A DNA stretch of 49,154 nt from Acidobacteriota bacterium (GTDB lineage Bacteria; Acidobacteriota; Blastocatellia; Chloracidobacteriales; Chloracidobacteriaceae), in contig JACQXX010000020.1 of the NCBI GenBank assembly GCA_016208495.1, positions 1-49,154 on the forward strand, read 5' to 3'. The position numbers and the translations under genes were made by a program. Below are positions 1 to 49,154 of this stretch, piece by piece; the stretch's first letter is position 1, and each line of letters starts with the position of its first letter. A model generated the notes under the pieces. That model was not told the DNA's origin. It made no database searches and was given only the letters and a program-made list of their open reading frames with translations.

Positions 1-2
1 AT

Positions 3-113
3 AATGCCATGAGCTGGAGTCGCACGGGCAGTAAAGCCCTCGCCGTTTTGAAAGTCGTTGAACTCAACCAACAATGGCCTTCCTTATGGGATTTCGAGGA
101 TTTGGCTGCCTAA
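3..113 (+). mobile_element. Possible 3' end of a transposase gene (partial)
   Basis: An open frame enters from the left edge and ends at the TAA at 111-113, giving 36 residues. The peptide contains [20 protein letters not shown] followed by a W-x3-W stretch. This pattern (SWS, small residues, then a line of hydrophobics and an N-x2-W end) resembles the C-termini of ISKra4/ISLre2-like transposases. That comparison is from memory. The frame overlaps the start of the next open frame, whose protein lacks its usual N-terminal half, so an insertion sequence probably ends in this region. No terminal inverted repeat could be confirmed because the rest of the element lies outside the window. Confidence 0.42.
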
Positions 114-1215
114 TCTTGATCACAGGATTTGTGACAGAAAGTTTTTATTTGCGGCCCTGATTGTGGCCACGGCCTTGATGCTGCCTGGTTGGCGTCAATC
201 TGAGTTTGGGAAGGAAGTGTTCGTTGATCTCTTATGGGTCAACATTGGTTGGGGACTGCTGAATCTATTGCCGGTCTGGCCATTGGATGGCGGTCAGGTG
301 ATTTGGGAACTGGAACGGATGTTCTCGCGCAAAGCCACGGGGATTGTGACCGAGGTTGTTTCAAGCGTGGTGTGCCTCGCATTGATTGCCGTGGCGCTTG
401 GAACTCCATTTCGAAATTCAGTCATTATCATCTTATGGTTTGGCTTTCCAAACTTTCAGGCGTTATTCAGTCGCCTTCAGCAACGCAGGGAGAAAGGGTT
501 GTGGGGGCAACTTGATGAAATCAAACGACATATCGAAAACCACCAGCCAGCCGAGGCCATTGCGCAGGCCCTTACTCTTTGGGAGCAGGCTTCGAGTCAG
601 GATCTGAAACAACAGGTATTGTGGCTGTTGATTGATGCCAATTTTGAAAACAAGACCTTTGATGACGGATGGTTGTTTGTGCTCCGGTATAAGGTTTTGT
701 TTGGTCCGCTTCCGGACTATGAAGGTGCCTATCTGGTTGAAATGAAGCAGCCGGAGCGGGCCCTGAGTATTCTCAAACCGGAGTTTGAAAAACATCCCCA
801 ATCCTGGGCCACCAGTTACTATCTCCTGGCACTGGCGCAACTTGGCCAGGTGGCGGAGGCTCTCGACCTGTGTCAAACCCTGACCCCATCAACCGAGGTT
901 CTTCGGGTGTTGAACCTGCTTCAGACCGAGGTGTTTTTCCAGGAAAGATATAAAGATTCAATCAAAATTGGAAAGCTGGCGCTTGAATTAGGAGGATCGG
1001 GAAATTTTGCTTACAACATCGCCTGCGCATATTCAAAACTTGGTACTCTGGACCTGGGAATTGAATGGCTGGTGAAGGCGATTGGCCTGGGATTGAACGA
1101 CCCGGCCAGTTTTGATACTGACCCGGATCTTGAATTACTGCGCCAGTCTCCAGGCTATGAACGGGTGGTGCAGGCATTCAAGGCTGATGTCAAACGTCAC
1201 ACACGCGACCAGTGA
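58..1215 (+). CDS. Site-2-protease-like (M50) protein with TPR tail, 5' truncated
   Basis: The frame opens at a TTG at 58, but the first 20 or so codons overlap the putative transposase end and are probably not native. The native part has a hydrophobic segment, then [13 protein letters not shown] (about residues 67-79), the second metal-binding motif (NxxPxxPLDGG) of M50 intramembrane metalloproteases. A second membrane segment follows at about 95-130, then tetratricopeptide-like helices to the end, closing with the DPDLxxLRxxPG pattern often seen at the end of TPR proteins. The HExxH motif that supplies the zinc ligands and catalytic glutamate is absent; in M50 proteins it lies about 100 residues upstream. 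I infer that the 5' half was lost to an insertion and that this is a non-functional remnant. It could also be a native catalytically dead protein, but the overlap with a foreign-looking frame argues against that. Confidence 0.6.
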
Positions 1216-1385
1216 TGGTGTCGCTATTCACATTCGGTATGGAAATTGCCCATTGATCATTTCAAGGCCAATCAAGCTCACACTATGCTGGGATCAGAGT
1301 GAAAGTTATTTGATCTCAGCTAGTTGCAGTTTAATTGATCTTGAGTTGAATCAAAATCTTATCTCAAAGGGCAATACCGAACTGT

Positions 1386-2123
1386 ATGAATAAAGCTGTG
1401 TATCTGCTGTTCCTGATTTTTGTTCTCAATCTTAGCTGGTTCAATCAACCCTTGCTGGCACAAGACGAGGCAGTTGTTGAACCCGAAAAAAAATCCTGGG
1501 TAGAATCAACTGGCGCCCGGCAATCTGTCATTGTTGATGCCGGGCTGGCAGCACTCAGAAAAAGCCCAACGTCACAGGGTGAACTCAAACAACGTCTGCG
1601 GGTTGGGCGCAAGCTCTACGTTTTGTCACAAACCCGAAATCGAAAAGGCCAGATATACTATTGGGTGGCGGTCACCCGCCGGACGCGTGGCTGGATTGAT
1701 GGCCGGGCCCTGGCGCGGTCTGGAACCCGTGGTGATGATGTCCGGTTGTGGAAGTTGATTTTGGCAGAGTCAAACCACTTTGAGCAGTTGCGGCTCTGTC
1801 AGATTTTTTTCAGTTTATTCAAACAATCCAAATTGACACCGCAGGTGCTCTGGCAACTGGCCGAGACGGCACAGGCTGAGGCCAGGACCCTGAACTCCCG
1901 AATCCAGCGACGGGCAAAAGAAGCTGCTGCCTCAGAAAATGCCGATCTGGCAGCCTATATTGAAAATGATGTGGGATTGGACCGCTATAACCGGTTGGGT
2001 ATCATTTTCCAGTTTCAGTCTGACACCGGAGAACTGGTCTATGACGGATGGGCACTCCGCCAGCTTCAAAAACGCTTCCCAAAATTTAAACCCCAGACCC
2101 AGGTTCCATCCGCCAGCCCATAA
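1386..2123 (+). CDS. Secreted SH3-like domain protein of unknown function
   Basis: This 245-residue protein starts at ATG 1386 with a clear signal peptide (MNKAVYLLFLIFVLNLSWF, cleavage probably after LLA-Q at about residue 25). Residues 48-105 look like a bacterial SH3 fold: an alanine/leucine strand with RKSP, a strand ending KLYVLSQT, then YYWVAVTRRTRGWID, a typical W-V-x-G/RGWI ending. Such domains usually bind cell-wall peptides or glycans. The rest is helical and charged, with no motif I recognise. No good Shine-Dalgarno sequence is visible. The TAA stop at 2121-2123 lies inside a dispersed repeat that starts at 2118, so the original C-terminus may have been longer. Confidence 0.6.
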   Translation: MNKAVYLLFLIFVLNLSWFNQPLLAQDEAVVEPEKKSWVESTGARQSVIVDAGLAALRKSPTSQGELKQRLRVGRKLYVLSQTRNRKGQIYYWVAVTRRTRGWIDGRALARSGTRGDDVRLWKLILAESNHFEQLRLCQIFFSLFKQSKLTPQVLWQLAETAQAEARTLNSRIQRRAKEAAASENADLAAYIENDVGLDRYNRLGIIFQFQSDTGELVYDGWALRQLQKRFPKFKPQTQVPSASP

Positions 2124-2200
2124 GTGCCAAAGATAAAAGGTTTGAGGCCCGAAGGGTCGTCGTTTAATAGCCGTGGTGCGAAGCCCACGGTCACGGCCAG
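2118..2200 (+). repeat. Truncated copy of the CCATAAG-type repeat element
   Basis: The stretch beginning CCATAAGTGCCAAAGATAA matches, with a few changes, the left 75 or so bases of the element at 43627-43786. The match includes the shared GGGTCGTCGT and AATAGCCGTGGTGCGAAGCC blocks. The inner hairpin CCGTGG/CCACGG is kept. No right terminal repeat is found before the holB stop, so the copy is degenerate or truncated. Confidence 0.7.
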
Positions 2201-2235
2201 GTTGGGAGCCCCACCCTACAAGAGAGCCACACGCC

Positions 2236-3228
2236 CTACTGGCGCACTGGCTGAATAAACTCCAGAAACATCGCCTCAAGCTGCATGGTTCGGTTGGCGT
2301 TGCGAACCATGTTTTTGCGGATATCTTCAAAACTGCGAAGGAGTTGGGCCAGCCGTTCAATGGTGAATTGCTGGCTGATTGATTTGAGCTTTGTGAGGAC
2401 ATCCAGGTGAATCAGTTTTTCTTCCTCGACTTTGGTCAGCAGATACAGAACGTCGTGCAGGACGCTCTCAATCAGGTTTAAGCGGGCTTCAAATTCGTCA
2501 CGCTCTTTTTTTCCAAAATGTGTCGCGGCTTTAAACAGTCGAACGCGCTGGGTGCCTTTGCCGAGCAATTCAATGAGTTCGAGGACTTCTTTTCGCATTG
2601 CGCGATATTCCGTAAGGTCAATTCCGGTGACTCGACCGGGGCTTCCAAGGGCAATGCGCGCCAGAAGCTGGTTTTCTTCAACTGGCCGTCGGACGTTTTG
2701 ACTCAGATAGGCTTCCATTTCAGCAATCGTCAGTGGTTGAAATCGGAAGATTTGACATCGTGAGCGGATGGTCTCAAGTAACGCCTGGGCATTTGGAGTA
2801 ACCAAAATCAGGGATGTATGAATCGGCGGTTCCTCCAGCATTTTCAGCAAGGCATTGGCGGCATTGAGGTTCATCCGTTCGGCTGAATCAAAAATCACCA
2901 CTCGTCGGTTTCCTTCAAACGGTTCAAAACTCAGCTTTTCGAGTTCGGTTCGGATTTGGGCAACTTTGATAAAAGCCCCGTCTGGCGAAATCAATTGAAC
3001 GTCAGGGTGTTCCTTTTTCTCGATCCGCAAGCAGGTCGCACAGTGCCCACAGCCGACAAACGGGGAAACCGGGCAGTTGTATGCTTGAGCCAGGGCCAGA
3101 GCAAATTGACGTTTTCCAATCCCTTCCGGTCCTGTAAAGAGAAGCGAATGCGGAAGCCGATTTTGCCCAAGTCCCCGAAGCAAAAGGTCTTTGAGTGGTT
3201 GATTCCCAAATAATTGATCAAATGACAT
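2236..3228 (-). CDS. holB: DNA polymerase III delta' subunit (clamp loader)
   Basis: This 330-residue protein is the delta' subunit of the clamp-loader complex, which places the beta sliding clamp on DNA during replication. It has a P-loop-like GPEGIGKRQF near residue 34, the zinc module CGHCATC followed by EHPDV near 60-76, and a VVIFDSAERMN Walker-B region. NAANALLKMLEEPP and SRCQIFRF (sensor/arginine region) follow; all are hallmarks of the DnaX/HolB AAA+ family. Its length is normal. The start is ATG 3228, with no strong ribosome-binding site visible. It lies 44 bp downstream of the ATP-grasp gene on the same strand and is probably co-transcribed with it. Confidence 0.93.
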   Translation of the reverse strand: MSFDQLFGNQPLKDLLLRGLGQNRLPHSLLFTGPEGIGKRQFALALAQAYNCPVSPFVGCGHCATCLRIEKKEHPDVQLISPDGAFIKVAQIRTELEKLSFEPFEGNRRVVIFDSAERMNLNAANALLKMLEEPPIHTSLILVTPNAQALLETIRSRCQIFRFQPLTIAEMEAYLSQNVRRPVEENQLLARIALGSPGRVTGIDLTEYRAMRKEVLELIELLGKGTQRVRLFKAATHFGKKERDEFEARLNLIESVLHDVLYLLTKVEEEKLIHLDVLTKLKSISQQFTIERLAQLLRSFEDIRKNMVRNANRTMQLEAMFLEFIQPVRQ

Positions 3229-3240
3229 AAAGCTGAGAGG

Positions 3241-3270
3241 TCAGTCCCACCTGCGTGAGCGGGCGGGTGG
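3241..3270. repeat. Dispersed hairpin repeat, copy 1
   Basis: The sequence TCAGTCCCACCTGCGTGAGC followed by GGGCGGGTGG recurs, inverted and with small differences, at 37278-37304. CCCACCTGC and the GGGTGG end can pair. It fills the 44-bp gap between the ATP-grasp gene and holB. Confidence 0.6.
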
Positions 3271-3272
3271 AT

Positions 3273-4619
3273 TTATTCCAGAATTAACAACGGGGCTTCG
3301 CCGCCGCCGGAGGACACATTGACCAGTGATGTCGCCGCCAGGCGGACCATTCCGCCTTCAACCTGGTTGTTAAACAGGTAAGGATCAAAATCAACCAGAA
3401 GTTCGTGGGTTTCAATGCGGTCGGTGAAAAGGGGAATTTTGATTTTTTGAACTGGAACTCGTTCCTGCACCACATAATCATGATCAATGGCCAGCTTGAT
3501 GGCTGCTTCCCAGGCTGATTGATCCACGTCCCATCCAATCACCACACCATGTCCGCCGTAATCATCACTTGGTTTGAGGACCAGATGGCTCCGATTTTGC
3601 GAAATAAAATCAAGTAAATCAATGGTTTCGCCTTTATGGGTTGATTTGCCGGCTTGAACCAGGCGCGTCCAGGGAATGTGGTTGCGAAAGACCTGTACCT
3701 GTTCAGGTGTGAACAGGTGTTCAAATTGTTCGTCGCTGAGAATGGCAAACCCAGCTTTTTTGTGGGCAATTTTGGCCCGAAACGAGTTGATCATACAGAC
3801 CCGATGCCCGGCATAGGCACGCACGAGCGGGTGTGTCTCGTCAAATTTCTCCAGAAACTCGTGAATGATCACCCGTTTGTAAAAGATATCAATCGCGAAA
3901 TCGCCATATCTGAGTACCTGATTATCATATTCCAGTTCGTGCGGATCACAGATTACCGTTGGGTAGCCCTGTGATTCAAAATAGATTTTCAGGACTTCGA
4001 ATTCGCTCCAGGTTGGCACACCCCGCCAGTCTACAATGCCAATGTGTGGTTTTTCCTTACTTCCGCCCCAGGCCCGGTAGGCCTCCACCAGGGCCCGCAG
4101 GAGCCGGGTTTGTGGATCGGGAATCCAATGTGGAAATTTCTCAAGAAATTCCCGCAAATGCGGGAGCTTGAAAAAAATATTACTCATCAGTGCCTGATCC
4201 GAGATTCCAGCCGGAGTTTCGGCATTATATTCCAAAAACTGAAACCCAGTGTCGGTACAGAAGGTGTCCAGGCGACTGGTCACACACAGCCGGGGATAGC
4301 CGGGATCCAGCCGGGCCATGGTTTCTTCTTTGGGTCTTAACCCAAGGCGGGCCATAATATGGGGATTTTGAAGCGCCACTGCCGCCAGATGTTCAAATGC
4401 CGTGGCCAAAGCTTCAGCCGCATCACTGATGGCCTGATACTGAGACCGATGCAGAATATGGGGACGCAAAAATGGGCACAGCGGACGCGTTCCATGCAAC
4501 AGGCCCTGGTCGCGCTCGGCTATAAGCAATTGGTCAAACAGGGCGGGGCTCAGTGATGTGTCACTGGCAATTCGCTGGTCAAGCCAGGCCAGAGCCGGCA
4601 CGAGAGCTGGGTGAGTCAT
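3273..4619 (-). CDS. ATP-grasp family protein (circularly permuted type), substrate unknown
   Basis: The frame is open from a GTG at 4835, but I choose ATG 4619 (448 residues). It has AAGGA about 9 nt upstream, and the longer version would run through the dnaK promoter region. The protein resembles circularly permuted ATP-grasp enzymes and glutathionylspermidine-synthase-like ligases. Signs of this are FLEYNAETPAGISDQ near residue 140, IGIVDWRGVPTWSEFEVLK, and a late ATP-binding segment LVLKPSDDYGGHGVVIGW followed by DYVVQERV. In ATP-grasp enzymes the VLKP lysine and the VQE glutamate contact ATP. Such enzymes form amide bonds between a carboxylate and an amine; the substrate cannot be read from sequence. 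It is divergent from dnaK and is followed by holB. Confidence 0.7.
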   Translation of the reverse strand: MTHPALVPALAWLDQRIASDTSLSPALFDQLLIAERDQGLLHGTRPLCPFLRPHILHRSQYQAISDAAEALATAFEHLAAVALQNPHIMARLGLRPKEETMARLDPGYPRLCVTSRLDTFCTDTGFQFLEYNAETPAGISDQALMSNIFFKLPHLREFLEKFPHWIPDPQTRLLRALVEAYRAWGGSKEKPHIGIVDWRGVPTWSEFEVLKIYFESQGYPTVICDPHELEYDNQVLRYGDFAIDIFYKRVIIHEFLEKFDETHPLVRAYAGHRVCMINSFRAKIAHKKAGFAILSDEQFEHLFTPEQVQVFRNHIPWTRLVQAGKSTHKGETIDLLDFISQNRSHLVLKPSDDYGGHGVVIGWDVDQSAWEAAIKLAIDHDYVVQERVPVQKIKIPLFTDRIETHELLVDFDPYLFNNQVEGGMVRLAATSLVNVSSGGGEAPLLILE

Positions 4620-4819
4620 AACGGCAAATCCTTGAGGGAGAGGGAAATTGAGACCGAAAACCACACCGTGGGGCTGGAACTGGTGCGCGCGATACTCTAG
4701 CGGAAGAGGGCTGAATTCGCCATGAAAAAAATGAGATTGGAAAGTCAGTATATGCCGAACCTGCACGGAAGTGGTGGGAAGAAACTTGGAAAAAGTTGGG
4801 TGTCTTAATGTCAAAAAAA

Positions 4820-4840
4820 CTTGACAAGGATACACTCAGG
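4820..4840. promoter_or_regulatory. HAIR-like HspR operator
   Basis: CTTGACA-N7-ACTCAGG matches 11 of 14 positions of the HspR-binding HAIR inverted repeat known from actinobacteria (CTTGAGT-N7-ACTCAAG), with the exact 7-nt spacing. It overlaps the -35 box of the dnaK promoter. HspR is encoded in the same operon, so autoregulation is expected. The match is seen in the sequence; binding is inferred. Confidence 0.65.
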
Positions 4841-4849
4841 TATTACACT
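4821..4849 (+). promoter_or_regulatory. Sigma-70-type promoter of dnaK
   Basis: A perfect -35 TTGACA (4821-4826) is followed after 17 bp by TACACT (4844-4849), a good -10. It lies about 85 nt upstream of the dnaK ATG. Confidence 0.65.
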
Positions 4850-4933
4850 CGGCCCAGATTCAACAATGGCACCTTCGGTAGAAGGCAGCCAGAATTAATA
4901 CCTTCTTAAAGGAAATGGGTTGGAGGCAATCGA

Positions 4934-6859
4934 ATGGGCAAGATTATTGGAATCGACTTAGGAACGACAAACTCGGTAGTCGCCGTGATGGAAGGCGGCG
5001 AACCAGTTGTGATTACAAATGCTGAAGGAGCGCGAACAACTCCGTCAGTGGTGGCATTTACCAAAGATGGAAATCGCCTGGTGGGGCAGGTCGCCAAACG
5101 TCAGGCGGTGACCAATCCTGAAAACACAATCTATTCCATCAAGCGCTTTATGGGCCGTCGCTATAATGAGGTGTCTGGCGAAATTACCCAGGTGCCGTTT
5201 TCGGTTCAACCCGCTTCCAATGGGGATGTTCGGGTGATGGCTGGAAGCAAGGAATGGGCGCCGCCGGAATTGTCAGCGATGGTGCTTCAGAAATTGAAGA
5301 CCGCCGCCGAAGAATATCTGGGGCAACCCGTAACCGAAGCTGTGATTACGGTGCCGGCCTACTTTAACGATGCTCAGCGGCAGGCAACCAAAGATGCCGG
5401 ACGAATTGCTGGTTTGGACGTCAAGCGGATTGTGAACGAACCAACCGCGGCGGCGCTGGCTTACGGATTGGATAAGAAAAAAGAAGAAGTGATTGCGGTT
5501 TTTGACTTCGGCGGCGGTACGTTTGACATTTCAATCCTCGAAGTCGGCGAAGGCGTGGTTGAGGTGAAAGCCACCAACGGTGATACCCACCTGGGTGGTG
5601 ATGATATTGATAAACGTCTGATTGAATGGATCATTTCAGAATTCAAGAAGGATCAGGGCATTGATATTTCGTCTGACAAGATGGCCTTGCAGCGGCTGAA
5701 AGAAGCGGCTGAAAAAGCCAAAATGGAACTGTCATCGGCGTTGGAAACAGAAATCAACCTGCCGTTTATCACGGCTGACGCTTCTGGGCCAAAACATCTG
5801 GTGATGCGCCTGACTCGGGCGAAGTTTGAAAGCCTGGTGGATGACATTCTGCGTCGGACGCTCGAACCCTGCCGACTGGCGATGGAAGATGCCGATATGA
5901 AGCCATCTCAAATCCACGAAGTCGTGCTGGTTGGTGGTTCAACCCGGATTCCGAAGGTTCAGCAACTGGTGCGTGAATTTTTTGGCAAAGAGCCGAATAA
6001 ATCGGTCAATCCAGATGAAGTCGTGGCCGTCGGCGCGGCGGTTCAGGCTGGGGTTTTGGCGGGTGATGTCAAAGATCTGTTGCTTCTGGACGTGACGCCG
6101 CTGTCACTGGGGATTGAAACCCTGGGTGGCGTGACCACGGTGTTGATTCCACGCAATACCACGATTCCAACCCGCAAAAGCGAAGTCTTTTCAACGGCGG
6201 CTGACAACCAGACCTCGGTTGAAGTCCACGTGCTGCAGGGTGAACGCCCAATGGCGCGCGACAACCGGACCCTGGCCCAGTTCCGATTGATCGGAATACC
6301 GCCGGCACCGCGTGGGGTGCCTCAAATCGAAGTCACGTTCGATATTGATGCCAACGGCATTGTGAATGTGTCGGCCAAGGATTTAGGCACTGGACGCGAA
6401 CAAAAAATCACAATTACGGCCAGTTCGGGATTGGCCAAGGATGAAATTGACCGGATGGTTCGCGATGCTGAATCAAACGCGGCGACTGACCAGCAGCGTC
6501 GTGAGCAAATTGAATCGAAAAACCGACTTGACTCGCTGGTGTACCAGACTGAAAAGGCGTTGTCTGAAAATCGGGATAAGGTTGATGCTGCCACGATCAG
6601 CGAGATTGAAGCTGCACTCAACGAATCAAAATCCAAGCTTGAAACGGCCAGCTTGTCGGAACTCAACAGCCTGTATGAAAAACTCAGCCGCAGTTCACAA
6701 AAACTGGCTGAAGTCATTTATCGTCAGGGTGGGGCCGGTGCTCCTCCAGGTGGATCAGCCAGTGGCGCCTCGGCCTCAGCCGGTGCCGGCGGCGCAACAT
6801 CTAAATCAGATGACGATGTGATTGATGCCGAATACGTTGATGTGGACGACAAGAAGTAG
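4934..6859 (+). CDS. dnaK: Molecular chaperone DnaK (Hsp70)
   Basis: This is a full-length 641-residue Hsp70, the ATP-driven cytosolic chaperone that folds new and stress-damaged proteins. It has the N-terminal phosphate motif [16 protein letters not shown] (residues 5-20), [11 protein letters not shown], the second phosphate motif [12 protein letters not shown] and [13 protein letters not shown]. The linker [19 protein letters not shown] leads into the substrate-binding beta domain and helical lid. The tail is Gly/Ala/Ser-rich and ends in an acidic [16 protein letters not shown] tail typical of bacterial DnaK. The start at ATG 4934 has GGAGG 8 nt upstream. It is the first gene of dnaK-dnaJ-hspR; no grpE is present in the window. 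The upstream HAIR-like site suggests repression by HspR. Confidence 0.98.
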
Positions 6860-6901
6860 TCCCGATCACGGTTGAAACTTCAGATCACAGTGGTGTCAGG
6901 A

Positions 6902-6940
6902 CAATGAGGAGAAGGCTTTGCTGTCAAGAAAACGGCTTTC
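6902..6940 (+). terminator. Hairpin between dnaK and dnaJ
   Basis: A GAGGAGAAGG arm and a CCGTTTTC-proximal GGCTTTCTCCTC arm can form a stem in the 162-bp dnaK-dnaJ gap. No long T-run follows, so it may be an attenuator or an RNA-processing site that lowers dnaJ expression relative to dnaK. The function is inferred. Confidence 0.4.
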
Positions 6941-7021
6941 TCCTCAACCTGTTTCTGGACTCTTTTCCGGTGGGTCCTTTCGCCTGGACCTGTATCAATT
7001 CACATCTGTTGAGGCTGCCGT

Positions 7022-8122
7022 ATGGCAAATGAAGACTATTACACCTTGCTTGGGATCGCGAAATCGGCCTCAGCCGAGGAAATCAAAAAGGCATATCGCA
7101 AATTAGCCCGGAAGTATCACCCTGATCTCAACCCAGGTGATAAAGTGGCCGAAGAGAAATTCAAAAAAATCTCTGAAGCCTTCGAAGTGCTCAGCGATCC
7201 GAAGAAACGCGAAATCTACGATAAATTTGGCAGCTATAATGAAAGCTATGCCAATGCCGGCCCGGGCGGTTTTGGCGGCTTTGATTTCGGAGATATGGGA
7301 AGTGGTTCATTCCGCGACATTTTTTCAGAATTATTCAGCGGAGGGAAAGCCGCGGCGGCATCTGGCCCCAGCACCCAGCGCGGCGCTGATATTGAGTATC
7401 CGCTCGCCATTTCGTTTGAAGACGCTGCCAATGGATTGACCGCGACCATCACGATCAGTCGCAATGAAAGTTGCACCAGTTGCAATTCGACCGGAGATGG
7501 GCCCGGACCAACCACAACGTGCGGCACCTGTAATGGAACCGGCCAACGGGGACCCAATCGCATGGGATTTGGGTTGAATATGCCCTGCAGTGCCTGTAAT
7601 GGAACCGGAAAACGACGACCAATTTGTGTGGCCTGTCGCGGTCAGGGTGTGCTCTTAAAGTCCGAAGCCGTCAAGGTTCGCATCCCGGCTGGGGTGGATA
7701 CTGGCTCGCGGGTTCGAGTTCCCGGCAAAGGCCATGCGGGTGTGCGCGGCGGACAGGCGGGGGATTTATTGATCATTACCAATGTTGGAGTGCATCAATA
7801 TTTTGTTCGCAAAGGGGATAATATCCACTGCACGATTCCGATTACGGTTCCAGAAGCCGCGCTTGGCACCAAGATCGAAGTCCCCACGATCAATGGCAAG
7901 GCCGTTCTGCGAATTCCACCCGGTACGCAATCCGGACAGCAGTTCCGGTTGCGGGACAAAGGATTTCCAATCCTTCGAAGTCAAGGCCAGGAACGGGGAG
8001 ATCAGTATGTCGAAGTCCGAATTACCCTTCCAAAGGTCATCAGTGAAGAGACCAAGGAAATTTTGCGACAGTTTGCAAAGTTGAATCCAGAAAATCCTCG
8101 GGCTGAAATCGGACTTTCCTAA
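7022..8122 (+). CDS. dnaJ: Co-chaperone DnaJ (type I Hsp40)
   Basis: This 366-residue protein stimulates the DnaK ATPase and delivers substrates. Residues 4-70 form the J domain with the essential HPD at 33-35, followed by a Gly/Phe-rich linker ([14 protein letters not shown]). Four CxxCxxxG zinc repeats follow ([32 protein letters not shown]), then the two C-terminal substrate domains. All features of a class A J-protein are intact. The start at ATG 7022 is preceded by GAGG. It is co-directional with dnaK and followed by hspR after a repeat-filled gap. Confidence 0.97.
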
Positions 8123-8126
8123 TCGA

Positions 8127-8262
8127 ATGAAAAATGAAGAAAGTGGTGAGTGGTTGGTGGTGAGTGGTTGGTGCTTCTTCGAAGGTCTTGCTTTCTAAGC
8201 ATCAGGTACTAATCACTCACCACCAACCGCTCACCACTATGAATTTTCTTCATTCTTCATCC
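8127..8262. repeat. Inverted repeat built from short tandem units (dnaJ-hspR gap)
   Basis: The left arm 8142-8166 (GTGGTGAGTGGTTGGTGGTG type) pairs with 8214-8238 at 24 of 25 positions. Outer AATGAAGAA-type sequence on the left (8133-8141) is mirrored by TTCTTCATTCTTCAT on the right (8247-8261). The loop holds CTTCTTCGAAGGTCTTG, related to the core found at 9413 and 17405. The hairpin separates dnaJ from hspR and could set the hspR transcript level. Confidence 0.75.
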
Positions 8263-8283
8263 AATTGAATTTGGAGGTTGGTT

Positions 8284-8784
8284 GTGGTTCAAGAGCGGAA
8301 GAAGCGACCCAAGCGATACACTATCGGTGTGGTGGCCAATACATTTGGCATTCACGAACAAACGCTTCGGCTGTATGAACGTGAAGGTCTTCTGACGCCG
8401 TCCCGGTCAGAAAAAAACACCCGGTACTACACTGATGATGACCTGGAAAAACTGAAGATGATCTTGAGTTTGACTCGGGATATGGGGGTCAACCTGGCTG
8501 GAGTGCAAATCATTATTGATTTACGGCAGCGCATGGACGAGATGCAGCGAGACTTCAATCGGTTTTTAGAGTATCTGCGCGAACAAATTGCTGAAAACAT
8601 GGCTGTTGACCAGGAGCACCTGCAAAATGCGCTGGTGCGAACTCCCCCAAGCCATCTGGTGATCATTGAGCAAACCGAGCGCCGCACGTCACGGGGGAAT
8701 GCGCTTTCAAAAACAGCCCGACAAATTAAAATTGAGACCGCCGATGATCCAATCACAATTGATCTGGATCAAAATCAATCCTGA
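8284..8784 (+). CDS. hspR: HspR-like MerR-family heat-shock repressor
   Basis: This 166-residue MerR-type regulator has an N-terminal winged helix (IGVVANTFGIHEQTLRLYER, then EGLLTPSRSEKNTRYYTDDD) and a short helical dimerisation region. HspR proteins repress the dnaK operon and use DnaK as co-repressor; the position right after dnaK-dnaJ is the usual one. The frame can start at TTG 8278, but GGAGG at 8273-8277 is only properly spaced for GTG 8284, so I use that start. The C-terminal 60 residues are longer than in actinobacterial HspR and show no motif. A HAIR-like operator lies upstream of dnaK. Confidence 0.87.
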   Translation: MVQERKKRPKRYTIGVVANTFGIHEQTLRLYEREGLLTPSRSEKNTRYYTDDDLEKLKMILSLTRDMGVNLAGVQIIIDLRQRMDEMQRDFNRFLEYLREQIAENMAVDQEHLQNALVRTPPSHLVIIEQTERRTSRGNALSKTARQIKIETADDPITIDLDQNQS

Positions 8785-8885
8785 TACCATTGAGGGCTGG
8801 GGGGATCAGGACTCAGGGAAATACAATCCTATCAACGACTTAACCTCTTGCTCATACAAGAGGAACTTTCCAAAGTGGTATTAAA

Positions 8886-8951
8886 GAAAACGGGCTGAAG
8901 AGATCGAGTTTATGGAAAGCACCTTCCAACTCGCACGCTTCAGCCCGTTTG
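8886..8951. terminator. Bidirectional hairpin between hspR and a convergent gene
   Basis: AAACGGGCTGAAG (about 8887-8900) and CTTCAGCCCGTTT (8938-8950) form a 13-bp stem flanked by A/T-rich bases on both sides. This is consistent with a terminator serving both convergent genes. It is related to the GGGCTGAAGA repeat family seen elsewhere in the window. Confidence 0.65.
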
Positions 8952-8977
8952 CGTTTGAACCCTTCTTCGGTGTTCGC

Positions 8978-9355
8978 TTATTGCCGCCAGTTTTCGGTTG
9001 AACTCACATATCCATCCCTGGCGCCCTTCAGGTATTCGGTCAGCGTGATGCCGACCCGGAGCGCAAACTGTTCTTCAAGTGACAAGATATCTCCAACCGT
9101 TTCATCTAACGAGATGCGTTCAACTCGCCACATCGGCAGAAAACTATTGGTTAGCCCAATATTTGATTCTCCATTGGTAACGGAATTAAGCCAGTCGTCA
9201 AACGTGTTGATATCAACGCCGCAAATTTGAACTCCAGATTGTTCAATCGAGACCAGAATGCCCCAAATCTTTTCCCGAGGGCTATGTAAACTCAATACCA
9301 CGCTTGAACCCGAAGTAATCCGTACCATAGAACTCCCATTGATCTTTCGAGACAT
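8978..9355 (-). CDS. Conserved-looking hypothetical protein, 125 residues
   Basis: I do not recognise a family. The protein begins MSRKINGSSMVRITSG and is predicted soluble, with alternating short hydrophobic strands (SVVLSLHSP, IWGILVSIEQSGVQICGVDI) and a helical, acidic C-terminal half. The start is uncertain: ATG 9355 is used because GAGGG lies just upstream, while the frame stays open to 9367. It lies between two inverted repeats and is convergent with hspR. Upstream, after a large repeat array, is the FHA gene on the same strand. Confidence 0.5.
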   Translation of the reverse strand: MSRKINGSSMVRITSGSSVVLSLHSPREKIWGILVSIEQSGVQICGVDINTFDDWLNSVTNGESNIGLTNSFLPMWRVERISLDETVGDILSLEEQFALRVGITLTEYLKGARDGYVSSTENWRQ

Positions 9356-9368
9356 AGCCCTCACCAAG

Positions 9369-9561
9369 ATGAAGAATGTGGTTAGTGGTTAGTGGTTAGT
9401 GGTTAGTGGTTAGAAATCAATACTTTCGAAGAAGAACCAAGAACCAAGAACCAAGAACCAAGAACCAAGAACCAAGAACCAAGAACCAAGAACCAAGAAC
9501 CAAGAACCAAGAACCAAAAGCTAACCACTAACCACTAACCACTTTCTTCATTCTTCATTCC
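9369..9561. repeat. Nested heptad-repeat hairpin
   Basis: Five perfect GTGGTTA units (9378-9412) are mirrored by three TAACCAC units (9522-9542). Outside them, GATGAAGAAT on the left and TTTCTTCATTCTTCATTCC on the right extend the symmetry. The loop holds twelve perfect tandem GAACCAA units (9434-9517) preceded by a conserved core (9413-9433). The whole region lies between the FHA gene and the 125-residue protein, both on the minus strand. Confidence 0.9.
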
Positions 9562-9563
9562 AC

Positions 9564-10565
9564 TTACTCTGATTCCAAAACTTTTCGCATTTCGGCTTCG
9601 ATTTCCTGTCGGGAAACACGAACCGTTGTCAGGCTTTCGCTGGAGTCTTCAACTGGGGTGGTAAGCTCAAGTGATCCAGTGGTAGCTCCGAAATTGGTGT
9701 CTGAAACGTCTGGATCAAGATCTACCCGAACCAGGGCTGTTCCAAGCCGAATGATGTCTCCATCCATTAACAACACCCCTTTGGGGTTATTGCGCGGGAC
9801 TTCGAGGGCTTCACCAGCGCGTTCAACTGACGTTCCATTGGCGCTTCCAGTGTCATAAAGCAAAAATTCCCCATCTTCGAACACGATAGTGGCATGCTGG
9901 CGCGAGACACTGCTGTTTGGGGAGTTGTCGTCGTCGAGCCGGGAAAACACAAAATCATTCCGTCTCAGGATTTCTCCGGTTTGTTTATCAAGCACATTCC
10001 GTAACCGGCCCAAATAGGTTGATTTTCGGGTAATGACATACGGGGTGCGATACACCTGGCCGCTCATCGCCGACAACCGTGCCAGTCTGGGGATTTGAGG
10101 TTGGCGTCCGGTCACTTCCAGAATTCGTCCTTCGGATTCATCAACCTTGACGGTGACATCATCATTGGTGTCTTCCGGTGTTGGCCATTCAAAGACCAGG
10201 GAGCAGGTTTTTTGGCGGTCTTCAGTCACATACCCTTTGATTTCGACGGTAATGGGGGCAAAGAGTTTAAAGCCCGATCCGGTGATGTAATCATAGAGGT
10301 ACTTCATAAACACCACGGAATTAAACAATACCTCGTATTCCTCAAGCTTCTCGGGGGTTGGATTTGGGGCATTGACCACAATTTTGTTTGGGACGTAGGT
10401 TTCATTCCCAACCCAGATAAACCGTTTGCGAGCCAGTTCATCCAGAAGATGGCGGGCAATTGAGTTTGGGGCAATGTCGGTGGGGGTCAGCCAGTAATTC
10501 GCTTTGACCGATTCGGTCAAAAACTGTTCGAGATTGATCAACATTTGTCGCGTGTCGCTTGCCAT
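9564..10565 (-). CDS. FhaA-like protein with DUF3662 and FHA domains
   Basis: This 333-residue cytosolic protein has an N-terminal region (1-115) with features of the DUF3662/FhaA N-domain (LEQFLTESV, PNKIVV, then a helical segment). A C-terminal forkhead-associated domain spans about 175-282 with the phosphothreonine-binding hallmarks GR (186-187), SRQH (221-224) and SANGT (241-245). FHA domains read Ser/Thr phosphorylation, so this is likely a partner of a Hanks-type kinase; no kinase is present in the window. The start is ATG 10565. The tail is Thr/Ser/Glu-rich and could itself be phosphorylated. Confidence 0.82.
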   Translation of the reverse strand: MASDTRQMLINLEQFLTESVKANYWLTPTDIAPNSIARHLLDELARKRFIWVGNETYVPNKIVVNAPNPTPEKLEEYEVLFNSVVFMKYLYDYITGSGFKLFAPITVEIKGYVTEDRQKTCSLVFEWPTPEDTNDDVTVKVDESEGRILEVTGRQPQIPRLARLSAMSGQVYRTPYVITRKSTYLGRLRNVLDKQTGEILRRNDFVFSRLDDDNSPNSSVSRQHATIVFEDGEFLLYDTGSANGTSVERAGEALEVPRNNPKGVLLMDGDIIRLGTALVRVDLDPDVSDTNFGATTGSLELTTPVEDSSESLTTVRVSRQEIEAEMRKVLESE

Positions 10566-10679
10566 AAACGAATCGTCCGTAGGGTGAAGAGGTCAAAGGT
10601 TGTACTGCCAGGCAGTGGAGGGAAGTGGGTGGGGCAACCCCAGATTGGTTTGTGTGTTGTCTGGTTGAGCCATTGAAGA

Positions 10680-11207
10680 TTATTTCTGTTCAGAACCCAA
10701 CATTCGTTTCAACGGCATTGAGCACCATTCTTGATTGGTATGAGCCAGCCCAAACCAGATGGTGCCAATTTGTGGATTGAGTGAAAACCGGACTTGATGA
10801 CCGGTAAATTGAGTGCGCAACGTTGCACGCCCAAGAATAGGGATAAAAACCGCCATCACACCATCACTGGTTTTCCCGGTTGCCCGATCAACTGATTGTG
10901 GCTCAACCCCAGACCGAACTGAAATCAGGATTTCGGAGACAGATGAGCCATCGTCCTGTGGTTCAATCACTGGAAAAATAAAGTATTTTCCACTTGGGAT
11001 CACAAAGGTTTCAATCTGCACCGGATGGGTAATTTCAATAGGTTGCCAGAGTGAGGTTGCCTGGGTGGTGGGCGTGACAGCCTTGATGACACTTGAGCCT
11101 TTTGTCCGGCACCCAGCCATTGGAATCCAGGCTGCCATCACAAGCATTGCCAGTCCAAAGATTCGATACCCGAGCGGGCAAAACCTGTTCCCGTGAGTGG
11201 ATATCAT
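10680..11207 (-). CDS. Lipoprotein, paralogue of the upstream gene
   Basis: This 175-residue protein has a type II signal peptide: basic N-region, a hydrophobic stretch, then the lipobox MAGC with cysteine near residue 33. The mature part shares a pattern with the next protein (11280-11885): SLWQ, FPVIE, DG-x2-AVFIP-x2-GRA-x-L-x-T-x-F, LNPQI and EW-x-S-x-PLK. The family is unknown to me. The role is probably periplasmic or outer-membrane-associated. AGGA precedes ATG 11207. The gene is downstream of its paralogue, with a 72-bp gap. Confidence 0.6.
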   Translation of the reverse strand: MISTHGNRFCPLGYRIFGLAMLVMAAWIPMAGCRTKGSSVIKAVTPTTQATSLWQPIEITHPVQIETFVIPSGKYFIFPVIEPQDDGSSVSEILISVRSGVEPQSVDRATGKTSDGVMAVFIPILGRATLRTQFTGHQVRFSLNPQIGTIWFGLAHTNQEWCSMPLKRMLGSEQK

Positions 11208-11279
11208 TTTGAAATCATCCTGGTAGATTTGAAAAATGTTAACTCCTGAAAAAATCTATATTTACCTGAGTACTGGTTG

Positions 11280-11885
11280 TTATTTTTTCTTCCCAGGTGA
11301 CTCAGCCGGAGCTGGGTTTTTGAGTTTGAGTGGAGTCGAGACCCACTCGTGATTTCCACCACTCAGCCCATACCATAGCGAGACAATCTGTGGGTTGAGC
11401 GCGGCCCTGGCTTTGTTTTCAGTAAACCCGGTTTTGAGTTCCGCACGGCCTACGACTGGGATAAAAACCGCAAAGGTCCCGTCGCTCGCACGGTGCTTTT
11501 CTTTATCAATTTCCTCAATTTTGAGATCCGGTTTTTGAGCCAGGACCATCTGGGTGATTGATTTTGCACCGTCAACTGTCTCAATAACTGGAAACAGGAA
11601 ATATGCCCCGGCTGAGATTGTCACATTTTCGGAAAGACAATCTTTTTCAACCGTGACTGCCTGCCAGAGGGATTGTGGCCCGACCGATGACGCTGGATTT
11701 CCAGTTGGCGGGGACGTTGAGGGTGGGCTCCCAGACGCTGGCGTCCCCGCCGTCTGGGTTGGCGACGCCGTCTGGGTTGGTGGTGCGGGTTGACAGCCCA
11801 TGATCGAAAAGCAGAATAAAAACAGAACTCCCAGGTAAAAAGAGGGAACTCGCTTGTGAGAGCGAATAGAAAGAAAACACTTCAT
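11280..11885 (-). CDS. Lipoprotein with Pro/Thr-rich linker, paralogue of the downstream gene
   Basis: This 201-residue protein has a lipobox IMGC near residue 31, then a low-complexity linker rich in P, T, S, A and G (about 32-70). The domain shared with the neighbouring lipoprotein runs from SLWQAVTVEKD to EWVSTPLKLK, and the tail is KPGKKK-like and basic. The linker suggests a domain held away from the membrane. No function can be assigned. The pair looks like a tandem duplication that has diverged strongly. Confidence 0.6.
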   Translation of the reverse strand: MKCFLSIRSHKRVPSFYLGVLFLFCFSIMGCQPAPPTQTASPTQTAGTPASGSPPSTSPPTGNPASSVGPQSLWQAVTVEKDCLSENVTISAGAYFLFPVIETVDGAKSITQMVLAQKPDLKIEEIDKEKHRASDGTFAVFIPVVGRAELKTGFTENKARAALNPQIVSLWYGLSGGNHEWVSTPLKLKNPAPAESPGKKK

Positions 11886-12132
11886 AAATAGCTGAAATCG
11901 TTCAAGATCGAATGGTGTGAAACGCCACTCATTGATGTAACGAGAAGTGGAATCAGGCTATGTCCCGAAAAGAAATTGGCCCAACTCCCTGGCGGTGCCG
12001 GAAATAAATGAGATTTTGAAAGAAGGATCCTGCACCTGGTTGAACCAAAAGTGAGCATTTGTGCAATCCAGGATGGTGATTGGTGTTTGTGGAAAAGAGA
12101 GGGCACTGCGGATTCACCACAGGGTGGCCCGG

Positions 12133-12882
12133 TTAGGATTTCGGCTCCAGTACCTGATCCAGACACTGTACCTGAACCTGATATTTGGTCAGATCCTGAT
12201 CCGGATACATGCGAACCACGGTTCCTGATTCGACGTGAAAACAACTCAATGGGTCTTCAAAGGTGCATCCGGTATCAAGCCCAATCGCACTGCCGCACAC
12301 ATAAATTTCGCCAGGTTGGCGAACCCCGTCTTGCGGAAGGTACCGGGTTGGGGTATGGCCAAAGAAACACGGCTTTCCACGATACAATTTGAAAAATTTA
12401 AGGTCACGGGTCCAAATCAAGACATCCGGCTCGCACTCTGACGGATGCTTGCCGGGAACAATTCCGGCGTGCACATACAATGCTTTATCATCCTCATAAA
12501 AGAACGGCATGCGGCGGAAAAAATCGAGGTGTTCTTGCGGAATATGGAGGGAAATGGTTGAGGTTTCTTCGTTGATCTCGCACCCGTATTGATTCATGGT
12601 CATGATGCCGCCATTTTCCGGGATGAGCCAGAGGGGGTCGCCCTCGTCCAGCAAATCCAGCAGCATTTGTTCATGATTCCCCCGCAATGCCACAACCCGT
12701 GGATTTTGTGCCTGCAGTTCAATCACATAGGAGACGACCCCTGGCGCATCCTCGCCTCGATCAATCAGGTCTCCAACAAAAATGATTCGGTCCCGCCGAG
12801 GATTGTAATCGAGCGATTCAACAATTCTTTTTAGTTGCCGATACCTTCCGTGAATATCACCGAATACGTAGGTGTTTTGCAT
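12133..12882 (-). CDS. PPP-type metallophosphatase (Ser/Thr phosphatase or ApaH-like)
   Basis: This 249-residue member of the calcineurin-like phosphoesterase superfamily shows every metal-site motif: GDIHG (8-12), GDLIDRG (37-43), GNHE (68-71), YVHAG and FGHTP. This pattern fits bacterial PrpA/PrpB-type phosphoprotein phosphatases and the related symmetric Ap4A hydrolases, which cannot be separated by eye. GGAGG lies about 10 nt upstream of ATG 12882. It may be paired functionally with the FHA protein nearby if protein phosphorylation is its target, but this is inference from proximity. Confidence 0.85.
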   Translation of the reverse strand: MQNTYVFGDIHGRYRQLKRIVESLDYNPRRDRIIFVGDLIDRGEDAPGVVSYVIELQAQNPRVVALRGNHEQMLLDLLDEGDPLWLIPENGGIMTMNQYGCEINEETSTISLHIPQEHLDFFRRMPFFYEDDKALYVHAGIVPGKHPSECEPDVLIWTRDLKFFKLYRGKPCFFGHTPTRYLPQDGVRQPGEIYVCGSAIGLDTGCTFEDPLSCFHVESGTVVRMYPDQDLTKYQVQVQCLDQVLEPKS

Positions 12883-13221
12883 TCCGGGTAAGCCTCCGGG
12901 TGAACAAGCTCTTTCAGTCTGGGTGCGCCGAAAATAGAATCACAGCAAAGCTCTCAGGGAAGGCGAAGCGGCAGGGGGATCGCTTCCAGAAAGCGGTAAT
13001 TGAAATCTTGAACTGGGAGTGTAAAGGCTGAATTCAGGATACCTAGTCTAGCAGAAGTTTGCGCCAAGACTCTACATAAAAATGGCAGGTTGGGGAAAGA
13101 AAGGGAATCGGGGATGGGGGATAGGGGATAGGGAAAATCAATGTAATTTGTGGAAGTTGGGATTCCAAAATCTTTCATTTCACTTGTTCTAACCCCTGCC
13201 CCCTATCCTCCAACCCCTTGA
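12883..13221. repeat. Intergenic region with an inverted heptad-type repeat
   Basis: The 339-bp gap between mutS2 and the phosphatase gene holds GGGGGATAGGGGATAGGG (about 13115-13132), mirrored by CCCCTGCCCCCTATCC (about 13194-13209). The arms are 7-bp-periodic. The hairpin lies just after the mutS2 stop and could end that transcript. I see no gene here. Confidence 0.6.
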
Positions 13222-15669
13222 TTACTGTCGGAGTTCCACAATCGTGGCACCCGCGCCACCCTGGTTGTTTGGGGCCTTGTAAAACCGGGCCACATGGGGG
13301 TGTCCTTCGAGCAGGTTTTCAATTTCGCGCCGCAAAATTCCCATCCCCATTCCGTGAATAATGCGCACCTGACTCATCTGGTGCATGGCGGCATCATCCA
13401 GAAATTTGTCGGCGCGATCTCTGGCCTCTTCGGCGCTGCAGCCAATCAGATTGATTTCAGCCTGAGATTCTTCCGAAGCCGGTTGATGACTTGTGGCGGC
13501 AGCAGCGGCAGCCCGCTCCAACACCGATTTGTGACCTGCCTGCGATTTTGACTTGCTGATTCGCCTGACGTGGGTGTTCGCGGTTTTTAAGCGCATTGAC
13601 CCAACGCGAACCAGCAACATTCCCTGTTGAATTGATTCAATCACGCCCTCCTGGCCCAGATCAGTTCGCACCAAATCCCCAACCCGCAGCTCACCTTCCT
13701 CAACCGTCGGCTCCTCGGTTTGAGGTGTTCCAGGGAGTTGCGGAGTGGTTGGTGGAGGAGTCGGTTTGACCAGTCGAAGGGCATTTTGTTGTTTGAATTT
13801 TTCATTGGCGGCCCGAGCCAGTTTTTCAACCGCTCGTTCGGCTGAATGTTGGGCTTTAGAGCGTTGGACCTGATCGGAAATTTGGGTTAGCAATGGTCGA
13901 ACCTGTTCAAAAAATTCATCCCGAAGCTCGTTGAGGGTTTCGGTAAATACTTTTTGGCGGGCCAGTTCCCGTTCGGCAAATTGTTGATCAAGCCGGGCAT
14001 AGCGTTCAGCCAGGATGGCCCGTTCTTCTTCAAGGGCCACATTTGAATCGTGGTGGTAGTCAATTTCTGATTTCAGTTTTTCAAGGTAGTGAGACAGGTC
14101 CCGTTCGCGGGAGCCCAGTTTCTCCAGGGCCAGATCGAGAATTGCCGGGCTGAGGCCCAGCCGACGGGCAATTTCAATCCCGCTTGAAGATCCAGCCTGG
14201 GTTGTCAGCAGCCGGTAGGTTGGCTGCAAGGTTTCAAAATCAAATTCCACCGAGGCGTTAAACACCCCATCGGTGGTGTCGGCATACACTTTTAATGGGT
14301 TGTAGTGGGTTGAAACAATCGTGTGGATGGTCTGTGACCGCAGGAAATCAACTATTGCCGTTCCCAGCGCCGCTCCTTCGTCGGGATCAGTTCCAGTGCC
14401 AATTTCATCAATGAGCACCAGGGCTGGTGCCGTCACTGTTCCAGTAATGGTGCGGATGTTGGTGATGTGCGACGAGAAGGTAGACAGGTTGGCAGCCAGT
14501 GACTGGTGGTCGCCAATATCGGCGTGGATTTGATGAAAGAGGCAGACATTGGCTTCGCGAGCCGGTACATGTAACCCGCTTTGGGCCATCAGCGCACAGA
14601 TGCCGGCGGTTTTCAGCACCACGGTTTTGCCTCCGGCATTCGGACCGCTAATGACCATGACCTGTTCGGTACCGTTGAGGGTAAAGCTGATGGGAACGAT
14701 TTTTCCGCCTTCCTGATTCAACCGCGATTCAAGCAACGGGTGACGGGCGTCCGTGACGGAAAAAATCCCATCGGTGTTGAGTTTTGGCTCCACAGCGCGA
14801 AAGGTTTCAGCGAAGCGGGCTTTGGCCGCCAGAAAGTCAATTTCAGCCAGTGTCCAGGCAAGTTGTTCAATGGCACTGTGTTCAGTTCGCAGCGCTTCAG
14901 TAATCTGAAAGAGAATTCGGGCAATTTCAGCCTCTTCCATATCCTGGAGGCGAACCATCTCATTATTGAGTTCAATCGTTCCAATCGGCTCGATAAAGAC
15001 GGTTGCCCCACTCGATGAGGCGGCGTGGACCACGCCAGGCAGGTGGCCCCGGTGGTCGCTCCGAATCGGAAGGACAAATCTTCCATTGCGTTGGGTGATG
15101 ATTTGATCCGAAAAAGCCGGTTCAAGTTCAGCCTGGCGGAGCATTCCTTCCAACTGACGGTGGATCCGGGCGCGCTGAGTTTGGATTTCGTGCCGGATCC
15201 GGCGTAATTCCGAGCTGGCGCGTTCGTCAATTTCACCGGTCGGAAGCAGTACCCGGCGGGTGGATTGATAGAGCTTGCTCAAGTTGGGCAGAAGGTGAAA
15301 AACACTGTTCAGGGTCGGGAATTCATCTCGAACCGGGCGAAACATTTCCTGAAGTGAGATTCCGACCTGCATAAATCTCAAAACCGTTTGTAGTTGATCA
15401 GTTTCGAGCCGCGTGCCGGCAATCCGAAGTTGTTCGAGAATTGAGGTTGGATCGGGTAAGTCCCCGACCGAAAGCCGGCCAACTTCCTGACAAAACCGGC
15501 GCGCTTCGGTGGTGAGCGTGAGATTCCGAGTCACAACTGACCATTCGTCAGTCGGAGTCAACTCCAAAGCCATGAGGCGGCCCTGGTCAGATTGAGCCTC
15601 TCGGGCGAGCATTGCCCGAAGCTGTGGAAATTCAAGTGTATCAAGTGCTTGTATTGGCATGTTCTTCAT
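13222..15669 (-). CDS. mutS2: Endonuclease MutS2
   Basis: This 815-residue MutS2 protein resolves branched DNA or suppresses homologous recombination; in Bacillus it also acts in ribosome rescue. It lacks the MutS mismatch-binding domain. It has a helical core (1-330), the ABC-type ATPase with Walker A SGPNAGGKTV (341-350) and Walker B LVLIDEIGTGTDPDEG, and STHY as the switch histidine. A long coiled coil follows, then a KOW-like segment and a C-terminal Smr nuclease domain (INLIGCSAEEA, VRIIHGMGMGILRREI). The Smr HGxG-type motif is intact (HGMG). The start is ATG 15669; a second ATG three codons later is an alternative. Confidence 0.96.
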   Translation of the reverse strand: MKNMPIQALDTLEFPQLRAMLAREAQSDQGRLMALELTPTDEWSVVTRNLTLTTEARRFCQEVGRLSVGDLPDPTSILEQLRIAGTRLETDQLQTVLRFMQVGISLQEMFRPVRDEFPTLNSVFHLLPNLSKLYQSTRRVLLPTGEIDERASSELRRIRHEIQTQRARIHRQLEGMLRQAELEPAFSDQIITQRNGRFVLPIRSDHRGHLPGVVHAASSSGATVFIEPIGTIELNNEMVRLQDMEEAEIARILFQITEALRTEHSAIEQLAWTLAEIDFLAAKARFAETFRAVEPKLNTDGIFSVTDARHPLLESRLNQEGGKIVPISFTLNGTEQVMVISGPNAGGKTVVLKTAGICALMAQSGLHVPAREANVCLFHQIHADIGDHQSLAANLSTFSSHITNIRTITGTVTAPALVLIDEIGTGTDPDEGAALGTAIVDFLRSQTIHTIVSTHYNPLKVYADTTDGVFNASVEFDFETLQPTYRLLTTQAGSSSGIEIARRLGLSPAILDLALEKLGSRERDLSHYLEKLKSEIDYHHDSNVALEEERAILAERYARLDQQFAERELARQKVFTETLNELRDEFFEQVRPLLTQISDQVQRSKAQHSAERAVEKLARAANEKFKQQNALRLVKPTPPPTTPQLPGTPQTEEPTVEEGELRVGDLVRTDLGQEGVIESIQQGMLLVRVGSMRLKTANTHVRRISKSKSQAGHKSVLERAAAAAATSHQPASEESQAEINLIGCSAEEARDRADKFLDDAAMHQMSQVRIIHGMGMGILRREIENLLEGHPHVARFYKAPNNQGGAGATIVELRQ

Positions 15670-16078
15670 TTGAAAGGAATAATTTCCCAGTGTGGAACTT
15701 GATTAAGGTTCCAGGTCCTGGCACCATGAATGGCCAGGCCATTCAACAGTTGACTTCGCTGAGCAGGGAAGCTGGATGTGGTTGGGACACAGGTGAAAAT
15801 CGGCTGTCCTATCAATCCAGGCTGTCTCTCAGGAACGAGGAACCACGGCTAGAATAAATTTTTCATGGGAAATTTCGGATAACATCCCTCGAAGCAGCAG
15901 AATCGTCTGGCAATTCGGCGAGGAGTTGTGTGAACTGGAAGAGAGGCCAAACTGGGTGACGAGCACACCCGGCGGAATGGATACCGCCGGGTATTGGTGA
16001 TCTCTCTGGTTGACAACGAAAACCCTGGTCAAAAGGAGGAATAGGTGAACCCTGGTTTACGCCTCTGCTGCAAACCGA
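15670..16078. other. 409-bp gap between the parvulin gene and mutS2
   Basis: The region contains a strong hairpin at 15967-15992 and should hold the mutS2 promoter on the minus strand, but I cannot name the boxes. An AAGGAGGAATAGGTG run on the plus strand at 16031-16047 looks like a translation start but leads only into antisense of the parvulin gene. No convincing gene. Confidence 0.5.
15967..15992 (-). terminator. Hairpin downstream of the parvulin gene
   Basis: ACCCGGCGG and CCGCCGGGT form a perfect 9-bp GC-rich stem with an 8-nt loop. It lies about 90 nt past the stop of the isomerase gene. There is no T-run, so it may end transcription with Rho or stabilise the transcript end. Confidence 0.5.
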
Positions 16079-17269
16079 TTATGGATGTCCTGGAGGGGCA
16101 CTGCGGCCAGGCAACTGCTGGGGGTTGGCTTCTGGGATTTCAAAATCGGCGGCTACTGAAATCTGACTGGCCTGCACCATGGCATCCAGTCGTTCCTCCA
16201 ACTGTTTTCCTTTCAGCATATCACGAATCTGATCCTGCAACGGTTTGTCCAGCGGTCGGGTGCGATGGTCCGTAACCTTGATGATATGCACTCCATATTC
16301 CGTGATGACGGGTGAAGTTGTAATATCGCCGGTCTTTAACGTAAACGCGGCCTCTTCAAATGGTTTCACCATTTGGCCCCGGCCAAAATATCCCAGATCG
16401 CCGCCTTGTTTGGCCGAACCGGTATCAAGTGAAAATTGCTCAGCCAGTTTGGCAAAATCAGCCCCACCCTGGACTTGTTGAATCAATTCACCAGCTTTTT
16501 GTTTGGCTTCATCGGCGGTGTACACCTTCTGAGTTGGGGTGTGTTCACCGGGGTGAGGCTGCTCTGGGTTCAGTTCCTTGGTCGGGAGCAAAATGTGACT
16601 GGCCTTTACTTCTTCAAAGGTGTCACTTTTGTGTTCTTCATAATATTTGTTGATTTCAACGTCTGAAACCTGGAGCGATTTTTGAATTTGCTCAACGGTT
16701 TTTTCACCCACCACATTGGCTTTGGTGACCAGCCATTTGATTTTGAATCCTGGATCTTTCATTGCCCCAGCTTTTTCAGCCCGTTCAGACAAAATGGAAA
16801 GCTCCGCGAATTGTCCTTTTAAGTCACTGGCATTCGGGAGCTTTTTCAAGTCGGCATTTTTGTTGAGAAAGTCATCAAAGGCGGTCGGATTGACCTTGTA
16901 ATACTGATCAATTTCTTCCTTGCTCACTTTGGCCTTTTGGCCTTCGGGTGATTCCTTGTAGATATTGATCAGGATTTGTTTCCGGGCCAGCTCCAACTGG
17001 GACTGAATCTCAGGTTTGGCGGTGATGCCAAGGCGATCAGCTTCTTGACCAAGCGCAATCGCTCGTTTCAAGTCTTTCACCAAATCAGCTTTTCCATTTT
17101 CGGCACCGCTGAGTTGCATCAACAACATCGGGTTGAGGCCCTTCAAAAAGTTTTCCATTTCAACTTTTGAAATATTGACCGACGTTTGTTGTGACCGGGT
17201 TCTCATTGCAATCACACCCGAGAGGGCGATCAAGCAAACAATAACAAGAGTATAGAGCGCTCGTTTCAA
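16079..17269 (-). CDS. Parvulin-type peptidyl-prolyl isomerase (PpiC/SurA family)
   Basis: This 396-residue protein has an N-terminal signal or anchor (MKRALYTLVIVCLIALSGVIAM without its last residues being cleaved for certain), a helical SurA-like chaperone region and a C-terminal parvulin domain at about 228-335. The parvulin signature is complete: VKASHILL, DFAKLAEQFSLD, GGDLGYFGRGQMVKPFEEAAF and YGVHIIKV. Such proteins catalyse cis/trans proline isomerisation and fold exported proteins in the periplasm or at the membrane. The tail is Pro/Gly-rich. It is a monocistronic-looking gene between repeat arrays. Confidence 0.9.
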   Translation of the reverse strand: MKRALYTLVIVCLIALSGVIAMRTRSQQTSVNISKVEMENFLKGLNPMLLMQLSGAENGKADLVKDLKRAIALGQEADRLGITAKPEIQSQLELARKQILINIYKESPEGQKAKVSKEEIDQYYKVNPTAFDDFLNKNADLKKLPNASDLKGQFAELSILSERAEKAGAMKDPGFKIKWLVTKANVVGEKTVEQIQKSLQVSDVEINKYYEEHKSDTFEEVKASHILLPTKELNPEQPHPGEHTPTQKVYTADEAKQKAGELIQQVQGGADFAKLAEQFSLDTGSAKQGGDLGYFGRGQMVKPFEEAAFTLKTGDITTSPVITEYGVHIIKVTDHRTRPLDKPLQDQIRDMLKGKQLEERLDAMVQASQISVAADFEIPEANPQQLPGRSAPPGHP

Positions 17270-17294
17270 GGGGATAATCTCCTGTGCTCAGTGA

Positions 17295-17487
17295 TGGTTA
17301 AAAACCAGAGGAATGAAGAATTGAGAATGAAGAATGAAGAATTGAGAGTGAAGAATGAAGAAGGTGGTTCGTGGTTAGTACCTGGTGATTGGTACCTCGT
17401 ACTTGGAAATCAACACTTTCGGAGAAGAACCAAGAACCAGGATTTCTTTATTCTCAATTCTTCATTCTTCATTCTTCATTCTTTATT
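17295..17487. repeat. Inverted repeat of ATTCTTC/GAAGAAT units around a conserved core
   Basis: GAATGAAGAAT-type units (17311-17362) are mirrored by TTCATTCTTCATTCTTCATT (about 17461-17482). The loop holds GTGGTTCGTGGTTAGTACC and a core at 17405-17438 that matches 9413-9445 with about two changes. It separates the epimerase gene from the parvulin gene and overlaps the 3' end of the epimerase gene by a few bases. Confidence 0.8.
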
Positions 17488-17920
17488 CTGATTCCTGGTG
17501 TTCGGTTTTCTGCGAGAGTTCAAGCAAAACTCCGTGAGTACTTTTCGGATGGACAAAAGCAACCAGACATCCGTCAGCCCCAGGGCGCGGGTGCTGGTCA
17601 ATCAATTGATAACCCTGATCTTTGAGTATTGCCAGAGTTGCCGCCACATCGTCAACCCGAATACAAATATGATGAATTCCAGGGCCGCGTTTGGCAATGT
17701 ATTTCGCAATCGGGGAGTTGTCATGGGTGGCTTCAAGCAGTTCGACCCGGCTGTCGCCGATGGGCAACATGGCCACTTTTACTCCCTGGTCTTCGACAAC
17801 TTCTTCGCCACAGACCGCGAGCCCCAGGGCATCACGGTAAAACTTGAGTGCCGTTTCCAGGGATTCGACCGCAATTCCCAAATGGTCAATTTTCATAGAT
17901 AGTTCGCAGTATCCCTTCAT
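17483..17920 (-). CDS. mce: Methylmalonyl-CoA epimerase
   Basis: This 145-residue VOC-fold enzyme interconverts (R)- and (S)-methylmalonyl-CoA in propionyl-CoA metabolism. Motifs seen: IDHLGIAVESLETALKFY with metal-binding His, VAMLPIGDSRVELLEAT, GPGIHHICIRVDD with a second metal His, and HPKSTHGVLLELSQ with the final Glu. The ATG at 17920 overlaps the meaB TGA by 4 nt (ATGA), typical of translational coupling, so I use it. ATG 17896 (MKIDHLG) would give the more usual family length and is an alternative. The gene forms an operon with meaB. Confidence 0.93.
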   Translation of the reverse strand: MKGYCELSMKIDHLGIAVESLETALKFYRDALGLAVCGEEVVEDQGVKVAMLPIGDSRVELLEATHDNSPIAKYIAKRGPGIHHICIRVDDVAATLAILKDQGYQLIDQHPRPGADGCLVAFVHPKSTHGVLLELSQKTEHQESE

Positions 17921-18897
17921 TCCGAAAGTGATTTAGGGTTCCCTGAGAGATTCAGACGGTCAAGGATTTCCTCAACAATCGAATAGGGGTCACGTTCGCG
18001 GGTGGCAACCTGGTTAGCCCAGGCTGACCATTCGGGACCGGTTGCCGCCCTCCGGCGGGCAACTGTCAGGAGCTTCTCTCTCAGAAGTTCCGTGAGTTTG
18101 AGTTCGGCAATCCGTGCCTGCCGGTCCTGCCGTGCCTGTTGATGTTGTTGCAGGAAAGTCAGGTAGCTTGCAATAGCCTCAATTACTTCGTCAAGGCCCT
18201 GGTGGCGCGTGGCCACGGTCTTTAAGATCGGAGGCTGCCAGAAATCAGGGCGGTGACCCAGGCTGAGCATGGCCTCGATTTCCTTTTCGATGCGTTCGAC
18301 GCCCTCGCGATCAGACTTATTAATAATGAACAGGTCCCCAATCTCCATGATGCCGGCTTTGATTGACTGTATGTCATCGCCCATTCCAGGCACCATCACC
18401 ACCAGCGTCACATCGGCGGTTTTGACAATATCAACTTCGTCCTGGCCGACGCCGACGGTCTCAACGATCACCCGGTCATAGCCGGCGGCATCCAGAATCA
18501 GCGCGGCGTCGGCGGTTGCCCGAGCCAGACCGCCGAGATTGCCTCGGGTGGCCATGCTTCGAATGTAAATGCCTGGATCCAGCGCCAGTGACTGCATTCG
18601 AATCCGGTCCCCAAGGATGGCGCCGCCTGAAAAAGGACTGGATGGGTCAACGGCCAAGATTCCGACTTTCTCACCGCGCTGGCGGTACAATTTCGCCAAT
18701 GTATCAACCAGTGAGCTTTTCCCGGCGCCGGGTGAACCAGTCAACCCAATCACCGTGGCTTTCCCGGTGTGCGGGAAAATCTGTTTCATCAGGGAGAGCG
18801 CCTCGGAGGTATTGTTTTCAATTGCGGTAATACCTCGGGCGATGGAGCGGATGTTGCCCTTTAAAATGCCGTCAGCCAGCGTGTGTGCAGTACTCAA
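17917..18897 (-). CDS. meaB: Methylmalonyl-CoA mutase-associated GTPase MeaB
   Basis: This G3E-family GTPase protects and reloads adenosylcobalamin on methylmalonyl-CoA mutase. The open frame extends to 19152, but AAGGAG 9 nt before a TTG at 18897 gives a 326-residue protein, the normal family length, starting (M)STAHTLADGIL. Motifs: Walker A GLTGSPGAGKSSL (about 51-63), VDPSSPFSGGAILGDRIRM, RGNLGGLARAT, the ETVGVGQDEVD switch and NKSD for guanine. The older name ArgK is misleading. The epimerase follows with a 4-nt overlap. The mutase itself is not in this window. Confidence 0.93.
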   Translation of the reverse strand: MSTAHTLADGILKGNIRSIARGITAIENNTSEALSLMKQIFPHTGKATVIGLTGSPGAGKSSLVDTLAKLYRQRGEKVGILAVDPSSPFSGGAILGDRIRMQSLALDPGIYIRSMATRGNLGGLARATADAALILDAAGYDRVIVETVGVGQDEVDIVKTADVTLVVMVPGMGDDIQSIKAGIMEIGDLFIINKSDREGVERIEKEIEAMLSLGHRPDFWQPPILKTVATRHQGLDEVIEAIASYLTFLQQHQQARQDRQARIAELKLTELLREKLLTVARRRAATGPEWSAWANQVATRERDPYSIVEEILDRLNLSGNPKSLSE

Positions 18898-19145
18898 AAC
18901 CAGAAACTCCTTCGGGAGAAGATAAAAAGAAGGTTTGTATTCTAGGAATTCATCGCTGGCATTCAAGTCCTGCCAGCCGTGAGTGATCAATGTGTTTCCG
19001 CAATTCACCGACCGGGATTCGTCAGTAACCCCCAAAAAACCGTCAGTGGCCGGGTTGTTTTTTGAAGTGGCCGTCGTGTCTGGCAAAGTGCGGTTTGTCA
19101 ACAAAACCTCATCAAAAAGATTCAGATCGCACAAGGAGAAACTAT

Positions 19146-20351
19146 ATGACACGCATTTTCAAACTTTGTATCGTCAGCATTTTGTTCATTTTTGGAGTGG
19201 GTACCAGTCAGGCATTTGGGCAACAGATTGTGACTGACTCAGAACTCAATCAACAGCTTATCACTTTTCAGCAAAACTTCCCGCAATTTGTTTCTGAACA
19301 TCCAGGACTGACCGCCGGTGCTTCAGACATCAACATTGATGGGGCGCAAAAAAAGGTATCCTTCAGTTTTCAACAGCAGGGCCAGTACAACGTTACCTAC
19401 GGCAATCTGGTTTTCAGCCCAACGACCCCCATCAGTCCACGCCGGTTTATGATGTCGCTCGATATCCAGAGCATCACCCACACCGGCAGCGCCGCCATTG
19501 ATATCACTGATAAGAAGGGAAGAAACTTTAACCTGCAATGTGAAAACAATTCCTTTGCCGTGGGGGCGGTGAAATTTACGTCTGAAGTCATCGTTCCCGA
19601 ATCTGGCACGGTGGTGATTCTCAACCGCCAGGTGAACTTTGATCCCAAGACCGTCGTGGTTTCCATACCCTGTCTGAAAGCCAGGCAAACACCGGAACAG
19701 GCCGCCAATGAAGCCGAGTTTGATGACTCGTGGCAGGAAGACCTGGGTCAGGGCTTGATTGACACCGCCCTGGCTGAACGGGGAAGCAGCCCAAGCAAGG
19801 GAACCCTCAACACAGTAAGCGCCACAATGCAGGCGCTGGCGGCGGTACCCGGCTCAAGTGTTGCCACTTCAACCACGGAAGCGGTCACCACCAACGGCAC
19901 GATGACCGCCGCGTCTGCGCCAGCCCCCTGTAGCGGTACCGTCCAGGCTGATATTCAACTCGTGATTGCCGACCTGTCAGCCATTTCGGCCCAGGCTCAA
20001 GCCCAGGGATTTCAAACAGCGGTTCAAACACTGACGACTGATTTGCGAACTATCATTCCAACCCTGACCGCACCGAGCCAGTCAACCGTCCAGAAGTTCA
20101 TTGATGATTTGAATAAATACACGGCTTCGACCAGCATGGGCGGCACCACCATCACTGCCATCGAGCAAGCGGTTCTGATTAACGATTTCAACAATGTGGT
20201 TTTGAGCACCGGGATTACCTCAGACCAGCTTACCACGCTGCAAACTGATCTGATCGGGGCCCTAAATACAGTGTCAGGGATTTCAACGGCCCAGCTTCAG
20301 ACTGATTTCCAAAAGTTGATTGCTGATGTTCAAGCCTGCCTCAATAAGTAA
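19146..20351 (+). CDS. Secreted protein of unknown function, 401 residues
   Basis: The start is ATG 19146, with AAGGAG about 8 nt upstream; the frame is open further upstream, but that part overlaps the meaB promoter region. A signal peptide is clear (MTRIFKLCIVSILFIFGVG, cleavage near QAFGQ). The first half (about 30-190) alternates beta strands. The middle is Ser/Thr/Ala-rich, and the C-terminal third is helical with repeating TDL/QTDLI units resembling a coiled-coil bundle. Only two cysteine-containing segments are seen. I do not recognise a family. Confidence 0.6.
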   Translation: MTRIFKLCIVSILFIFGVGTSQAFGQQIVTDSELNQQLITFQQNFPQFVSEHPGLTAGASDINIDGAQKKVSFSFQQQGQYNVTYGNLVFSPTTPISPRRFMMSLDIQSITHTGSAAIDITDKKGRNFNLQCENNSFAVGAVKFTSEVIVPESGTVVILNRQVNFDPKTVVVSIPCLKARQTPEQAANEAEFDDSWQEDLGQGLIDTALAERGSSPSKGTLNTVSATMQALAAVPGSSVATSTTEAVTTNGTMTAASAPAPCSGTVQADIQLVIADLSAISAQAQAQGFQTAVQTLTTDLRTIIPTLTAPSQSTVQKFIDDLNKYTASTSMGGTTITAIEQAVLINDFNNVVLSTGITSDQLTTLQTDLIGALNTVSGISTAQLQTDFQKLIADVQACLNK

Positions 20352-20354
20352 ACC

Positions 20355-20424
20355 GGGCTGAAGACTCGCAAGCTCGGGGCTGAAGAAAATGGGTTTAATA
20401 CCCTGAACCCGAAGTCTTCAGCCC
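20355..20424. repeat. GGGCTGAAGA-family palindrome, copy 1
   Basis: It begins GGGCTGAAGACTCGCAAGCT and ends GAAGTCTTCAGCCC, so the ends pair. Internally GGGTTTAATACCC pairs again. It lies directly after the stop of the secreted-protein gene at a convergent junction with tsaD. Related copies are at 28046, 31145, 38690 and 47577. Confidence 0.75.
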
Positions 20425-20429
20425 CCAGC

Positions 20430-20699
20430 CTTGTCATTACCCAAATTTTTCGATGTGCCTGTTGAGTCCCAACTTGAGGTGAACCCCAACTTGTGGGGTC
20501 ACCACATCGGGTAGCCATCAACCATCTCACCACAGAGGACACAGAGGAGCACAGAGGCCGATCAGTTGCTCAAAACCTCTGTGTTCCTCTGTGTCCTGCG
20601 GTGGTTCAAAAATGATGCTGACGGTTCATTGTGTTCGGGGTGATGGGGGCAATTCAGGTTGATATTTTGGAAATCGAAAAAATTTGGGTAATGACAAGG
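20430..20699. mobile_element. MITE-like element with 25-27 bp terminal inverted repeats and nested palindromes
   Basis: The left end 20430-20454 (CTTGTCATTACCCAAATTTT type) is the near-exact reverse complement of 20673-20699. Inside lies a second inverted repeat of CACAGAGGA-type units, 20530-20557 against 20577-20605. There is also a short GGTGAACCCC/GGGGTCACC stem near 20478-20503. No open frame is present. It fills the gap between two convergent genes. Confidence 0.7.
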
Positions 20700-20717
20700 C
20701 CCTCAGCCCTGGTCTTT

Positions 20718-21806
20718 TCAGCTTCGGAATCGTTTTTTCCCCCTGCTGGGCGCCGGATTGACATCTTCGGAATGCAGTTTCAATGTCGGTTCGGCGGCCA
20801 GCTTCCAGTCACTGATTTCCCCTCGCTGTAACCTCATATAGCCGGCAGCCGCAATCATGGCGGCATTATCCGTGGTAAAAACCGGACTCGGAAACGCCAC
20901 CGGCACCCCTACCGTTTTGGAAACCTCCTTCATCGCTTCACGCAACGCCGAGTTACAGGCCACACCACCCGCTAAAATGATTGTTTTCGGAGGGTAATCC
21001 CGTGCTGCTCGCAGGAGATTTCTGGTCAGTGAGGTGACAACCGCCTTCTGGAAACTGGCTGAAAGATTTTGAATGATCGCTGGAACTGCCTCACCTTCAG
21101 CGAGTCGGCCAAGATTGTGTTCCTGGACAAACCGCAGCACGGCGGTTTTGAGCCCGCTAAATGAGAAATCATAGGGTGCATCAGGCATATGTGGCGGGCG
21201 ATAGGTCAACGGAGCTTCACTGGCCACCCCGGTTTTCGCCAGCCGATCAATCACCGGGCCTCCCGGATATCCCAACCCCAACAATTTCGCGACTTTGTCA
21301 TAGGCTTCGCCAGCGGCGTCATCCCGAGTGTGGCCGAGTCGGACATAGTGTGTTTCCTCTGGAATCCAAAACAAATTGGTATGTCCTCCTGAGACAATCA
21401 ATGCCAGAGCCGGATATTCAATTGGAGGATGTTCAAAAACCACCGAATAAATATGGCCTTCGATGTGATGAATCCCAATGAGCGGTTTCTGGAGCGCATA
21501 GGCCAGGGCTTTGGCGTAGGAAACACCGACCAGCAGTGATCCAATCAAGCCTGGTCCACGGGTAACCGCAATCCCATCAATGTGATGGGCCTCAATCTCA
21601 GCCAGAGTGAGTGCCTGTTTGACCACATCACATATCTGCTTGAGATGTTCCCGCGATGCTACTTCAGGCACGACTCCACCAAATGGACGATGGGTTTCGA
21701 TTTGCGACGCAATGATGTTTGACCGCACCACAGTTCCATGTTCGAGGACGGACGCCGCCGTTTCGTCACAGGAACTTTCAATACCGAGCACATACCGAAA
21801 TGTCAT
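20718..21806 (-). CDS. tsaD: tRNA N6-adenosine threonylcarbamoyltransferase TsaD
   Basis: This 362-residue universal enzyme transfers the threonylcarbamoyl group to A37 of tRNAs that read ANN codons, together with TsaB and TsaE. Motifs of the ASKHA fold: LGIESSCDETAASVLE (residues 7-22), the metal-binding HIEGHIYS, VSGGHTNLFW, YDKVAKLLGLGYPGGPVID, KTAVLRFVQ and AGGVACNSALREAM. All key residues are present and the length is normal. The short basic tail GKKRFRS is unremarkable. tsaB and tsaE are not in the window. Confidence 0.97.
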   Translation of the reverse strand: MTFRYVLGIESSCDETAASVLEHGTVVRSNIIASQIETHRPFGGVVPEVASREHLKQICDVVKQALTLAEIEAHHIDGIAVTRGPGLIGSLLVGVSYAKALAYALQKPLIGIHHIEGHIYSVVFEHPPIEYPALALIVSGGHTNLFWIPEETHYVRLGHTRDDAAGEAYDKVAKLLGLGYPGGPVIDRLAKTGVASEAPLTYRPPHMPDAPYDFSFSGLKTAVLRFVQEHNLGRLAEGEAVPAIIQNLSASFQKAVVTSLTRNLLRAARDYPPKTIILAGGVACNSALREAMKEVSKTVGVPVAFPSPVFTTDNAAMIAAAGYMRLQRGEISDWKLAAEPTLKLHSEDVNPAPSRGKKRFRS

Positions 21807-22414
21807 GGGTGTACAGAGGCTTCCTTCGTAAAGTTATGAACCCAAAACCCAAAGAGTAGTGGTGCCAGTCAGGTTTAATCAACGACTCCTGGCCTATCTG
21901 GGCAGGCTCAATTCCGAGAGCAACCACACCGGAATCATCTGAGAAAAAAAACCGCCAATTTTTTACAGATTTTTCCTGCTCTCAAGATGAAAAATTCAGC
22001 TTGTACCGGGTACCAGTATCAAGTATTGTTTCAATGCCTGACTGATCCCTGATCTGACTTCGTCCCTATCAATTATCACCTGAATAGCAGTTCCCTCACT
22101 TTTTTGAGGTCAACGTTTTCGAACAAGGGCCTGTTGAAGGTCCTTTTGACCATCTTTGGTACTTCAGCGAGAATTAATATTGAATCTTGGTTTTGAGCCC
22201 AGAAACTGGGCGGCAGGCATATAGCCCAGGGTTTCGAAGACTCCATCTGGACTACGAACCTTCACCTGCTGCGCAGGTTAAAAACCGAAAGCTCACTGGA
22301 GTATTCAAATCCACGCTTTCAAAAAGAGAAATAAAACCAGGGCCAATTGCACTACTCATAACCTGAAATTTTGAAACGTCACGAAATGTGAGTGAACTCG
22401 GAGGAGAGAACATT
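21807..22414. other. 608-bp divergent intergenic region
   Basis: It lies between tsaD (minus) and the NHL protein (plus). Visible elements are a GTACCGGGTAC palindrome (22003-22013), a perfect ACCTGC-TGC-GCAGGT hairpin near 22263-22279 and an AGCCCAGAAACTGGGC hairpin near 22197-22212. No promoter boxes stand out and there is no convincing coding frame. Confidence 0.5.
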
Positions 22415-23710
22415 ATGTTGAACAATACTCAATTCAAGCCGTGCGTCGAAGGAGGAGTTGAAGCGACTTCATCCCCTTCCGCAACCAGGTCGAGCCGGGT
22501 GGTCCAAATTTTTTCGCTGTTTACTCTGGTGCTGCTGGTATGTGGAATCTATGCGCTCACTGCCGCGCCAAAGTCCTCAGCCGCCGCGAGAGCAAAATCC
22601 AAACGCATGCTGGCGAAAGCCCCTCGCCACACCGTTGCTTTGCCACAGGAAGAAAAAAAGGGCGCCAATTTGTCTGAAGATGACAATGAGCGTTCGACGC
22701 CAATCATTCCAATTAGCGGCACCTATCGGGGATTTTCTTCAACGGGACCGTTTGTTTATGTGGCCGATACCACCAATAACCGGATTCAACGCTTTGATGG
22801 GATTTGCTGGGAAACCCTGGGCTATGGCGTCGGTTCCGCACCGGGACAGTTTCGAGGCCCGGAAGCGGTGGTCAGCGAGGAGGACTACTATTACAAGGGT
22901 CTTTGCTGTTCAGCTCCAATCTATGTGGCGGATACCTTGAATAACCGGATTCAATGGTCAACCGATGGTGGGATTTGCTGGGATGTGTTTGCTTCAGTCG
23001 GTTCTGGATTGAATCAGGTGCGGGCGCCACAGGGACTGGCGATTGATAATGAAGGCAACCTGATTGTGGCCGACACTGGGAATGGACGAATTTTGCGTTT
23101 TGAAGATGGCATTCCCGGATTTGCGGTGCTGCTGGCTTCAAAAGGCAGTGGCAGTGGTCAGGTTGGGTCTCCATTTGGATTGGCCATGGATTTTTATGAA
23201 GGGGACACCCTCTACGTTTGCGACCAGTTAAACAGCCGAGTTTTACGAATTGATGATGTTGACGATGTCAATATTCGAGATACCGGTGTCATCGTTGCTT
23301 CAATGGGAGTTGGCTTAAACAAGGTAAAGAACCCACAGGGAATCTGTGTTGATTTTGACGGAACCGTCTACGTTGCCGACAGCGGCAATAATCGGGTTTT
23401 ACGGTGGATAAATGGCAACCCGAATAATTCAACCGCGTTGGCTCAGATTGGAACTGGGCTTGGCCAGGTCAACCGGCCTGAAGGCGTAACCATTTCTTAC
23501 GGTTTTTATTCAGAGCCATGGAGAAAACAACTGGAATCCGGTCCAATGCTGGTGGTGAGCGACACTGGCAATAATCGGGTTCAGGCTCGGCCACTTGATT
23601 CACCGGGTCAGTGGGACCTGGTTGGCTATCCCAATGGTTCTGGAACTCAAATCGGTCAATTCCGGTTCCCGAGCAAGATCCACTATTCCAGTCCACCATT
23701 CTTCGATTAA
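22415..23710 (+). CDS. NHL-repeat beta-propeller protein, membrane-anchored or secreted
   Basis: The start is ATG 22415, with GGAGGAGA well spaced upstream (the frame opens at GTG 22388 but without support). Residues about 25-50 form one membrane segment (IFSLFTLVLLVCGIYALTAA). Six NHL blades follow, each with the VADT-x-NNRI-type core: VYVADTTNNRIQRFDG, IYVADTLNNRIQ, LIVADTGNGRILRF, LYVCDQLNSRVLRI, VYVADSGNNRVLRW and LVVSDTGNNRVQ. Six blades make a closed propeller used for protein or ligand binding outside the cell. The ligand is unknown. It appears monocistronic. Confidence 0.85.
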   Translation: MLNNTQFKPCVEGGVEATSSPSATRSSRVVQIFSLFTLVLLVCGIYALTAAPKSSAAARAKSKRMLAKAPRHTVALPQEEKKGANLSEDDNERSTPIIPISGTYRGFSSTGPFVYVADTTNNRIQRFDGICWETLGYGVGSAPGQFRGPEAVVSEEDYYYKGLCCSAPIYVADTLNNRIQWSTDGGICWDVFASVGSGLNQVRAPQGLAIDNEGNLIVADTGNGRILRFEDGIPGFAVLLASKGSGSGQVGSPFGLAMDFYEGDTLYVCDQLNSRVLRIDDVDDVNIRDTGVIVASMGVGLNKVKNPQGICVDFDGTVYVADSGNNRVLRWINGNPNNSTALAQIGTGLGQVNRPEGVTISYGFYSEPWRKQLESGPMLVVSDTGNNRVQARPLDSPGQWDLVGYPNGSGTQIGQFRFPSKIHYSSPPFFD

Positions 23711-24228
23711 CCACATCAACTGAGGTTGATTTGGTGAGATAAAACCAGCGGGGAAAGCCGACGCTTGAAGAACTCGCGTCGTCTTTCCCTGTGTTCTTTT
23801 CGGGGCGTTGATTGGCGTGGGCTGACGTGTCCGCCATGTAAATTGCTGAGCATTGATCCCCATAAGCGGCAGGATAAGGAAACAAAGCCCGATCTGGACA
23901 AGGGGACAAGCGGACAAGAGGACAAGGGGGCAAGGAGAAAAAATATTCTCCCGCTCCCACCGTCGGGAGGAGGATCTCCTTGCCTCCTTATCTCCTCAGC
24001 TCCTTGTCTCAAACAGGCTCACATTTTCTTATCCTGGCGTTTATGGCATTGACCCCTGACTATTCATGCGAAGTAAGAGTTGAAAAAAAGGCGGTGTTGA
24101 ACCTGCGAAGCCTGGTACTACACTGAGGTTTCGGTTTTAACTTGCAATTTATTAGCTGCATTCGGGGCAAGCTGCCGCCCAGTTCCTGGGCTACTGTTAT
24201 CTTGGCCATCAGCCTTCAGCCCTGGTTT
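23711..24228. other. 518-bp convergent gap, mostly repeat DNA
   Basis: It holds the MITE-like element at 23860-24046 and, near 24176-24194, a GCCCAGTTCCTGGGC hairpin like those at 22197 and 39657. A long hairpin-like stretch near 23750-23795 (GGGGAAAGCCGACGCTTGAA and CGTCGTCTTTCCC) could end the NHL transcript. I see no gene. Confidence 0.55.
23860..24046. mobile_element. MITE-like element with 19-bp terminal inverted repeats, copy 2
   Basis: The ends are CCATAAGCGGCAGGATAAG (23860-23878) and CTTATCCTGGCGTTTATGG (24028-24046), 17 of 19 paired. Directly outside are near-identical direct repeats CATTGATCCC (23851-23860) and CATTGACCCC (24047-24056), possibly a target-site duplication. Inside, tandem GGACAAGR units (about 23896-23937) are mirrored by CTCCTTGCCTCC and CTCCTTGTCTC. 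No open frame of note. Confidence 0.75.
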
Positions 24229-25821
24229 TCAATGCGTGGCCAAATCACCTGTTCCACCTTTTACCTTTTTCAGTAAAAACGGAATCGGAAGACAGATCAG
24301 ACACAGCACACCCATCCAGCGCAAGGTATCAACAAAAGCCAGCAAGGTCGCCTGTTTCACCAGGATTCCATACAGTGCGCCGTAGGCTTGTTGCATGCCG
24401 GTAAAGCCATCTGAAACGGAAGAAAAAGTCTGATGCAACGTTCCCAAAGTTTGGGAATAGGCTGAATCATAGGGTGTCAAATGAGCTACCAGTTGTGCCT
24501 GATGGGTTTGAGCGCCACGGGCAAGAAACGTTGAAACCAGGGAAATACCGATACCGCCGCCCAGGTTGCGCATCAGGTTATAAATTCCGGTGGCGCCTCC
24601 GATTTCTTCGGTTTTGAGTGTTCCCGTCGCCGTGGTCGAAAGCGGAACGAAGAGAAATCCCAGCGCGCATCCACTCAAAATGATGGGTGCCAGCAAGTTA
24701 GTGTGCGAAATCCCAAGGTTGATATTCGACAGCCATAATCCAGCCAGTCCCAGGAGGCCAAACCCTCCGGCAATCATCATTCGAACGTCAATCAGGTTAA
24801 ACAATCGAGCCACCAGCAACATGGAAAGTAACGCGCCCACCCCACGCGGGCTGACCGCCATCCCGCTTTGCATCGCCGGGTATCCCATCAGGTTTTGTAA
24901 GAAGAGAGGCAGCAGCGACGTGGTGCCATAGAGCACCATTCCCACCACCGTAATCAGCGCTGTCGAGGTCGCAAAATTTCGGTTGGCCAGCACTCGTAAG
25001 TTCACAATCGGGTTTTCAACGCGCAATTCGTGGATCACAAACGCCACCAGTCCCAGGATGGCTGTCACAGTCAAAAAGACGATCAACGATGAGGCAAACC
25101 AGTCTTCCTCTTGTCCTTTATCCAGGAGTACCTGGAGCGCTCCCAGCCACACCACGAGCAACCCAAACCCAATGTAATCAATTTTGACGCGTGGTGCATT
25201 TTTGATGAACGGCGGGTCTTCGAGAAATCGCTTGACCATCAAAATTGCCACGATCCCGACGGGCAGGTTGATGTAAAATGTCCACCGCCACGAATAATTG
25301 TCGGTAATCCAGCCTCCTAATGTTGGCCCGATGATGGGGGCGACAATCACGCCCATTCCATACACCGCCATGGCCACGCCGCGTTTGGCCGGAGGGAAGC
25401 TTTCGAGCATCACCGCCTGGGCAATTGGTTGCAGCACTCCGCCTCCGACACCCTGCAGGATTCGTGCAACGACAAGCATTTCCAGGCTGGTTGCTGCTCC
25501 GCATAAAAACGAAGCGCCGGTAAACAACAGGATACAAAACAATAACAATCGCTTGCGGCCAAAAAATGAACTTAACCAGCCGGTTGCCGGCAGCACAATG
25601 GCATTGGCCACCAGATAGCTGGTCAACACCCAGGTGGCCTGACTCACGCTGGCGGACAGATTTCCCGCGATGTGGGGAAGCGCCACGTTGGCCACCGAAG
25701 TATCAAGCACTTCCATAAACGTGGCCAGCATCACGGAAATGGCGATAATCCAGGGATTGACCGCCGGCACCCACGGTTGATCGCTGGTACTTTGCGGACT
25801 GGCAACGATTGTGGCACTCAT
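24229..25821 (-). CDS. emrB: MFS drug efflux transporter, DHA2/EmrB family
   Basis: This 530-residue inner-membrane protein has 14 predicted membrane helices. It carries the DHA2 family marks: MEVLDTSVANVALPHIAG in helix 1 (motif D1), GWLSSFFGRKRLL (motif A), RILQGVGGGVLQPIAQA (motif B) and GPTLGGWITDNYSWRW (motif C). It exports lipophilic compounds by proton exchange together with the adaptor encoded just upstream. The ATG at 25821 overlaps the emrA stop by 4 nt, so the two are coupled. No TolC-type outer-membrane gene is nearby. The substrate is unknown. Confidence 0.92.
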   Translation of the reverse strand: MSATIVASPQSTSDQPWVPAVNPWIIAISVMLATFMEVLDTSVANVALPHIAGNLSASVSQATWVLTSYLVANAIVLPATGWLSSFFGRKRLLLFCILLFTGASFLCGAATSLEMLVVARILQGVGGGVLQPIAQAVMLESFPPAKRGVAMAVYGMGVIVAPIIGPTLGGWITDNYSWRWTFYINLPVGIVAILMVKRFLEDPPFIKNAPRVKIDYIGFGLLVVWLGALQVLLDKGQEEDWFASSLIVFLTVTAILGLVAFVIHELRVENPIVNLRVLANRNFATSTALITVVGMVLYGTTSLLPLFLQNLMGYPAMQSGMAVSPRGVGALLSMLLVARLFNLIDVRMMIAGGFGLLGLAGLWLSNINLGISHTNLLAPIILSGCALGFLFVPLSTTATGTLKTEEIGGATGIYNLMRNLGGGIGISLVSTFLARGAQTHQAQLVAHLTPYDSAYSQTLGTLHQTFSSVSDGFTGMQQAYGALYGILVKQATLLAFVDTLRWMGVLCLICLPIPFLLKKVKGGTGDLATH

Positions 25822-27263
25822 CGGACTTTGACCTCCGGTTCAACTGACATCCCTAATCCAAGTGGGAATTGCGGATCCGGTGCCTGATCAAACACAATCT
25901 TGACCGGCACCCGCTGCACGACTTTGACATAATTTCCAGTGGCATTTTCTGGCGGCAGTAAACTGAACCGGGCGCCGGTGCCTGATTGAATACTTTCCAC
26001 ATGGCCTTTGAATACTTTTCCTGGATAGGCATCAATCTCGATCTCGACCACCTGACCAGGACGCATATCGGTCAACTGGGTTTCCTTGAAATTTGCCTCC
26101 ACCCACATGTCATTGGAAACCAGTGCCACCAGCGATTGACCAATCTGGACATAGGTGCCCGGGTCAATGGCTTTGCGGGTGATGCGGCCATCTTCGGGTG
26201 CATAAATTTTGGTGTAGGAAACCATCAACTCGGCTTCTTTGACGGCGGCTTCAGCATTGGTAACGGCTGCCTGGACGGCTTCAGCACGTGCGCGTTGCTG
26301 TGCAACCTGATGCGGCGCTGCCTGGGCCGAAGTCAACTGGCCAAGTGCTTCGCCAACCTGGGCTTGCGCCCCGCCGACCTGACTTTGGGTTTGCTGCAAA
26401 CTGGCTTGAGCGGAAACTTCCTGAGCTTTGGCTTCGGCAACCTGGGCTTCAGTCGCCACAACCTTCATGCGGGCGGCACTGGCCTGGGCGGCGGCGGTTT
26501 GGGCAATCGTTAATGCCTGATCCAGGCGTTGCCGTGAAGTGTCACCGGCATCAAACAGCGTCTGGTAGCGACCTGCATCCGTCGCCGCCTGGGTGGCTTC
26601 AGCCTCCGCCGCCATCCGCTGTGCCCGGCTCGATTCGAGGTTGGCCTGGGCGGTGGCAACCTGGGCGTGGGCCTGTTCGACTCGGGCTTTCGCGGCTGCA
26701 ACGAGTGCCTCGGAGGTTTGCACCTGGCTTTGGGCTGAAGTGACCCCGGCGTTGGCTTGTTGGAGCGATCCACCCGAAGTGGCACTGGTCAAATCAACAT
26801 TGATCTGGGCGGAACGAAGGTTTGCCTGAGCGGCGGCCAGTTGGGCTTTGGCCTGGGCCAGCTTTACCTGAAAATCCTGATCGTCAATCTCAGCAATCAG
26901 GTCGCCTTTGCGTATCGCCTGATTATCTTTGACATACACTCTGGCAATATGGCCGGCGACTTTGGAACTGATTGGAATCACTGTCCCATCAATAAAGGCA
27001 TCATCGGTTGATTGGTGACCGTGAGCAAAAACCAACGTTCGAGCGCCAAACAAAAGACCAACTACGAGCAAGGCCGCCACACCCAGTTGAATGGGGCGGC
27101 GCTGGAAAAAGGCAGTGCCTGCCAGCGATTTTGAATCCTGAGCTGGCGTGGGTTTAACCGTGACCGCGGGCGATTCAGGTTTCACCGATACTGGTTGAAC
27201 TGATGGGTTCGGTTCGAGATAGGTTGAAATGATTTCAGGCTCAAGTTCAGCGATTTTTGACAT
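25818..27263 (-). CDS. emrA: HlyD/EmrA-family membrane fusion protein
   Basis: This 481-residue periplasmic adaptor links the EmrB-type pump to an outer-membrane channel. It has a cytosolic N-terminus, one membrane helix (LGVAALLVVGLLFGARTLV, about 58-76), a first biotinyl-lipoyl half with VAGHIARVYVKDNQAIRKGD, and a very long Ala/Gln-rich helical hairpin (about 130-340). The second lipoyl half is YAPEDGRITRKAIDPGTYVQ, followed by a beta-barrel domain. The helical hairpin is longer than in E. coli EmrA. GGAGGAGA precedes ATG 27263. A 36-bp palindrome about 245 bp upstream may be the operator. Confidence 0.92.
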   Translation of the reverse strand: MSKIAELEPEIISTYLEPNPSVQPVSVKPESPAVTVKPTPAQDSKSLAGTAFFQRRPIQLGVAALLVVGLLFGARTLVFAHGHQSTDDAFIDGTVIPISSKVAGHIARVYVKDNQAIRKGDLIAEIDDQDFQVKLAQAKAQLAAAQANLRSAQINVDLTSATSGGSLQQANAGVTSAQSQVQTSEALVAAAKARVEQAHAQVATAQANLESSRAQRMAAEAEATQAATDAGRYQTLFDAGDTSRQRLDQALTIAQTAAAQASAARMKVVATEAQVAEAKAQEVSAQASLQQTQSQVGGAQAQVGEALGQLTSAQAAPHQVAQQRARAEAVQAAVTNAEAAVKEAELMVSYTKIYAPEDGRITRKAIDPGTYVQIGQSLVALVSNDMWVEANFKETQLTDMRPGQVVEIEIDAYPGKVFKGHVESIQSGTGARFSLLPPENATGNYVKVVQRVPVKIVFDQAPDPQFPLGLGMSVEPEVKVR

Positions 27264-27508
27264 GGTCTCCTCCGTGGTGACGCTTCGAAATTGTTCTGGC
27301 TCAGAAGAAGTGCAACTGAGGGACCACTCTGGCTTCCTTTTTCCGAAAGGACGCCTTCATGGCAAAGGCCGAGAATCAGGAGCTCCAGCTTTAATTTGTT
27401 GAATTCATTAATTTTGGTGGTTTTTTTCGGAGAACTGGGAAAGCGAGAGGTATCAAGGGGGTCGTGGTCGAGCTTGGTTGGTCTACGCTTGAAGTGAAGT
27501 GCTTTTCT

Positions 27509-27557
27509 GGCACGACATTTCGTGGTGATACGAAATATCGTGCCGAAATATCGTGTC
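27509..27557. promoter_or_regulatory. Palindromic operator upstream of emrAB
   Basis: GGCACGACATTTCGT - 6 nt - ACGAAATATCGTGCC, with 14 of 15 positions paired. A third half-site, GAAATATCGTGTC, follows at 27545-27557. Size and symmetry suit a TetR-type dimer pair, which is the usual control of such pumps. No regulator gene of that type is adjacent. Confidence 0.6.
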
Positions 27558-27611
27558 AGTTTCATGAGGAAACAAGCTCTGGTTGTATTGAATCGTCCCT
27601 GAGATCCCCAA

Positions 27612-27636
27612 AAAGCAAAAAGGCCACAGTTGAACC
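27612..27636 (-). terminator. Intrinsic terminator of the STAS gene
   Basis: Read on the minus strand, AGGCCAC - loop - GTGGCCT is followed directly by TTTTTGC and TTTTT. This is a standard stem and T-tract about 60 nt past the STAS stop codon. Confidence 0.8.
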
Positions 27637-27692
27637 GTGGCCTGCCTGTCATAAAAAAAGAGTGTGAAAAAAGTTGTGTGAACCAGTGCCCT

Positions 27693-27986
27693 TTAAGCGC
27701 ACAACGAATCAGATAAGCTGGATTCAAGCATCTGGGAAGTAAACGGACCACATCCTTCAAGTTGAATATTTGGTTGATGATACAGCTTTGTCAGCGTCGT
27801 TGCCGCACAGGCATCGAGGAAAAGTAAATCTTCAAGATTGATAACCACGGGTTGTCCTGAGTGTGCCTGAATCCCCTGGCAAACTTGTTCCAGAAGCAGG
27901 GAATTCCGATAGTTGAGCGAACCCTCGACCCGAACCAGGACACAATCCCGCACAGGATCATGGATTTGTGAAATGCGAACAGACAT
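27693..27986 (-). CDS. STAS-domain protein with altered phosphosite
   Basis: This 97-residue protein consists of a single STAS domain, the fold of anti-anti-sigma factors such as SpoIIAA. Strand/helix order fits: VLVRVEGSLNYRNSLLLEQV, PVVINLEDLLFLDACAATTL, NIQLEGCGPFTSQMLE. In SpoIIAA the motif before the second helix is DSSG and its second serine is phosphorylated; here it is DACA, with a cysteine in that place. It may therefore not be controlled by a kinase of the usual kind. AAGGAGG lies at good distance from ATG 27986. It lies downstream of a sigma-54 activator, separated by a repeat array. Confidence 0.75.
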   Translation of the reverse strand: MSVRISQIHDPVRDCVLVRVEGSLNYRNSLLLEQVCQGIQAHSGQPVVINLEDLLFLDACAATTLTKLYHQPNIQLEGCGPFTSQMLESSLSDSLCA

Positions 27987-28029
27987 GGGGAGTTCCTCCT
28001 TTTCACAGCCACTAAGTGCAATTGGCTTG

Positions 28030-28190
28030 CCAGAGATGGGGGCTGAAGAAGTCGGGCTGAAGAAGACGGGCTGAGGGCTTGGGGCTTGGGGCTGAAGATA
28101 GCGAGGTGAAGCATTGTCTTTCTTTCATCCCTCATCCCTTCTTTTGCTCCGAGCTTGCGAGTCTTCAGCCCAAGGTCTTTCAGCCTCAGG
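28030..28190. repeat. GGGCTGAAGA-family repeat region, copy 2
   Basis: Repeated GGGCTGAAGAAG units (28039-28095) are opposed by GAGCTTGCGAGTCTTCAGCC (28151-28170) and TTTCAGCCT. CATCCCTCATCCC lies in the loop. It fills the gap between the sigma-54 activator stop and the STAS gene. Confidence 0.65.
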
Positions 28191-28191
28191 A

Positions 28192-29913
28192 TCAGGCATT
28201 CTTCCTGCCGGGCAACATCCCGAGCTTTTGCATTCGGCTGCGGAGCGTGGTCGAAGGTACGCCTAAAATTTCAGCCGCCCCGTGTTTGCCGCCAATCATA
28301 CCGTTGGTGTGCTTTAGAATTTGGGCAATGTATTCACGTTCATGGTCTTCCAGCGTTTGTAACTTCAGGGACGGAGCGGGAGATGGGCTGGTGGTATTGG
28401 TTAGGGCTGGGCGTTGTTTCACCGAAAAGGAAGGGTCAATGGTCAAAATCGGTGAATCTGAGACGAGCACTGCCCGTTCGATAATGTGTTCCAGTTCGCG
28501 AATATTTCCCGGCCAGGAGTACCGTTTTAATTGCTCGATTGATTCCTGACTGATGGCGGTAATTTTTTTCTTGAGTCGGCAGCGATATTTCTGAACAAAA
28601 AAATTGGTGAGCAGCACAATGTCGTTTTCACGTTCGCGCAAGGGCGGGATATGCAGTGGAAAGACATTGAGTCGGTAAAACAGGTCGGGCCGAAATTTCC
28701 CAGCTTCAACCAGTTGGTCAAGCGGCTGGTTGGTGGCGGCAATCACCCGGACATCAACCTGGATGGTTTGTGAACTTCCCACTCGTTCGAAGGTTCCTTC
28801 CTGGAGTACCCGCAGAAACTTCGATTGGGTTTCCGGAGGGAGTTCCCCGATTTCATCCAGAAAAATCGTGCCTTTATTGGCGAGTTCAAACCGACCAGGT
28901 TTGCGTTGGATGGCACCGGTGAAGGCGCCTTTTTCATGGCCAAACAGTTCACTTTCGACCAGCCCGGCAGGGAGCGCGGCACAATTGACGGTAATCAAGG
29001 GTCTGGAGGCACGCAGGCTGCGGGCGTGGACGGCACGGGCCAGGAGTTCTTTTCCGGTCCCGGTTTCGCCCGTGATCAAAACCGTTGAATCTGATTGGGC
29101 GACCAGTTCGGCTTCGGCCACAATCGCTCGAAATGCCTGGTTGGCCCCGATCATTTCTTCAAAATTGTAGGGCTCGTTGAGGCTTTCCTGCAGGCACATC
29201 ACCTGCTTTTCGAGGGCCTGAACTTTTTGCTTTTCGGCTGCCAGTTCTTTTGAACGTTGTTCAAGTTCAGTAACCGCTGATTTCAGGCTGGTTCGTTGTT
29301 GACGCACCCGAATCATGGCTTCCTGCATGTCTTCAACTTGATAGATCTTTGGAAACAGCGTTGCAATCGGACCATCTGGGCTTTCATCAATGGTTCCAAT
29401 AAACCGGCACTCTTTGTCACCCCGTCCGACACAGGACGTTTCCAGGAAAAACACTTCCCGTCCCATCACGGCGGATTGAAAACCGCTGGCATAGCCCATT
29501 AATGTCCAGCAAGTCGGAGTTTCACTTTTGCCAAGGTGTTTGATGTGTTGTTCGGCCTCAAACGAGTTTTTCCATCGGCCAATCACTTCAAATAACCCCT
29601 GTGCCGGGTCAAAGGTAAAGGTTTCGAGTTCGGGGCGGACAATCCCTTCCTGGGAATGAAACTGAACGCCGCTCTGGCTCCAGAGCAGTGGATCCTGATC
29701 TTGAAACATTTCCTTGGAAGTCAGGGCATCGCGATACCCGCGCATATACCCAAACCGGGAGAGCATCCGTCGGGCTTCAATCATTCCAAGCGTTTCGATC
29801 AGTTCCTTGCGGAGCAACCCAAATGCGTCGGCATCAATGAGCAGCACGCGCCGGTTATTCAAATGAATCGTTCCAGCGGTTTCATCAATTTTGAGCAGGT
29901 CGAGGAGTTTCAT
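28192..29913 (-). CDS. Sigma-54-dependent transcriptional activator with XylR_N/V4R sensor
   Basis: This 573-residue bacterial enhancer-binding protein is read from ATG 29913 ([14 protein letters not shown]); the frame is open to a TTG at 29949. The N-terminal part (about 1-175) is an XylR-type sensor with a V4R domain; three cysteines (TCWTL, ETSC, KEC) recall the metal/aromatic-binding site. A coiled-coil linker leads to the AAA+ domain with GETGTGKE (Walker A, about 282-289), GAFTGA (sigma-54 contact loop), FLDEIGELP (Walker B) and [13 protein letters not shown]-like sensor. The C-terminal Fis-type helix-turn-helix is [20 protein letters not shown]. XylR relatives sense aromatic compounds; the ligand here is unknown. 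Confidence 0.92.
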
Positions 29914-29995
29914 GGGCAAGGGAAACGACGAAAAGGACAAAAGGGACAAAAATTCGAAAACCCGGAAGCGCGGAACCCGGAACCTGGAACCCCAA

Positions 29996-30994
29996 TCAAG
30001 TATTTTCCAGCTCGCCTTCGGCCAGTTCAGTGAAGGTCAGCCGATCATGCACGAAAAAGATCAACCCTAGTATGGTCAGAGGCAAATACCAGACAATGTG
30101 GCATACAATTGAAAATGCCAGTGCCAGTTCGTTGTCTACGCCAAAAAAGCCAAGCGCCGTGATGCACAAATACTGGTAGGTGCCGACATACCCTGGGGCT
30201 GATGGGAGCATCACACCCAGGTTGACCACGCACATGGTAAAGAGAACCTCGGTCAACCCAACCTGGATATGACAGGCATGGGCCACGGCCCAGGTCATCA
30301 ACAATGCCGAAAACCAGATGCCAAACGAATCCACTCCAACCAGAGCGAGTACTTTAATTGAGCGACCACAACTGATGCCCCCGATAAACCGATCTACTTT
30401 ATCCAGCAGGTAATCAGCCCGTTTTTCACTGAGCACCAGTTTCATCGGTTTGCCAAGCAAAATCGGCATGGATTCGTGCCAAAAGACAAGTGTCATGACA
30501 AAGACGGTGGCGGCCAGCGCGATAAAAGCACTGCCAATCGCGACCTCTTTTCCAAGTGCGGGGAGCGGAACCACCATCAATGTGGCCGAAATAAACAGCA
30601 CGAGCATCACCACATCGCCCAGTCGCTCGGTCACAATTGTGCCGAGAGCAAAGCTTTTGGTAACACCGTTGCGGTGACTGAGCAGGTAGGCCCGGGCAAT
30701 TTCGCCAATTCGGGCCGGCAGGACGTTATTGGCCATGTACCCGATGGTGATAACCCGAAAACAGTCCTTATAAGAAATGTGCTGGCCAGTATCAATCAAC
30801 CGTTTCCAGCGAAGGGCACGCCAGAAAAAACCTGCCCACATCAAGACCAGGGCCAGAAGTAATTCAAAAGGTTGAGTCCGCTTGAGGAAATACCAGGTTT
30901 GGGACCAGCTAATGCCTCTCAAGGCGAGATAAGTAAAAAAGAGACTAAGGGCAATGCCGCCCCAAATTGTAATTTGCTTGGCTGTATTTCGCAT
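29996..30994 (-). CDS. Flippase-like integral membrane protein (LPG synthase TM / UPF0104 family)
   Basis: The frame is open to 31138, but the first 48 residues are polar and overlap a repeat, so I start at ATG 30994 ([13 protein letters not shown]), giving 332 residues. It has about eight membrane helices with family marks [29 protein letters not shown] and [10 protein letters not shown], then [12 protein letters not shown]. These match the membrane region of lysylphosphatidylglycerol synthases and the AglD-like group, which move lipid-linked substrates across the membrane. The synthetase domain is absent. The sigma-54 activator gene follows 82 bp downstream. Confidence 0.85.
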
Positions 30995-31144
30995 TCGAAT
31001 GAAGTATCTAGGGCACTGAAATTTGCGGGGACGCTGAAAATGAAATGAGCCAAAACGTGTATCACACTCAGGCGATTGAGAAAAGGTTTCAGTGCTGAAC
31101 AAGCCATTGAAGAGTTTACAAATCAAACGCCAACCCACTATAAC

Positions 31145-31226
31145 CTGAAGACTCGGGGCTGAAAAACCCAGGGCTCAGGGCGGAAGAAAACGGGTTCAAT
31201 ACCCTGAGTTCGAGGATTTCAGCCCG
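31145..31226. repeat. GGGCTGAAGA-family repeat, copy 3
   Basis: GAAGACTCGGGGCTGAAAAA, then GGCGGAAGAAAACGGGTTCA, ATACCCTGAGTTCGAGG and TTTCAGCCC align with the copy at 20355. Here it lies in a divergent promoter region, between the flippase gene and htrA, rather than at a gene end. Confidence 0.7.
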
Positions 31227-31260
31227 ATGAAAGAAAAACAACTTTTGAGGAACTGTGAAT

Positions 31261-32454
31261 ATGTACCGATTAAGCATTCGACAACTCTTGCTGATTATTG
31301 TGAGTACTGCGCTCCTGACAGGGGGGACAGTCTTTGGACTCTATTATTTCCTGGGAAAATACCTTCCCCAGGAAAAAGAAGTGAAGGGGCAAAGCGGCCA
31401 GCCGCCACGCTCTGGAACGCCGCTGATTTTGGGAAGCGATGAAAAGAACAACATTGAAATCTATGAAAAGTTTGGCCCCGGTGTGGTCAACATCACCAGC
31501 ACGGCGATTGTCGAAGACTTCTTTTGGGGACCCTATCGCCAATCCGGTGGTGGTTCAGGCTCCATCATTGATGAGAAGGGCAATATCCTGACCAACTTTC
31601 ATGTGGTCAATAATGCCCAGGAGCTGATTGTGACCCTGGCTGACAAAACAACCCACGTTGCCAAAGTCGTCGGCGCTGACCCAAACAATGATCTGGCGAT
31701 CATTAAAATTGATGTACCTAAAGAAAAACTCCACGTTGTGCCGTTTGGAACATCCCAAAACCTCAAAGTTGGCCAAAAGGTGCTGGCGATTGGAAATCCG
31801 TTTGGTTTTGAGCGAACACTCACCATTGGCGTGATCAGCGGTTTAGGGAGGCCGCTTCGAACCGAAAGTGGACGCACCATTGATAATGTCATTCAGACAG
31901 ATGCTTCGATCAATCCAGGGAATTCCGGCGGGCCGCTGTTAAATTCCGCCGGGGAAATCATCGGCATCAACACCGCCATTTACAGCCCGAGCAAGGGAAG
32001 TATTGGGATTGGGTTTGCCGTGCCCGTGGACGTTGCCCGTCAAGTCATTCCTGATTTGCTGGCCTTTGGCCGAGTCCGGCGTCCCTGGCTCGGAGTTGAA
32101 ACCTTTGCCATTACGCCACGCCTGGTTCGTCGCTATAGCCTGCCGGTCAACGAAGGTCTGATTATTACCAAAGTGTTTCCGGCGGGTCCTTCGGATCGCG
32201 TGGGAATCCGAGGCAGCAATCAGGTTCAACGGCGTCCGGATGGGAGTGAAGCTGTGCTGGGAGATATTCTGGTGAAAGTCGGAGACCAGGATGTCAAAAC
32301 TGAGGAAGATCTCTATCGGGCGCTCAAGGATCGAAAAATTGGCGAGACGGTTCAGGTGGTTATCTATCGCGGAGGCCAGCCAACTCGATTGACTGTCAAA
32401 CTGGATGAATTGCCAGCCCGATACGAGTCATTCCGACCTGACCCGGAAGAGTAA
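31261..32454 (+). CDS. HtrA/DegP-family serine protease
   Basis: This 397-residue membrane-anchored protease degrades damaged exported proteins. It has one N-terminal helix (about 5-31), a trypsin-like domain with the full triad, His114 in TNFHVV, Asp144 in NNDLAIIKID and Ser222 in NPGNSGGPLLN, and one C-terminal PDZ domain (RRYSLPVNEGLIITKVFPAG, GDILVKVGDQDVKTEEDLYRAL). The frame also opens at GTG 31255. GAGG at 31247-31250 is 4 nt from that GTG and 10 nt from ATG 31261, so the start is not certain. It is convergent with the ClpX-like gene. Confidence 0.93.
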   Translation: MYRLSIRQLLLIIVSTALLTGGTVFGLYYFLGKYLPQEKEVKGQSGQPPRSGTPLILGSDEKNNIEIYEKFGPGVVNITSTAIVEDFFWGPYRQSGGGSGSIIDEKGNILTNFHVVNNAQELIVTLADKTTHVAKVVGADPNNDLAIIKIDVPKEKLHVVPFGTSQNLKVGQKVLAIGNPFGFERTLTIGVISGLGRPLRTESGRTIDNVIQTDASINPGNSGGPLLNSAGEIIGINTAIYSPSKGSIGIGFAVPVDVARQVIPDLLAFGRVRRPWLGVETFAITPRLVRRYSLPVNEGLIITKVFPAGPSDRVGIRGSNQVQRRPDGSEAVLGDILVKVGDQDVKTEEDLYRALKDRKIGETVQVVIYRGGQPTRLTVKLDELPARYESFRPDPEE

Positions 32455-32463
32455 TGCCATTTA

Positions 32464-32596
32464 GGGTTCAGGGTTCAGGGTTCGGGGTTCGGGGTTCGGG
32501 GTTTTTCGACCTTTCTTCCTTTCTGTCCTTAACAACGGGCACAAAAGGATGAAAAAAACAAAAACGCTTTCAAACCCCGAACCCCGAACCCCGAAC
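32464..32596. repeat. GGGTTCG heptad hairpin at a convergent junction
   Basis: Five heptads (two GGGTTCA, three GGGTTCG; 32464-32498) face three CCCCGAA heptads (32575-32595). The segments 32480-32501 and 32575-32596 are perfect 22-nt reverse complements with a 73-nt loop. The right arm touches the stop codon of the ClpX-like gene and the left arm begins 10 nt after the htrA stop. Confidence 0.9.
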
Positions 32597-33747
32597 TATG
32601 GTTTAGCCACCCGCTTGATGTCACTGGTGATGGCGCCGCCGCCCGCTGAAATGATGATCTCAGCTTCAGTGATTTGCCCAAAGGTGTTAAAGGCCACCTG
32701 TTCAACCGCCGCAACCAGTTCGGTATGGAGTCCCCGGGCGCCCGTTCCGCGCTTGAGACTTCGGTGAATCAAGTGGGAAAAGGCTTCTTCGGTAAAAGTG
32801 AGTTGCAGCCCTTCGGCCTGAAATTCATTGATAAACTGCGGAAGAAGGTTCTCGATGAGAATCTGACGCAGGGTTTCAGGGGGGAGCGGCGGAAAATTCA
32901 CAACCCTGGAAAATCGTCCAATCAATTCAGGTAAAAAACCATACTTTTGAAATGATCCAACTTCATCAAGGGTCAGTTCAGTGCCCAGGGTTTCACCTGG
33001 TTGAAATCCGATGGCTGCCCGGTTGGTTTTCAGCAGGTCTTCAAACCCGGAAAACGCGCCGCAAGCAATAAAAGGAATATTGCGGGTCGAAAGTTCGGTT
33101 CGCTGACCATAGGCTGAAAAGCCGTAGTCCATCGGCACCATGACTTCAGTGCCTTCAAGCATGGCGAGTAATTCACGCTGGACACCATAGCCTGAAACAT
33201 CTTTGGTCGTGCCCTGACCGGCAAAGCGGGCATTGCTGCCGGAGGCCGACAGTTTGTCGAATTCATCCAGACAAATCACCCCACATGACGCCAGTTCCGG
33301 GTCGTCGCCCGAAGCGCTGATCAGCCGGGTGAGAATTGTGCGCACATCATCGCCGACATATCCGCTTTCGGTAAAACTGGTGATATCCACGATCACGGTT
33401 GGAAGTCGGAAAATATGTTGAAACAGCAATTCAACCAGAAATGTCTTGCCGCATCCGGTGGGCCCAATCATCAAAATGTTTTGCTTCGGTGGGAGTTTGC
33501 GCAGGGGTTCACCGTCTACGTGCAGGCGCTTGAGTCGCTTCACGTGACGATAGGCCATCAGGGAAACCGCACGGCGTTGGGCAGCCTGGCCGTGATAACC
33601 CAGTTGTTCCAGTTTGGTGAAAATTTCCTGCGGCGAAGGCAAGGGCAGGTTGCGCAAAAATGAACGCAGTAATTGTGAACCGCGGAACGCTTCATCGTCA
33701 GTTCTGGAGAGCAACGGGTCGTTGTATTCAGGAGGCTTGATTTTCAT
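32596..33747 (-). CDS. ClpX-like AAA+ unfoldase lacking the zinc-binding domain
   Basis: This 383-residue protein aligns with the AAA+ part of ClpX. Seen in order: Walker A GPTGCGKT (95-102), pore loop GYVG (129-132), Walker B ICLDEFDK (158-165), an IGF tripeptide (246-248) in the place of the ClpP-docking loop, FLPELIGRF, and sensor 2 GTGARGL. The N-terminal C4 zinc domain of true ClpX, which binds adaptors, is missing and replaced by about 45 unrelated residues. I infer a second, ClpP-associated unfoldase with other substrates. A canonical clpX elsewhere in the genome is expected but cannot be seen here. Confidence 0.87.
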   Translation of the reverse strand: MKIKPPEYNDPLLSRTDDEAFRGSQLLRSFLRNLPLPSPQEIFTKLEQLGYHGQAAQRRAVSLMAYRHVKRLKRLHVDGEPLRKLPPKQNILMIGPTGCGKTFLVELLFQHIFRLPTVIVDITSFTESGYVGDDVRTILTRLISASGDDPELASCGVICLDEFDKLSASGSNARFAGQGTTKDVSGYGVQRELLAMLEGTEVMVPMDYGFSAYGQRTELSTRNIPFIACGAFSGFEDLLKTNRAAIGFQPGETLGTELTLDEVGSFQKYGFLPELIGRFSRVVNFPPLPPETLRQILIENLLPQFINEFQAEGLQLTFTEEAFSHLIHRSLKRGTGARGLHTELVAAVEQVAFNTFGQITEAEIIISAGGGAITSDIKRVAKP

Positions 33748-34175
33748 AAATTTGGCCGGATTCGGAAATCACTGAAAACTCAACCAGCAAAACAGAGCAG
33801 TCATTCCAATATTTGGACTTTGGCAAGGTGAAGGCGATGGGAGCGCCGACCCTGGTTTCATACCGCTAACCTGATGAAAAATCAACTGGTTCACAAAATT
33901 GATTTCAGAGTGCCAGTTTGTCTAGGGTAGTCGAAAACTGCCCAATCTCAAACCTGAATTCGAAAGTTTTACGGCTTCTGGAACTTCCTGTCCTGGGTGG
34001 TGTCTAAGCGGGGAGTTGAAAAAAGTTCAATCCACAACCAGTTGCTCATCATCTGTAATATCCGTCATATCAAGTACTTGACTCTTTGAAAGGGAAGCTC
34101 TGATCGTTCGTTGGCCAAAAACTGTGGTAAGATGCCGCCATCCAGTCATCTTCTTCAATCAGCGAGCCTTACTCC
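33748..34175. other. 428-bp divergent intergenic region
   Basis: It lies between the ClpX-like gene (minus) and the PH-domain gene (plus). TAAGAT near 34128 could be a -10 box, but no partner -35 is well spaced. I see no repeat and no gene. Confidence 0.4.
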
Positions 34176-34757
34176 ATGCATTGTCCTCAATGTCATCAGG
34201 TCATTCCTGACGGTAGTCGGTTTTGTAATTTGTGTGGTGCTGTTCTGGGTACCCCGCCCCAACCTGGCCATCTGGCACCGGCGGCGGGGCAACTGCCCGC
34301 AGAAGTGGTTCATGCGGTGATGCACCCCAGTTTTATTTTTGTCGGTGTGCGGTATGCGCTGGCGGCGGTGTTGTCCATTGTGATTGTGGTTTTGGGCGCC
34401 ATGATTGCCGGGAAAGCCTGGGATTGGTTGAGTAATGTGATTCCCTGGGTGGTTGGGTTCGTGGTTGTGGTGTTGTTTCTTAACCCAATTTACAACCACA
34501 TTTTACGGCAAATCGAAACCTATACCTTAACGTCTGAGAAAGTCGAAATTCAAACCGGACTGCTGATAAAACGGACGCAAAATATTCCGCTCCAAAAGAT
34601 TCAGGACGTTTCAACTCAAATCACATTGTTAAACCGGATGTTGGGCATTGGCGATGTGGTCATTGATAGTGCATCTTCGTCGGGAAAAATCATTCTCCGC
34701 CACGTGACCAACCCACAGGCCGTGGCGAGTGAGATTTTGGCCCGGGTGCGGAAATAA
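34176..34757 (+). CDS. Zinc-ribbon and bacterial PH-domain membrane protein
   Basis: This 193-residue protein starts with a zinc ribbon (CPQC near 3-6, CNLC near 17-20). Two membrane helices follow (YALAAVLSIVIVVLGAMIAG and IPWVVGFVVVVLFLNPIY), then a bPH2/YdbT-type domain: TYTLTSEKVEIQTGLLIKRT, IPLQKIQDVSTQ, GIGDVVIDSASSSGKIILRH and a closing helix NPQAVASEILARVRK. Bacterial PH proteins of this type sit at the membrane and are poorly understood. No Shine-Dalgarno sequence is obvious. The TAA stop is at the very edge of a small inverted-repeat element. Confidence 0.75.
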   Translation: MHCPQCHQVIPDGSRFCNLCGAVLGTPPQPGHLAPAAGQLPAEVVHAVMHPSFIFVGVRYALAAVLSIVIVVLGAMIAGKAWDWLSNVIPWVVGFVVVVLFLNPIYNHILRQIETYTLTSEKVEIQTGLLIKRTQNIPLQKIQDVSTQITLLNRMLGIGDVVIDSASSSGKIILRHVTNPQAVASEILARVRK

Positions 34758-34927
34758 TACCAGTCAGTCGTCAGTCGTTCGCATTGATTCATTTCGTGTA
34801 TTTCGTGGTTAAAATATCTGGGAATTTTCTCCGAAGTATTTATACCAATTGGTGCAATGAAATCCTCATATTGGCAAATAGTTAAATAATTCAACCAAAT
34901 AGACTTAACGAACTACGGACTGGTATA
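34757..34927. repeat. Small element with ATACCAGTC terminal inverted repeats
   Basis: ATACCAGTCAGT (34757-34768) and ACGGACTGGTAT (34916-34927) pair at 11 of 12 positions and bound a 171-bp non-coding segment rich in A and T. The left end overlaps the last base of the stop codon of the PH-domain gene. Confidence 0.5.
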
Positions 34928-34972
34928 AGAAATTCAAGCAATACGTTGCAGAACAATGGTGGAGGGAATTCA

Positions 34973-36265
34973 ATGGTGACACGGGCGATTTCAAAAACCG
35001 GGCTGGTCGTTCTGGGAATAGTGGCTCTGGGGTGGTTGACCCAACCGGGGTGGGCACAGAATTCAAAGCCGAATGCGATTCCACTGGCCATCATGCCAAA
35101 AAAAGAACCGCCAAAAGCGGTTCCGGCGACGGGAACTGAGTTTCCGATTCAGGAGTTTCTGAATTCCCGACTTGGAAAAGCGACTGAGGTCCTGACCGTC
35201 GGTGGGGACGCCATTCAGGAATTTTCACCTGACTTCGCCCCATTGTTGACCGAATCAAGCGTCCAGCAAGGGTATCAGGGAAAAGTCGGAAACTTCATGG
35301 TCCAGGTGTTTCAGTTTCCTCATCCTGAGTATTCGTTTGCGGTGTTTTCCACGCTCCGTCCCGCCAAAGACAAAGCCCTGGTGAATAAAGCAGCCGTGTG
35401 GGTGGTTGGGCAGATGGCCGGTGCCTGGGTCGAATCGGAATTTGTGATGGTTCGTGCCCTGACCGGAGAAGTCCCCCCAGTTCAATTAGAGCAACTGGCC
35501 ACCGAAATCACCACGAAACTCCAATCCTGGCATGCCAAACAACCAGGATATGATCCAAAGGCGGCCAAAACACCATTTGTGGTCCGCCACCTGCCGACAG
35601 CTCACCTTGATCCAGAAACGCTGCATTTTGCGGTGGGGAAGATTGGTATTTCCGCCAATGCACCGGAGCCAGGGTTTGAGGAGTTTCCGGTCAAAGATGG
35701 CATGGGCTTTACCTGGGCCAGTTATGGGCCGGAAAGTCCTTTTCAACGGCTGGTGATTGCTGACTACCCAACACCCCAGGATGCCACCTCCGCGCTCTAC
35801 AAAATTGCCATCCACGCCAACCGGCTGCCCACTGAAGAGCGAACCCGGCGCATAGTCCAACGCCGAGGGAATTTTATTGTTGAAGCGTATGGTGTCACGG
35901 ATTGGATGAAAACGCAGGCCGTGATCTCAGCGATTGAATATGATTATGAGGTGCAATGGCTGACCGGCGGGCTTAATGAACCCCCGCCGCCGCCTGAACC
36001 ACCCGGTCTCGACCCTGTCGTCGAAGCTCATAAGACCGCCACCATGTTGATCAGCATCTTTCGGCTGATAGGTTTGGGAGCATCCATTTCGGTCATGGTC
36101 GGGCTGGCGGCTGGTTTGGGGTTTTTCTACTGGCGTCGCAAATCAACCATGTCAGATTCTATCTTTAGTGACGCTGGCGGGATGTTGCGGTTAAATATTC
36201 ACGATTCATTTTCCATTCCGGCTTCGGTTGAATCTGGGATGAAACAATTGGAACCTGGAGAGTAG
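34973..36265 (+). CDS. Exported membrane-anchored protein of unknown function
   Basis: This 430-residue protein starts at ATG 34973, with GGAGGG well placed; the frame opens earlier at 34946 without support. It has a signal peptide (MVTRAISKTGLVVLGIVALG, ending near GWAQ) and two related halves, each with a beta-rich segment ending in a helix (GYQGKVGNFMVQVFQFPHPE and later PFQRLVIADYPTPQDATS). A Pro-rich linker PPPPPEPPG precedes one membrane helix near residues 366-388 and a short cytosolic tail. It recalls the acidobacterial DUF6599-type proteins, but I cannot confirm this. It is followed after 4 bp by a flavoprotein gene, so the two are likely co-transcribed. Confidence 0.6.
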   Translation: MVTRAISKTGLVVLGIVALGWLTQPGWAQNSKPNAIPLAIMPKKEPPKAVPATGTEFPIQEFLNSRLGKATEVLTVGGDAIQEFSPDFAPLLTESSVQQGYQGKVGNFMVQVFQFPHPEYSFAVFSTLRPAKDKALVNKAAVWVVGQMAGAWVESEFVMVRALTGEVPPVQLEQLATEITTKLQSWHAKQPGYDPKAAKTPFVVRHLPTAHLDPETLHFAVGKIGISANAPEPGFEEFPVKDGMGFTWASYGPESPFQRLVIADYPTPQDATSALYKIAIHANRLPTEERTRRIVQRRGNFIVEAYGVTDWMKTQAVISAIEYDYEVQWLTGGLNEPPPPPEPPGLDPVVEAHKTATMLISIFRLIGLGASISVMVGLAAGLGFFYWRRKSTMSDSIFSDAGGMLRLNIHDSFSIPASVESGMKQLEPGE

Positions 36266-36269
36266 TGTT

Positions 36270-37277
36270 GTGGACGTAGCTGAAAACACACCGAAACCGG
36301 TGTATGACCTGTTGATCATTGGTGCTGGGCCTGCCGGACTGGCCGCCGGATATCGAGCCGAGCAAGCCGGAATCTCGTATTTAATTCTTGAACAAGGCAT
36401 TATTGCCCAAACCGTGTACAACTATCCGATTGGTAAGCCGTTGTTTTCAACTCCGAATGAAGTTGAACTCATTCCCGGTTCACTCAAGCCGAAGAATGAG
36501 AAACCAACGCGTGAAGAAGTCCTGGCCTATTACAACCAGTTTGCCTTGCGCGAGCACCAGATGCGGATTCACCTGCACGAGTCGGTTGATCGCGTTTCCC
36601 GCGAGGCGGATGGGCTCTTTTTGATCGTGACACAAAAAGCGACGTACCAGGCTCACCGGGTCCTGGTGGCCACAGGCGGATTTGGCCGGCCACGCACCTT
36701 GGGCGTTCCGGGCGAGATCGAAAGTCGTGTTTCCTATCGGTTTGTCGAGGCGTTTGCCTACGGTGGTCAGGAAGTGTTGGTGGTTGGCGGGGGGAATTCA
36801 GCCGCTGAGGCGGTTCTCTTTTTGCACGAAGGTGGCGCCAATGTGTCGTGGTCGCTTCGGCGGCCAACGATTGGCCCGCGTCCGGGTGACAAGGACAAAA
36901 TCGGAGTCAAGCCGTGGGTGCGGGGCCCAATTGAGCACCTCGAAGCCAAAGGTGAAATTAAAATAATTTATTCATCCACAGTTGCGGAAGTACTTCCTGA
37001 TGAAGCACTTCTGAAAATCGAAGGCCAGACGGACCTGCTGCGGGTGCCCTGTTTCCACATTTTTGCATTGCTTGGGGCGGATCCAGATGTCACTTTGCTT
37101 CGCACCACGGGCGCCGAAATTGCCAGTGACGGGCGTCCGGTGTATAACCCCGAAACCTATGAAACCACGATCCCTGGTTTGTTTGTCGCCGGGCACCTGA
37201 CGCGTGAAATGCACATGAAAAACGCCGTGGCTGTACCGCCGCGAGTCGTTGAAAAAATGCTGGCTCACTTTGAATAA
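36270..37277 (+). CDS. YpdA-like FAD/NAD(P)-dependent reductase
   Basis: This 335-residue flavoprotein is of the thioredoxin-reductase fold but without the CxxC pair. The FAD site is LLIIGAGPAGLAAGYRAEQA (about 14-33) and the NAD(P) site is VLVVGGGNSAAEAVLF (about 170-185). A RVLVATGGFGRPR segment and the second FAD loop GLFVAGHL are also present. This set resembles YpdA, the bacillithiol-disulfide reductase, so a disulfide of a low-molecular-weight thiol may be the substrate; this is inferred. GTG 36270 has GGAGAG upstream and follows the preceding gene by 4 bp. Confidence 0.82.
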   Translation: MDVAENTPKPVYDLLIIGAGPAGLAAGYRAEQAGISYLILEQGIIAQTVYNYPIGKPLFSTPNEVELIPGSLKPKNEKPTREEVLAYYNQFALREHQMRIHLHESVDRVSREADGLFLIVTQKATYQAHRVLVATGGFGRPRTLGVPGEIESRVSYRFVEAFAYGGQEVLVVGGGNSAAEAVLFLHEGGANVSWSLRRPTIGPRPGDKDKIGVKPWVRGPIEHLEAKGEIKIIYSSTVAEVLPDEALLKIEGQTDLLRVPCFHIFALLGADPDVTLLRTTGAEIASDGRPVYNPETYETTIPGLFVAGHLTREMHMKNAVAVPPRVVEKMLAHFE

Positions 37278-37304
37278 CCCACCCGCTCACGCAGGTGGTA
37301 CTGA
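37278..37304. repeat. Dispersed hairpin repeat, copy 2
   Basis: CCCACCCGCTCACGCAGGTG followed by GTACTGA is the inverted counterpart of 3241-3270. It begins directly after the stop of the flavoprotein gene, as copy 1 lies just past the ATP-grasp gene. Confidence 0.6.
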
Positions 37305-37328
37305 CTTTAAGTATTCTTCATTCTCTTT

Positions 37329-38684
37329 ATGGATTCAAAAAACATAACTCCAGATTTTGCAGCGGGAATTGTACAGCAGGCGATGCGGCAGGGAGCTTCT
37401 GCCGCTGAAGTCGTCATCTCAGAAGGCGTTGAATTTTCGGTCAGCGTCCGGTTAGGTGATGTTGAAACGCTCAAAGAATCAGCCTCCAAGGGGCTTGGGT
37501 TGCGGGTGTTGTGTGATGGCCGGCAGGCAACGGTGGCTTCATCGGATTTTTCACCCGAGGCCATTACTGAACTGGTTGCCACAGCAGTGAAGCTGGCCCA
37601 AACAACCTCAGTTGATGACACGGCAGGGTTACCCGCGCCGGATGAGCTGGCTTCAAACTGGTCGGACCTGGGGTTGTATGACCCGGCGGTCGTGGCGCTC
37701 TCCGCCGAAGAAAAAATTGCCATGGCCCTGGCGGCTGAACAGGCGGCACGGGATTTCGATCCACGCATTGTCAATTTTGAAGGTGGCGGGCTTGATTCGG
37801 GAATCAGTCGCCGAATCCTGGCCAACTCCCTTGGGTTTGCCGGTGAATACGCCGGGACTTCGATTACTCTGGCGACAGTGCCAGTTGCGAAAGAAGGCGA
37901 CCAGTTGCAGCGTGATTACTGGTATGACTCCCGTCGGTCACTGGCTTTGCTTGAGTCGCCTGATTCAATTGGCAAGCGGGCTGCGAAGCGAACATTGCGG
38001 CGGCTGGGTGGTCGAAAAGTAAAAACCCAGAGTGTGCCGGTGGTGTTTGATCCAATCGTCGCCCAAAGTCTGTTAAGGGATATTTTTAGCGCGATTTCAG
38101 GCGATGCCATTTTCCGAAAATCCTCATTTCTGGTTGATCGCCTTGACGAACAGATTGCCGTGCCGGAGTTGACGGTCATTGACGATGGAACGTTGAACGG
38201 TGCTTCGGGGTCGCGTCCCTTTGATGGGGAAGGCGTGCCGACAGGCCGAACGGTGGTCATCGAAAATGGAATCCTGAAAACCTACCTTCACAACACCTAT
38301 ACTGCCCGCAAACTCAATGTCAAAACAACCGGCAATGCTTCGCGAAGTCTGGCAGGAATTCCATCGGTTGGACCAAACAATTTTTTCATTGAACCAGGGA
38401 AATATGCTCCGGAAGAGATTATCCGCTCAGTGAAAAATGGTTTTTATGTCACTGAATTGATTGGGTTTGGTGTCAACGTGGTGAATGGAGACTACTCACG
38501 CGGGGCGGCTGGAATCTGGATTGAGAACGGGGAACTGACCTATCCGGTCGAAGAAGTCACCGTTGCCAGCAACCTGAAAGACATGTTGAAAAACCTGGAA
38601 ATGATCGGAAATGACCTTGAATTCCGAGGCCGGATCAGTGCTCCGACATTGAAGATTTCCACCATGATTTTAAGCGGAGAATAA
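37329..38684 (+). CDS. pmbA: TldE/PmbA-family metalloprotease subunit
   Basis: This 451-residue member of the TldD/TldE family fits the PmbA (TldE) branch. TldD-TldE heterodimers clip unstructured peptides and mature some ribosomal peptides; TldD carries the metal site and TldE is the non-catalytic partner. Seen: SASKGLGLRVLCDGRQATVA early, DPIVAQSLLRDIFSAISGDAI mid, IDDGTLNGASGSRPFDGEG, and RGAAGIWIENGELTYPVEEV late, all typical. The TldD-type HExxxH zinc motif is absent, supporting the TldE assignment. No tldD is in the window. No strong ribosome-binding site before ATG 37329. Confidence 0.85.
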   Translation: MDSKNITPDFAAGIVQQAMRQGASAAEVVISEGVEFSVSVRLGDVETLKESASKGLGLRVLCDGRQATVASSDFSPEAITELVATAVKLAQTTSVDDTAGLPAPDELASNWSDLGLYDPAVVALSAEEKIAMALAAEQAARDFDPRIVNFEGGGLDSGISRRILANSLGFAGEYAGTSITLATVPVAKEGDQLQRDYWYDSRRSLALLESPDSIGKRAAKRTLRRLGGRKVKTQSVPVVFDPIVAQSLLRDIFSAISGDAIFRKSSFLVDRLDEQIAVPELTVIDDGTLNGASGSRPFDGEGVPTGRTVVIENGILKTYLHNTYTARKLNVKTTGNASRSLAGIPSVGPNNFFIEPGKYAPEEIIRSVKNGFYVTELIGFGVNVVNGDYSRGAAGIWIENGELTYPVEEVTVASNLKDMLKNLEMIGNDLEFRGRISAPTLKISTMILSGE

Positions 38685-38689
38685 GAACA

Positions 38690-38812
38690 GGGCTGAAGAA
38701 GATGGGCTGAAGAAGATGGGTTGAAGACTATTGGGTTTAGGGTATTGAACCCGAGTTCTTCCGCCCCGAGCTTGCGAGTCTTCAGCCCCAAGCCCGCTTT
38801 CTTCAGCCCAAA
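38690..38812. repeat. GGGCTGAAGA-family repeat, copy 4 (14-bp tandem units)
   Basis: Three 14-bp units (GGGCTGAAGAAGAT twice, then GGGTTGAAGACTAT; 38690-38731) face CTTGCGAGTCTTCAGCCCC and CTTTCTTCAGCCC (38771-38810). The middle GGGTATTGAACCC is a small palindrome. It lies between convergent genes. Confidence 0.75.
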
Positions 38813-38884
38813 ATGGTTATAACGCCTTCAGGCGTGAGGTTTGACGAGTGGGACGGAAGATGAAACCCTGTCGCCTGGGCAGAA

Positions 38885-39313
38885 TCAACCTGCGACTGGT
38901 GTTGGATGATGGTGGTTTCCAGGGAGATCCGCATTGTCTTTTCGCGGAGTTGTTCGCGCGGCAACCCACGTCGCCAGAAAGAGGAACAATGGCGAACTGA
39001 AGATGAGAAACCACCAGCCAGTTGGGAACTGGTTTGAAAGCAAGAATCCATACACGCCGTAAAAAAGCGCCAGACTGGTGAGTCCAAAGCTGCTTCCGAT
39101 CCCTTCCCACTTCCATGCGACGATCATGCCGATGACGACCCCCAGCGGAAAAAACATCAATGCCAGCCCTTCGGCAAAAGTGACTTTTGATGGAGTCGGA
39201 ACATCGTGAGCCACAAACATCGCCAGCGTCCCAATGCTCAGGATACTGAGTCCACGTGCCAGCCAGCGGGTAATGAGAATGGTCCATTCAAGGCCAGTTT
39301 TTTTCGACTGCAT
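38885..39313 (-). CDS. Small membrane protein of unknown function
   Basis: This 142-residue protein starts at ATG 39313 (MQSKKTGLEWT) with GGAGG 6 nt upstream; the longer frame to 39460 lacks support. Four membrane helices can be seen: LARGLSILSIGTLAMFVAHD, ALMFFPLGVVIGMIVAW, SFGLTSLALFYGVYGFLL and WWFLIFSSPLFLFLATWV. The tail is polar and has several histidines (NHHHPT). I do not recognise a family. Confidence 0.65.
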   Translation of the reverse strand: MQSKKTGLEWTILITRWLARGLSILSIGTLAMFVAHDVPTPSKVTFAEGLALMFFPLGVVIGMIVAWKWEGIGSSFGLTSLALFYGVYGFLLSNQFPTGWWFLIFSSPLFLFLATWVAARTTPRKDNADLPGNHHHPTPVAG

Positions 39314-39699
39314 AGGTGCCTCCATAGATAGATATGAATGATTGGCTCTGAACTGAGTCAGCCGCACCATAGTGGAGTGATATGTGGTCAGGTAGGGCCA
39401 GTATGACAGATTCCGCATTGTCATCGAAGTCACCGATTTTATAGATGACCAACAAAACATTCGAGGTGACTACCAGGGACCAACATCATCCAAATCAAAT
39501 GTAAGAAAATAAACCATCTATGATTTATATAATTGCAGTTAAATGTTATGTCGGTCTGCAATGAGTACCTCGGATCAGAAACAGTCTGGTCCTTCAATCA
39601 AATGAGCTTCGTGAATTACTGATGCCAATTAAGAATTGAAGCCGTTTAGGTTCTCAGCCCAATTCCTGGGCTCAACTTTTCAACCCTTAATTCGGATTA
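39314..39699. other. 386-bp A/T-rich intergenic region
   Basis: It includes a marked A/T-rich patch (about 39495-39560, with TTATATAATTG), which could hold the promoter for the small membrane protein on the minus strand. An AGCCCAATTCCTGGGCT hairpin at about 39656-39672 resembles those near 22197 and 24178. No gene seen. Confidence 0.45.
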
Positions 39700-40197
39700 T
39701 TAGAGACGTTTATGGCAAATAACATTGAATTGCTCTTCTTCAGATGGTGGTTGGAAGTATGCGGTGATCGCTTCAAACTCAGCATCCGTTGTCCAGGGGG
39801 TACCTGCGGCTAAATTCTTACTTCGCACTTGAAGCTGTTGCTTGCACACTGCATCTGAAGCATCCACATAGTGCAACTCGTGATCAGCACTGGTTTGCTC
39901 CAGTAATTCTCGAAACCAGGCCCGCTGTGTTTTGGTGTTGGCTGGAAAGTCGAGTACAACTGAGACGCCTTTGAGCAGAAGGGCACAAATATGTGGTCCA
40001 AGTGCATTTTTCAATCGCGAAGAACACCTGACAAATCCCTGGATGTCAGTGATTTCTCCGGGAAACAGGTGATCCAGAAGCTCGTCTTGAACAAGGAGCA
40101 CCGCCTGTTCAGTCTCAGCTAAGGTTTTTGCAAGAGTAGATTTTCCCGCCGCCATCTTACCGCACATAAAAATAAGCTTTCCTGGGGTATTCATCAT
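39700..40197 (-). CDS. P-loop kinase-like protein (AAA_33 type)
   Basis: This 165-residue soluble protein has a Walker A FMCGKMAAGKSTLAKTLA near residues 10-27, a VLLVQDELLDHLFP strand, and SVVLDFPANTKTQRAWFRELLE (Walker-B-like Asp, then helix). The family includes small-molecule and RNA-end kinases and zeta-toxin relatives. No antitoxin-like partner is adjacent, so a toxin role is not supported. The two leading methionines make the start uncertain by one codon; GAGGAA precedes the second. Confidence 0.7.
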   Translation of the reverse strand: MMNTPGKLIFMCGKMAAGKSTLAKTLAETEQAVLLVQDELLDHLFPGEITDIQGFVRCSSRLKNALGPHICALLLKGVSVVLDFPANTKTQRAWFRELLEQTSADHELHYVDASDAVCKQQLQVRSKNLAAGTPWTTDAEFEAITAYFQPPSEEEQFNVICHKRL

Positions 40198-40582
40198 TTC
40201 CTCACTTCACAATTGATCAGGTTCTCGGGTGCGAAAAACCAGTTTCGCCGGAACGTAGCCAGTGGGGAAGTCTGCTTTGAGACCCGCTCAACAACCACTT
40301 TCCGGTATCCTGCCGGTGGGAATTGTCAACCTCAGGCGACGTTTCCGCAACGGAGAGGATCATCATCCCTTCTTGTCATCTGATGGACAGTTCGGCTACA
40401 CTGGCGAGCTTCGCACTCATCCGCGAAACACGCAGACCGCATCACCTCCACGCTCTCCCTCTTCTATCGTTCCAGACTGAGTTGATTCACTCCTGGCCGG
40501 TAGGTTTTCAGCCACGAAGGTCGTTGCCTGCATTTTTCATTCGACCGCATAATTTCATTTTTTTGAGGAGTTTACAGTAGCA
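40198..40582. other. 385-bp divergent region upstream of cysC
   Basis: This region is unusually GC-balanced and free of repeats. It carries short hairpins (for example CCGGTATCCTGCCGG near 40303-40317) but no element I can name, and the short frames in it are not convincing genes. It may be a regulated leader for cysC. GAGGAG at about 40565 is rather far (13 nt) from the cysC ATG. Confidence 0.4.
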
Positions 40583-41146
<564 letters not shown>

Positions 41147-41155
41147 CGACACAGA

Positions 41156-41845
41156 ATGAAACACCGATCATTGCGTCTGAGCGAGTATCGAGAGTTTATG
41201 GGGCGGAAGCACATTCCGCCCCATTTGCGCTTTTCACCCGATTCACCGGATTTACAAAGCGAGCGCGAAATTCAATTAAGAGCGCTCAGTGTGTCACTCC
41301 GACTTCATTTTGCTGATGACCCGGCAGTAGTCATTGGGTATCGGCGACCGATCAAATGGCATACTGACGGTGAAACCGTGATCAAAACTCCAGTCTGCTG
41401 GATGGTTCGATTTCCCAATTTTGGATTGACTCCCCAAAAGGATACCGAGTGGGAATACACCATTGATGAGGCGCATCCGGCACCCGGCTGGGTTTTGGAG
41501 TGTGAAGATCCCGCGCTTTCTCCGATTGAATGCCATGACCGGGCCAAACTTTATATTGAGGGTGGCGGAATTCGTGAGTATTTTCTCTTTTCCCCAGCTT
41601 TACCCGACCATCAACGGATTCGAGCCTTCCAATTCAAAAAAGGAGAGTTTCGCCGGCTCGAACAATGGGCGTTACTCTGGCACAGTTCCCACCTGCAACT
41701 GGACTTGACGATGCTCGAAGGAATGATCCGTCTTCACGATGCCCGGGTCGGAATTCGGGTTCCAACCCTGCTGGAATGCCTGGAACAACGATGGAGCGAA
41801 GATAGCAAGGTGACAAGGGGACTGAATGACAAGGGGACAAGGTGA
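41156..41845 (+). CDS. Uma2-like (DUF820) PD-(D/E)XK-fold protein, degenerate
   Basis: This 229-residue protein starts 9 bp after cysC. Residues about 75-150 follow the Uma2 nuclease-like pattern: WMVRFPNFGL, then PGWVLECEDPALSPIE, DRAKLYIEGGGIREYFLFSP. In most Uma2 proteins the first motif is PDV; here it is PVC, so the aspartate that binds metal is missing, while the E and the K of the second motif remain. Activity may be lost. The last 12 residues (KVTRGLNDKGTR) and the stop are encoded by a tandem GGTGACAAGG-type repeat, so the natural C-terminus may have been altered. Confidence 0.6.
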   Translation: MKHRSLRLSEYREFMGRKHIPPHLRFSPDSPDLQSEREIQLRALSVSLRLHFADDPAVVIGYRRPIKWHTDGETVIKTPVCWMVRFPNFGLTPQKDTEWEYTIDEAHPAPGWVLECEDPALSPIECHDRAKLYIEGGGIREYFLFSPALPDHQRIRAFQFKKGEFRRLEQWALLWHSSHLQLDLTMLEGMIRLHDARVGIRVPTLLECLEQRWSEDSKVTRGLNDKGTR

Positions 41846-41955
41846 CAGGGTGACAATGACAACCTGGTGTAAGGGCGACGTTGCTTTGAACCGCGCCCTC
41901 TTCGAAAACCCTGAACCCTGAACCCCGAACCCCGAACCCCGAACCCCGAACACTG
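41809..41955. repeat. Two adjacent short-unit repeat arrays
   Basis: First, AAGGTGACAAGGGGAC and related units (41809-41850) overlap the end of the Uma2-like gene. Then CCCTGAA twice and CCCCGAA four times (41909-41950) run up to 10 nt before the ATG at 41961. The second array matches the GGGTTCG family at 32464 and 48991. Confidence 0.85.
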
Positions 41956-41960
41956 ATCCT

Positions 41961-43616
41961 ATGACGACTACGAAATGTGCTGTTATTGGCCTGGATGGCG
42001 CTACCTTTAATTTGATACTGCCGATGGTGGAAGCCGGAGAACTCCCAACCCTGGGACGATTACTTCGCGAAGGCAGTTGGGGGCACCTGCGGTCAACCAT
42101 CTTGCCAAACAGTTTCCCCGGCTGGGCCAGCGCCACAACTGGCACCTCGGAAGGCATGCACGGTATTTTTTCGCCATTTCTCAAGCGCCGCGAAGAGTAT
42201 GGCGTTCGGGCCATTTCAGCGGTTGATCTGCAAACCCGGCCTATCTGGGATTTGCTGAACACCCAAGGCTATTCAACTGGAATCATCAACATTCCAACCA
42301 CCTATCCGGTTGAAACGGTGACCGGATATCAGGTCACGGGAATGCTGACCCCCAGTACAAAATCACCATTTACCTATCCACCTTCACTCCAGGCCGAATT
42401 GTTGGGTCACCTGCCGAACTACATTATCGAACCCCGCCGGGCACTTGGACGGGCTGAAAAAGCGGCTGAGTTTCACAATTGTTTGGAAGGGCATGTCTGC
42501 GCTGCGGAATATTTGATTCAAACGTACCCGACCGATTTTTTTATGATTGTGCTGAGTGTGCCGGACCGTGCCCAGCATGATTTCTGGGCGGATATGGATC
42601 CAAATCATTTTCGATATGATCCGACTCAATCACCTGAATACAGTGATTTTATCCGGGATGTATACCGACAGGCAGATGCCGGTGTTGAGCGGATACTCCG
42701 CCGATTGCCAGAGGATGTAATGGTTGTGATTTGCTCTGACCACGGATTTTCGGCAGAACTGCGTGAATTGCGAGTCAATGAATGGCTCGCCCAGCGTGGA
42801 TTCCTCCGCTACCAGCCTGAAGCCTTCCGGACAGCAAATACCACGCTCGACAAAATCTCAAATAAATTGACCTATCACTATCGAGCCTTATCCACCAAAC
42901 TCAAGCCGCACTCGGTTTTAGAGAAAAAAGTTGTCTTCGGACGCGATTTTCTCAATCAAATTGACTGGGAGCAAACAACCGCATTTTTCGGGCAGGACAA
43001 AGGCGTCTGGATCAACCTCAAGGGCCGTGATCGGGTGGGAACGGTTGAGCCGCAGGACTTTGAGCGGGTTCGGACTGAAGTGATCCAGGCGCTGAATGAG
43101 TGGATAGACCCTGAAACCGGGAAATGTGTTTTTGAAGCCGTTGTACCGCGCGAAGCTAGCTTAACTGGGCGGTTTGCTGACCGATTGCCGGATATTTTAG
43201 TCATTCCAAAACGATCAGAAGATGTACCGATTGAAACCGCGAGTCCCGGAGCGCCAATTGTCCCCGCAACCACAACAACAGGCACGCACGCCCCAGAAGG
43301 TATTCTTCTCATGGCGGGGCCGCACATTCGTCGAGACCACCGGCTGACCGGTGCCAACCTCCGCGATATTACGCCAACCGCCCTGTTTGCAATGGGGGCG
43401 GCACTCACACAGGACATGGATGGCAAACCGCTGGTGGATGCCTTTACCCCAGAATTTGCAGACATCAGCCCCATTCGCCGCCAGGGAACGTCTTACAAAG
43501 ATGGATTGACAGGTGGATCAAATCCAAATGCGTCCAGTTCCTCGACTGAGGTTTTTTCAGACGAAGAAGCTAGCGAACTGGAAGAGCGATTGCGTGCGCT
43601 GGGCTATTTGGGCTGA
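41961..43616 (+). CDS. Alkaline-phosphatase-superfamily phosphodiesterase/nucleotide pyrophosphatase
   Basis: This 551-residue enzyme is of the type I phosphodiesterase family. Metal and catalytic positions seen: VIGLDGATFNLI (metal Asp near residue 11), the nucleophile region ILPNSFPGWASATTG, SVPDRAQHDFW (Asp and His), VICSDHGFS (Asp-His pair) and GTHAPEGILLMAGP (last His). It likely hydrolyses phosphodiester or similar esters. No signal peptide is visible, so it appears cytosolic. The substrate is unknown. There is no Shine-Dalgarno sequence before ATG 41961; a heptad array takes that space. Genes of this family in the phylum are sometimes near secreted TPR proteins, which is not the case here. 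Confidence 0.85.
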   Translation: MTTTKCAVIGLDGATFNLILPMVEAGELPTLGRLLREGSWGHLRSTILPNSFPGWASATTGTSEGMHGIFSPFLKRREEYGVRAISAVDLQTRPIWDLLNTQGYSTGIINIPTTYPVETVTGYQVTGMLTPSTKSPFTYPPSLQAELLGHLPNYIIEPRRALGRAEKAAEFHNCLEGHVCAAEYLIQTYPTDFFMIVLSVPDRAQHDFWADMDPNHFRYDPTQSPEYSDFIRDVYRQADAGVERILRRLPEDVMVVICSDHGFSAELRELRVNEWLAQRGFLRYQPEAFRTANTTLDKISNKLTYHYRALSTKLKPHSVLEKKVVFGRDFLNQIDWEQTTAFFGQDKGVWINLKGRDRVGTVEPQDFERVRTEVIQALNEWIDPETGKCVFEAVVPREASLTGRFADRLPDILVIPKRSEDVPIETASPGAPIVPATTTTGTHAPEGILLMAGPHIRRDHRLTGANLRDITPTALFAMGAALTQDMDGKPLVDAFTPEFADISPIRRQGTSYKDGLTGGSNPNASSSSTEVFSDEEASELEERLRALGYLG

Positions 43617-43626
43617 GGGCTGAGGG

Positions 43627-43786
43627 CCATAAGCGCCAGGATAAGGGGTTTTAGGCCCGCAGGGTCGTCGTATAATAGCCGTGGTGCGAAGCCCACGGAC
43701 CCGGCCCGCAACGAGACCCAACCCCGAAAGAACATCATTGAATGCCACCGGAAAGAGCACGGGCTTTCTTATCCTGGCGCTTATGG
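43627..43786. mobile_element. MITE-like element with perfect 19-bp terminal inverted repeats, copy 1
   Basis: CCATAAGCGCCAGGATAAG (43627-43645) and its exact reverse complement (43768-43786) bound 160 bp without a real gene. The interior contains GGGTCGTCGT and AATAGCCGTGGTGCGAAGCC, shared with the truncated copy at 2118, and a CCGTGG/CCACGG hairpin. The related element at 23860-24046 has the same ends but a different interior. Confidence 0.85.
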
Positions 43787-43789
43787 GGT

Positions 43790-43905
43790 TTGGGGCTGAG
43801 GGATGAGGGCTGAAGACTTCGGGCTGAAAAATTGGTTTTATTTCATCCCTCATCCCTCATCCCTTCAATTGTCCTCAGCCCTGGATTTCTCAACCCGATA
43901 TTTTC
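43790..43905. repeat. GGGATGAGGG-type inverted repeat
   Basis: GGGCTGAGGGATGAGGGCTG (43793-43812) faces CATCCCTCATCCCTCATCCC (43845-43864) with a CTCAGCCC end near 43875. It follows directly after the MITE-like element. Together they nearly fill the 454-bp gap between the phosphodiesterase and the next gene. Confidence 0.7.
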
Positions 43906-43957
43906 AAAAACTTCCGCTTATTTTTTCTTCTTTTCAACTGAGTTAAGTAGCCTTGCT

Positions 43958-43986
43958 ATGACAACGCGCAAATCGCGTGCTATACT
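43958..43986 (+). promoter_or_regulatory. Sigma-70-type promoter with palindromic spacer
   Basis: ATGACA (43958-43963), 17 bp, TATACT (43981-43986), about 85 nt upstream of the ATG at 44071. The spacer contains ACGCG-CAAAT-CGCGT, a perfect inverted repeat that could be an operator. Confidence 0.6.
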
Positions 43987-44070
43987 CGCCCAAATCCCAG
44001 GGTAATTCGCCAGTTATCAATCACTACCAAACAAAAAACTGAAATCCACTCATTTTCGTGGAGGGCCCCT

Positions 44071-44946
44071 ATGAAGAAACCACTCCTCGTTGTGTTTCTT
44101 GTGGTCTTTTCCTGGACCATCAGCGCATCAGCTTACACGGTTATCCTCAAGGATGGACGGCGGCTTGAAGTTCAAGAGAATTACCGCATTGTGAATGACA
44201 TTGCTGTTTTTGTGCTGGCTGACGGAAAACGGTTCTCGGTGTCGGTCAACAACGTAGACATTGCCAAAACAGAAATGGCCAACCATCAGGGAATCGGCGA
44301 GTTTGTCCAGCGGGCGAGCGCCCCGTTGCCGATTCTTGATTCAGATGTTCAGACCGCCAAAAAGGAAACTCCGGTTCTAAAGGATAAAGCCGCTGTTGCG
44401 CGGGCCAAGTCACCGATTACGCGCACTCTGGTCAACGCTGACTTTGAGGCGTACAAACAGCGTCGGGGTGATTCGGGTAAAGACAAAGAAGGCAAATCAG
44501 AACCTGCTGAGCCAGTTGAAGTTGCTGCCGCTGTTCCCGCGTATTCACCGCCTCCGGTTGATCCCGTCCTGGATCGGAAGTCAGAAGCCTACTGGCGTGA
44601 ACGTGCCCGCCCTCTTCTGACTGAAATGGCGGTGCAGGAAGAACTGATCGGGATTTTGCAAAATCAGCTCTCTCAACTGGAAGCCAATCGGGGACGCCAG
44701 ACGACCTATGGTGCTATCCAAACTCCTGGCGGTGTGGTCATCAACGGCAATGGCGGGTATTACAATCCTGGAAGTACCATTTTGATCCCACAGAACAACA
44801 CCAACGGCCAGGATTTTGAAACGAAGGTTCGAGAGCGTTTGATGGAAGCCCGCCTGAATTTGACTGCTGTCCAAATTCGCTACAATGCCCTGACTGAAGA
44901 GGCTCGCCGGGCGGGAGTTCCACCGGGATGGACTCGCTGGCAGTAG
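44071..44946 (+). CDS. Secreted protein of unknown function with coiled coil
   Basis: This 291-residue protein has a clean signal peptide (MKKPLLVVFLVVFSWTISAS, cleavage near SAYT). A small beta domain follows, YTVILKDGRRLEVQENYRIV with VFVLADGKRFSVSVNNVD, a pattern common in exported acidobacterial proteins. A charged linker, a Pro-rich stretch (AYSPPPVDPV) and a helical region (WRERARPLLTEMAVQEELIG, then QNQLSQLEAN) come next. A Gly/Asn-rich loop separates that helix from a final one. TGGAGGG precedes ATG 44071. I do not know its function; it may work with the VWFA protein downstream. Confidence 0.65.
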   Translation: MKKPLLVVFLVVFSWTISASAYTVILKDGRRLEVQENYRIVNDIAVFVLADGKRFSVSVNNVDIAKTEMANHQGIGEFVQRASAPLPILDSDVQTAKKETPVLKDKAAVARAKSPITRTLVNADFEAYKQRRGDSGKDKEGKSEPAEPVEVAAAVPAYSPPPVDPVLDRKSEAYWRERARPLLTEMAVQEELIGILQNQLSQLEANRGRQTTYGAIQTPGGVVINGNGGYYNPGSTILIPQNNTNGQDFETKVRERLMEARLNLTAVQIRYNALTEEARRAGVPPGWTRWQ

Positions 44947-44959
44947 GCAAGTGCCTGGT

Positions 44960-45090
44960 GCTTGAATTATTCGAAGAACCCGGAACCTGGACAAGGTGAC
45001 AGGGTGACAGGGTGACAGGGTGACAAGGGGATTTTTTCATCCCTTATCCCTCATCCCTCATCCTTCATCCCTTAAAGAACCCGGAACCCC
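44960..45090. repeat. Octamer/heptamer repeat array
   Basis: Four GGTGACAR units of 8 bp (44995-45026) are followed by CCCTTAT, CCCTCAT twice, and CCTTCAT (45041-45068). Flanking AGAACCCGGAACC sequences occur on both sides (near 44975 and 45077). This lies between the coiled-coil protein and the VWFA gene and would be read as protein if the downstream frame were wrongly extended. Confidence 0.75.
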
Positions 45091-45121
45091 ATTTCCAGCC
45101 CCGTTTGAGGAGGACCACACT

Positions 45122-47566
45122 GTGAGACAGTTCTTTCGTGTTCAAAGAAATATCGTGACCACACGATTGATCAAGGGGAAGAGCAAGTGGGCCATATTGG
45201 TTGTATTTTTGTGTTTAGCTTGTTCCTGGGGGCAGGTAACCGCAGATTCAGATGATGTCTTCGAACAAAGCTTTGAGGTTGGCGCCAACGCCAATGTCAA
45301 AGTTGATAATCCGGCTGGCACAATTGCCGTGGAGGTCTGGGGAGAAGATCTGATTCATATTGTGGCAACCCGAAAAGGCGCCGGGAGCCAAAGAGTTCTG
45401 CAATCAGAGGTCTCGTTTTGGAAAGGGACCAATCAAATCACGGTGGTTTGCCCTTCCAAACTGGATGCGGGGCCGATCAACCTGAAAATTTATATTCCAC
45501 GCCGGGCTCACCTTCGATTGACTACCAATCAGGGAGATGTGGAAGTTTTGGGGCCAGTCACCAGTGCCAGCATTGAAACCCAGACTGGAAATGTGCTGGT
45601 TGAATCTCCAAGTTCACAGGATGCCGAAGTCATCATGCGCTCGACTTCCGGTTCGGTCACCTGCGGCGTTCAGATGACGGTGTGTGATTCATCAACCCCA
45701 ACGCTGGTGGAAGGAAAATTAGGCAAAGGCGGTTCGGCGATTGTCATTCGCAGCACCAGTGGAAACATCAATTTGCAACCCTTGCGACCACAACTGGCGA
45801 AGTTGATTGCCAAAGGACCCACATCTGATTCCCAGGCAAGCCCGCTTTCAGATGATCAATTGTCTTCCAAAGGGTCAATTTTGCGGCAGCGGCGTGATCA
45901 GGTTGTAACCCAGCCCGATTCATATGGAACAAGTTCGGGGAATTCCGATCCGTACAATTCATCCTCACCTAGCCGAACAGGTGGCGGGGGATACACCGAT
46001 GTCTTTGGTTCCAGCCGAGATACTCAGTCATCAGGTTCCAGAGTTGATCAATCAGGGACAGGGCAAAGACAGGGTGGCGGGACAAACAATACCCGAGGGG
46101 GACTTGGTGTGCGGATTATTCCTCCACCAGGATCAACCCAGCCACAGGAAACGACGGCGGCAGATTCGGTTCTGGATGACCTGAACTCCACCGATCCAGC
46201 GACCAAAGGGAAGCGTGATGATCGTTCGTCATCTGGTGGATCTTCACCGAACACTCCTTCATCACCACAAAGTCAAACGGGTGGCGGATACACAGATGTT
46301 TTTGGTTCAAATCGTGATACCCAGTCGTCTGGTTCAACGATTGACCAGTCAGGGACATTGCGACGGCGGCAAGGTGGCGGGACAAACAATACTCAGGGCG
46401 GGATTGGGGTTCGGATCATTCCTCCGCCAGGATCAACCCAACCTCAGCCGACAACCGCGGCTGATTCAGTTATTGATGATCTGAATACCAGTGATCCGGT
46501 AAACTCTGGTTCGGGTGGTGGCTCTCTCTCCCGGCGAAATAAAAATCGAGGGACGGATGATTACCTTGGATCGGCAAACTCACCTGATACCAGTCGAGAT
46601 TCGACAGGACCAAACCCACCACGCATTGTTCGTCGGGGAGATGATGGCAGCCCAGACCCAACTCGCAAGCCCGTAGACGACACAGATTCTGATGAAGACA
46701 CCATCAAGCTTGATACCAAGCTGGTCAATTTGAATGTCACGGTTTCAAATCGCTCCGGACGGGCCATTACCGACCTGAAGCAAACTGATTTTGTGGTTTT
46801 TGAAGATAGCGTCAAACAGGAAGTATCCCACTTCATACCGGTCGCAACACCGTTTAATCTGGTGTTATTGCTTGATTTAAGTGGCAGTACACGGGAAAAA
46901 ATTGATAGCGTCAAACGGTCGGCCCTGCGATTTGTCGCCGCAACCAGCCCTCAGGACAAAGTTGCCATTGTGGCTTTTACACGGGGTGTACAGGTGGTGG
47001 CCCGGCCAACCAATGACCGTGAACTCTTGAAAAAACGCATTCAGGAAATGCAGCGCACTGATGGCGGAACGGCCTTTTACGAAGCCATGGACTTTGTGAT
47101 GAAGGACGTGTTGCGCGGTCTACAAGGGGAACGAAATGCCATCGTGGTGATGACCGATGGCGTAGACAATGCGTTGAGCGTGGCGTATCCAGCACCGTCA
47201 CGGGTTTCATTTAAACAGATGCTCGACAAGGTTTTGGAATTTGGCACGCTGGTGTATCCCGTGTATCTGGATACGGAAAGTGAAAACTACGCCCAGCAGT
47301 GGGGGGAATCGGCTGAAGTGTATGCCACGGCCCGCACCCAACTGCAGCAAATTGCCGATGCTTCGGGTGGGGTTTTGTACATGGCGCCCAATGTTGAAGA
47401 TTTGGGCAATATCTATGAAAAGATTGCCAATGAACTCCGGACGGTGTACAGCATCGGCTACTACCCGGCGTCATTTACCAAAGATGGCCAGTGGCACAAA
47501 ATCCAGGTCAAGATCAATCGTGGTGAAGGCGTGATCCGAACTCGCCGGGGGTACTACGCCAAGTAG
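45122..47566 (+). CDS. Secreted protein with acidobacterial VWFA-related domain
   Basis: This 814-residue protein starts at GTG 45122, with GAGGAGG 8 nt upstream; the frame is open to 45020 through a repeat and is not used. A signal/anchor lies at about 22-42 (WAILVVFLCLACSWGQVTA). Residues about 50-220 resemble a DUF4097-like repeated beta-strand (adhesin) domain (VEVWGEDLIHIVATRKG, LTTNQGDVEVLGPVTSASIE). A disordered Gly/Ser/Asn-rich middle contains two near-identical segments (about 285-358 and 384-458). The C-terminus has the VWFA-related module: LVNLNVTVSNRSGRAITDL, then MIDAS residues DLSGS (585-589), TDGGTA and MTDGVDN. The MIDAS motif is complete, so metal-dependent ligand binding is plausible. 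It is phylum-typical; the ligand is unknown. Confidence 0.88.
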   Translation: MRQFFRVQRNIVTTRLIKGKSKWAILVVFLCLACSWGQVTADSDDVFEQSFEVGANANVKVDNPAGTIAVEVWGEDLIHIVATRKGAGSQRVLQSEVSFWKGTNQITVVCPSKLDAGPINLKIYIPRRAHLRLTTNQGDVEVLGPVTSASIETQTGNVLVESPSSQDAEVIMRSTSGSVTCGVQMTVCDSSTPTLVEGKLGKGGSAIVIRSTSGNINLQPLRPQLAKLIAKGPTSDSQASPLSDDQLSSKGSILRQRRDQVVTQPDSYGTSSGNSDPYNSSSPSRTGGGGYTDVFGSSRDTQSSGSRVDQSGTGQRQGGGTNNTRGGLGVRIIPPPGSTQPQETTAADSVLDDLNSTDPATKGKRDDRSSSGGSSPNTPSSPQSQTGGGYTDVFGSNRDTQSSGSTIDQSGTLRRRQGGGTNNTQGGIGVRIIPPPGSTQPQPTTAADSVIDDLNTSDPVNSGSGGGSLSRRNKNRGTDDYLGSANSPDTSRDSTGPNPPRIVRRGDDGSPDPTRKPVDDTDSDEDTIKLDTKLVNLNVTVSNRSGRAITDLKQTDFVVFEDSVKQEVSHFIPVATPFNLVLLLDLSGSTREKIDSVKRSALRFVAATSPQDKVAIVAFTRGVQVVARPTNDRELLKKRIQEMQRTDGGTAFYEAMDFVMKDVLRGLQGERNAIVVMTDGVDNALSVAYPAPSRVSFKQMLDKVLEFGTLVYPVYLDTESENYAQQWGESAEVYATARTQLQQIADASGGVLYMAPNVEDLGNIYEKIANELRTVYSIGYYPASFTKDGQWHKIQVKINRGEGVIRTRRGYYAK

Positions 47567-47576
47567 GGTGAGGGCT

Positions 47577-47665
47577 GGGGGCTGAAGATTCGCAAGCTCA
47601 GGGCTGAAGAAAACGGGTTCAAGCCAAATGCTTCAATCTTCAACCTCAACTCTGCCTTCAGCCCC
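47577..47665. repeat. GGGCTGAAGA-family repeat, copy 5
   Basis: GGGGGCTGAAGATTCGCAAG, CTCAGGGCTGAAGAAAACGG and a CTTCAGCCCC end match the copy at 20355. It fills the gap between the VWFA gene and convergent purB. Confidence 0.7.
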
Positions 47666-47685
47666 AGGCCAGAGGCCCTAATTCT

Positions 47686-48981
47686 TTATTCTGCGAACAC
47701 GCGCTTGAAGATTTTGTCTACGTTTCGCAGTTGAACCTTCAAATCAAAAATTGCTTCGATTTCGTCGCGTGACAGAAGACTGGTGATGTCAGTGTCTTCC
47801 AAAATAGACGAACGGAAATCCGCGCCGTGATCCCACATTTTCATGGCGTTGCGCTGCACCCATTCATAGGCTTGTTCACGGGTAGCCCCTTTGCGAGCGA
47901 GTTCGAGCAGAAGCTGGCCGGAGAAGGTTGTTCCGCCTAACTGATTGAGATTCTTGAGCATATTGTCCGGGTAGACAACCAGCCCTTCGGCCAGCCCGGT
48001 CGCTTTCGCCAGCATATAATCAACCAGAATACAGGTGTCCGGCAAAATCACGCGTTCAACCGATGAATGCGAAATGTCGCGTTCGTGCCAGAGGGCAATG
48101 TTTTCCATGGCGGCCATGGCGTTTGACCGAACCAGCCGCGCCTGTCCACACAATTGCTCGGAAAGAATCGGGTTGCGTTTGTGCGGCATGGCCGAAGACC
48201 CTTTTTGCCCTTTGGCAAAGGGTTCCTGGGCTTCGCGGACTTCGGTGCGTTGCAGGTGGCGGACTTCAAGCGCGAATTTTTCAATGCCGGCGGCAATCAA
48301 CGCCAGCGTGTTCATAAACTCGGCGTAGCGGTCCCGTTGAATGACCTGAGTCGAAATCGGAGCGGCTTTCAGACCCAGGCGGGTGCAGACACGTTCTTCG
48401 ACTTCGGGATCCAGATTGGCAAACGTTCCGACCGCGCCGGAGATTTTCCCAACAGCGACCGCTTCGCGAGCCCGTTCGAGGCGTTCGAGATTGCGCATGG
48501 TGTCGGCGTAGTAGAGCGCCATCACCAGACCAAACGTCGTCGGCTCCGCGTGGATGCCGTGCGTGCGGCCCATCATCGGCGTGTCTCGAAATTCGAGGGC
48601 CCGTTTTTTCAACGCTTCGGCAAAGTTGTGAACACGTTTGATCAGCAAGTCAGCGGCATCCCGCAGGAGCAGACCATTGGCCGTATCCACGACATCCGAC
48701 GACGTGAGCCCAAAATGGACGTAGCGCGACGCCGGTCCGATGTTTTCAGCCAGGACCGTTGTGAAGGCAATCACGTCGTGGCGGGTGACTTTTTCGACTT
48801 CAAGAATGTGATCAACCGAAAAAGCGGCCTTGGCTTTGATTTGTTCGACGGCATCTGCCGGGATGGTGCCCATTTCGGCATGGATTTCACAAACGGCGAC
48901 TTCGACGTCGAGCCATTTCTGAAAGCGGTTGTGTTCAGTCCACAGGTTGGACATTTGTGGCAAAGAGTATCGAGGAATCAT
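47686..48981 (-). CDS. purB: Adenylosuccinate lyase
   Basis: This 431-residue fumarase/aspartase-superfamily enzyme makes AICAR and AMP by eliminating fumarate in purine synthesis. Motifs: RHDVIAFTTVLAE, HFGLTSSDVVDTANGLLLRD (catalytic region), GRTHGIHAEPTTFG (catalytic His), and the signature GSSAMPHKRNPILSEQ with the mobile catalytic serine. HERDISHSSVERVILPD follows. Length is normal. ATG 48981 has GAGG-like bases only weakly; a GGGTTCA array lies 10 nt upstream. It is convergent with the VWFA gene. Confidence 0.97.
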   Translation of the reverse strand: MIPRYSLPQMSNLWTEHNRFQKWLDVEVAVCEIHAEMGTIPADAVEQIKAKAAFSVDHILEVEKVTRHDVIAFTTVLAENIGPASRYVHFGLTSSDVVDTANGLLLRDAADLLIKRVHNFAEALKKRALEFRDTPMMGRTHGIHAEPTTFGLVMALYYADTMRNLERLERAREAVAVGKISGAVGTFANLDPEVEERVCTRLGLKAAPISTQVIQRDRYAEFMNTLALIAAGIEKFALEVRHLQRTEVREAQEPFAKGQKGSSAMPHKRNPILSEQLCGQARLVRSNAMAAMENIALWHERDISHSSVERVILPDTCILVDYMLAKATGLAEGLVVYPDNMLKNLNQLGGTTFSGQLLLELARKGATREQAYEWVQRNAMKMWDHGADFRSSILEDTDITSLLSRDEIEAIFDLKVQLRNVDKIFKRVFAE

Positions 48982-48990
48982 AAATATATA

Positions 48991-49011
48991 GGGTTCAGGG
49001 TTCAGGGTTCA
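48991..49011. repeat. GGGTTCA heptad array upstream of purB
   Basis: Three GGGTTCA units, then GGGTTGA. On the purB strand the array ends about 10 nt before the ATG, like the CCCCGAA array before the gene at 41961. Confidence 0.8.
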
Positions 49012-49048
49012 GGGTTGACTGGGGATTATTATTTTTGAGAGGAGACAT

Positions 49049-49108
49049 GGTACATTTTCTGCTAGTTAAAACCTTTAAAGAGAAACAAATGGAGGCAAAA
49101 AATGTACC
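49049..49108 (+). promoter_or_regulatory. Hairpin that covers the start codon of the last gene
   Basis: GGTACATTTTCTGC (49049-49062) and GCAAAAAATGTACC (49095-49108) pair at 13 of 14 positions around a 32-nt loop. The second arm contains the ATG; GGAGG (49091-49095) lies at the loop edge. Such folding would block translation from read-through transcripts, as known for several insertion sequences. Confidence 0.55.
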
Positions 49109-49154
49109 GTCGAGAAACTATCGCCCGAATGCAGGTGAAATTGCAAGAAATCAT
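49102..49154 (+). CDS. Start of an unidentified gene, possibly a transposase (partial)
   Basis: ATG 49102 has GGAGG 6 nt upstream and runs off the window after 17 codons (MYRRETIARMQVKLQEI). The basic, helical start could be that of a transposase, and the hairpin over its start codon fits that. The left edge of the window also looks like a transposase end. The peptide is too short for a firm family call. Confidence 0.4.
   Translation, partial: MYRRETIARMQVKLQEI

Follow-up and report, generated by a model that had tools for sequence, protein, structure and literature searches.

The window analysed here, a stretch of 49,154 nucleotides corresponding to contig C20 of an acidobacterial genome of 8.38 Mb in 177 contigs, contains two short elements bounded by common inverted ends and filled with different interiors. 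This raises the question whether such ends move whatever happens to lie between them, as a preliminary description had proposed from the sequence of the window, or whether defined interiors were acquired and amplified. The exact inverted pair of 19 bp was found at 43627-43645 and 43768-43786, and it lies far beyond chance, as the window comprises four matches to the 19-mer with up to three mismatches compared to 0.01 expected from 100 shuffles. The second pair (23860-23878 and 24028-24046), formerly described as having the same ends, is present as well, but only near-identical, with one mismatch per end to the 19-mer at different positions. Since the outermost base varies among the copies and belongs to the flank, the repeat proper is corrected to 18 bp (CATAAGCGCCAGGATAAG). 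On this basis the window comprises the following features, in which A and B denote the two interiors treated below:

43628-43785, plus strand: type A MITE copy of 158 bp, 88.7% to the type A consensus
43628-43645, plus strand: its left 18-bp terminal inverted repeat, CATAAGCGCCAGGATAAG
43768-43785, minus strand: its right 18-bp terminal inverted repeat
43617-43627, no strand: its left flank, where the 11-bp target duplication has decayed to 8/11
43786-43796, no strand: its right flank, where the 11-bp target duplication has decayed to 8/11
43653-43698, minus strand: Acido-Lenti-1-like hairpin pair within this element, 24.8 bits, below the gathering score of 37
23861-24045, plus strand: type B MITE copy of 185 bp, a long imperfect hairpin
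23850-23860, no strand: left copy of its 11-bp target duplication, GCATTGATCCC
24046-24056, no strand: right copy of its 11-bp target duplication, GCATTGACCCC
2119-2224, plus strand: left part of a decayed type A copy, 84.9% to positions 1-104 of the consensus
2145-2190, minus strand: Acido-Lenti-1-like match within this decayed copy, 24.8 bits

Accordingly, the type A copy has not only the one relative in the window that had been noticed before, but also a third, decayed type A copy at about 2119-2224, whose right end was not found. The direct repeats beside the type B copy were borne out with a length of 11 bp, GCATTGATCCC and GCATTGACCCC being identical at 10 of 11 positions. The flanks of the 43628 copy (GGGCTGAGGGC and GGGTTTGGGGC) agree at 8 of 11 positions within GGGCTGA-type sequence. 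Short tandem repeats of the GGGCTGA and GTGACAAGG types recur at insertion sites, for example at 43600-43627 and 43786-43870. The window also encodes a protein at 45020-47566 that scores above the cut-off of TIGR03436 (acidobact_VWFA), which, like the presence of Acido-Lenti-1, points to the Acidobacteriota as the phylum.

Across the source genome, 313 matches to the 19-mer were determined with up to three mismatches (reversed-pattern control: 1), and 252 matches to the 18-mer with at most one mismatch (reversed control: 0). Inverted pairs were collected from fetched stretches, amounting to 61 at first and later to 92 distinct elements of 147-547 bp, compared to a maximum of about 156 pairs allowed by 313 end matches. 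As the 92 pairs comprise the places listed first by the searches and loci fetched later, intact ends are over-represented among them. A pair of 135 bp at locus L089 lies outside this set, and two of the 92 elements show a right end with six mismatches and are probably false pairs. The copy number of the gene-less short elements in this genome is probably above one hundred. The family thus shows what is expected of MITEs: short, non-coding elements that lie between terminal inverted repeats and occur in high copy number (313 end matches, 92 pairs), with an empty site and a target duplication of fixed length, both described below.

Clustering of the interiors with a coverage rule assigned 54 of the 92 elements to type A, including the 43628 copy, and 32 to type B, including the 23861 copy. 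The six others comprise three elements that contain a second MITE family, one with an odd left part, and the two with the six-mismatch right ends; judged from their sequences, all six are A or B elements that contain nested insertions, are truncated or were paired with a false right end. The median pairwise identity is 0.86 within type A and 0.79 within type B, the latter forming a long imperfect hairpin with GACAAGG-like units in variable number. Since 86 of the 92 elements carry one of two self-similar interiors, a swapping of the interior at each move was rejected. Different interiors do lie between the 18-bp ends, but these are two that were acquired and then multiplied, without free exchange. 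In the fetched DNA, two strings from type B (15 and 12 distinct places) and one from the right half of type A (35 places) always lie within 230 bp of an end, and more than 230 bp from an end were found 1 of 30 places for a string from the middle of type A and 17 of 95 places for a string from the Acido-Lenti-1 core. When 40 of the 54 type A interiors were aligned, one element (L084) appeared to be a mosaic, its left half resembling subtype A1 and its right half subtype A2. A protein inside the element was also considered and rejected, as the lengths of type A are not kept in one frame: with 30, 13 and 11 of 54 elements they fall into all three classes modulo 3, which gives no sign of a protein and agrees with the former statement that neither window element is coding. 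The second MITE-like family is unrelated, about 121 bp long (TAAGTACCTTACCGAAAA...AAGGTACTTA) and present at 40 places or more in the source genome; it occurs as a nested insertion in elements of both types, at positions 305-425 of locus L119 (see below) and as a 38-bp fragment at 34792-34829 of the window.

A comparison of the two flanks of each of the 92 elements showed a peak of identity at 11 bp, with 0.694 compared to 0.358 for shuffled flanks. Small excesses were determined at 5, 10 and 12 bp (0.417 vs 0.322 shuffled at 10 bp, 0.379 vs 0.296 shuffled at 12 bp), and the values at 6-9 and 13-15 bp were close to the control. The flanks were identical at all 11 positions in 23 elements, at 10 positions in 18 and at 9 positions in 6. 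Hence 41 of the 92 elements match at 10 or more positions, where 1000 shuffles gave 1.5 on average and never more than 6, and the 41 include 24 of 54 elements of type A, 15 of 32 of type B and 2 of the 6 others. Flanks with a period of 7 occur in 12 of the 92 elements; outside of these, 36 of 80 elements match at 10 or more positions (shuffles: mean 1.2, maximum 7). Of all 92 elements, 45 show fewer than 9 of 11 matches, among them the 43628 copy; many copies are old, or a few pairs are false. From the 47 elements with at least 9 of 11 matches, a symmetric target consensus SSSYTNARSSS was obtained, which is shaped in part by the local GGGCTGA-type repeats (12 of 92 elements). The target preference of IS231A is reportedly GGG(N)5CCC. 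That this insertion sequence (IS) has an insertion specificity is stated in PMC2266710.

For one element (L167 on contig C40), the sequence before insertion can be seen. It interrupts a dispersed repeat, of which two paralogous copies (L070 and L037) are uninterrupted; their alignment runs through the junction, where the 11 bp GAATCCGGCCC occur once, and the same 11 bp are duplicated without any difference (11/11) at the L167 insertion. Joined flanks match elsewhere for 29 of the 92 elements including this one, many of these matches looking like short tandem repeats, so the empty-site evidence is that of one inspected element with paralogous sites and no orthologous one. Based on the target duplications and the empty paralogous sites, the mobility that had been claimed for the elements therefore stands. 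Altogether, this is a genuine MITE family with the ends of an IS, in which both fresh and decayed copies are present, and as such it is of a known kind.

The IS itself is visible at contig ends. Four contigs (C105, C166, C84 and C104) start within an element that has the 18-bp end and other contents, and a fifth (C98) stops within one; four of the five reach 137-140 bp into the element and one 174 bp. In our reading, an IS cut at contig ends fits the collapse of a multi-copy repeat by the assembler. One end (C105, C166) contains an ATG-initiated frame (ATGTGTTTGCCG...) with a plausible start, and the other (C84, C104, C98) contains 30-42 codons from the end of an open frame terminating in GVNSQSKALAL. 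All five carry identical outer 18 bp. As three distinct flanks were found at the C84/C104/C98-type end, the IS is present in at least three copies. The flanks at C105 and C98 show the same 11 bp (GGGCTGAGGGC), which is weak evidence because these lie in GGGCTGA repeats. Of the full-length element with the same ends and a transposase, for which the preliminary description had suggested a search, only the ends were obtained; the transposase body is absent from the assembly. No IS4-type transposase was found in the assembly, where a search with PF01609 gave two matches, neither of them with 18-bp ends, which we read as one IS982-like and one ISAs1-like transposase. For the 42-residue tail of the IS frame, no relative was found in plasmids or NCBIfam, and two weak matches (E 0.013 and 0.024) were obtained in 117 other genomes of the class; the better one (L183) was discarded, as its 321-residue frame reads as an exported or lipoprotein-like protein and not as a transposase. 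Between the MITEs and the IS, nothing shared was detected beyond the ends.

For the assignment of this IS, Table 1 of PMC2266710 gives the IS231 ends as CAT-------AA--TAA--- with direct repeats of 10-12 bp. The 18-bp end agrees with seven of the eight conserved positions, position 12 being G instead of A, and the 11 bp measured on the MITEs lie within the range of the direct repeats. Compared to the ISH8 subgroup, the CAT end is shared, but the direct repeat there is 10 bp and not 11 bp. Judged by its ends and the 11-bp duplication, the resident IS most likely represents an IS231-like part of the IS4 family. A further mark of the IS231 subgroup of IS4, the single-ORF DDE transposase with its Y(2)R(3)E(6)K motif, would lie in the body that the assembly lacks. 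The likeness to the IS231/MIC231 elements of the Bacillus cereus group (IS4 family) extends, as far as described in PMC2266710 and PMC6542083, to CAT-starting ends with matching inner positions, to duplications of about 11 bp and to non-transposase contents between the same ends; a reference cited by PMC2266710 calls the IS231-MIC231 elements 'modular' in its title.

Three contents, namely type A, type B and the IS, hence have one 18-bp end in common, which had been regarded as unusual for MITEs. It is not unheard of, the IS231-MIC231 elements being a close precedent. MITEs sharing only their ends with a helper IS are known, and MICs carry a passenger gene, whereas no passenger gene was found in the 147-547 bp elements described here. 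With bacterial MITEs in general they have in common the short, non-coding form, the terminal inverted repeats, the target duplications, the high copy number and a presumed mobilisation in trans. They differ in that two unrelated interiors and an IS share one pair of ends in one genome, and in that one interior holds the motif of a known RNA family. The GACAAGG-like units of type B recall the internal repeat array of a minisatellite MITE described from Porphyromonas gingivalis (PMC4596501), although the host is another one and the likeness is one of description. In the searched literature on MITEs of Acidobacteria and on insertion sequences of Blastocatellia, no title or abstract opening describes the present family.

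The window elements are therefore very probably non-autonomous MITEs with the ends of an IS231-like IS that are mobilised in trans, their two interiors having been amplified separately. The transposase of the resident IS would act on the common 18-bp ends, presumably by a cut-and-paste reaction, and each insertion would lead to an 11-bp duplication of the target, which is symmetric and rich in G/C (SSSYTNARSSS). Of this reading, the number and sequence of the ends, their presence on an IS, the duplications, one empty site and the Acido-Lenti-1 content were observed, while the family of the IS, the mobilisation in trans, the cut-and-paste reaction and the direction of capture are conclusions drawn from these. 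Against the reading speak the transposase body missing from the assembly, the tail with its two weak matches, the lack of any detected likeness to the IS beyond the ends, the influence of local repeats on the target consensus, and the 45 elements with fewer than 9 of 11 matches. MITEs arise classically by internal deletion of IS copies, and such an origin would also account for 18-bp ends common to the elements and an IS that is present in three copies or more. However, queries with the known IS ends (140 and 174 bp) matched elsewhere only the terminal 22-24 bp or nothing, so neither interior resembles the known ends of the IS. For the part of the IS that these ends cover, an internal deletion was rejected, and this origin is considered improbable. 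Even less probable, to the point of being hardly tenable, is an explanation by immobile repeats, i.e. structural or regulatory palindromes of the REP or attenuator type, which were spread by recombination or gene conversion. It would fit the strong hairpins of the two window elements (z of -5.3 and -9.4), their position behind the stop of a long frame in the mechanical list of open reading frames, and the stems of the Acido-Lenti-1 motif of type A, which by eye stay paired despite sequence changes between genomes. The 11-bp duplications in 41 of 92 elements and the empty site speak against it, and so do the internal pairs of type A, which are mostly invariant; the few two-sided changes, in 4 to 5 sequences at two pairs, seem to reflect the split into subtypes A1 and A2. 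Returning to the reading as MITEs mobilised in trans, the two non-coding interiors would have been acquired between IS-type ends and then amplified separately, type B as the long imperfect hairpin and type A with a hairpin pair that probably derives from a dispersed, REP-like repeat.

This hairpin pair of interior A belongs to Acido-Lenti-1 (RF01687). The 43628 copy matches the whole model and remains with 24.8 bits below the gathering score of 37. An Rfam scan of six loci found matches above this score at L088 and L066, but not at L009, L002, L081 or L119; in a later scan, L064 passed, and a second copy at L066 and the copy at L084 failed. Over the source genome, at least 119 matches at E ≤ 0.5 were obtained from the 150 scored of 1554 first-look candidates, and five of the 119 reach the gathering score. 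An 18-bp end with no more than one edit stands on the expected side of all five. Sub-threshold matches are poor when taken alone, and may be accepted as Acido-Lenti-1 by the homology of their interiors to the copies that pass. The type A motif resembles the RNA in its two hairpins with a CTA-containing linker and in the five copies reaching the gathering score, but differs in lying inside a transposon, in being highly repeated, and in the low score of the window copy. At L066 5457-5505, a match to chrB-b RNA of 34.2 bits, below its gathering score of 36.5, overlaps an A2 interior and is possibly another repeat filed as RNA.

With respect to the origin of the motif in the source genome, it could have spread from inside type A, the free copies being decayed elements. 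Within an edit distance of 4, both 18-bp ends were found near 53 of the 119 matches, only the left one near 27, only the right one near 8 and none near 31 (backwards-end control: 0 left, 1 right); two of the 119 lie near a contig end, where a missing 18-bp end proves nothing. While the 88 matches with at least one end nearby are in line with such a spread, and the 2119 copy of the window shows such a decay, the 31 copies without an end include arrays with a period of about 66 bp near contig ends (L289 on C146, L290 on C128). They also include a copy on C173 (L299, position 361), in which the Acido-Lenti-1-like module lies between inverted CAAGCGAAGGA ends; similar single ends occur at L083 4720 and L314 387, which suggests another small element family. 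Moreover, the motif occurs in 34 of 148 other genomes of the phylum, none of which contains the 18-bp end with at most one mismatch. A spread from type A is therefore unlikely, and the direction of capture would rather be from a dispersed repeat into the MITE.

Including the source genome, 35 of 149 phylum genomes contain RF01687 at E ≤ 0.001, with 28 above the cut-off. Ten of them show at least 30-38 matches each, and since at most 38 candidates were scored per genome, the true copy numbers may be higher. Of 14 control genomes, none matched at E ≤ 0.001 and three matched at E ≤ 0.5, none of these above the cut-off. Among 48 copies inspected from nine genomes, some of those in G107 and G166 occur in inverted pairs with starts 107-142 bp apart, and several are preceded by a hairpin of the CGTCCCTACGGGACT type. 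By eye, the stems of these 48 copies change their sequence between genomes and stay paired, which fits a functional hairpin, either as RNA or as DNA, and by itself gives no support for a transposon. Among 14 loci fetched from G149, a pattern search showed 5 at which the Acido-Lenti-1 core is enclosed in an element of 145-205 bp whose ends are of the GGTGTCTGYGTCATAGC type. For four of these elements, GCCGTCCCTAC and TACGGGACT form the flanks, which places them inside the CGTCCCTACGGGACT-type hairpin, and the fifth has a slightly different left end. At L220, L222, L224 and L228 of this genome, TAC stands on both sides of the elements within the hairpins.

Taken together, the Acido-Lenti-1 motif has the behaviour of a REP-like repeat both in the source genome and elsewhere in the phylum, being palindromic, dispersed, of high copy number and arranged in inverted pairs or arrays. 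REPs and BIMEs likewise comprise dispersed palindromes, some in inverted pairs or arrays; the Acido-Lenti-1 module differs from these by its 46 bp with two stems. REPs are known targets of some ISs (PMC1525189). The chances are about even that Acido-Lenti-1 in this phylum is chiefly a REP-like mobile hairpin, which has become the interior of unrelated MITEs with 18-bp, CAAGCGAAGGA and GGTGTCTGYGTCATAGC ends. The motif, catalogued as a structured non-coding RNA without an assigned function, was described from Acidobacteria and Lentisphaerae, and is listed in Table 1 of the same paper as a probable RNA that is probably not cis-regulatory (PMC2864571). Acido-Lenti-1 'ncRNAs' near genes were reported with a suggested regulatory role (PMC13298647). 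The titles and abstract openings of the searched literature on Acido-Lenti-1 and RF01687 contain no description as a mobile repeat.

Outside the source genome, searches by end sequence among relatives and across the phylum gave stray single matches. In 395 other genomes of the phylum, two showed one match each (18-mer, at most one mismatch), and ten of 38 relatives showed one match each at up to two mismatches. A scan of one genome per species over 84,980 species, from which the source genome is apparently absent, resulted in 11 contigs, ten of them with a single match, compared to an estimated number of about 7 matches expected by chance. No exact match of the end was found in viral_contigs. 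Inverted pairs in other genomes, from which the preliminary description would have judged mobility together with empty sites, were thus not found in the searched genomes of the phylum, and the claim is carried by the target duplications and the one element with empty paralogous sites. The exception is the eleventh contig of the species scan, 3.9 kb long (L119, JACQYI010000074.1) and filed under another MAG, a groundwater cyanobacterial one. It contains this IS end as well as a type A-like end, the type A-like stretch showing 97% identity over 116 bp to the copy on C155. In our reading of the translation, the IS end interrupts an acyl-AMP-ligase-like gene. A use of this contig as an empty site was dropped, as no match of the gene to the source genome was listed among the 40 of 505 candidates scored. 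No other contig of this MAG has a match at up to two mismatches, which makes a misbinning of L119 probable. With this contig, the family is present in more than one assembly.

For the genome, a single set of IS ends with two unrelated interiors, in probably more than one hundred copies, provides a plain mechanism for a striking repeat family. The twist on this known kind of MITE is that one of its cargoes is the hairpin of an orphan RNA family, itself a dispersed repeat. This opens a testable reinterpretation of that family, according to which Acido-Lenti-1 'ncRNAs' reported near genes may be mobile or REP-like repeats.
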